Source: Planctomyces sp. SH-PL62
Lineage (GTDB): Bacteria > Planctomycetota > Planctomycetia > Planctomycetales > Planctomycetaceae
Assembly (NCBI GenBank): GCA_945893075.1
Contig: CAMDDX010000037.1
Coordinates: 1-33,742 of the forward strand
DNA: 33,742 nt
Reading direction: 5' to 3'
The position numbers and the translations under genes were made by a program. Shown in pieces: positions 1 through 33,742 of the stretch (within the stretch, counting starts at the first letter, position 1; each line of letters begins with the position of its first letter). The notes beneath the pieces are model-generated. The model made no database searches. It was not told the origin of the DNA and saw only the letters and a list, made by a program, of their open reading frames with translations.

Positions 1-74
1 CGTGGGGCAGGTTTTCAACCTGCCCGTGAAAGACGGAACCATGCGGGACGGGCAGGTTGAAAACCTGCCCCACG
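1..74. repeat. Perfect 26-bp nested inverted repeat inside the yyaL-like gene
   Basis: Positions 1-26 and 49-74 are exact reverse complements, separated by a 22-bp spacer. Each arm is itself a hairpin: GGGCAGGTT and AACCTGCCC around a 3-nt loop (TTC in the left arm, GAA in the right). The element can therefore fold as one long stem or as two small hairpins. It is read in frame by the surrounding gene and gives two similar peptides, GQVFNLP and GQVENLP. The left edge is cut by the window, so the element may be longer. Confidence 0.9.
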
Positions 75-1024
75 ACGATGTGTTCGCTCGCTGCCGCGCG
101 AAGCTATTCGCGGCCCGTTCGCAGCGGATCGCTCCGGCCCGGGATGACAAAGTGCTCGTCAGTTGGAACGGCTTGATGATCGCCGCGATGTCGCAGGCTG
201 CGGCGATTTTGGGAGAACCGCGTTACGCCGCGGCGGCACGCGCGGCGGCCGACTTCATCCTGAGCAACATGCGTGACGCTGACGGACGATTGCTGCACGC
301 CTTCAAAGATGGCCGAGCACGCTTCAATGCGTATCTCGATGACTACGCCTGTCTCATCGACGGGCTGATCGACCTTTACCAAGCGACGTTCGAGCCACGT
401 TGGTTGGAGATCGCCCTCGAACTTGCGGACCAGATGCTCGCGCGGTTTGACGACTCGCAGGGAGGCGGATTCTTTTACACGTCCACCGACCACGAGCAAC
501 TCGTCGCGCGGTTGAAGGACACGCAGGACAACGCGACGCCGTCGGGCAACGGCATGGCGGCATACGCGCTCGCGCGGCTGGGTACGCTCGCCGGTCAGCC
601 ACAACTTCTGGGCAAGGCGTATGCGACGCTCGAAGCGATGTCCGGTCAACTCGACAAATTCGCGCTGGCCAGCGGGCAATCGCTCTTGGCTCTCGATTTC
701 GTTTTTGGACCAACCCACGAAATCGTGCTGACGGATTCCAAACTCGAAAATGCCGCCGAGGGGAACGCCGCGTTGCGGGAACTGCATGGGCGATTTTGGC
801 CGAACAAAGTGGTGTCACGCCGCCCACATGTCACGGAGGACGCGGCATTACCCAAAGTGTTGCAGAGTCTCTTGGCGGGCAAGGAACCGGCGGCGACTGA
901 ACTGACGGTGTTCGTCTGCGAGAGAGGTGCCTGCCAAGCACCGCTGACCGGCTTACCGGCGTGGCGCGACTTTTTGGAACACGATCGACCGTTCTCGGTC
1001 AAGCCACCCGCGTCCGTCAGATGA
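2..1024 (+). CDS. YyaL/SPATA20-like protein (DUF255 family), C-terminal part
   Basis: This is the 3' part of a gene that starts before the window. The segment DDKVLVSWNGLMIAA, followed by an alpha/alpha-barrel-like region with YLDDYACLIDGLIDLY and DNATPSGNGMAA, matches the C-terminal half of the YyaL/spermatogenesis-associated protein 20 family. Full-length members are roughly 650-700 residues and begin with a thioredoxin-like domain, which would lie upstream. The biochemical role of the family is poorly defined; the C-terminal half resembles N-acylglucosamine 2-epimerase/glycosidase toroids. The first ~24 residues here come from an inserted palindromic repeat that lies just before the conserved RAKLFAARSQR helix. 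The GTG at position 2 is therefore not a real start. The 3' end overlaps the convergent glycosyltransferase gene by 8 bp. Confidence 0.85.
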   Translation: MGQVFNLPVKDGTMRDGQVENLPHDDVFARCRAKLFAARSQRIAPARDDKVLVSWNGLMIAAMSQAAAILGEPRYAAAARAAADFILSNMRDADGRLLHAFKDGRARFNAYLDDYACLIDGLIDLYQATFEPRWLEIALELADQMLARFDDSQGGGFFYTSTDHEQLVARLKDTQDNATPSGNGMAAYALARLGTLAGQPQLLGKAYATLEAMSGQLDKFALASGQSLLALDFVFGPTHEIVLTDSKLENAAEGNAALRELHGRFWPNKVVSRRPHVTEDAALPKVLQSLLAGKEPAATELTVFVCERGACQAPLTGLPAWRDFLEHDRPFSVKPPASVR

Positions 1025-2273
1025 TGGACACGTTGAGTCCCTCGTTCAGACCCGTGAAGGGGGCATCGGACAAGACCTCCACTCGCATCGGAGCATGAAT
1101 GCGGTAACGCACTCCGCGCCACAGGAGCGTGCGCCGAAATAGCACGCTCACCGAACTGTAGCCATACACCAGATGCGCCAGCGGCATCATCCAGAGCACC
1201 GACCAACCGAGGCTGGCCACCGTTTGCTTCTGCAGCCGCAGCAATCGTTGAGCGAGATATTCGATCCACAGAACCAGGCCCATCATGTTGAGCAGATAGC
1301 CCGCCAACCCCACCAGCAGCATCGTGGCCGAGGCCGTTTGTCCCAGGCTCCAATAGATGGGCGGCCCCACCAGGTGCGCCACCGTCAACAGCGAGACCGC
1401 CACATTAAAATAGCCGACCTGCCGTGCGTTCCGATGGTACAGCCAAACCTGCAAGCACTGTCGCAACGCCCAATCCCACAACTTAGCGAGTGGAACTTCC
1501 TCGCGATTGACCATCAGCAACTGGGGCACGCAATGGATTCGCTGTCCCGCCTGGTGAAACAGCTCGCGCAGGATGACGTCGTCATTGAACGACCGCGACC
1601 AATTGTCCGTGACGCGGTGTTGCTCCACGTCGGCACGACGCATCGCCATTGAACCGCCCCAGGGAATCTCAAAATTGAACATCTGGATGACGGCCCCGGC
1701 ATTCCACACGACGCGGACCTTGGTGCCCCACCGTTCTCCGCTCGGCTCGAACCAACGGTTGCCCGTCGAGAGGCCCACGCCGGAATCCGCCAACGGCGAG
1801 ACCAGTTCGCGGAGCCAGTTCTGCAACGGAGTCACGTCTGAGTCGGCCAAAGCGATGACCTCGAAGGACGCATCAAGATCCTCGATCGCCTGAACCAGCG
1901 AACTGCACTTCAGGCTGCAGGTCTTGCGACGATCCCGCAGGACCGACATTCGCAACCGCTCCGAACCAAACTTTTGTTGCCAGGCATTCAAAGAAGCCCA
2001 CGCCGGATCATTTACCGAATCGACAACCACATGGACGACGTAGTCCGAGTAGTCTTGATTGAGCAAGCCGCGCAGGCACTCATCCAACAGAGGATCGTAA
2101 CCGCGAACACACAAGATGATCGCCGTTCGCGGTGTCCAGGTGGCGTCGCCCACGGCTGACTTTTCGCGGCGAAACGTGCTTCGCAAACTGCGCTGATAAC
2201 GGAACACGAATCCAATTTGAATCCAACCACACACCAGCAGCGACACTGCCAGCCCCACCGCGACCATCGACAT
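1017..2273 (-). CDS. Membrane-bound family 2 glycosyltransferase
   Basis: A 418-aa protein with one N-terminal membrane helix (about residues 4-24), a cytoplasmic GT-A catalytic domain and three or so C-terminal helices (about 288-375). The GT2 signs are ALADSDVTP (DxD-like, 144-146), GGSMAMRR (206-213), the acidic pair in FNDD (229-232), and a degenerate form of the QxxRW motif around RQCLQVW (271-277). The layout resembles ceramide glucosyltransferase/HpnI-like enzymes that transfer a sugar from a nucleotide donor to a membrane lipid. The substrate cannot be read from the sequence. The ATG at 2273 has GGGAG about 7 nt upstream; a second ATG follows two codons later. The gene is transcribed away from moxR and ends inside the last codons of the convergent yyaL-like gene. 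Confidence 0.82.
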   Translation of the reverse strand: MSMVAVGLAVSLLVCGWIQIGFVFRYQRSLRSTFRREKSAVGDATWTPRTAIILCVRGYDPLLDECLRGLLNQDYSDYVVHVVVDSVNDPAWASLNAWQQKFGSERLRMSVLRDRRKTCSLKCSSLVQAIEDLDASFEVIALADSDVTPLQNWLRELVSPLADSGVGLSTGNRWFEPSGERWGTKVRVVWNAGAVIQMFNFEIPWGGSMAMRRADVEQHRVTDNWSRSFNDDVILRELFHQAGQRIHCVPQLLMVNREEVPLAKLWDWALRQCLQVWLYHRNARQVGYFNVAVSLLTVAHLVGPPIYWSLGQTASATMLLVGLAGYLLNMMGLVLWIEYLAQRLLRLQKQTVASLGWSVLWMMPLAHLVYGYSSVSVLFRRTLLWRGVRYRIHAPMRVEVLSDAPFTGLNEGLNVSII

Positions 2274-2613
2274 AACCGGCTCCCGACACAGAAGGCGAAA
2301 GCGAATCAGTACGCTTTCAAGGAACCTCCGTGTTTCGGATAGAGATCCGTCCTCGGAGTATTTTCAACAAGTGGCCCGTAATCTCAAGCGTAGAGCCGAC
2401 GATGACCTTCTCTTCGGCTCGCATGTGCGAAACTCTTTGGGAATTTGCCCCCTTCATCAGGCCGCGAGTGAAATTGACCTCTCCCTCATCACCGCGAGTG
2501 GATATTCGCCACTCATCTGGGAACAATCCCGCCCCAATTGCGAACCGCGTTCGCGGTCCATTTAACTGTCAGTTCGGCCGACATCTCTTGCACGACAACT
2601 GAGGAATTCATTC
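2274..2613. promoter_or_regulatory. 340-bp divergent intergenic region between the glycosyltransferase and moxR
   Basis: No convincing gene is seen here; the short open frames have no ribosome site or recognisable product. Promoters for both divergent genes must lie here, but I cannot pick convincing -35/-10 boxes. Two short dyads could be operator-like: ACCGCG/CGCGGT with a 2-nt centre (2544-2557), and GAGTGG/CCACTC around a 7-nt centre (about 2496-2514). GAGGA about 10 nt before 2614 is the moxR ribosome-binding site. Confidence 0.35.
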
Positions 2614-3642
2614 ATGTCCCAACCCGTGGCGACCACTTCATCGGAACGGCTTTCGGAAAATGACGTCCAGGCGATTGATCAACTGCGGGAGGTTTACGCG
2701 AAGCTGCGGAAAGAGCTCGGCCGAGTGATTGTCGGACAGCACGACACGATCGAGCGTCTGGCGATTTGCCTGTTCGCTCGCGGGCACGGCTTGCTGATGG
2801 GGGTGCCGGGGCTGGCCAAGACGCTGCTGGTCAGCAAGCTGGCCGAGACCATGTCGCTGAAGTTCAGCCGCATCCAATTCACTCCCGACTTGATGCCGAT
2901 GGACATCACCGGCACCGACATCCTGCAAGACACGGCGGGGGGCAAACGCGACTTTGAATTCGTGCATGGGCCGATCTTCGCGAACATCGTGCTGGCGGAT
3001 GAGATCAATCGCGCTCCGCCGAAAACGCAGGCCGCGATGCTCGAAGCGATGCAAGAGCGCAAGGTCACAGTCATCGGCAAAGCGTTCACGCTGGAGGCTC
3101 CGTTTCTCGTGCTGGCCACGCAGAATCCCGTCGAGCAGGAAGGGACTTACCCTTTGCCCGAAGCGCAGCTCGACCGGTTCATGTTCTTGATCGAGCTCGA
3201 CTATCCGTCGGAAGAAGAAGAGGTGCGGATCGCTCGCACAACGACCGGCGATGACTTGCCGGAGTTGACTCATCTGCTGCACGCGGAAGACATCATCCGT
3301 CATCAACATCTCGTGCGGCGTGTGCCGGTGCCGGATCACATCTATCAATTCGCGGCGCGTCTGGTGCGGAAGACTCGGCCGAACGGCGCGACCGCGCCGG
3401 GTTGGCTCAAGCCGCTGGTCGCTTGGGGTGCTGGGCCGCGAGCGGTGCAGAATCTGATCCTCGGCGCGAAGGCTCGCGCGGCGTTGATGGGCAGTTACAT
3501 GGTTCGGCTGGAAGACATTCAAGAGGTCGCCTCGCCCGTGCTGACCCATCGCATCATTACGACTTTCGCCGCGCAGGCCGAAGGGGTCGACGCCAAGAAG
3601 ATCGTGCGGCGGCTGATCGAAGAGACGAACGCCGAGGGATAA
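2614..3642 (+). CDS. moxR: MoxR-family AAA+ ATPase
   Basis: A 342-aa cytoplasmic ATPase. Walker A is GVPGLAKT (63-70) and Walker B is VLADEINRAPP (126-136). Sensor 1 lies in LVLATQNPVEQEGTYPLPEA (about 165-184), which is diagnostic for MoxR. Length and domain order are normal for the family. MoxR proteins act as chaperone-like ATPases with von Willebrand A (vWA) proteins, for example in methanol dehydrogenase maturation and Bat aerotolerance loci. Here the DUF58 and vWA partners follow, but only after two EF-hand proteins inserted in between, which is unusual. The ATG at 2614 has GAGGA about 10 nt upstream. It is the first gene of the long plus-strand series, so its upstream gap probably carries the main promoter. 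Confidence 0.95.
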   Translation: MSQPVATTSSERLSENDVQAIDQLREVYAKLRKELGRVIVGQHDTIERLAICLFARGHGLLMGVPGLAKTLLVSKLAETMSLKFSRIQFTPDLMPMDITGTDILQDTAGGKRDFEFVHGPIFANIVLADEINRAPPKTQAAMLEAMQERKVTVIGKAFTLEAPFLVLATQNPVEQEGTYPLPEAQLDRFMFLIELDYPSEEEEVRIARTTTGDDLPELTHLLHAEDIIRHQHLVRRVPVPDHIYQFAARLVRKTRPNGATAPGWLKPLVAWGAGPRAVQNLILGAKARAALMGSYMVRLEDIQEVASPVLTHRIITTFAAQAEGVDAKKIVRRLIEETNAEG

Positions 3643-3693
3643 TTTGGCAATGTCGGGATGAATCGTCTCACTTCCACGAATTGAGGAATGGTC

Positions 3694-5607
3694 ATGTTTC
3701 GCCGTGTGTTGCTCGTCGCGTTGGCTGGCATGCTGAGTTGGTCGGCTTGGGCGGATGAACCCAAGGTGGACTACGCGAAACGTGTCACTGAAGCATTGGC
3801 TTGGGCGGATAAGAATCAGGACCAGAAGTTGTCGCTCGACGAATTCTTGACGTTGAACACCGCGAAGCCGGAAATCGCCAAGCGGGACTTCAAGCTGTTC
3901 GATCTGGATGCGGACGGATTTCTCTCGCAGGACGAATTCGCGACGCTGCCAACGGTCGTCCCTGCCGAGCACCGCGGCAAGTTGCCCGATCCCATGCTGG
4001 AGTTACTCGCGAAGTCCGTGGCCGCGATGGATGTCTCGTTCGACAATTGGGATCAGAAGCCCGATGTGGAAATCGACGCGAACCAATTCATCGCGGCCTT
4101 CGCACGGACCTTTTCCGGTGGGGCTCGGCCGACGGTCGCGGAAGCGGATTTGGACCGCAATCGAAAAATCAGTCGCGATGAGGCTCGGCGATTTTTGGAG
4201 ATTCAGTTAGGCATCCGCCGGAGTGACGGGAAGCTTCTGCGTGAACCGGCTGGTCGCGTCAACAATTTCATGCTGTTCCAGTACATCGACCTGAACCGCA
4301 ACGACCTTCTTGAACGGTCGGAGTTCCTCGAACGATCCTTCGCGGGAGCCAAGGTGGCCGAGGAATTCGACAAGGCCAACACCAACGGGGATGAAGGGCT
4401 GTGGTTCAATGAGTGGTGTCTCATCCCACATCGCGCGTGGACCGATCCGGTGGACGAATTTCGGCAGTTGGACACGAATCTGGATGGGCTCGTCGATCTG
4501 CACGAGCTGATGGCGGGGACGCCCGATTGGAAAAAGAAGCTCGCCGCCAGCGTGTTCCCCGGTTTCGATGACAACGGGGACCGTGTACTCACGCTGGCCG
4601 AGTACCGGATGACGATGCAAGCCAACATGGTCGTCCCCTGGCACAACCCGATCACCGATCCGGATGGCGACGGCGGGCTGACGTTTGCCGAATTCAAATT
4701 CGATCAGTTTGAGTTTCCGCTCTTGCGTTGGGTCAACTTTCAAAAGCTGGACGTGAATCACGACGGCGTCTTGGACACGAACGAGTTCTCGTTCAGCACG
4801 AAGACTCAGGACGAGTTCTTCGTGATGAACGCCGACGGCACGGGTTGGCGGTCGCTGTTTCAGTTCAAGGGGTATCCGGCCTGCGGTTCGCCGGCGGTTT
4901 CCCCCGACGGAAAGCAGATCGCGTTCGACGCCTGGCCGGTCAAGCAACAGGGGAGCTCAGCGGTGTTCGTAATGAGCATCGACGGCGGCAATCCTCGCCA
5001 AATCGAATCGGGCATGATGCCGACCTGGTCGAAGGACGGCCGGAACTTGGCCTGTTCGCGAGGTGCTCCGCAATACGGCGTGTGGATCATGCAGCTCGAA
5101 GGGGATCTGCACAAACACGTTTGCGCCGGCTGGGGAGCCCAATGGTCGCCGGATGGGAAGAAGATCGCTTTCACGGATGGCACCGCTCTCAAATCGTATG
5201 ACGTCGAGACCACAGAAACCGTCACGCACTTGGACGGGCCGTTCAATCAAATTTACTGGAACATGACTTGGTCTTCCGACAGCCGGCGGCTGTGCTTCAA
5301 AGGGACGACGCCGGAGGGCCTGCTGCAAGTCGCCACCGTGAAGATGTCGGGAACCGCTCCCGAGCTGAAGGTGCATCACTCCGGCAAGGTGCAGGTGAAT
5401 GCCGACTTCGCCTGGCATCCGCAAGGGGACCGCATCATCTTCGCGATGACCTGCACCGAGCGGGCTCGCGTGCAGTTGTACGAATTCAACCCGGACAAGA
5501 ACGATCCTCCGCAGCTTGTGCCGGGCCAGGACAAAACTCGCAACAACACCGATGCCTGCTGGACTCCAGACGGCAAGCGGCTGATCGTGGTCAGCGGCGA
5601 TTATTGA
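3694..5607 (+). CDS. Secreted EF-hand/PD40 beta-propeller protein, copy 1
   Basis: A 637-aa exported protein. It has a clear signal peptide (MFRRVLLVALAGMLSWSAWA, then DEP). About nine EF-hand-like loops follow between residues 39 and 367, for example DLDADGFLSQDEF, DTNLDGLVDLHEL and DVNHDGVLDTNEF. The C-terminal half is a TolB/PD40-type beta-propeller with repeated SPDGKQIAFD and SPDGKKIAFT units. Calcium binding in the first half is likely; the propeller probably binds a protein or glycan partner. I prefer the ATG at 3694: GAGGA directly abuts the ATG at 3688 but lies 6 nt before 3694. The next gene is a tandem paralogue with the same domain order. An EF-hand to propeller fusion between MoxR and DUF58 is not part of classic MoxR operons. 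Confidence 0.85.
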   Translation: MFRRVLLVALAGMLSWSAWADEPKVDYAKRVTEALAWADKNQDQKLSLDEFLTLNTAKPEIAKRDFKLFDLDADGFLSQDEFATLPTVVPAEHRGKLPDPMLELLAKSVAAMDVSFDNWDQKPDVEIDANQFIAAFARTFSGGARPTVAEADLDRNRKISRDEARRFLEIQLGIRRSDGKLLREPAGRVNNFMLFQYIDLNRNDLLERSEFLERSFAGAKVAEEFDKANTNGDEGLWFNEWCLIPHRAWTDPVDEFRQLDTNLDGLVDLHELMAGTPDWKKKLAASVFPGFDDNGDRVLTLAEYRMTMQANMVVPWHNPITDPDGDGGLTFAEFKFDQFEFPLLRWVNFQKLDVNHDGVLDTNEFSFSTKTQDEFFVMNADGTGWRSLFQFKGYPACGSPAVSPDGKQIAFDAWPVKQQGSSAVFVMSIDGGNPRQIESGMMPTWSKDGRNLACSRGAPQYGVWIMQLEGDLHKHVCAGWGAQWSPDGKKIAFTDGTALKSYDVETTETVTHLDGPFNQIYWNMTWSSDSRRLCFKGTTPEGLLQVATVKMSGTAPELKVHHSGKVQVNADFAWHPQGDRIIFAMTCTERARVQLYEFNPDKNDPPQLVPGQDKTRNNTDACWTPDGKRLIVVSGDY

Positions 5608-5614
5608 GAGCGTG

Positions 5615-7555
5615 ATGATGAGACCGATCGAGATTCGCAAATCGAAATGGCTGGCGTGCGGCGTCGCGCTGACGCTGTTGGTCGCTGTCGGCGGCGCATT
5701 CGCTGACGACGAAGTGCGAGTCATGCCGGTCGCGGTGGTCGAGAAGTTTGTGAAGCTCGACCGGAACAGCGACAAGAAGCTTTCGTTGGAAGAGTTCCAG
5801 GGGTCCGTCGCCAAAGAACAAGCCGCCGTCGCGATACGGGACTTTCAATTGTTCGACTTGGATGCCGACGGACTGCTTTCGGTGGAAGAATTCTGGAGCG
5901 TCCCGACGGTCATTGCTCCAGAACAACGCGGGCCGCTCCCCGATCCGATGACGGGGCTGGTCGATCAATTCGTCGCCGTGATGGATAAGTTCTTCGACGA
6001 CTGGGAGAAGGACGTCGATCGAACGATCCCAACGAATCGGTTTGTCTCGGAGTTCGGGGAGACAATCCAGGAGCCGATCACTCAGCAAATGCAATTTGAG
6101 TCCGATCCGAATCGAGATGGCCAAGTCACTCGCAAGGAGGCTCGGCGGTTTGTCGAGATTCAGTTCGGCATGCGCCGCGGCGATGGCAAGCTGCTCCGCG
6201 AACCGTGTGGCCGAGTCGTTCAATTCATCCAATTTAAGAACGCCGATCGAAACCGCGACGACCGAGTCGATCGCAACGAATTCATCAACCATTCGTATTC
6301 CGGGACCAAGGCGGAAGAGATCTTCGTCAGCGGCGACACGAACAAAGACGAGTTCATCTCGTGGGACGAGTGGTGCAAGATCCCCGGTCGCATTGATGAC
6401 CCGATCAATGAATTTCGCCGGCTCGACACCAACTTGGATGGCAAGCTCAACTTGATCGAACTGATGGCGGGGACTCCCGACTGGATCAAGGTCTCGGCGA
6501 CGTCGGCGTTCCCTGGATTCGATTTCGATCACGATGGCGAGCTGTCGCTCAGTGAGTATCGCCTGACGATGCGTGCCAACCCGGTTGCCGGTTGGGCCAG
6601 TGTGCTGGTGGATGTGGACGGCGACGAACAAATCTCACGCGCGGAATTCGTTTACGACCGAGCGGTCCCGCTGCTGCGATTTGTCTATTTCAAAATCCTG
6701 GACACGAACGGCGATGGCGTGCTCGACACGCAGGAATTCAAGTTCAAGCTAAAAATCCGCCGGGCGGCTTATGCGCTGAACGCCGACGGAACCGGGTGGC
6801 AACGCCTGTTCGACGTGAAGGAGTATCCTCAATTCGGTTCACCAGCCGTCTCACCCGACGGCAAGCGAATCGCGTTTGATGGGCACCGCGCAAAGGAGGG
6901 TCTCGGCAGCCAGGTGATGATGCTCGCCGACCTCGATGGCCAGAATCTGGAAGTGCTCGGCCCCGGCATGATGCCCAACTGGAACAAGGATGGCACCGAG
7001 TTGGTCTACTCGCACGGCGGCATCCAAATCATGAACCTCGCCAGCAAGGAGTCGCGGCAGATCGGAAAGGGATGGGGTGGGCAATGGTCTACGGATGGCA
7101 AGCGAATCCTCTTTTATGACGGGCTGAGGATCATGCTTCACGACTTGGCAACTCAGGAAACCAAGTCGGTCTACAACGCTGCGGTCCGCGAATACCAACA
7201 GCTCTACTGGAATATGACCTGGTCTCCCGACAGCCAGCGAATCATGTTCAAGGCAATGAATAAGACCGGCCAGCAAGAGATCGCCACTGTCTTCGCCGAT
7301 CCCGCTCAGCCCCGAATGAAAGTGCATTACACCGGCACGAGCATCACAGAAGACTTCGCCTGGCACCCCGACGGCAAGCGAGTCGCCTTCGGCATGCTCT
7401 CCCCCGAGCGAAAGCTCTATCAGATTTACGAGATCAATCCCGACGTCGACGGGCCACCGACGCTGGTTCCTGGCCAAGACCCCAACTCCAACAACACCAA
7501 CCTCTGCTGGATGCCTGATGGCAAACGAGCGGTCATCATCACGGGGGATTTCTGA
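5615..7555 (+). CDS. Secreted EF-hand/PD40 beta-propeller protein, copy 2
   Basis: A tandem paralogue of the preceding gene, with the same order of parts. It has a signal peptide with hydrophobic core WLACGVALTLLVAVGGAFA, nine EF-hand-like loops (DLDADGLLSVEEF, DTNLDGKLNLIEL, DTNGDGVLDTQEF and others) and a PD40 propeller (SPDGKRIAFD, MMPNWNKDGTELVY). The copies align end to end, including the final PDGKR region before a GD-aromatic C-terminus, so a whole-gene duplication is the simple explanation. Start choice is open: GTG 5612, ATG 5615 and ATG 5618 are consecutive, and GAGAG at 5606-5610 fits 5618 slightly better. The stop overlaps the DUF58 start by one base (TGATG), indicating translational coupling. 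Confidence 0.85.
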   Translation: MMRPIEIRKSKWLACGVALTLLVAVGGAFADDEVRVMPVAVVEKFVKLDRNSDKKLSLEEFQGSVAKEQAAVAIRDFQLFDLDADGLLSVEEFWSVPTVIAPEQRGPLPDPMTGLVDQFVAVMDKFFDDWEKDVDRTIPTNRFVSEFGETIQEPITQQMQFESDPNRDGQVTRKEARRFVEIQFGMRRGDGKLLREPCGRVVQFIQFKNADRNRDDRVDRNEFINHSYSGTKAEEIFVSGDTNKDEFISWDEWCKIPGRIDDPINEFRRLDTNLDGKLNLIELMAGTPDWIKVSATSAFPGFDFDHDGELSLSEYRLTMRANPVAGWASVLVDVDGDEQISRAEFVYDRAVPLLRFVYFKILDTNGDGVLDTQEFKFKLKIRRAAYALNADGTGWQRLFDVKEYPQFGSPAVSPDGKRIAFDGHRAKEGLGSQVMMLADLDGQNLEVLGPGMMPNWNKDGTELVYSHGGIQIMNLASKESRQIGKGWGGQWSTDGKRILFYDGLRIMLHDLATQETKSVYNAAVREYQQLYWNMTWSPDSQRIMFKAMNKTGQQEIATVFADPAQPRMKVHYTGTSITEDFAWHPDGKRVAFGMLSPERKLYQIYEINPDVDGPPTLVPGQDPNSNNTNLCWMPDGKRAVIITGDF

Positions 7556-8466
7556 TGTTCGCCGATCGTCAACCTCGCAGCTTCTTGGACACCGGCGCGT
7601 TGTCGCGCTTGGCGGCGGTGCCGCTGTGTGCTCGGCGGCCGATGCTGGGTGGCGTGTCGGGGCGGCACACGAGCCCGCATCGCGGGGCCAGCGTTGAATT
7701 CGCCGAGTATCGAAAATACGTCCCCGGCGATGACCTGCGGCGGCTCGATTGGCGAGCCTACGGACGCTCCGATCGCTTCTACGTCAAAGAGTTCGAGGCG
7801 GACACGAACCTGCGATTGTGCGTCGTGCTCGATACGAGCGGCTCGATGGACTTCGGTTCGACCGGCGTCACGAAGATCGAATACGCCCGCAAGCTGGCCG
7901 GATCGCTGGCCTACTTAGCCTCGCAACAGGGAGACGCGGTCGGGCTGTCGTGCGTCGCGAATGGAATCGTCCGCAACATTCCGCCGAAACGGAGTCCGGC
8001 CCACTTAATGAACGTCTTTGAGATCCTCGAACAAGCGGAACCCAACGGCGAGACGCAACTTGTTCCGGTGCTGCACGAACTCGCCGAGACGATCCGCCAG
8101 CGGGCGTTGATCGTCGTGCTGTCCGACTTCTTCGTGGAACCAGATCTGCTGCGCGGTTGCTTCCAGCATCTGCACTTCCGCAAACACGATGTCGCACTGT
8201 TTCAGTTGCTCGATCCGCAGGAACTGAGTTTTAGTTTTCGGCGTCCGATGCGGTTCATCGACATGGAAGGTGGCCCGGCCATCTTCGCCGAACCCAACGA
8301 GATCGCCGATCGTTATCAAAAGGCGTTGAAGCAATACCTCGCCGGTCTGAAGCAAGTCGTGCTGGAGTCCGCAATGGATTTTCACCAAGTCAGCCTCGAT
8401 GAAAACTTCGAGCAAGTGCTGATGCGCTTCCTCGTCGGCCGCACGCGGACGAAGGGGGTGCGATGA
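7555..8466 (+). CDS. DUF58 domain protein with vWA-type MIDAS
   Basis: A 303-aa protein matching the DUF58 family. The signature PGDDLRRLDWRAYGR is at 57-71, and a vWA-like domain with an intact metal-ion adhesion motif, DTSGSM (93-98, DxSxS), follows. DUF58 proteins are the usual neighbours of MoxR ATPases and are thought to be their partners or adaptors at the membrane. No signal peptide or membrane helix is evident, so it is probably cytoplasmic. GGGGGA precedes the ATG by about 6 nt. The start overlaps the EF-hand gene stop by one base, and the stop overlaps the next gene as ATGA. Confidence 0.92.
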   Translation: MFADRQPRSFLDTGALSRLAAVPLCARRPMLGGVSGRHTSPHRGASVEFAEYRKYVPGDDLRRLDWRAYGRSDRFYVKEFEADTNLRLCVVLDTSGSMDFGSTGVTKIEYARKLAGSLAYLASQQGDAVGLSCVANGIVRNIPPKRSPAHLMNVFEILEQAEPNGETQLVPVLHELAETIRQRALIVVLSDFFVEPDLLRGCFQHLHFRKHDVALFQLLDPQELSFSFRRPMRFIDMEGGPAIFAEPNEIADRYQKALKQYLAGLKQVVLESAMDFHQVSLDENFEQVLMRFLVGRTRTKGVR

Positions 8467-10451
8467 GCTTCCTCCAACCACTTCTGCTCGCCGGGCTGCC
8501 GCTAATTTCGTTGCCGATTTTGATTCACCTCATTAACCAGCGCCGGTTTCAGACGATCCGCTGGGGGGCGATGATGTTTTTGCTCGCGGCGAATCGGATG
8601 TCGCGCGGGTACGCGAAACTGCGGCAGTGGTTGATCCTGCTGTTCCGCACGTTGGCGATTGCCGGCTTGATCGTCGGCGTCGCTCGGCCGCTGGCGAGCG
8701 GTTGGCTCGGCCTGACTGCCGGAGGCCGTCCGGATACGACGATCATTTTGCTCGACCGTTCGCCGAGTATGAGACAACAAGGCGAGGGACAAGTCGGTAC
8801 GAAGCTCGACACGGGCCGGCATCAATTGGCTCGGTCGCTGAGTATGCTTGGTTCAGCCAAATGGGTGTTGATTGAGAGCACGACAAACACCGCACGCGAA
8901 ATCGAATCGCCCGATGAGCTGATGAATCTGTCCGCGACGGAACCGGCCAGTGCCTCCGCCGATCTGCCGGCGATGCTGCAAGCAGCTCACGATTACATTC
9001 AGGCGAACAAATCGGGCCGCACGGAAATTTGGATCTGCTCGGACATCCGCGCGAACGACTGGAATGCCGAGAGCGGTCGCTGGGCGACGTTGCGCGATGC
9101 GTTTCTGGAGCTGACTCAAGGCGTCCGGTTTCACTTGCTCGCTTATGCGCAGCCAGCGGCAGGCAACATGTCGCTACGAGTTACGAATGTCCGACGACAA
9201 CAGAGCAGCGATGGTGCCGAGTTGCTCGTGTCGCTCAGGCTGACACGCGAAGGTGTCGGGGACGATGCCGAAAAAGCTTCGATACCGATCTCGTTTGAAA
9301 TCGAAGGGGCACGCTCGGAAGTCACAGTCGAGATGTCCGGTTCGCGGTTCGAGTTGAAGGATCATCGCATTCCGATTGAACGGCAGAAGGATCGCGGTTG
9401 GGGAAAAGTCTCGATCCCGGCGGATGCGAACTCGGCGGACAACGATTTCTATTTTGTGTTCGATCAACCGGCAGTCCGGCAGACGATCATCGTGGCCGAT
9501 GACGCGAATGCCGCACGGCCGCTGCAACTGTCGGCGGCGATCGCGCCCGATCCGGCGCTGAAACTCGCGGCGGAGGTGCTCACGGTCGATCAACTGCCGA
9601 CCGTCGAGTGGGATCAAGTCTCGCTCGTGCTGTGGCAGGCTCCGTTGCCGGACGGTCCAGCGGCGGACGCGATTCAAGCCTTCGTGGATCGCGGCGGGCA
9701 AGTCGTCTTCTTTCCGACTCAGGGTGTGGCTAGCACGGCGTTCGCCGGCGCATCGTGGCAGTCGTGGATCGAATCGCCGGATGGCATCGCGATCGAAACG
9801 TGGCGCGGCGATCAAGACTTGCTCGCGCACACGCAAAGCGGCGCGGCGCTGCCGGTCGGGCAATTGCAGGTCCGCAAACATTGTGGCCTGTCGGGCGAGC
9901 ACATTCCGCTCGCGACGTTGAAAGGTGGCGCACCGTTGCTCGCGCGGGTGACGACGAATCGCGGCGGTGTCTATTTCTGTGCGACGACTCCGGCGATGAG
10001 CGATTCGTCGTTGGCGGAGAACGGAGTTGTGTTGTACGTGCTGGTGCAACGAGCGCTCGCACTAGGCGCGGCGGTGCTCGGCAATACTCGGCAACTGATT
10101 TCAGGGGATGTGTCCGGCGAGCAACCAACGGCATGGCAGCAAGTCGCCGGCCCGCCCGAAGCACTCTCGACAGAGTTCGCGTTTCATGGCGGAGTCTATT
10201 CGGCGGGTGAGCGATTGCTGGCGCTCAACCGCGCGAGTGCCGAGGATCAGGCGGTGGTGCTGGCCGATGGGCGAGTCGCCGAGTTGTTTCAAGGACTCGA
10301 CTTCGCTCGCGTTGATGACAAAGCTGGCAACCTCGCCGCGTTGATTCAAGAGATTTGGCGTCTGTTCCTCGTCGCGATGATCATCGCGTTGATCGTCGAG
10401 GCGGCGCTGTGTCTTCCGAGGAAAGCAGTTCAGGTCGCACCGACGACTTGA
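8463..10451 (+). CDS. BatA-like membrane protein with vWA domain
   Basis: A 662-aa protein. The N-terminus (MSFLQPLLLAGLPLISLPIL, followed by HLINQRR) is the typical BatA N-terminal membrane segment. A second helix lies at about 56-76, then a vWA-like domain with DRSPSM (98-103, DxSxS intact), a long extracytoplasmic region, and a C-terminal membrane helix near residues 635-655. Such proteins sit in the inner membrane with the vWA domain outside the cytoplasm and act together with MoxR/DUF58. AAGGGGG provides the ribosome site. ATG 8463 overlaps the DUF58 stop by 4 bp. Exact family membership beyond the BatA N-terminus is uncertain. Confidence 0.85.
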   Translation: MSFLQPLLLAGLPLISLPILIHLINQRRFQTIRWGAMMFLLAANRMSRGYAKLRQWLILLFRTLAIAGLIVGVARPLASGWLGLTAGGRPDTTIILLDRSPSMRQQGEGQVGTKLDTGRHQLARSLSMLGSAKWVLIESTTNTAREIESPDELMNLSATEPASASADLPAMLQAAHDYIQANKSGRTEIWICSDIRANDWNAESGRWATLRDAFLELTQGVRFHLLAYAQPAAGNMSLRVTNVRRQQSSDGAELLVSLRLTREGVGDDAEKASIPISFEIEGARSEVTVEMSGSRFELKDHRIPIERQKDRGWGKVSIPADANSADNDFYFVFDQPAVRQTIIVADDANAARPLQLSAAIAPDPALKLAAEVLTVDQLPTVEWDQVSLVLWQAPLPDGPAADAIQAFVDRGGQVVFFPTQGVASTAFAGASWQSWIESPDGIAIETWRGDQDLLAHTQSGAALPVGQLQVRKHCGLSGEHIPLATLKGGAPLLARVTTNRGGVYFCATTPAMSDSSLAENGVVLYVLVQRALALGAAVLGNTRQLISGDVSGEQPTAWQQVAGPPEALSTEFAFHGGVYSAGERLLALNRASAEDQAVVLADGRVAELFQGLDFARVDDKAGNLAALIQEIWRLFLVAMIIALIVEAALCLPRKAVQVAPTT

Positions 10452-10460
10452 AAAAGTGAG

Positions 10461-10544
10461 ATAACGGCTTTCGGCCATCGGCTCACGGCGTTCGGCCGAA
10501 TGCCGAATGCCGAATGCCGAATGCCGAATGCCGATGGCCGTTAT
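10461..10544. repeat. GAATGCC heptamer array framed by an inverted repeat
   Basis: Five perfect tandem copies of GAATGCC occupy 10498-10532, followed by the variant GATGGCC. The array is framed by an 11-bp perfect inverted repeat, CGGCCATCGGC (10472-10482) and GCCGATGGCCG (10530-10540), with outer ATAA (10461-10464) facing TTAT (10541-10544). It fills most of the 113-bp gap between two operon genes. It resembles the short tandemly repeated repetitive sequences of other bacteria and could affect mRNA stability or spacing. Confidence 0.85.
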
Positions 10545-10564
10545 TACAACCTGATTGATTCACG

Positions 10565-12772
10565 ATGAATTCCACCCGCTCACTTACGTTCTTATGGACT
10601 CCCGGCTCGCTGGCCATGTCGGTGCTCGCGGTGTTGGTCGCGGCCGGATTCTGCTGGGCGGCGTGGCGGCGATCCGGTTATCGGCCGTCGTTTGGAATGC
10701 TCGAAGTCTTGCGGTTGGTGATCGTCGCGCTGGCGGCGGTGATGTTCAATCAGCCGGAATGGGTCGAGGAATTTCGGCCCGATGAAAAACCGTCGATCGC
10801 CGTGCTGTGGGATGACTCGACGAGTATGGGGACAAAGGACGTCTCGCCGAGCAGTTCGCCGGGAACGCCGAACTCGACGCTGATGGCTCGCAAGGAAGCG
10901 ATTGTCGGAATGATCGAACCCTCGGCCTGGGTGAAGTTGACCGAGCGGATGAACGTCGTCATTCAGCCGTTCGCATCGCCGCAGCCGGGACACGGCACCG
11001 ATCTGCATGAGCCGCTCGCGCAGGCTCCGGAGAAGTTCAAGAACTTGCTGGGGGTCGTGCTGATCTCGGACGGTGATTGGAACGAAGGTCCGCCGCCTGT
11101 GCAGGCCGCCTCACGGTTGAGATTGAAGGGAGTGCCGGTCTTCACGGTGCCGGTGGGGAGTCCGACTCGGCTGCCGGATTTGGAATTGCTGAGCCTCGAC
11201 GCACCGACGTTCGGCATCGCCGGGAAGTCGGTGCGGATTCCGTTCGCGATTGAAAGTTCGCTGCCGCGCGAGACGACGACGACCGTGTCGCTCAAGACGT
11301 CCGACGGCGACGAGGTCACGAAGGAGGTCCGCATCGCCGCGATGGGACGGACCAGCGAGTGGGTCATCTGGAAACCGAAGACAACCGGCGACTTCACGCT
11401 GACGCTCGACGTCCCCAAGCACAGCGACGAGACGCTGATCGACAACAACAAGCTGACCGCTCCGATCGTCATCCGCGAAGAGAAACTGAAAGTGCTGGTC
11501 GTCGAATCGTATCCGCGCTGGGAGTACCGCTATCTCCGCAACGCGCTGTCGCGCGATCCGGGGGTCGAGGTCTCCTGCCTGCTGTTTCATCCGGGGCTGA
11601 GCAAAGTCGGCGGCGGCAACAAGGACTACATCAAACAGTTTCCGAGCGGCCTCGATGAGCTGTCGAAATTCGACGTCGTGTTCTTGGGAGACGTCGGACT
11701 CGAAGGGGGGCAACTCACTGAGGAACAATGCCGGTTGCTCAAAGGCTTGGTGGAACATCAGGCGAGCGGACTCGTCTTCATGCCAGGCATGCAGGGGCGG
11801 CAGTTCAGTTTGATCGACACGGAGTTGGAGCATCTCAGTCCGGTCATCCTCGACGAGGGCCAGCCAAGCGGCTGGGGTTCGCGCACGCCGGGACACTTTG
11901 AATTGACCGAACTCGGACGCCGCAGTTTGCTCACGAAACTGGCCGACACGACGGACGACAACATGGAAGTCTGGGAAGACCTCCCCGGCTTCCAGTGGTA
12001 CGCGCCGGTCGTCAAAGCAAAACCCGGCAGCGAAGTGCTCGCCGTTCACAAAGACATCACCAATGAACACGGCCGCTTGCCGCTGCTGGTGACTCGCACG
12101 TTTGGAGCGGGCAAGGTGTTGTTCATGGGAACCGACGGCGCGTGGCGCTGGCGCAAAGGAGTCGAAGACAAATACCACTATCGCTTCTGGGGGCAGGTCG
12201 TGCGTTGGATGGCGTACCAACGAAACATGGCCAAAGGCGAAACGATGCGGCTGTATTACTCCCCCGATCAGCCGCAGATGCGACAAACTCTGGCTCTGCA
12301 CGCGAACGTGATGGAACGGAGCGGCGAACCGCTCGCGAAGGGTGACGTGACAGCGCGCATCGTGGCTCCGTCCGGCAAGACTGAGACTGTGCGATTTACC
12401 TCTGCCGGCGAAGAGTGGGGCGTCTTCGACAGCCGCTTTACCGCCGAAGAGCCGGGCAAGCACGAGGTCACACTGCTCTGCAAACAAACGAACTCGACGC
12501 TGGAAACCTCGTTCTTCGTGCAGGGCGTCGCCGCCGAACGAATCGGCAAACCGGCTCGGCCAGAGGTCTTGGAAGAGATCGCCCGCGTGACGCGCGGTAA
12601 AGTTATCGAACCGACGAAACTCAACGACATCGTGCAATCCCTCGCCAATTTGCCGGAACCATTGCCGTCCATCCGCCGCGTCCAACTCTGGAGCCACCCG
12701 GCCTATGCCGGCTTATTAGTGTTACTTCTGGGGGTATTTTGGGTGGGTCGGAAGGTAATTGGGTTGATATGA
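10565..12772 (+). CDS. Membrane vWA / glutamine-amidotransferase-like protein
   Basis: A 735-aa protein. Two N-terminal membrane helices (about 14-34 and 46-63) precede a vWA-like domain with DDSTSM (83-88, DxSxS intact). The middle part (from about residue 310, LKVLVVESYPRWEYRYLRNA) resembles the class I glutamine amidotransferase fold found in large membrane vWA proteins of MoxR loci, and one helix closes the C-terminus. The amidotransferase-like domain has no obvious catalytic Cys motif and is probably a binding fold. The ATG at 10565 has no good Shine-Dalgarno sequence. This is the third vWA protein after MoxR in the same operon. Confidence 0.8.
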   Translation: MNSTRSLTFLWTPGSLAMSVLAVLVAAGFCWAAWRRSGYRPSFGMLEVLRLVIVALAAVMFNQPEWVEEFRPDEKPSIAVLWDDSTSMGTKDVSPSSSPGTPNSTLMARKEAIVGMIEPSAWVKLTERMNVVIQPFASPQPGHGTDLHEPLAQAPEKFKNLLGVVLISDGDWNEGPPPVQAASRLRLKGVPVFTVPVGSPTRLPDLELLSLDAPTFGIAGKSVRIPFAIESSLPRETTTTVSLKTSDGDEVTKEVRIAAMGRTSEWVIWKPKTTGDFTLTLDVPKHSDETLIDNNKLTAPIVIREEKLKVLVVESYPRWEYRYLRNALSRDPGVEVSCLLFHPGLSKVGGGNKDYIKQFPSGLDELSKFDVVFLGDVGLEGGQLTEEQCRLLKGLVEHQASGLVFMPGMQGRQFSLIDTELEHLSPVILDEGQPSGWGSRTPGHFELTELGRRSLLTKLADTTDDNMEVWEDLPGFQWYAPVVKAKPGSEVLAVHKDITNEHGRLPLLVTRTFGAGKVLFMGTDGAWRWRKGVEDKYHYRFWGQVVRWMAYQRNMAKGETMRLYYSPDQPQMRQTLALHANVMERSGEPLAKGDVTARIVAPSGKTETVRFTSAGEEWGVFDSRFTAEEPGKHEVTLLCKQTNSTLETSFFVQGVAAERIGKPARPEVLEEIARVTRGKVIEPTKLNDIVQSLANLPEPLPSIRRVQLWSHPAYAGLLVLLLGVFWVGRKVIGLI

Positions 12773-12836
12773 TCCTCGCCCGTTGCATTCGGAATTCACG
12801 ATCGCACTTGCTCGATTGGAAGCAAAGGATTGAACC

Positions 12837-13034
12837 ATGAGTCTGCAAGAACTCGAAGACACCGTGACTCGCCTGTCTGAGACCGAGTTGGTGACGTTTG
12901 CGAAATGGTTTGATGAGTTCATGGCCGATCAATGGGATCGGCAGTTCGAGGAAGACGTGCAGGCCGGCCGGTTGAATGCCGCCGGACGGAAGGCCGATGA
13001 ACATTTTGAGGCGGGACGCTGCACACCGCTATGA
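12837..13034 (+). CDS. Small antitoxin-like protein of a RelE/ParE-type pair
   Basis: A 65-aa acidic, helical protein (MSLQELEDTVTRLSETELVT, then FAKWFDEFMADQWDRQFEED) with an AGG-rich ribosome site about 8 nt upstream. The pattern of a short LxxxEL...F..WF..F helix followed by D..W.D.Q...D...G.L is typical of small proteins encoded just before RelE/ParE-like toxins. Its stop overlaps the toxin start by 4 bp (ATGA), as in type II toxin-antitoxin operons, where the antitoxin is made first and binds the toxin. No DNA-binding domain is obvious, so autoregulation may need another factor. The pair sits inside the MoxR/vWA gene series. Confidence 0.72.
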   Translation: MSLQELEDTVTRLSETELVTFAKWFDEFMADQWDRQFEEDVQAGRLNAAGRKADEHFEAGRCTPL

Positions 13035-13285
13035 CGCACTTCGCGACTCCCGAATTCTGGTTTCACTACCGAAGACTACCCGATGAAGTTCAGGCTTTGG
13101 CGGATAAAAACTTTACGATCCTCAAAGGCGATCCGAATCATCCCTCATTGCGATTGAAGAAGGTTGGTGTGTACTGGTCGGTGCGTGTTGGCCTTCATTA
13201 TCGCGCGTTGGCCAAAGAACGTGCCGAAGGATTTCTGTGGTTCTGGATCGGCCATCATGGCGAATACGATTCCATCCTCGGATGA
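13031..13285 (+). CDS. RelE/ParE-type toxin-like protein
   Basis: An 84-aa basic protein. The core HPSLRLKKVGVYWSVRVGLH, followed by YRALAKE and FLWFWIGHHGEYD, has the look of the compact RelE/ParE toxin fold: a central R/K-rich strand, then a late HxEYD. Family members with this ending are annotated as type II toxins. RelE-type members cut mRNA on the ribosome, while ParE-type members poison gyrase; which applies cannot be told here. ATG 13031 overlaps the antitoxin-like gene by 4 bp. Length is normal for the family. It could also be an inactive remnant kept for spacing, but the frame is intact. Confidence 0.75.
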   Translation: MTHFATPEFWFHYRRLPDEVQALADKNFTILKGDPNHPSLRLKKVGVYWSVRVGLHYRALAKERAEGFLWFWIGHHGEYDSILG

Positions 13286-13342
13286 CATCAGAGTCTTGAA
13301 ATTGTGATTTCTGTTCTCCACTTCGAGCCGAAGGAGTGACCC

Positions 13343-16006
13343 ATGAGTCTTGCTCATCATCGTTTGACGTTGCCGGAGTCGTTGCAGACTCAGTTGCTCG
13401 ACTTTCGGCGGCGCGTGTGGACGATCAAATTGGTCGAGGCCGTTTGTGGCTCGGTCATCGGCATCTTGCTCGCGTTCCTGGCGACGTTCGCTTTGGACCG
13501 CGTGTTTGACACGCCGTGGGAGGTCCGGTTGGGGATCTTCGTGGCGGCGATGGTGGGCTGCGGGTTGATCCCGCTGGCGCTGCATCGCTGGATCTGGCGG
13601 CAGCGGAAGCTGGAGCAGCTCGCGCGATTGCTCAGCCGCAAGCATCCGAGCGTCGGCGATCAGTTGCTCGGCATCATCGAGCTGGTTCATAGCGAATCGG
13701 AGCAAGCTCGCTCGTTGACGTTGTGCGAAGCGGCCGTGCAGCAAGTGGCCGAGGTCGCGACGAAGCGGGACTTCAGTGACTCGGTGCCGAACCCCAAGCA
13801 TCGCCGCCGCGCGATCATGGCGGGCTTTTCAGGGATGATCGCTGTTGTGTTGTTGGCGATGTTTCCGGCGGCGGCGACGAATGCCTGGGCGCGGTTCCTG
13901 ATGCCTTGGGGCGATACGCCGCGTTACACGTTTACCTCGATCGAACCGGTGTCGAATCATTTGGTGGTCGCTCACGGCGAGCCGTTCACCGTCGCAATTC
14001 AACTGGCTGGCAATACGGTGTGGCGGCCAGAGCAGGGCGAAGTGCAGCTCGGCGGTCAGCGTCCGATCGCGGCCAAGCTGCGCGAAGGACGCTACGAGTT
14101 TGAACTGCCCGGCCAGATCGACGATGGCTGGTTGAGCGTTCGCATCGGCGATCTTTCCCGGCGAGTCCAAGTGCAGCCGATGTTGCGGCCGGAACTGACT
14201 TCGATCGGAGCGCAGGTCGCTCTGCCGGAATACCTCGGCCGCGCGCAACCGCAGAAGAAAGATGTGCGGGGCGGAACAATCTCACTGGTGAAAGGGAGCA
14301 GTGCGGCATTCACGGCAACGGCCAGCCGGCCGCTGGCCTCTGCGCAATTGGATGGGCAGCCGCTGACTCCGAATGGCGAGAAGGTCGTCAGTCCCAGCAT
14401 CAGCGTTGAGGAATCGCGCAAGATCGAATTCACCTGGCGGGACAAGAACGATCTCGCTGGCAAAGAGCCGTTCACGCTGACGATCAGCAGTCGCGAGGAC
14501 GAAGCCCCGTCGATCTCGTGCGAAGACTTGCCGAGGCAGCGGGTCGTACTCGATTCCGAAGCGCTCAACTTCAAGGTTCGTGCTCAAGACGATTTCGGAG
14601 TCAAACAAGTCGGCATCGACTGGCAGGGAATCGACACGACGAACTTCAAGAACCCGGCGAAGGGAGAACGCATCCTCGCGGCGGGGGGCACCGAAAAAGA
14701 GATGTTCGAGTTGGCCGGCACGTTCTCAGCTTCGTCGCTGGGGATCGAGCCGCAGCCGATTCAGGTGCGGCTGTTCGTCGAGGATTACTTCCCCGGCCGC
14801 GAGCGAGTTTATTCGCCGGTCTACACGTTCTATGTGCTCAACGCCGAGCAGCACGCGATCTGGGTGACGGAGATGCTCAGCAAGTGGCACCGCCAGTCGC
14901 TGGAAGTTCGCGACAAAGAGATGGCGTTACACGAGACGAACAAGGCGCTGCGAGAAATGTCTCCGAGCGAGTTGGATCAACCGGAGAATCGCAAACGCAT
15001 CGAAGGTCAAGCCGCCGCCGAGCGAGCGAATGGCCGACGACTGACGAACCTCGCGCTCAACGGCGAGGACTTGGTCAAGCAGGCGATGCGCAATCCAGAG
15101 ATCGGCGTCGGCCATCTCGAAAAATGGGCCGAGATGCTCAACATCTTGAAGGACATCTCCGGGAACCGGATGCCGTCGGTTGCCGACTTGCTCAAGCAAG
15201 CGGCACAGGCACCGAAGACCGCGTCGAATTCGGAATCGCCCAGCAACAAGGCTCCGAAGGCGGGCGAGACGCGAGCCTCGGCCGCCGGTCAGCCGACTGA
15301 GCCAGATCCGAATGACAAAGAGAAGAAGCCGCCGACCAAAGTCCCGTCGATCAACGATGTCGAATCGTCGCACGGCTTCGCAAAGAAAGACGACAAGAAC
15401 GCACCAGCGGCAGCACCGAGCAAATCGGGATCACCACGTCTGACTCTGCCGAGCACAACGCTCATCGGCCCGCCCGGCAAAGGGGACGACAAGTGTCCGG
15501 CAGATCAAAAGGTCGAAGAGGCGGTCAAAGAACAGCAAGACTTGCTGGCCGAGTTCGAGAAGATCACCGACGAACTCAACAAGGTGCTGGCGAACCTCGA
15601 AGGGAGCACGCTGGTCAAGCGGCTCAAAGCGGAGTCGCGATTGCAGTACAAGATCGGTGGCCGCATCGGCGATCAGGTCAGTGATGCGTTCGGCCTGCCA
15701 CCGAATGCGGCCAAAGAAACCACCACGAAGCTCTTCACCGAATTAGTGACCCAGGAAGCCAAGAGCAGTCAAACCGTCTCCAACATCATGGATGACTTGC
15801 AGGCGTACTTCGAGCGGCGGCGGATGATGTCCTTCAAAGCGGTGCTCGACGACATGCGATCGCAAGACGTCATCGGCGGACTGCGGCAGCTTGGTGATGA
15901 CTTAAAGAAGGAGAACGGCCTGTCGATGGCTCAGTGCGAGTTCTGGTCTGACGTGATGGACCGGTGGGCGGAGGATTTGGTCGATCCGACCAAAGGGGGC
16001 ACCTGA
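13343..16006 (+). CDS. Large membrane/coiled-coil protein of the MoxR locus (DUF4175-like), apparently cut by an in-frame TGA
   Basis: An 887-aa protein. Two membrane helices (about 36-56 and 64-80) come first, with a third near 155-175. An extracytoplasmic beta-rich region follows, then long charged helical segments (about 510-620), a low-complexity Lys/Pro/Ser-rich linker (about 620-710) and more helix. The layout resembles DUF4175-type proteins and fits a scaffold that works with the upstream vWA proteins; the match is tentative. AAGGAG lies just before the ATG. The stop at 16004-16006 is a TGA, and the same frame stays open for another 203 codons of sensible protein. The real product may therefore be a ~1090-residue protein interrupted by mutation, recoding or sequencing error. 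Confidence 0.75.
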   Translation: MSLAHHRLTLPESLQTQLLDFRRRVWTIKLVEAVCGSVIGILLAFLATFALDRVFDTPWEVRLGIFVAAMVGCGLIPLALHRWIWRQRKLEQLARLLSRKHPSVGDQLLGIIELVHSESEQARSLTLCEAAVQQVAEVATKRDFSDSVPNPKHRRRAIMAGFSGMIAVVLLAMFPAAATNAWARFLMPWGDTPRYTFTSIEPVSNHLVVAHGEPFTVAIQLAGNTVWRPEQGEVQLGGQRPIAAKLREGRYEFELPGQIDDGWLSVRIGDLSRRVQVQPMLRPELTSIGAQVALPEYLGRAQPQKKDVRGGTISLVKGSSAAFTATASRPLASAQLDGQPLTPNGEKVVSPSISVEESRKIEFTWRDKNDLAGKEPFTLTISSREDEAPSISCEDLPRQRVVLDSEALNFKVRAQDDFGVKQVGIDWQGIDTTNFKNPAKGERILAAGGTEKEMFELAGTFSASSLGIEPQPIQVRLFVEDYFPGRERVYSPVYTFYVLNAEQHAIWVTEMLSKWHRQSLEVRDKEMALHETNKALREMSPSELDQPENRKRIEGQAAAERANGRRLTNLALNGEDLVKQAMRNPEIGVGHLEKWAEMLNILKDISGNRMPSVADLLKQAAQAPKTASNSESPSNKAPKAGETRASAAGQPTEPDPNDKEKKPPTKVPSINDVESSHGFAKKDDKNAPAAAPSKSGSPRLTLPSTTLIGPPGKGDDKCPADQKVEEAVKEQQDLLAEFEKITDELNKVLANLEGSTLVKRLKAESRLQYKIGGRIGDQVSDAFGLPPNAAKETTTKLFTELVTQEAKSSQTVSNIMDDLQAYFERRRMMSFKAVLDDMRSQDVIGGLRQLGDDLKKENGLSMAQCEFWSDVMDRWAEDLVDPTKGGT

Positions 16007-16038
16007 CCCGGCGGCAAATCGCGCGGCAGTTTGCCGCC
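16004..16038 (+). other. In-frame TGA followed by a 9-bp hairpin
   Basis: The TGA at 16004-16006 lies between two long stretches in the same frame. Three bases later, GGCGGCAAA (16010-16018) and TTTGCCGCC (16030-16038) form a perfect 9-bp stem with an 11-nt loop containing GG at 16025-16026. There is no T-run, so it is not a standard terminator. A hairpin just after UGA is the geometry of readthrough or selenocysteine signals, but coding GC-richness could also produce it. Nothing else here proves recoding. Confidence 0.5.
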
Positions 16039-16618
16039 CTCCATCGTTCTGGAAGTTCTGCAAATCCTCGAAGGCGAAGTGAATCTGCGAGAAGAAACTC
16101 GCGTCGCCGAACAAGCCAAGCCGGCGATCAAAGCCGAAGAACACACGAAGCAGGCCGAGCAACTTTCCGGGGTGCAGCACAAACTCGGTGAGCGAACCGA
16201 GAATGTGATTGACCGCATTCGTGCGCTCGAAAATGGCGAGGAAGAATTCGGCAAGGAGATCGCGCTGCTGACGAAAGTGACCGAGGTCATGCTTGACGCG
16301 AAGTCGATTCTCGCTCGACCGGACACTGGCTCCCCCGCAATCGCGGCTGAGACGGAAGTGATCGAACTGCTGCTGCAATCCAAACGCATCAACCCCAAAG
16401 GTGGCGGTGGTGGTGGCGCGAACCCCGGCGGCGGTGGCGGAGGCACGACCAACGATTCGGCGCTGACGTTGATCGGCAGCGGCGTCAACGAAAAGGAAAA
16501 CCGCGAGGATCACGGCGTCTCGCAAGCCACCGGCGATTCAGGACCGAAGCTGCCCGAAGAATTCCGCACCGGCTTGGACGAGTACTTCAATCGACTCGAA
16601 AAGAGCGGCAAGAAGTAG
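16031..16618 (+). CDS. Continuation of the large coiled-coil protein after the TGA; start uncertain
   Basis: This stretch is in the same reading frame as the preceding gene, and the frame is open from 16007 onwards. It encodes a charged helical protein (LEVLQILEGEVNLREETRV) with a Gly-rich linker (GGGGGGANPGGGGGG) and an acidic/basic C-terminus (LDEYFNRLEKSGKK). It has no signal peptide and no good ribosome site for the TTG at 16031. The best independent start would be GTG 16079 behind GAAGG, with only 4 nt spacing. It most resembles the C-terminal domain of the upstream protein rather than a free gene. Alternatives are a genuinely split gene, a recent nonsense mutation, or readthrough of the TGA. 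Confidence 0.6.
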   Translation: MPPSIVLEVLQILEGEVNLREETRVAEQAKPAIKAEEHTKQAEQLSGVQHKLGERTENVIDRIRALENGEEEFGKEIALLTKVTEVMLDAKSILARPDTGSPAIAAETEVIELLLQSKRINPKGGGGGGANPGGGGGGTTNDSALTLIGSGVNEKENREDHGVSQATGDSGPKLPEEFRTGLDEYFNRLEKSGKK

Positions 16619-16634
16619 CCGGTCCATGCTCCTA

Positions 16635-16706
16635 TTTTTTTGCCCTCCATTTTTTTGCCAGTTCCTCGCGGCTGAAAGTGGTTGGCAAAAAAATGAGGGG
16701 CAAAAA
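16635..16706. repeat. 24-nt A/T-tract inverted repeat in front of the paralogue cluster
   Basis: Positions 16637-16660 and 16683-16706 pair over 24 nt with two mismatches, around a 22-nt centre. Each arm contains a 7-base T or A run next to GCC/GGC and a GCCCTCC/AGGGGC block. It fills most of the 112-bp gap before the next gene. It could act as a weak terminator in either direction because of the T-run, or as a mobile palindromic repeat. A related half-motif (AATGGAGGGC) occurs near 22987, in the gap before the TlpA-fusion gene. Confidence 0.8.
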
Positions 16707-16730
16707 GATGAACCAGAATGAGAAGCCATT

Positions 16731-17720
16731 ATGAAGCCGTTGCTGATCGTGCTCATCGGGATCTTGCTTGTGCCGGTTGTCGTCCTGGCTGACGACGAGA
16801 AGCCGGTTTTAGAGAAGAGAGCGGAAGTCAAAGCCGCAGCCGATCCAGAGGCAAAAGCCAAGCAGGCGGTGGAGACGATCGAAGCGCTCGGCAAGGTGTT
16901 CGAGGTCTTTGGAGCGGCGTTGGGCGGTCGAGCGCTGATGGCCGAAGACGTCGCTGTCGAGGCGATTGCCGCCCCCGCGGTGCTCGTGGATGCCGGTGAT
17001 GCCCCCGCGGACGCGGCCGCTGTCGACCCGTTCGAGCAGCAATTCGTTCAGCAGTTTCGCCAACTGTCGAAAGGGGAATTGAACTTCGTCCGCGCGGTCT
17101 GTCAGCCGAACGCCGAGCAATTCAAAAAGATCAAAGCCGCTGGCGATGTCGGTTTGAAAACGGCCGTCAAGAAGTTCGCCGAGGTTCAAAAGAAGATGCA
17201 GCAAGGCATGCGTGCGGGACAGGAGCCGCAATGGCCCGACCCGCGCAAGCTCATGTCCGATGCGCTGCTCAAGTCGGTCAAGGAAACGCTGTCGGCCGAT
17301 CAAGCGAAGCGCTACGAAGCGGAGTTGGAGAAACGCTCGGCCGCGCGCAAGCGAGCCGCGCTGCTCAATCTGGTGGCGAAGCTCGACAAGGATTTGGTGC
17401 TGACCGCCGACCAGCGCGGCAAGCTGACCGAAGCGCTGAATACGAATTGGCAAGACGCCTGGGGCCAGCAACTGGAAACCTTCATGTACGGCGACACCTA
17501 CATGCCGGTCCTGCCCGACGCTCAAGTCCTGCCGGTGCTGACTGAGAAGCAAAAGCAGATTTGGACCGGCATCCCCAAACAGCACAACCAAATCTGGGGC
17601 TGGGCTGGTTTCGGTTTCGTCCAAGTGATGGAAGTCGAGGAAGCGTTGGTCGAACCGGCCGTCCAAGCGGACGTGCAGATCAAGGTCGAAGTCCAAGAGA
17701 AGAAGGACGAGAAGCCGTGA
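16731..17720 (+). CDS. Exported protein, first member of a five-gene paralogue cluster
   Basis: A 329-aa protein of no recognised family. The signal peptide is clear (MKPLLIVLIGILLVPVVVLA, then DDEK). The mature part is helical and Ala/Lys/Glu-rich. A segment at about 117-145 (CQPNAEQFKKIKAAGDVGLK) matches the position of the LTEAQKKKLKLAARGD block of the four following genes. LSADQAKRYEAELEKRSAAR matches their LT.EQ.xRxxxLxRER block. So it looks like a diverged paralogue of that set. Repeated LTxxQ-type helices recall periplasmic LTXXQ/Spy-like chaperones, but that is only a visual likeness. Its stop overlaps the next start (GTGA), so the cluster is translationally coupled. Confidence 0.75.
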   Translation: MKPLLIVLIGILLVPVVVLADDEKPVLEKRAEVKAAADPEAKAKQAVETIEALGKVFEVFGAALGGRALMAEDVAVEAIAAPAVLVDAGDAPADAAAVDPFEQQFVQQFRQLSKGELNFVRAVCQPNAEQFKKIKAAGDVGLKTAVKKFAEVQKKMQQGMRAGQEPQWPDPRKLMSDALLKSVKETLSADQAKRYEAELEKRSAARKRAALLNLVAKLDKDLVLTADQRGKLTEALNTNWQDAWGQQLETFMYGDTYMPVLPDAQVLPVLTEKQKQIWTGIPKQHNQIWGWAGFGFVQVMEVEEALVEPAVQADVQIKVEVQEKKDEKP

Positions 17721-18763
17721 CCGATCGCCGCGATCCATTGCTCGCGAGCCAATACCCAGACGTCGCTGTCCCGTGCGGACGACGATCACAGGTTTTGTTG
17801 GGACGAGCGTTCGTGCTGCTCATGCTGTGCGCGTCAGTCAATTCTGCCGCAGGTTTGCAGATTCTGGAGGAAGACGACGATGTCGCCGCGCCTGTCGTCG
17901 GCGAGCGGCAATTCATGATCACGGAGCAGCAGTTCGACCAGATGGTGTTTGGCGGACAGCAGCAAGTGGTCCAGAGGGCAGTCGCGGTTCCGAGGGCGCA
18001 AGTGGTGCGACGAGTGAACCGCGTGCAAGTCATCGAGGTCGTGGAAGCTGCGGAAGTTGTGCAGAACCTCGTCGTACAATCCTCGATCGCTGACTTTCGG
18101 AAGCGGATGGAATCCATAGCGGTCGCCGAGATTGAAGCGGTCGATCGTCGTGTGTCGCTGACGGAAGCTCAGAAGAAGAAGCTGAAGCTGGCCGCACGCG
18201 GAGACGTCGCACAGATCGTCAGCGGCGCGGCTGAATTGCGTCCGAAGCTGACCTCCAAGCCGATCAATCAGCAACAGTACGTCGCACTCATGAAGGAATT
18301 GCAGCCGCTGCGAATGTCCCAGCAGTTTGGCATTCTCGGCGAGAACTCGCTGTTTCGGAAAACGCTGCGAGGCACGCTGACGGCCGAGCAACGTGTTCGC
18401 TTTCAGACGCTCGTCCGGGAGCGGCAGCGGACCATCGTGAGCACGGCCTTGCAGAATCTGGAACGCACGACGAACGGATTGCGGCTGTTGGTTGAGAAGC
18501 GGGACAAGGTCATCGAAGTGCTGCTGGAGCGCGGTCGAATCCCGCAATCCAACGGGCCCTATGATCAATACATCGTGCTGCTCGAAGCCTCGCTGCTGCG
18601 CGACGAATTGAGGCCGCTGCTGTCAGAAACCGAGTGGGAAAAGTTTGAACTGCACATGGTCTCGGCGAAACGGCTCGTGCCAACGCTCGAAAGTTACGGA
18701 CTGTGGACCGAACGCCGCTCCAACGTTGACGACGATGAAGTGGCCGATGCGGCGAAAGAGTGA
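17717..18763 (+). CDS. Exported paralogue 2 of the QKKKL/AARGD cluster
   Basis: A 348-aa protein if it starts at the GTG at 17717, which overlaps the previous stop as GTGA. An open frame extends further upstream, but only as a shadow of the previous gene. The N-terminus has a late hydrophobic signal (VLLGRAFVLLMLCASVNSAA) followed by an acidic stretch (EEDDD). The shared blocks are RQFMITEQQFDQMVFGG, SLTEAQKKKLKLAARGD, LQPLRMSQQFG, SLFRKTLRGTLTAEQRVRF and YIVLLEASLLRDELRPLL. It ends DDDEVADAAKE, the same ending as paralogue 3. The function is unknown; the repeated LTxxQ helices suggest a periplasmic or surface helical bundle. Confidence 0.78.
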   Translation: MTDRRDPLLASQYPDVAVPCGRRSQVLLGRAFVLLMLCASVNSAAGLQILEEDDDVAAPVVGERQFMITEQQFDQMVFGGQQQVVQRAVAVPRAQVVRRVNRVQVIEVVEAAEVVQNLVVQSSIADFRKRMESIAVAEIEAVDRRVSLTEAQKKKLKLAARGDVAQIVSGAAELRPKLTSKPINQQQYVALMKELQPLRMSQQFGILGENSLFRKTLRGTLTAEQRVRFQTLVRERQRTIVSTALQNLERTTNGLRLLVEKRDKVIEVLLERGRIPQSNGPYDQYIVLLEASLLRDELRPLLSETEWEKFELHMVSAKRLVPTLESYGLWTERRSNVDDDEVADAAKE

Positions 18764-18871
18764 CGATACGATGCTCCAGAACAAACACCAGTTGGGGATG
18801 ACCTCTCGATGCGGCGCACGCCGTCATTGGCGAGGCTCTTTGTTGGTGTTTGTCGCGCTGTCGTGGCTGTT
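18728..18871. repeat. Near-identical 144-bp junction repeat, copy A
   Basis: This stretch covers the last 11 codons of paralogue 2, the 7-nt gap and the signal peptide coding region of paralogue 3. It matches 19713-19856 with only two differences (18816 and 18858), at a constant offset of 985 bp. The mature coding parts on both sides differ much more. Confidence 0.9.
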
Positions 18872-19748
18872 CATCACCGGCTCGGCGGCGGTGGCAAGCG
18901 ATGACGCCGAGGAAGATGACGCCGCGCCTCCCGTCGGCCAGCGGCAATTCGTCCTTTCCGAGAGACAATTCGACCAGTTGGTGTTTGGCGGACAGCCAGA
19001 GCTCCAGCGGAGGCAAGTGGTTCAGGGGGCAAACGGTGTCCAGAAAGTCGTCGTCGTTGTCGCACAACCTGCTGCAATGGTTTTTCGGCAGCGGATGGAG
19101 GCCACCGCGAATGCCGAGATCGAAACGGTCGATCGTCGAGTGTCGTTAACGGAGGCTCAGAAGAAGAAGCTGAAACTGGCCGCGCGAGGCGACATCGCGC
19201 AGCTCGTCAGCCGCGCGGACGGACTGCGTACGAAGTTGACGTCCAAGCCGATGAATCAGCAGCAGTACTCCGACCTCATGAACGAATTGCAGCCGCTGCG
19301 GATGTCCCAGCAGTTTCAAAACTTTGGCGAGAACTCGCTGTTTCGGAAAACTCTGCGACACACGCTGACCGGCGAACAGCGGGTTCGCTGGCAGACGCTC
19401 GAACGCGAGCGGCAAAAAAGGGTCATCGAAACCGCGATCCAGACTTGGGAGCGGACGGCCAATGGGGGCAAGATCCCTGAGCCCAGCCGGCAGAAGTTCA
19501 TCGACGTGCTTTCCGAATTTGGCAATCTGCCAGAAACTCGGAACAGTTACATCTACTACATCGTGCTTGTGGAAGCTGGAAAACTGGAGGATCGCTTGAA
19601 GCCAATCCTTTCCGAAGAAACTTGGGGAAAGCTCCAGATCCAAATTACGCAGGCAAAGCAGAACGAAGTGGCGCTCCGCAGATCCGGCGAATGGCCGGTG
19701 CGTCCGGTAGAAGACGACGATGAAGTGGCCGATGCGGCGAAAGAGTGA
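18771..19748 (+). CDS. Exported paralogue 3 of the QKKKL/AARGD cluster
   Basis: A 325-aa protein starting at the ATG at 18771, 7 nt after the previous stop; a longer open frame upstream is a shadow. The signal peptide has an RRHWRG basic region, a hydrophobic core LLVFVALSWLFITGSAAVA, and then an acidic mature N-terminus. Shared blocks are RQFVLSERQFDQLVFGG, SLTEAQKKKLKLAARGD, MNELQPLRMSQQF, SLFRKTLRHTLTGEQRVRW and a C-terminus DDDEVADAAKE. The signal region is nearly identical at DNA level to that of paralogue 4, pointing to recent duplication or gene conversion. The function is unknown. Confidence 0.8.
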   Translation: MLQNKHQLGMTSRCGARRHWRGSLLVFVALSWLFITGSAAVASDDAEEDDAAPPVGQRQFVLSERQFDQLVFGGQPELQRRQVVQGANGVQKVVVVVAQPAAMVFRQRMEATANAEIETVDRRVSLTEAQKKKLKLAARGDIAQLVSRADGLRTKLTSKPMNQQQYSDLMNELQPLRMSQQFQNFGENSLFRKTLRHTLTGEQRVRWQTLERERQKRVIETAIQTWERTANGGKIPEPSRQKFIDVLSEFGNLPETRNSYIYYIVLVEAGKLEDRLKPILSEETWGKLQIQITQAKQNEVALRRSGEWPVRPVEDDDEVADAAKE

Positions 19749-19856
19749 CGATACGATGCTCCAGAACAAACACCAGTTGGGGATGACCTCTCGATGCGGC
19801 ACACGCCGTCATTGGCGAGGCTCTTTGTTGGTGTTTGTCGCGTTGTCGTGGCTGTT
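19713..19856. repeat. Near-identical 144-bp junction repeat, copy B
   Basis: Second copy of the junction repeat at 18728-18871. It covers the end of paralogue 3, the 7-nt gap and the signal peptide region of paralogue 4, including the same GATACG spacer before the ATG. Confidence 0.9.
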
Positions 19857-20745
19857 GATCACTCGCCCGGCGGCGGTGGCTGGTGACGACATCGAGGACG
19901 ATAAAGCTGCGCCTGCGGCTGACGAGCGGCAATTCGTGATCAACGAAGAGCAGTTCGATCAGATGGTGTTTCAGGGGGTGCAACGCGGGGCGCGCGCGGT
20001 GAATCCGGTGCAACTCGTTCAGGGAGCGAGTGGGAGCCAGCGGACTGTCATCGCGGTGAATACTCCTGAGAAGAACTTTCGACAGCGTATGGAAAATGTC
20101 GTGGCTATCGAGATTCAAGCGATCGGTGGCCGTGTGTCGCTTACGGACGCTCAAAAGAAAAAACTGATGCTGGCCGCACGCGGCGACATTGCAAGGGTCG
20201 TCGATCGTGCGGCGGAACTGCGTCCCAAGGTGACGTCGAAGCCGATGAATCAGCAGGAGTACGTCGCGCTCATGCGGGAAATGCAATCGCTGCGAATGTC
20301 ACAGCAGTTTGGCATCATTGGCGAGAACTCGCTGTTCCGGAAGACTCTGCGACACAGTCTGACCGACGAGCAGCGATTGCGATGGCAGGCACTCGAACGC
20401 GAACGGCAAAAAGCCATCATCGAAACCGCGATCGAGGATTGGGGGCGGATGGCCGTTGACTTCAAGTTGGCGGACGAGGTCCGGCAGAAGTTCACCGATT
20501 TGATCTTGGATCATGGCCGACTGCCGCAGAACGTCGCCTCATACGGGCGATACATCGTATTGCTCGAAGCCAACCTGCTTCGCGATCGTGTGAAGCCGCT
20601 GCTGACCGAAGACGAATGGCACGACTTTGAATGGCTCGTCGGCCAAGCAAAAAAAGAGGTGCCAACGCTCGAAAGTTACGGGCTGTGGACCGCGCGGCGA
20701 TCCAAGATCAGCGATGACGAGGCTGGTGACGAGTCGAAGGACTGA
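19756..20745 (+). CDS. Exported paralogue 4 of the QKKKL/AARGD cluster
   Basis: A 329-aa protein starting at the ATG at 19756. The signal core is LLVFVALSWLLITRPAAVAG, followed by an acidic stretch (DDIEDD). Shared blocks are RQFVINEEQFDQMVFQG, SLTDAQKKKLMLAARGD, MREMQSLRMSQQFG, SLFRKTLRHSLTDEQRLRW, YIVLLEANLLRDRVKPLL and an acidic tail. It is closest to paralogues 2 and 3. The stop TGA overlaps the start of paralogue 5 by one base. A structural or chaperone-like role in the envelope is a guess; no catalytic motif is visible. Confidence 0.8.
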   Translation: MLQNKHQLGMTSRCGTRRHWRGSLLVFVALSWLLITRPAAVAGDDIEDDKAAPAADERQFVINEEQFDQMVFQGVQRGARAVNPVQLVQGASGSQRTVIAVNTPEKNFRQRMENVVAIEIQAIGGRVSLTDAQKKKLMLAARGDIARVVDRAAELRPKVTSKPMNQQEYVALMREMQSLRMSQQFGIIGENSLFRKTLRHSLTDEQRLRWQALERERQKAIIETAIEDWGRMAVDFKLADEVRQKFTDLILDHGRLPQNVASYGRYIVLLEANLLRDRVKPLLTEDEWHDFEWLVGQAKKEVPTLESYGLWTARRSKISDDEAGDESKD

Positions 20746-21887
20746 TGATGAGGCATTTGTTGGAACAACCTGACGCGGCATCTCAATCAGCACAACGCGC
20801 CAGTGTTGATGTTGCGCCTTGGCAGCCCCAATGGGGCGACAATACGACAGCCCAGGGCAACGCCCTGGGTGGCTGTGCCATTCAAAAGCCTGAAGCCCTG
20901 AAGGGGCGAAATAACGCTCGCACACAAACTTGTCTCGCCCCTTCAGGGCTTTTAGGCATCTGTGGTGCGCCAACCCAGGGCGTTGCCCTGGGCTGGCTTA
21001 TTGCTGCCCCGTTGGGGCGGAACCGCATTTGTGCAACTTCCAAACTTGCGCTTCGCGCTGGAGTGGTGGCGGTCCTGGCGCTGACGTGGATGCTCGGTGT
21101 TGGGCCGGCGGTTAAGGCTCAGGACGACGACGACGATCCGCCGGCGGAAGCGGTCTTGGGCCGAGGCCAAGTTCAGAATTTCGAGATGCCAGAGAATCAG
21201 TTCGACCAGTGGGTCTTTCAGAATTTCCCGACGGCAGCCGCGGCACGGAAGAAGCTGGATCAGATGCTGTCGCTGCAAATGGACGACGTGGATCGGGCGT
21301 GTCAGCTTTCGGAGGTTCAGAAGAAGAAACTGCAACTGGCCGGACGCGGCGACATGGTGCATTTCTTCGAGCAGGTCGAGGTCGTCCGCAAGAAGTTCCT
21401 GTTGGTGCGCAAAGACCAGCAGAAGTTCAACGAGATTTGGCAGGACATCTCGCCGCTGCAAGTGAAGTTTCAAGCGGGGTTGTTTAGTGACGACTCGTTT
21501 TATCACAAGACGCTGCGAAACATGCTCAAGGGGGAGCAGCTCTCGAAGTACTCGCAAATCGACGGCGAGCGGCGGAAGTTTCAGTACCGGGCGAAGGTTG
21601 AGTTGGTCGTGGCGATGCTCGAAAATGCTCTGCCGTTGCGCGACGAGCAGCGGCAGAAAGTCATCACGCTGATCGTCGAAGAAACCAAACCGCCCCGCAG
21701 CTTCGGCCAGCAGCAGGATTACTACATCGTGATGTGGAACATCTCGAAGATCCCGGAGAAGACGCTCAAGCCGCTGTTCACGGACGCGGAGTGGAAAGTC
21801 TTGAATCAGCAGTTCGCTCAGGTGCGCGGGCTGGAACAGTGGCTGAAGCAGAGCGGGGCGCTGGCGAAGGATGAGGTGGAAGAATGA
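20745..21887 (+). CDS. Exported paralogue 5, with a palindromic repeat read in frame at its N-terminus
   Basis: A 380-aa frame. Residues from about 100 onward look like the other paralogues: a signal-like hydrophobic stretch LRAGVVAVLALTWMLGVGPA ending at VKA (about residue 125), then FDQWVFQNF, LSEVQKKKLQLAGRGD, SFYHKTLRNMLKGEQLSKY and YYIVMWNISKIPEKTLKPLF. Residues ~26-92 are encoded by an inserted composite palindromic element. No acceptable start codon lies between the element and the signal stretch. So either the protein is made from ATG 20745/20748 (AAGGA just upstream) with a ~95-residue leader before the hydrophobic segment, or its export is impaired. The stop overlaps the next gene as ATGA, so coupling is kept. 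Confidence 0.75.
   Translation: MMRHLLEQPDAASQSAQRASVDVAPWQPQWGDNTTAQGNALGGCAIQKPEALKGRNNARTQTCLAPSGLLGICGAPTQGVALGWLIAAPLGRNRICATSKLALRAGVVAVLALTWMLGVGPAVKAQDDDDDPPAEAVLGRGQVQNFEMPENQFDQWVFQNFPTAAAARKKLDQMLSLQMDDVDRACQLSEVQKKKLQLAGRGDMVHFFEQVEVVRKKFLLVRKDQQKFNEIWQDISPLQVKFQAGLFSDDSFYHKTLRNMLKGEQLSKYSQIDGERRKFQYRAKVELVVAMLENALPLRDEQRQKVITLIVEETKPPRSFGQQQDYYIVMWNISKIPEKTLKPLFTDAEWKVLNQQFAQVRGLEQWLKQSGALAKDEVEE
20821..21020. repeat. Composite three-tier palindromic element, copy 1
   Basis: Three nested inverted pairs share one centre. The outer pair is 20825-20837 / 21006-21018 (GCCCCAATGGGGC facing GCCCCGTTGGGGC). The middle pair is 20848-20870 / 20973-20995, perfect over 23 bp, with core CCCAGGGCAACGCCCTGGG. 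The inner pair is 20893-20909 / 20935-20951, perfect over 17 bp. The outer and middle blocks are also self-palindromic. The element lies inside the coding frame of paralogue 5. A second copy is at 25927-26130. Confidence 0.92.
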
Positions 21888-22966
21888 GCCAATTTCAAAT
21901 TTCAAATTTCAAATTTCAAATTTCAAATGCATTGGTCATTGGGATTTGGTTCTTGGGATTTACCGCTTCGGTCGCGGCTCAGCCTCCCAACGCACGCATC
22001 GGCGAAGTCGTCCCGCGCGATGTGCGGGAGATGTACGATCGCGGTTTGCAGTATCTCGCGACGACGCAGTCGGAAAACGGTGATTGGACAGGCGGTGGCG
22101 GCGAGCAAGGGCCGGGGGTCACGGGATTGGGATTGATGGTGTTTCTGGCTTCGGGGGAAGACCCGAACTTCGGGCTGTACAGCAATCATGTGCGGAAGGC
22201 GTGCCGCAGCATCATCACGCAGCAGAACGCGACCACGGGGATTCTCGGCGGCAGCATGTATCACCCCGGCTTCGGCATGTTGGGCTTGGCCGAGGCTTAT
22301 GGGGCGGTCGATGACCGCAATCTCTGGCCGGAAGGGAAAGGAAAGGATCAACGCTCGATTGGAGCCGCGCTGGAGTTGGCGGTGCGCGCGGCGATCACCT
22401 CGCAGAAGAAAAATCCGACGGGAGCGTGGCGGTACTCGCCTGACGCGACGGATGCGGACACCTCGGTCAGTGGAGCGATCTTGGTTGGGTTGCTGGCGTC
22501 GCGGAATGCCGGCATTGAGATCCCCGACGAGTCCATCGACAAGGCGATTTCGTACTACACCAAGATGACGGCCGCATCGGGACAGGTCGCTTACGCAGGT
22601 GGCATCGGCGGGTTCGATGAATCGCTGGCTCGCATTTCGATCGCCACGCTCGTGTACGCGGTTGCTCGGCGGAAAGACCTGCCGCAGTACAAGGCGACGC
22701 TGGGGTATCTCGTCAACAAGTGGGAATTCACCGGGCCGTCCGGTTTCGGTTGGATGGAGTATCAGCGCTACTATCAAGCTCAGGCGTTGTTCCAAGGGGA
22801 CGTCGAGACTTGGGAGAAATGGAACAAGCTGTTGATTCGCCAATTCAAAGCGCAGCAACTCCCCGACGGCAGCTTCAAAGGCCAGTTCGGTCCGGCGACT
22901 TCGACCACCTTGTCGTTGCTGGCTGTCGCGCTGAATTACCGGTTTCTGCCGATTTATGAACGATGA
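21884..22966 (+). CDS. Exported squalene-cyclase/prenyltransferase-like repeat protein
   Basis: A 360-aa protein. After a signal segment (ALVIGIWFLGFTASVAA) it shows alpha/alpha-toroid repeats like those of prenyltransferase/squalene-cyclase proteins: ENGDWTGGGG, GVTGLGLMVFLASG, GAWRYSPDATDADTSVSGA and QLPDGSFKGQFGPATSTTLS. Planctomycetes have many such exported toroids. The catalytic DDTA/DCTAE-type acid motif of true cyclases is not evident, so a binding or structural role is more likely than terpene cyclisation. ATG 21884 overlaps the previous stop by 4 bp and has GAGG upstream. The first 15 residues (QFQISNFKFQISN region) come from a 7-bp tandem repeat that forms the front of the signal peptide. 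Confidence 0.82.
   Translation: MSQFQISNFKFQISNALVIGIWFLGFTASVAAQPPNARIGEVVPRDVREMYDRGLQYLATTQSENGDWTGGGGEQGPGVTGLGLMVFLASGEDPNFGLYSNHVRKACRSIITQQNATTGILGGSMYHPGFGMLGLAEAYGAVDDRNLWPEGKGKDQRSIGAALELAVRAAITSQKKNPTGAWRYSPDATDADTSVSGAILVGLLASRNAGIEIPDESIDKAISYYTKMTAASGQVAYAGGIGGFDESLARISIATLVYAVARRKDLPQYKATLGYLVNKWEFTGPSGFGWMEYQRYYQAQALFQGDVETWEKWNKLLIRQFKAQQLPDGSFKGQFGPATSTTLSLLAVALNYRFLPIYER
21891..21925. repeat. AATTTCA heptamer array in the signal-peptide coding region
   Basis: Five perfect tandem copies of AATTTCA start 7 nt after the ATG of the squalene-cyclase-like gene. Read in frame they give alternating Phe/Gln/Ile/Ser/Asn/Lys residues. Because 7 is not a multiple of 3, gain or loss of one copy shifts the frame of the whole gene. 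A short related fragment (CTGAAAT twice, 23056-23069) lies in the next intergenic gap. Confidence 0.92.
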
Positions 22967-23082
22967 ACACAGGCGGCAGGCGAAAAATGGAGGGCGGAAA
23001 ATCAAAACACGACTGCAACCGCCTGGTCTTTCTCCCCACATTTGTCGCCAGCCTTCTGAAATCTGAAATCTGGACCCGATCC

Positions 23083-25905
23083 ATGAAACGACTTGCGCTG
23101 TTGGTTTGGTTGTTCGCGTGCGTGCCGGCCTTCGGTGCGGACGAAGCCGTCCTACATTTGACTAACGGCGGTTTCGTTCCGGGCGAACTGAAAGGTTCGG
23201 AGCAGCCCAGCGTCTTGCGTTGGCAATCGTCGCGGTTCACTCAGCCGTTTGAGTTCTCGCTGGGCGGCGTGACCGCGGTGCAGTATGTGATCCCGTCGAA
23301 GTTGCCCAAGCCGACGGGTGAGTACTGTCTCGAACTCGCGGCCGGTGATGTGCTCTTCGGTGAATTGCTGGCTCTGACGGATGACGCGGCGGAAGTGGAA
23401 GTCGCGCGGCTGGGACGGTTGCACGTCAAGCGGGACCAGATCCGGCGACTGTATCGTTGGAGCAGCGGTGCCGATTTGATTTATCTCGGCCCCAGTGGTT
23501 TGACTGAATGGAAAGAAACCTCGGCCACCAAGCTCTGGCGAGAAGAAGGGGGCCAGCCGGTCACGGACCAAGAGGGAGCCAACATTCGTGGCGACTTCGG
23601 CATCCCGGCTCAGGCGATTATCGAGTTTGAGATCGCCTGGAAGAACAAGCCGGACTTCGTGTTCGCGCTAGGGGTCAACGACGCCGACGACGAGTCCGTC
23701 TTCAAACGCGCGTTTCGGTTCGAGACCTGGGACAACGAGTTGGTCGTACGCTGCGAACTCGGTCGTGAAGCGGACGTCGATTCGGTTCAAGAGACGAAGG
23801 CCGGCGCGGGCCGGGCACATTTCCTGGCGTATCTGGATCAAGAGAAGGGCCGGCTGCTGGTCTATTCGCCCAGCGGCACGCCGCGCGGTGAGATCAACGT
23901 CACGCCGCGCAAGCCGCAGGTTCACTCCGGCCTGCGATTGACCAACAAGCGCGGCGACGTCCGGCTGGAACGGCTGCGGATCAGCCGCTGGAACGGAGTG
24001 CCTCCGCGCGAAGTGCAGGCAGACAAGTCGCGGCTGCACCGCACCGACGGCTCGTTCGTGTATGGCCAACTGAGCGGGTTCGATGCCGGCAAGAAGCAAT
24101 TCACCGTGCGCGATGGCAACGACGAAACGCAGGTCGCCGCCGATCAGATCGCCAGCGTGTTTCTCTCGCCGCCGGATGACGAAGCCTCGCGCGCGTTCCG
24201 AGCGGTCTATCTGGACGGCACGCGGCTGAGCGGCGAACTCACGAGCATCGCTGACGACCATCTGCGGCTGACGAACCCTGCGATCCAAGAACCGCTGCGA
24301 TTGCCACTGTCAGAGCTGCGCTCGTTGGCCGTTGTGAATCGTGAGAAGTATTCCATCGCTGGCACGCCCGAAGGTCGCTCCGGCCGGTTGGAGGCGGACG
24401 GTTTGCGACTGCACGGCCGGCTGACGAACGGCCGCGAAAAATTGGATGCGAGCTGCCTTGTGTGGCATCCCGACTTCAGTGCCACCGCCAGCCCGTTGCG
24501 CACCGGCGTCTCCGGTCGCATCGTCTATCGCGATCCACCGCCGCCGAAGCCCAAGGTCGTGCAGCAACAACAGCCGCAGCCGCAACCGGTCGGCTTCGCG
24601 GATGCCTTTTTGAAAGCTCTGGCCGGCGGACCGAACGCCGCCGCGCCAGCAGCCGCGATCGGCAAACGCACGATGCACCTCCGCAGCGGAGACACGATTC
24701 CGTGTGAGGTCACCAAGATCACCGAGGAAGGGGTCAACTTCAAAACGAATCTGTCTGACGCGACGTTCGTGCCGCACGACAAAGTCAAAGCCGTGGAGCT
24801 GTCCGTCGTCGATGGACCGCCGAAGCTCAACAAGACGAAACGCGAACGGCTGTTGACGCTGCCGCGTATGCAACGCGACTCGCCACCGACGCAGTTGATC
24901 CGCTCCAAGAGCGGCGACTTTCTGCGCGGGCGGATCATCGACATGGATGATCTGGAACTGCGTCTCGAAGTCCGTATCGAGACGAAGAAGATTCCGCGCG
25001 ATCGCATCTCGCAGATCATTTGGTTTCATCCGGATGAACTGACAGATTCTGCGAACGCGACTGGCGAGCGGGGTGGCGTCAGCCCCCCGGTGAATTTGCC
25101 AGCGGATTCATCGCCGGACAACCGAGGGGCTGATCCGCCGCAGCGGACCCCGCTCGCCAAGAGCGTGGGGCCGACTCGCGTGCAGGCGTTGCGCAGTGAC
25201 GGCATCCGGCTGACGTTTTTTCCCGATCAATTCGCCGACAAGGCTCTGTCCGGCAAGAGTGACGTGCTGGGCAATTGCCGAACGGAAGTGGAACAAGTCG
25301 ATCAACTGCTGATTGGTGTCGAGATCGAAAAGTCGGCAGCGGATCTGGCCTATCATCGTTGGAAGCTGCACCGCGCGGTCGAACCCAAGATCGCGCAGGA
25401 CGTGGATGGTTCGAATCCTGACGGCCGCGCGCCGGGCATCGAATCGCCGTTGGTTGGCAAGCCGGCACCGGACTTCAATCTCGAACTGCTGGGCAGCGGC
25501 GGCAAAAAGTTTCATCTGGCCGATCAGAAGGGGAAGGTGATCGTCCTCGACTTTTGGGCAACGTGGTGCGGGCCATGTCTGCAAACAATGCCGCTGGTCG
25601 ACAAGGTGGTTCACGAGTTTGAAGGCGACGGCGTGCAATTGATCGCCGTCAACTTGGAAGAGCCGGCCAAAGCGATCACCGCGATGTTGGAACGCCATAA
25701 GCTGCAATTGACCGTCGCGATGGATATCGACGGCGTGGCCGCGACGAAGTACCAGGCCAACGCCATTCCGCAAACGGTCATCATCGACCGTGAGGGCAAA
25801 GTCGCGCGACTGTTCGTCGGTGGCGGAGCGAAGCTGGCGGATCAATTGCGCGACGCTCTGCGCGAAGTGCTGACCGGCGGACCGCCGGCGAAGTCGCCAC
25901 AATGA
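23083..25905 (+). CDS. Exported multi-repeat protein with C-terminal TlpA-like thioredoxin domain
   Basis: A 940-aa protein starting at ATG 23083 with signal peptide MKRLALLVWLFACVPAFGA. The body has about six modules of an L.xGxxxxGxL...V pattern (for example LHRTDGSFVYGQLSGF, YLDGTRLSGELTSI, LRSGDTIPCEVTKI and IRSKSGDFLRGRIIDM), suggesting small beta-barrel repeats. The C-terminus (about 790-930) is a TlpA/AhpC-type thioredoxin fold with WCGPC at 828-832 and a cis-Pro segment AIPQTVIID. It is probably a disulfide reductase or oxidase outside the cytoplasm; the partner is unknown. Residues ~661-693 come from an in-frame inverted repeat between the beta modules. The 116-bp gap before it (22967-23082) holds short repeat fragments only, and the ribosome site is weak. 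Confidence 0.85.
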   Translation: MKRLALLVWLFACVPAFGADEAVLHLTNGGFVPGELKGSEQPSVLRWQSSRFTQPFEFSLGGVTAVQYVIPSKLPKPTGEYCLELAAGDVLFGELLALTDDAAEVEVARLGRLHVKRDQIRRLYRWSSGADLIYLGPSGLTEWKETSATKLWREEGGQPVTDQEGANIRGDFGIPAQAIIEFEIAWKNKPDFVFALGVNDADDESVFKRAFRFETWDNELVVRCELGREADVDSVQETKAGAGRAHFLAYLDQEKGRLLVYSPSGTPRGEINVTPRKPQVHSGLRLTNKRGDVRLERLRISRWNGVPPREVQADKSRLHRTDGSFVYGQLSGFDAGKKQFTVRDGNDETQVAADQIASVFLSPPDDEASRAFRAVYLDGTRLSGELTSIADDHLRLTNPAIQEPLRLPLSELRSLAVVNREKYSIAGTPEGRSGRLEADGLRLHGRLTNGREKLDASCLVWHPDFSATASPLRTGVSGRIVYRDPPPPKPKVVQQQQPQPQPVGFADAFLKALAGGPNAAAPAAAIGKRTMHLRSGDTIPCEVTKITEEGVNFKTNLSDATFVPHDKVKAVELSVVDGPPKLNKTKRERLLTLPRMQRDSPPTQLIRSKSGDFLRGRIIDMDDLELRLEVRIETKKIPRDRISQIIWFHPDELTDSANATGERGGVSPPVNLPADSSPDNRGADPPQRTPLAKSVGPTRVQALRSDGIRLTFFPDQFADKALSGKSDVLGNCRTEVEQVDQLLIGVEIEKSAADLAYHRWKLHRAVEPKIAQDVDGSNPDGRAPGIESPLVGKPAPDFNLELLGSGGKKFHLADQKGKVIVLDFWATWCGPCLQTMPLVDKVVHEFEGDGVQLIAVNLEEPAKAITAMLERHKLQLTVAMDIDGVAATKYQANAIPQTVIIDREGKVARLFVGGGAKLADQLRDALREVLTGGPPAKSPQ
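25062..25159. repeat. In-frame inverted repeat inside the TlpA-fusion gene
   Basis: Perfect 13-bp outer arms (TGGCGAGCGGGGT at 25062-25074, complement at 25147-25159) enclose inner arms at 25079-25091 / 25121-25133 with one mismatch. It encodes a Gly/Pro/Ser/Asp-rich linker (GGVSPPVNLPADSSPDNRGA) with no stop. A fragment, GGCGAGCGGGGCGG, recurs at about 27333-27346 between two convergent genes, as expected of a dispersed repeat family. Confidence 0.88.
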
Positions 25906-26332
25906 GCGAGACGTCGATTGTGATGTTTGCGCTTTGGCCCGAAGGGTCATCACTCGAAAGCCCAGGGCAACGCCCTGGGTCACAGAAGTCGCGGACTCTC
26001 AAGCCCTGAAAGGGCGGCACTCTCTTCGATTGTTTGTTTCGCCCTTTCAGGGCTTTGGCTTTTTTTGAGATCGAAAACCCAGGGCGTTGCCCTGGGCTTT
26101 CGAGTCGCGACCCTTCGGGCCGAAGCGCAAGACTTAATCTGAGTCCCAATAGACATTTCATCGACGACCGCGCTTCGGAATTCGGCAGGCGCAGATTCTG
26201 CCGTCGAGATTCCATGCGGATGCTGGGAAGAGCTTGCCGATTGAAACAGTTGGATCACTGTCGGCTGCGGATGCGCTGCCGGTGATGCTCGCCGAGGTAA
26301 TCCAGGCAAGTTGGCCAAGGAAGGTTCGAGAC
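25906..26332. other. 427-bp intergenic region holding composite element copy 2
   Basis: Nearly half of this gap is the palindromic element at 25927-26130. The rest (26131-26332) shows no convincing gene; an open frame beginning at TTG 26234 runs into the next gene but has no ribosome site or signal peptide of its own. A promoter for the next gene may lie here, but I cannot identify one. Confidence 0.6.
25927..26130. repeat. Composite three-tier palindromic element, copy 2
   Basis: Same architecture as 20821-21020. Outer arms are 25927-25948 / 26109-26130 (22 nt, one mismatch). Middle arms are 25952-25980 / 26077-26105, perfect over 29 bp, with the identical 19-nt core CCCAGGGCAACGCCCTGGG. 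Inner arms are 26001-26016 / 26040-26055, perfect over 16 bp. The core is invariant between the copies, while the outer arms differ in sequence but still pair. Confidence 0.93.
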
Positions 26333-27334
26333 ATGCCGCGACGAAATTGGGTCGGGGGAATCGTCGCACTCGGCGCATTCTGGATGCTCGGCGCAATGCC
26401 GAGCATTGCCGAAGACGCCAAGCCTCAAATCGAAGTTGAGGTCACGTCGCCCGGCAGTTCGGTGGCCGCAACCCGGAAGAAGGCGTTGGCCGACCTGCCG
26501 CTCGACAAGATCGCGGCCGACGTCCGTCCCAAAGCGGATGAGATCATCAAGAACATCAGTTTGTTCCGGCGCATGCCGACGCTGAAGTTTGTCTCCGAGC
26601 CGGATGTCTACAACTTCTTTCTGACTCATCCCGACGTGGCCGTCAGCGTGTGGCGCGTGATGGACATCTCGACGTTCGAGCTGTGGCAAACCAGTCCGAC
26701 CGGCTTCGAGGCGGACTCGCACGACGGTTCGACCGGGACGCTCGAAGTCTTGCATGCGTCCGCCGAACGGCAGATCGTCGTCTGCGAAGGCTCGTTCAAA
26801 AGCCCGCTGCTGTTCAAGCCGATCAAGGCGCGAGCGCTGCTGCACCTGCAACCGACGTTTCAAAAGACGGAAGACGGTCAGACGACCGTGACTCACACGC
26901 TGGACATGTTCGTCTCGTTCCCGTCGCAGCCAGTGGATATCACCGCCAAACTAATCTCACCCGTCAGCCACGCGATGGCCGACCGTAACTTCCGCGAAGT
27001 CAGCCTGTGGGTCGCGATGATGAACGTCGCAATGGTGCAACAGCCCAATTGGATCGAGCAAGTGGCCGCGAAAATGGAGGGCGTGTTGGAACTCCGACGT
27101 GCCCAATTGATGAAGCTCGCTTTACAGGCCAACATCGCCAGCCGCCGCCGCGAACTCCAACGGCAAACCGGTCGCCGTGAAGTCTCGCTGGAAGAGGTCA
27201 TGACGGTGCTCCGCCAAGCCGCTCAAGACGGAGCCGCCGCGAAAGCCGAGCCGAAAGAAGGTGCGGTCCCGGCCAGCGCCGAGCAGCCCAAAGCCGAATC
27301 GCGCGTCGAACCCGCGTCAGCAAAAACGAAGTAG
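26333..27334 (+). CDS. Exported protein of unknown function
   Basis: A 333-aa protein starting at ATG 26333, with GGAAGG about 10 nt upstream. The signal peptide is MPRRNWVGGIVALGAFWMLG, ending near SIA, and the mature part begins EDAKPQIEVEV. The middle (residues ~70-210) looks like a compact alpha/beta domain (FRRMPTLKFVSEPDVYNFFL, VSVWRVMDISTFELW). The last ~60 residues are helical, then Ala/Glu/Lys/Pro-rich and probably disordered. I recognise no catalytic motif or known family. It ends 13 bp before the convergent PVC cytochrome gene. The repeat-filled gap separates it from the upstream series, so it may have its own promoter. Confidence 0.75.
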   Translation: MPRRNWVGGIVALGAFWMLGAMPSIAEDAKPQIEVEVTSPGSSVAATRKKALADLPLDKIAADVRPKADEIIKNISLFRRMPTLKFVSEPDVYNFFLTHPDVAVSVWRVMDISTFELWQTSPTGFEADSHDGSTGTLEVLHASAERQIVVCEGSFKSPLLFKPIKARALLHLQPTFQKTEDGQTTVTHTLDMFVSFPSQPVDITAKLISPVSHAMADRNFREVSLWVAMMNVAMVQQPNWIEQVAAKMEGVLELRRAQLMKLALQANIASRRRELQRQTGRREVSLEEVMTVLRQAAQDGAAAKAEPKEGAVPASAEQPKAESRVEPASAKTK

Positions 27335-27347
27335 GCGAGCGGGGCGG

Positions 27348-30300
27348 TTACTTCATCGGTTCGGGCAGCGGCACTTGGTGGCGCGTCATCAAATACGCGA
27401 ACAGATCGCGCACTTGCTCGGCCGACAGCGTTTGCAGCAGACCGTCCGCCATCAACGACTGTTTGGATGCCTTCTGAGTTTCGATGTCGGCGCGCTCGAT
27501 GGTCAGCGTGTCGGTCTGCGTGATGAGCGTTACGGTCTTCTCGTTCTTCGCTGTAATGACACCCGTGAGCACGCGGCCGTCGGCGAGTTCCAAGATTGTC
27601 ACGCGGAAGTCGGCGGTCACGACCGCGCTGGGATCGACGATGTTCTCCAGCAGATAGTCCAGGTTCTGCCGCTGCGCCCCAGTAATGTCCGGTCCGCGCC
27701 GGCCTCCTTCACCATACAGCGTATGGCAGGCGGAGCAGACTTTGACGAAGACCGCTCGCCCCCGCTGCGCATCTGACCGAGCAATCGTTTCTGGAGTCAG
27801 CTCCGCCTTCAGCTTCGCGATGAGTTGGCGTTTATCTTCCGGGCTGTCACGCAACTCGCCCCACACTTGGCCGAGCTGCGCGGTGAGTTCCTCGTCATCG
27901 AGACTGCGAATCTGCCGCGCGTGAAACGCCGACAAATCGCCGCGCGGAAGTTTGCCATCCGCGACAGCGTCGAGCAGCGCGCCGGCCCAGGACGCGCGAG
28001 TCACCAGCACGGCCAGCAATTGCGGACGCTCGGAGGCATGAAACGAGCGATAAGCCTTCACCAGCTTCTCACCCAGCGCGGGATCGTCCTCGGCCGCCAG
28101 GCCGCGGACCGCAGCCACGTTGACGAACCGCGTACCGAGCAACTCTTCGCACAGTTCACGCACGCCAGGGGCGCGAGCGTCAATCAACGTTTGCAGTGCG
28201 ACCTTCCGCGCCGCGAGGTCCGCCTCCTTGTCGAGCGCAACCTTCTTCAATTCATCGAGCGCACGGCCATCGCCAAACAGAGCGCTGAGATCACGTGCGC
28301 GGTCACGCAGCTTCTCGTCATCGCCCGCGTCGATCCGCACGTGAAACGCTTCCCAAGCCGCCGGTTGCGGAGCCTTGCGCCAACCGACAAACGCTTCGCT
28401 CATGCCTGACAGCACGTCTGACTGAAACTTCGCCGAACGAGTCGTCGCCAATTCCAGCAGCGAATTCAAGACGTTCGGTTGCTTCTCGACTTCTCCAGCA
28501 ACGCGGCGTGCAATGAATCGCCGCGTCGTCGGCCATTCGCACACCGTCGCCAACCCCACGAGCGCCGGCAAATCGGCATCGGCGAGCGGGGTCAATCCGT
28601 ACCATACCAGCAACGGCAAGTTGTGGTCGTCGGCGTCTTCGGTTCGCGAGAGCAACGCCGCCGCCAATTCACCACGACGGCCAATCGGCAAACGTCGCAG
28701 CGTCGAGGCCAATGCCAACCGGACAAGTGCGGATTCGTCTGTTTTCGCCAACTGGATGAAGTGTGCCATCACCCGGCCGGGCGGTTGCACATCGGCATCA
28801 CTTGGGCGCGTTCCGAGACTTGTGTCGATCGGCCAAAGGTCCGTGAGCATTCGGATCGCCCAAACGCGAACGTGCTCATTGCTGTCTCGCAAGACGCCCC
28901 GCAGCATGTCGTCATTAAATTCGCCGATCAACCGCAACGTCCACAAGGCTCGCAGTCGCGTGGCAGCATCGGGAGCCTTGGAAAACTGCCAGCGCAACGC
29001 GGTCGCGGCACCAACGAGCGGTTGTCCGGCGAGATGTTCCTCGAACAACCTTTGACGAGCTTGCCGCACGAACCATTCGTTCGTGTTGAGATGCAGCTTC
29101 CCAAGTTCGGCGAAGCTCAGCTTGGCAAGGTCGCGACCCGGCGACTTTGGATCGCCGAACGTGATCTTGAAGATACGGCCGCTGGTCCGATGGACGCCGG
29201 TGTTTTCGTGGCACTCGCCGGTGTCGCTCCAATCGAGGACGTAAACGCCACCGTCGGGGCCATAGGTCAAATCCATGCCGCGAAACCATGAGTCGCCGAA
29301 ACTTGCGAAGTCCGGCTCGTGCTTGCCAACGTAACCCGATTCGTGCCGCTCCAGCCGTTCGACATTCGCTCGCCGGCCGTGAAAGTTGAACGTGAAGAGC
29401 TTGCCGCGATACTCGTTCGGCCAATTGTCGCCGAGATAAATCATCGCGCCGCAATGAGCATGTCCTCCGCCGAGTTCGTCGGCCGAGCCGTCACGCGAGG
29501 CCGCCCAACCTTTGCCCGTGTCGAAGTGCCAATGATCGGCGTGCTGGTCGATCAGCGCGTAACTATGCGGGTTCGGATCGAGTGTGTGTGGCCGCATGAG
29601 GTGCGCTCCGGGAATCAGATGCCACAGATGCCCGTTGACCGTGTTGATGAAGAAACCTTCGCCGTGCTCGTCCCAGTCGTGCCCCCACGGATTGGTCGTG
29701 CCGTGAGTCAGCACCTCGACCACTTTTCGTTGCGGATGAAATCTCCACAGACCGCCGCGCAGAGGGACTCGTTGTTCGTCCGGAGTGTCGGGCAGGCCCA
29801 ACTCGCCGGGACACGATCCGCCGCAGCGGCCATACAGCCAGCCGTCCGGTCCCCACTTCAAACCGTTCGCGAAGTTGTGATAGTTCTCCGGCGCGACGTT
29901 GAAACCATCCAACATGACCTGCGCCGGCCCGTCGGGCACATCGTCCCGATTCTTGTCCGGGATGAAGAGCAACTGCGGCGGACACATCGCCCACACGCCG
30001 CCATGTCCGACCGCGACGCTGGTCAGCATCTGCACGCCGTCGGTGAATATCTTCCGTTTGTCCGCCTGCCCGTCACCGTCGGTATCGTCAAAGATCACGA
30101 TGCGATCGCGCAGCCGCAGATCAAACCGCTGAGTCCGCTCGGCATAGGTGTAATTCTCCGCGACCCACAACCGCCCGCGAGCATCGAATGTCATCGCGAT
30201 CGGGTTCTGCACGTCCGGTTCGGCCGCGAACAACGTCGCGCGAAAACCCGGCGGCAACTTGATCGCCGCCAGCGCCTCCTGCGGCGAGATCGGCGAAGGA

Positions 30301-30398
30301 TCGCCTTGTTCGGTGTTTGGCGGTGTGGGGAACTCGTCCGCGACGATTGATTCCGCGCTGATGACCAATAACAGCAGTGCTAATGTCGCTCGGCTCAT
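27348..30398 (-). CDS. PVC-type dehydrogenase/HEAT/c-type cytochrome fusion
   Basis: A 1016-aa exported protein with signal peptide MSRATLALLLLVISAESIVA. The N-terminal ~400 residues form a sugar-dehydrogenase-like beta-propeller (LPPGFRATLFAAEPDVQNP, ENYHNFANGLKWGPDGWLYG, GMDLTYGPDGGVYVLDWSD). The centre is HEAT-like helical repeats. The C-terminus carries a heme c site, CSACH (about 886-890), in the heme-binding domain typical of Planctomycetes and Verrucomicrobia, followed by ITGAQRQNLDYLLENIVDPS. Such proteins are thought to oxidise sugars or related compounds in the periplasm and pass electrons to heme; the substrate is unknown. It is transcribed downstream of folP after a 90-bp gap that contains a strong hairpin. 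Confidence 0.92.
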   Translation of the reverse strand: MSRATLALLLLVISAESIVADEFPTPPNTEQGDPSPISPQEALAAIKLPPGFRATLFAAEPDVQNPIAMTFDARGRLWVAENYTYAERTQRFDLRLRDRIVIFDDTDGDGQADKRKIFTDGVQMLTSVAVGHGGVWAMCPPQLLFIPDKNRDDVPDGPAQVMLDGFNVAPENYHNFANGLKWGPDGWLYGRCGGSCPGELGLPDTPDEQRVPLRGGLWRFHPQRKVVEVLTHGTTNPWGHDWDEHGEGFFINTVNGHLWHLIPGAHLMRPHTLDPNPHSYALIDQHADHWHFDTGKGWAASRDGSADELGGGHAHCGAMIYLGDNWPNEYRGKLFTFNFHGRRANVERLERHESGYVGKHEPDFASFGDSWFRGMDLTYGPDGGVYVLDWSDTGECHENTGVHRTSGRIFKITFGDPKSPGRDLAKLSFAELGKLHLNTNEWFVRQARQRLFEEHLAGQPLVGAATALRWQFSKAPDAATRLRALWTLRLIGEFNDDMLRGVLRDSNEHVRVWAIRMLTDLWPIDTSLGTRPSDADVQPPGRVMAHFIQLAKTDESALVRLALASTLRRLPIGRRGELAAALLSRTEDADDHNLPLLVWYGLTPLADADLPALVGLATVCEWPTTRRFIARRVAGEVEKQPNVLNSLLELATTRSAKFQSDVLSGMSEAFVGWRKAPQPAAWEAFHVRIDAGDDEKLRDRARDLSALFGDGRALDELKKVALDKEADLAARKVALQTLIDARAPGVRELCEELLGTRFVNVAAVRGLAAEDDPALGEKLVKAYRSFHASERPQLLAVLVTRASWAGALLDAVADGKLPRGDLSAFHARQIRSLDDEELTAQLGQVWGELRDSPEDKRQLIAKLKAELTPETIARSDAQRGRAVFVKVCSACHTLYGEGGRRGPDITGAQRQNLDYLLENIVDPSAVVTADFRVTILELADGRVLTGVITAKNEKTVTLITQTDTLTIERADIETQKASKQSLMADGLLQTLSAEQVRDLFAYLMTRHQVPLPEPMK

Positions 30399-30434
30399 GA
30401 TTCCTCAACTGGGTGGATCGACGCTGTTTGAAAG

Positions 30435-30500
30435 GCCCGACGAATCGAAGGAGACGACGAATGCGGAAGATCATTCGTCGTCTCCGTTCATTCGTCGGGC
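30435..30500. terminator. Two-tier hairpin at the folP 3' end (terminator-like repeat)
   Basis: The inner stem is 30450-30463 / 30472-30485, a perfect 14 bp around an 8-nt loop. The outer stem is 30435-30445 / 30490-30500, a perfect 11 bp, with a symmetrical 4-nt internal loop between the two. On the minus strand the outer arm encodes the last folP residues (LPDE) and its stop falls inside the structure. A short T-run (CTTT) follows, so termination after folP is possible but not textbook. It may equally be a palindromic repeat. Confidence 0.7.
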
Positions 30501-31417
30501 AATTGGATTCCCTTTGGGTTCATCACGGTGTGCCAAGCCAGAAGCGCGTCGCGAGTGGCTCGCACGTCGTGGACTCGCAAGATGTCCGTGCCTTGAGCCG
30601 CCAAGGCGAGGCTAACACCCAGCGTGCCCGCGTTGCGTTCCTCGACTTCGCGGCCGAGCACCTTCTTCAAGAATCGTTTTCGAGAATGGCCGATGAGCAG
30701 CGGCCTACCAACCTGATGAAGCTGGGCGATGTGCGACAGCAAATCGAGATTGTGCTCGGCGGTCTTGCCGAAGCCGATGCCGGGGTCGAGCACGATGCGT
30801 TCGCGAGCAATGCCGGCACCTTCGAGTTCGTCGAGCCGCCGCGAGAAGTAGCGGCTGACGTCGGCGACCACGTCGTCGTAGCGCGGATCGAGTTGCATCG
30901 TCTGTGGCGTGCCTTGCATGTGCATGACGATCACGCCGCAGGATGACTCGCGACAAACGCGCGGCATGTCGGCATCCAACGTCAGGCCGGAGATGTCGTT
31001 GACGATCACCGCTCCCGCGTCGAGGCACTGACGGGCGACCTCGGCCTTCGAGGTGTCGATGCTGATCGGCACGCGGGTCTGTCGAGCGAGTTCACGCACG
31101 ACGGCGACAACACGCTGCAACTCTTCCTCCAACGAGACAGGTGCCGCGCCGGGACGAGTCGATTCTCCGCCGATGTCGAGGATGTCCGCGCCTTCGTCGA
31201 CCAGTCTCAGCGCGTGCTCGGAGGCGGCTGACACCGAGCCGAATTGACCGCCGTCTGAGAAACTATCGGGAGTGACGTTGACGATCCCCATCAACTTGGG
31301 AAGACCGCCGAATTCCCAAAGCTCGTGCCCGATTCGCCATCGTCGCGAGGCATCGCTGATGACCGACAAAGCCGAGGAACGGTGAGGCTCTGAGTCGTTT
31401 GACAGGAAAGGCATCAT
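30488..31417 (-). CDS. folP: Dihydropteroate synthase
   Basis: A 309-aa cytoplasmic enzyme that joins p-aminobenzoate to 6-hydroxymethyl-dihydropterin diphosphate in folate synthesis. All hallmark motifs are present: GIVNVTPDSFSDGG (44-57), DIGGESTRPG (81-90), ISIDTSKAEVA, NDISG, DPGIGFGKT and GHSRKRFL. The N-terminal ~35 residues are an extension over the shortest family members. The ATG at 31417 has AGGA about 6 nt upstream; a second ATG follows immediately. It is divergent from the cysteine-rich gene across a 190-bp gap (31418-31607) in which I see no gene or clear promoter. The last residues are encoded by one arm of a hairpin. Confidence 0.95.
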   Translation of the reverse strand: MMPFLSNDSEPHRSSALSVISDASRRWRIGHELWEFGGLPKLMGIVNVTPDSFSDGGQFGSVSAASEHALRLVDEGADILDIGGESTRPGAAPVSLEEELQRVVAVVRELARQTRVPISIDTSKAEVARQCLDAGAVIVNDISGLTLDADMPRVCRESSCGVIVMHMQGTPQTMQLDPRYDDVVADVSRYFSRRLDELEGAGIARERIVLDPGIGFGKTAEHNLDLLSHIAQLHQVGRPLLIGHSRKRFLKKVLGREVEERNAGTLGVSLALAAQGTDILRVHDVRATRDALLAWHTVMNPKGIQLPDE

Positions 31418-31607
31418 GGCTATCCTACGCCCGCACAGTTTGCGTATTCGGAAAAGTTTCTCCGACCGTCAACATTGCGTATCACCGAGCGTCCAAGGAG
31501 TGTCGGACGCGAATCGTCTTGAACAGTGGCACCATGAGGGTGCCGCATGTTCGCCTCGATGGAGGCCAAGAGGCCGAGCCATCATAGTGGAATGAAAGGG
31601 AGACAAC

Positions 31608-31961
31608 ATGAGTCGTTCACTGAAGTTGGTCGCGTTGAGCGCGACGCTGGCCGTCCTGGCCGCATTCAGCGGTGCCGCTGAAGCCAGTCACTGCTGCAAA
31701 CCCGCCAAGGTCAAGTGCTGCAAGGCTCCGAAGACCAAGTGCTGCGCGCAAACCACCGCCTGTGCTCCGGCCGCGTGCCAGACCCAGACGGTGAGCTGCT
31801 GCAAGCCAGCCGCGACCTGCTGCGCCGCCAAGACCTCGTGCTGCTCAGCTCCGACGAGCTGTGGTGGTATCGCGGCTCCGGCTGCTCACGGTGTCGCTCC
31901 GGCCGTGAAGGAAGTTCCGCCGCCGCCGAAGGAAGAAGCCGCTCCGGCTCCGAAGGCTTAA
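31608..31961 (+). CDS. Small exported cysteine-rich protein
   Basis: A 117-aa protein with signal peptide LKLVALSATLAVLAAFSGAA (cleavage near AEA). It has 15 cysteines in ~60 residues, mostly as CC pairs in repeats such as HCCKPAKVKCCKAPKTKCC and SCCKPAATCC. The tail is Ala/Pro/Lys/Glu-rich (VPPPPKEEAAPAPKA). Regular CCK pairs suggest heavy disulfide cross-linking or metal binding outside the cytoplasm. Planctomycete cell walls are rich in cysteine-containing protein, so a structural envelope role is possible, but this is inference. GGGAG precedes the ATG. It is a single-gene unit closed by an intrinsic terminator. Confidence 0.85.
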   Translation: MSRSLKLVALSATLAVLAAFSGAAEASHCCKPAKVKCCKAPKTKCCAQTTACAPAACQTQTVSCCKPAATCCAAKTSCCSAPTSCGGIAAPAAHGVAPAVKEVPPPPKEEAAPAPKA

Positions 31962-31989
31962 TTCCCTTTGGGACTGAGAATGCTGAATG

Positions 31990-32027
31990 ATCGGGCTGAC
32001 TCATTATGAGTCGGCCCGATTTTTTTT
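31990..32027 (+). terminator. Intrinsic (rho-independent) terminator
   Basis: The 13-bp stem ATCGGGCTGACTC (31990-32002) pairs with 32008-32020 around the loop ATTAT, with one T-G wobble, and is followed directly by a run of eight Ts. It lies 28 nt after the stop of the cysteine-rich gene. Confidence 0.95.
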
Positions 32028-32156
32028 GCGCTCTTTGGTGCGTGTGCGCAGCAACGGCGTTCGGGGGCTGGCTTGACGCTCCACATAACCACTCGCACAA
32101 TCGCGCCGTCCCGCTTGCTAATTTGGTTCTGCTTCTTCACACGCCCTGAGACCAGC

Positions 32157-32987
32157 ATGTTGCGCAAACTTTCCTCGGAGCGATCTCGCAATCTTGATCG
32201 CCGCGCGTTTCTGGCCGGACTGGTCGGCATGTCGCTGATGGCGATCGGCTGTGGAGCGGACACCTACGAATATCGCCTCAAGGAAACGAAAACCTATTTC
32301 GAGTATCTCGAAAAGGTGAACGCCGCGCTCGGCCCCAAATACGTGCCGCCGATCGAGGGGATCGAGATTCGAGTTCCGAAACCGTTCGTTCTGCTCGAAC
32401 TCCCCGCGCCGCCGGCCGAAGGTCAGCCCGCCCCGCCGCCAGTGGCACCCAGCGACGACCCGAACCGACTGGGTTATCACCCCAACGTCCAGCTCGAAGG
32501 TGTGATCGCCTCGTGGAAGGCGACCGTGCGTACCGAAGCTCCCGGAAGCAACTGGGGCGAAGGGGTCGCTTACCTGCATCTGCTCAGCAATTTGTCACGT
32601 TGGGAGGCGAAGCAAAGCGACGTCGATGTCGACCCGCTGCGATACTTTCCCGACCTGATCAATGTCTTGGCGAACGCCTACAACGTGCAGACGGAGACCA
32701 CCGACGCTCCGTGGCCTTGGGATCCGATGCGTGGCTTTTCGCCCTATGTTGGCAAGAAGAAATTCGAATCCATCGCAGTCCCGCCGGAAGAGCAGCCGAT
32801 CAACGCCGTCTTCTATCGTCTGGACGTTAAAGACGTGCAGGTTGCGCTGCTGCTGATTTACCCAAAAAACATTGACCCCAGTCTGCATCTCGAAGATCGG
32901 ATGAAGCACACGCTCGAATGGCTCAAGGTTCCGTCGCAGCCACCGCAGAAGAAAACCAATAAGCCGGCGGCACCGAGCCTGTTCTGA
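32157..32987 (+). CDS. Tat-type lipoprotein of unknown function
   Basis: A 276-aa protein starting at ATG 32157; an open frame from TTG 32073 has no support. The N-terminus has a twin-arginine pattern (DRRAFLAGLVGMS) and ends in a lipobox-like AIGC followed by GADTYEYR. It is therefore probably exported folded by the Tat system and lipid-anchored at the Cys near residue 34. The mature part includes a Pro-rich linker (PAPPAEGQPAPPPVAP) and a mixed domain with WPWDPMRGFSPYVGKKKFES. It ends in a Lys/Pro-rich tail. No known enzyme motif is seen. It follows the terminator of the cysteine-rich gene and so should have its own promoter. Confidence 0.78.
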   Translation: MLRKLSSERSRNLDRRAFLAGLVGMSLMAIGCGADTYEYRLKETKTYFEYLEKVNAALGPKYVPPIEGIEIRVPKPFVLLELPAPPAEGQPAPPPVAPSDDPNRLGYHPNVQLEGVIASWKATVRTEAPGSNWGEGVAYLHLLSNLSRWEAKQSDVDVDPLRYFPDLINVLANAYNVQTETTDAPWPWDPMRGFSPYVGKKKFESIAVPPEEQPINAVFYRLDVKDVQVALLLIYPKNIDPSLHLEDRMKHTLEWLKVPSQPPQKKTNKPAAPSLF

Positions 32988-33005
32988 GGGGACGGTTTCA
33001 GGCCG

Positions 33006-33653
33006 TCAGCGCTCGACGCGGCACATCGGAAACCTGCGTCGCAACTTCTCGGCAGCCTGAGGTGAGACTTGCGTCTTGGCCAGATAGATTTCGCGCAACC
33101 GTTCCAACCGCGCCAAAGAATCGGTGCCGCTGTCGGTCACTCGGCAGCCGATCAGCGAGAGGTGCCGCAGTTCCGGCAACGACGCCAGTGATTTCAGGCC
33201 CTCATCGCCGACACGCGTGAAACTCAAGTCGAGCAATCGCAGACGAGACTTCGTCGCTGCGAACACTTGCAGACCGCGATCCGAAACCTCTGACCCCGAA
33301 ACGTCCAATCCGACGAGCGACACTTTCGCCAACAGCGACTTCAAACCATCGTCGCTCAGCGGCAAACTGCGCAGTTCGAGCGATAACTCGCGCAACGAAC
33401 GCAGCGCCATCAAGATGCCGGAGTCGATCTTTCCCTCGCGATCCAAGTGCTCCGCTTTCAACCGGACGAGCAGCCCCACAGTTTCCGATTCGAGGACCGT
33501 GAATCGTTTCACGACGGCACCGCGACGCACCAGTTCGCGAATCGCGGCGACTGTTCGAGGATCGTCTTGGGGGCGATCAGATTCTTCCGCCGTGACAACC
33601 GCGAACAGCATCACTCCGAGAATCGCGGGGAAGAGTCTTCGTGATCGCTGCAT
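33006..33653 (-). CDS. Exported leucine-rich repeat protein
   Basis: A 215-aa protein with signal peptide RRLFPAILGVMLFAVVTAEE. About five leucine-rich repeats of the planctomycete L..L.L..T.V.D.GL..L type follow (LRLLDLSFTRVGDEGLKSLA, LRHLSLIGCRVTDSGTDSLA, LREIYLAKTQVSPQAAEKL). It is probably a protein-binding solenoid outside the cytoplasm. The ATG at 33653 has GAAGAGG about 7 nt upstream on the minus strand. It converges with the Tat lipoprotein gene across an 18-bp gap. Confidence 0.85.
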   Translation of the reverse strand: MQRSRRLFPAILGVMLFAVVTAEESDRPQDDPRTVAAIRELVRRGAVVKRFTVLESETVGLLVRLKAEHLDREGKIDSGILMALRSLRELSLELRSLPLSDDGLKSLLAKVSLVGLDVSGSEVSDRGLQVFAATKSRLRLLDLSFTRVGDEGLKSLASLPELRHLSLIGCRVTDSGTDSLARLERLREIYLAKTQVSPQAAEKLRRRFPMCRVER

Positions 33654-33710
33654 CAGAGTACCTCTTCGGGAATCGAATTATCCGCGTCACAGAAATTAGC
33701 CGCGCGGCGC

Positions 33711-33742
33711 TAGCCCCGGTTACACAGGTTGAACCGGGGCTA
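33711..33742. repeat. Perfect 11-bp palindrome at the window edge
   Basis: TAGCCCCGGTT (33711-33721) and AACCGGGGCTA (33732-33742) are exact complements around a 10-nt centre. The window ends at the last arm base, so the full size cannot be seen. It lies upstream of the LRR gene. Confidence 0.8.

Follow-up and report, generated by a model that had tools for sequence, protein, structure and literature searches.

Nested palindromic elements of a planctomycete genome as probable gene-less relatives of an IS200-type transposon with three hairpins at each end

Two nested palindromic elements and their dispersed family

The window analysed here, a stretch of 33,742 nucleotides of Planctomyces sp. 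SH-PL62 (contig CAMDDX010000037.1), contains two elements in which outer, middle and inner inverted pairs surround a common centre, as an earlier note had described from the letters. Both are intergenic and adjoin genes of the same strand. Copy 1 follows an ORF that ends at 20745 and precedes the next gene. A long ORF (20745-21887) spans the element; its start is probably wrong, and the true gene start is probably near 21060. Copy 2 is found downstream of an ORF ending at 25905. The parts of the two copies, with scores of the end-module model R1, are as follows.

20825-20870 and 20973-21018: arms of copy 1, 89% complementary
20812-20909, plus strand: left end module of copy 1 (R1 71.2 bits, E 2e-15, copy 1 itself being in the R1 alignment)
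20825-20837, 20851-20869 and 20895-20907, plus strand: left outer, middle and inner hairpins of copy 1
20935-21031, minus strand: right end module of copy 1, inverted (R1 70 bits, copy 1 being in the R1 alignment)
20937-20949, 20974-20992 and 21006-21018, minus strand: right inner, middle and outer hairpins of copy 1
25927-25980 and 26077-26130: arms of copy 2, 93% complementary
25923-26017, plus strand: left end module of copy 2 (R1 79.8 bits, copy 2 itself being in the R1 alignment)
25936-25948, 25952-25957, 25961-25979 and 26003-26015, plus strand: left outer hairpin, tag ACTCGA, middle hairpin and inner hairpin of copy 2
26039-26134, minus strand: right end module of copy 2, inverted (R1 85.9 bits, copy 2 being in the R1 alignment)
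26041-26053, 26078-26096, 26100-26105 and 26109-26121, minus strand: right inner hairpin, middle hairpin, tag TCGAGT and outer hairpin of copy 2
about 25916-26151, no strand assigned: approximate full extent of copy 2, from family A conservation past the outer hairpins, with the right end CCCAATA at 26145-26151

The limits first given for the two elements hold, except that those of copy 2 were slightly short; its extent is taken from ungapped column conservation among nine copies of family A (see below), and the boundary is approximate. The 19-nt palindromic core at the middle of each end, also part of the original description, is present four times in the window, against 0.23 occurrences expected, and none of 100 shuffled sequences reached four.

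The further copies that had been proposed as a check exist in number: the host genome (7.57 Mb in 484 contigs) has 150 sites matching the core with at most one mismatch, compared with none for a reversed control pattern, and among them are 56 exact core pairs spaced 82-112 nt apart. Fifty of the 56 exact pairs were compared, and eight further sites were retrieved; copies were selected by an exact middle core, so that the middle stem is hardly informative. Sorted on the inner hairpin and the core loop, the copies fall into about three families (automatic labels: A, 9 copies; B, 23; C, 14; unclear, 4, with a few mutated copies misplaced), and hybrids exist, such as L042. Window copy 2 belongs to family A.

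Local hairpins as the conserved unit

The left and right arms had been taken to be held complementary to each other, on the strength of one inner pair that is 20903G-20941C in copy 1 and 26011A-26045T in copy 2. The letters are as described, but the compensatory reading does not survive comparison: the 13 copies with T-type inner hairpins on both sides comprise 7 A/A, 5 A/G and 1 G/G (the last being window copy 1), where independence predicts 6.94, 5.12 and 0.94, which fits drift. Of the 50 copies, 17 have identical inner arms and 33 do not. Outer arms are identical in none of the 50, with 3-15 differences per 26 nt (counted ungapped, so that one-base shifts inflate the larger values). Agreement between the inner arms of a copy (566 of 650 positions) exceeds that of partners permuted within class (mean 561.4, range 560-566) only marginally, since 47 of 1000 permutations reach 566. 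Arm-to-arm covariation was therefore rejected; over the 50 copies, the cited position shows the pattern of independent drift.

Pairing within each arm gives a different picture. In the local inner hairpin, 498 of 500 pairs are Watson-Crick or G-T, and 464 are Watson-Crick, compared with at most 452 in 1000 permutations. In an alignment of 42 end modules from 21 loci, picked for diversity and aligned in one direction, 99.2% of the cells of the three local hairpins are paired and 47 cells are altered on both sides (neither value was reached in 500 shuffles), and the covariation score of the local stems is 0.210 as against 0.060 when shuffled (0 of 500 shuffles reached it) and at most 0.036 for versions of the stems slid out of register. 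Other measures are less sharp: six stem pairs are altered on both sides, a number also reached by 15 of 500 shuffles, and 8 of 500 shuffles reach the value of a second, weaker measure. In most rows the search pattern dictated the middle stem, and the signal thus comes from the outer and inner stems.

The conserved unit is each local hairpin, and the set of local hairpins is the structure under selection. The earlier claim that structure is conserved beyond sequence thus stands for covariation within local hairpins, and the drift of uncompensated arms, which had been named as grounds for refutation, is found for arm-to-arm pairing and not for local stems. The arm-to-arm palindrome is best explained as a by-product of having the same type of end on both sides. 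The bias of G-T pairs fits a strand read inward (31 T-G and 0 C-A at the fifth inner pair), whereas the order of tag and then hairpin, if read as in REPs, points to the outward strand.

A gene-bearing copy and its relation to the short copies

Eight matches to Y1 transposases, seven of them above the cut-off, were found in the host genome, and in one locus (L016) the gene is situated inside hairpin ends.

1371-1383 and 2020-2032 of L016: outer hairpins, outside the middle hairpins, inverted
1396-1415 and 1988-2007 of L016: middle hairpins, outside the inner hairpins, inverted
1441-1453 and 1950-1962 of L016: inner hairpins
1483-1938 of L016: transposase gene (151 aa), between the inner hairpins

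L016 has the subterminal hairpins at both ends that characterize IS200/IS605 elements, with three per side, and is likely the autonomous form of the element. Its protein scores 78.5 bits on Pfam PF01797 (Y1_Tnp; cut-off 23), passes NCBIfam NF033573 (IS200) narrowly at 57.4 bits (cut-off 55, a margin of 2.4), and fails the REP-associated tyrosine transposase model with 30.8 bits (cut-off 80); the transposase profile matches TnpA structures including that of ISHp608. A linked RAYT-like gene had been suggested as worth seeking: a linked Y1 HUH transposase gene is indeed present, but by these cut-offs it is of IS200 type and not a RAYT. None of the core, inner or tag patterns searched was found in the surrounding DNA examined at the other seven matches (L017-L023), of which L017, L018 and L023 are near contig ends.

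The Y, Q, H and H residues and the W and Q residues are invariant in all 21 aligned proteins, and DHVH is nearly so. With Y---Q--HH, DH[IV]H, WQ and a length of about 150 aa, the proteins resemble TnpAY1 subclass 1.2, to which they are assigned by motifs (PMC6006769, as seen in its text). Class 3 of the same scheme, with the motifs NHVH and Y----Q, was rejected because DHVH and Y---Q were found (PMC6006769, text). Subclass 1.2 is described there as generally lacking the terminal structures typical of IS200 and as belonging mostly to Cyanobacteria and Bacteroidetes, whereas many of the members considered here have three-hairpin inverted ends and come from Planctomycetes and Verrucomicrobia.

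Gene-bearing copies were also found in two relatives within the genus (L116 in G007 and L117 in G010); their proteins are 95% identical, and their outer hairpins resemble those of family C. A short copy (L070) can be aligned with L117 at both ends, spacers included (86.6% over 97 nt at one end and 81.7% over 93 nt at the other). An upstream-like end is combined with a downstream-like one in 8 of the 11 copies of family C (in one of them by a tie) and in 16 of 27 copies that belong to neither A nor C. By contrast, in 11 of 12 A-type copies the two ends are both closest to the same (upstream) end of the transposon, and none of the 12 shows the mixed combination; for family A, which includes window copy 2, the search yielded no gene-bearing parent. 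The window copies share the three-tier plan of the ends with L016; end-to-end homology was shown for L070 and family C, whereas copy 1 has no assigned parent.

Comparison of collinear regions indicates that occupancy of the sites changes between relatives. At the site of copy 2, G010 and G003 are collinear on both sides with shorter gaps (117 versus 283 nt and 156 versus 289 nt, respectively) and no R1 match, and at the site of copy 1 the same is true of G009 (63 versus 276 nt). G007 has a single end module at the place of copy 2, near a contig end. At the site of copy 1, G010 has a different three-tier element (R1 41.8 and 27.4 bits) that matches the Rfam family RF01687 above threshold at both ends (41.2 and 39.5 bits). 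The remaining relatives, in which the two sides of copy 2 are in separate places, are uninformative. No exact empty site, boundary or target could be read in the collinear gaps of the relatives, because these gaps have diverged.

The short copies are dispersed, contain no transposase gene and differ in position among relatives, as MITEs do. Both window elements are probably non-autonomous (MITE-like) relatives of an IS200-type transposon whose ends have three local hairpins each, arranged in inverse order around the gene of a 151-aa Y1 HUH transposase; the short copies lack this gene, and their ends stand back to back. By analogy with the IS200/IS605 family, from which binding, strand choice and chemistry are borrowed here, the transposase would recognize, in single-stranded DNA, the tagged hairpins at the two ends and would most likely move whatever lies between two ends, gene or not, so that the short gene-less copies could be moved in trans. 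Effects of the copies on the host, such as on termination or mRNA ends, are possible.

A wider class of loci and the Acido-Lenti-1 motif

A match to the L016 transposase (E 0.001) was found in 60 of 119 relatives. Flanking DNA was examined with a detector that demands the order outer-middle-inner, with shuffled flanks as control. Three hairpins were detected on both sides, one side and neither side in 25, 16 and 8 of 49 loci of the relatives (66 of 98 flanks, compared with 22 of 980 shuffled flanks) and in 28, 25 and 24 of 77 named loci from GTDB (81 of 154 flanks, compared with 36 of 1540), one of 50 and three of 80 loci having been excluded for short flanks; under a stricter detector the three numbers for the 49 loci were 21, 22 and 6, and 17 of 1960 shuffled flanks scored positive. 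On visual inspection some detections seem spurious (L131 and L206 among them), and the two sets of loci overlap in places (L119 is L205), here as in the test of shared tags. The loci with three hairpins on neither side (24 of 77 and 8 of 49) count against the IS200-type reading. Positives on both sides include records titled Planctomycetes, Verrucomicrobiaceae, Fibrobacteres and Brocadiia, and those on one side include Hydrogenedentota, Kuenenia, Calditrichota and KSB1; at two loci titled Acidobacteria (L213 and L237) the detector found three-hairpin ends on neither side.

Within one end, the short tag behind the outer hairpin is repeated behind the inner one, but its sequence differs among elements (for example ACTCG, ATTC, CCTAA and ACAG), ACTC/GAGT being the tag in the window and in most host copies. 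A tag of at least 5 nt is shared in 46 of 149 ends, compared with a mean of 10.3 and a maximum of 19 in permutations. The shared tag looks like a recognition signature, comparable to the GTAG foot of REPs.

Twelve genomes of the genus contain at least 150, 127, 87, 79, 68, 33, 17, 10, 7, 6, 0 and 0 R1 modules. The eight with a transposase match have from 6 to at least 150 modules, compared with 0, 0, 7 and 10 in the four that lack one (exact Mann-Whitney p 0.016); the number of modules is correlated with the number of transposase matches (Spearman 0.75, p 0.005, shared ancestry being ignored). The 10 and 7 modules of G004 and G009, which have no match to this transposase, likewise count against the IS200-type reading.

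In 20 stretches of the host genome, all 33 Rfam matches at E 0.1 are to RF01687 (Acido-Lenti-1), a 46-nt model that spans the middle hairpin, linker and outer hairpin of one end. Three of the window halves score 28.1, 24.8 and 22.5 bits, all below the gathering threshold of 37 bits, and the fourth has no match at E 1; above the threshold are both ends of L016 (42.6 and 37.5 bits; L083 includes L016), L026 (46.1) and L045 (37.3). Ten of 20 named transposase loci have a match at E 0.5, and in L205, L230, L243 and L245 a match above threshold is located beside the transposase gene. RF01687 was found in 66 of the 119 relatives (at most 46 matches being counted), above threshold in 54 of these, and its distribution follows that of the transposase (54 of 60 relatives with the transposase compared with 12 of 59 without, presuming the same 119 genomes in both searches); 18 of 20 named genomes with the transposase have it, 15 of them above threshold.

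Three other readings of the window copies were weighed against descent from an IS200-type transposon. Selection on one large nested cruciform, or copying of both arms from one template, as the earlier note had proposed, would account for inner arms that are perfectly complementary in the window copies with one base pair differing on both sides, and for the marginal excess of inner-arm agreement. Beyond this excess, however, the correlated arm changes that it predicts are absent over 50 copies: inner arms mostly differ, outer arms always do, the cited position fits independence, and in L075 a change in the left core is compensated inside its own hairpin whereas the right core keeps the usual letters. 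Such an origin is extremely unlikely. Mobilization of classical REP/REPIN repeats by a RAYT fits the short intergenic palindromes, which form inverted pairs and carry a conserved tag next to the hairpin, and the Y1 transposases of the host; it was rejected on the RAYT model score, and is very unlikely also in view of the tag (ACTC/GAGT, not GTAG or CGTC), a transposase of another group, above the IS200 cut-off, and three hairpins per end.

The copies could instead be structured RNAs, either transcribed sRNAs or mRNA hairpins under selection for an RNA fold, as Rfam files Acido-Lenti-1. The RF01687 matches, the compensatory changes inside local stems, the intergenic position of both window copies with the next gene on the same strand, and the rating of the motif as probably RNA, although probably not cis-regulatory, in the text of the 2010 paper (PMC2864571) all favour this. 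The same middle-linker-outer module, filed as an sRNA in Rfam, is however present here in many dispersed copies whose positions are not kept between relatives, in inverted pairs and at both ends of transposase genes, and a single transcript of an inverted pair would contain only one module in the form that tolerates G-T pairs. An RNA function is accordingly considered unlikely.

Y1 transposons with inverted ends and dispersed copies are known. The text of PMC3733652 describes TIRtrons or TIRYTs, in which a Y1 gene is flanked by long terminal inverted repeats (TIRs), some self-complementary or "double palindromic", with single or dimeric TIR copies dispersed in the genome, and 20 of 26 TIRYTs have been placed in subclass 2.1 (PMC6006769, text). 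L016 and the 56 gene-less pairs are alike in plan. The motif GGGGWSAS, common to many but not all TIRs (PMC3733652, text), is absent from the ends of L016 and present in 1 of 50 short copies, and three ordered hairpins per end are not in the text of that paper, figures aside. IS608 and ISDra2 (IS200/IS605) have a related HUH-Y1 transposase of solved structure and hairpins near the ends, but one small subterminal hairpin at each end instead of three in inverse orientation (PMC6006769, text). Neither three-hairpin ends on subclass 1.2 genes nor a link to Acido-Lenti-1 appears in the texts of PMC3733652 and PMC6006769, figures and supplements aside, and six end-sequence strings of the elements were not found in the literature searched; these two features may be new.

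At even chances, the loci represent a class of IS200-type transposons that spans phyla and has not yet been named, with a subclass 1.2 transposase, three-hairpin inverted ends and an element-specific tag by the outer and inner hairpins. Among the intergenic palindromic repeats of Planctomycetes and Verrucomicrobia, its gene-less copies would form a major kind, and Acido-Lenti-1 would be its end module and not an RNA gene. The hairpins of both ends of IS608 are on the same strand; the tagged hairpins here are inversely oriented at the two ends, so the transposition complex would necessarily be unlike that of IS608. This would provide widespread intergenic palindromes with a likely source and with a candidate enzyme. 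Elaborate ends would be frequent in a transposase subclass that has been described as generally without them, and ends of mobile DNA may be the better reading of a curated small-RNA family. The element-specific tags would amount to a natural experiment on hairpin recognition by HUH transposases. A gene-less three-tier element with RF01687 at both ends, facing outward, was also found in a MAG titled Thermoanaerobaculum (L314).

Hybrid and extended short copies

The short copies taken from the host genome include hybrids: L042 carries a family C-type core inside family B outer ends, L077 is A-type on its left side and C-type on its right, and in L057 an outer position is occupied by an inner-type hairpin. 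This mixed make-up suggests that modules have been exchanged among the families. Many family B copies (L025, L053, L054 and others) also have an additional hairpin-like piece of the CCGGCCTTCCGG type beyond the outer hairpin, possibly a fourth tier of the element, and in the flank of L066 the left outer hairpin is repeated in tandem, as GTGTGTGTTGGCCCCAACGGGGC units.

The site of copy 1 in related genomes

At the site of copy 1, a gene-less element with three hairpins at each end, two relatives (G003 and G007) have a different inverted repeat:

L195 (relative's stretch) and L197 (likewise), gap equivalent to window 20750-21117: inverted repeat CCACCGAG..CTCGGTGG with GGGCCTTTGCACTACG

Sub-threshold Rfam miRNA matches at this place are probably chance hairpins.

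Reading frames in the window

The longest ORF (window 20745-21887) reads straight through copy 1; the true gene start is probably near 21060, so an automatically annotated protein may carry a false N-terminus. Another coding region is found near copy 2, the second such element:

Window 22963-25905, lying upstream of copy 2: protein of 980 aa

This protein has no Pfam match at E 0.001 outside residues 831-948, which form a C-terminal AhpC-TSA/redoxin domain. A short tandem repeat of TTTCAAA (window 21891-21928) is present at the beginning of the ORF at 21884-22966.
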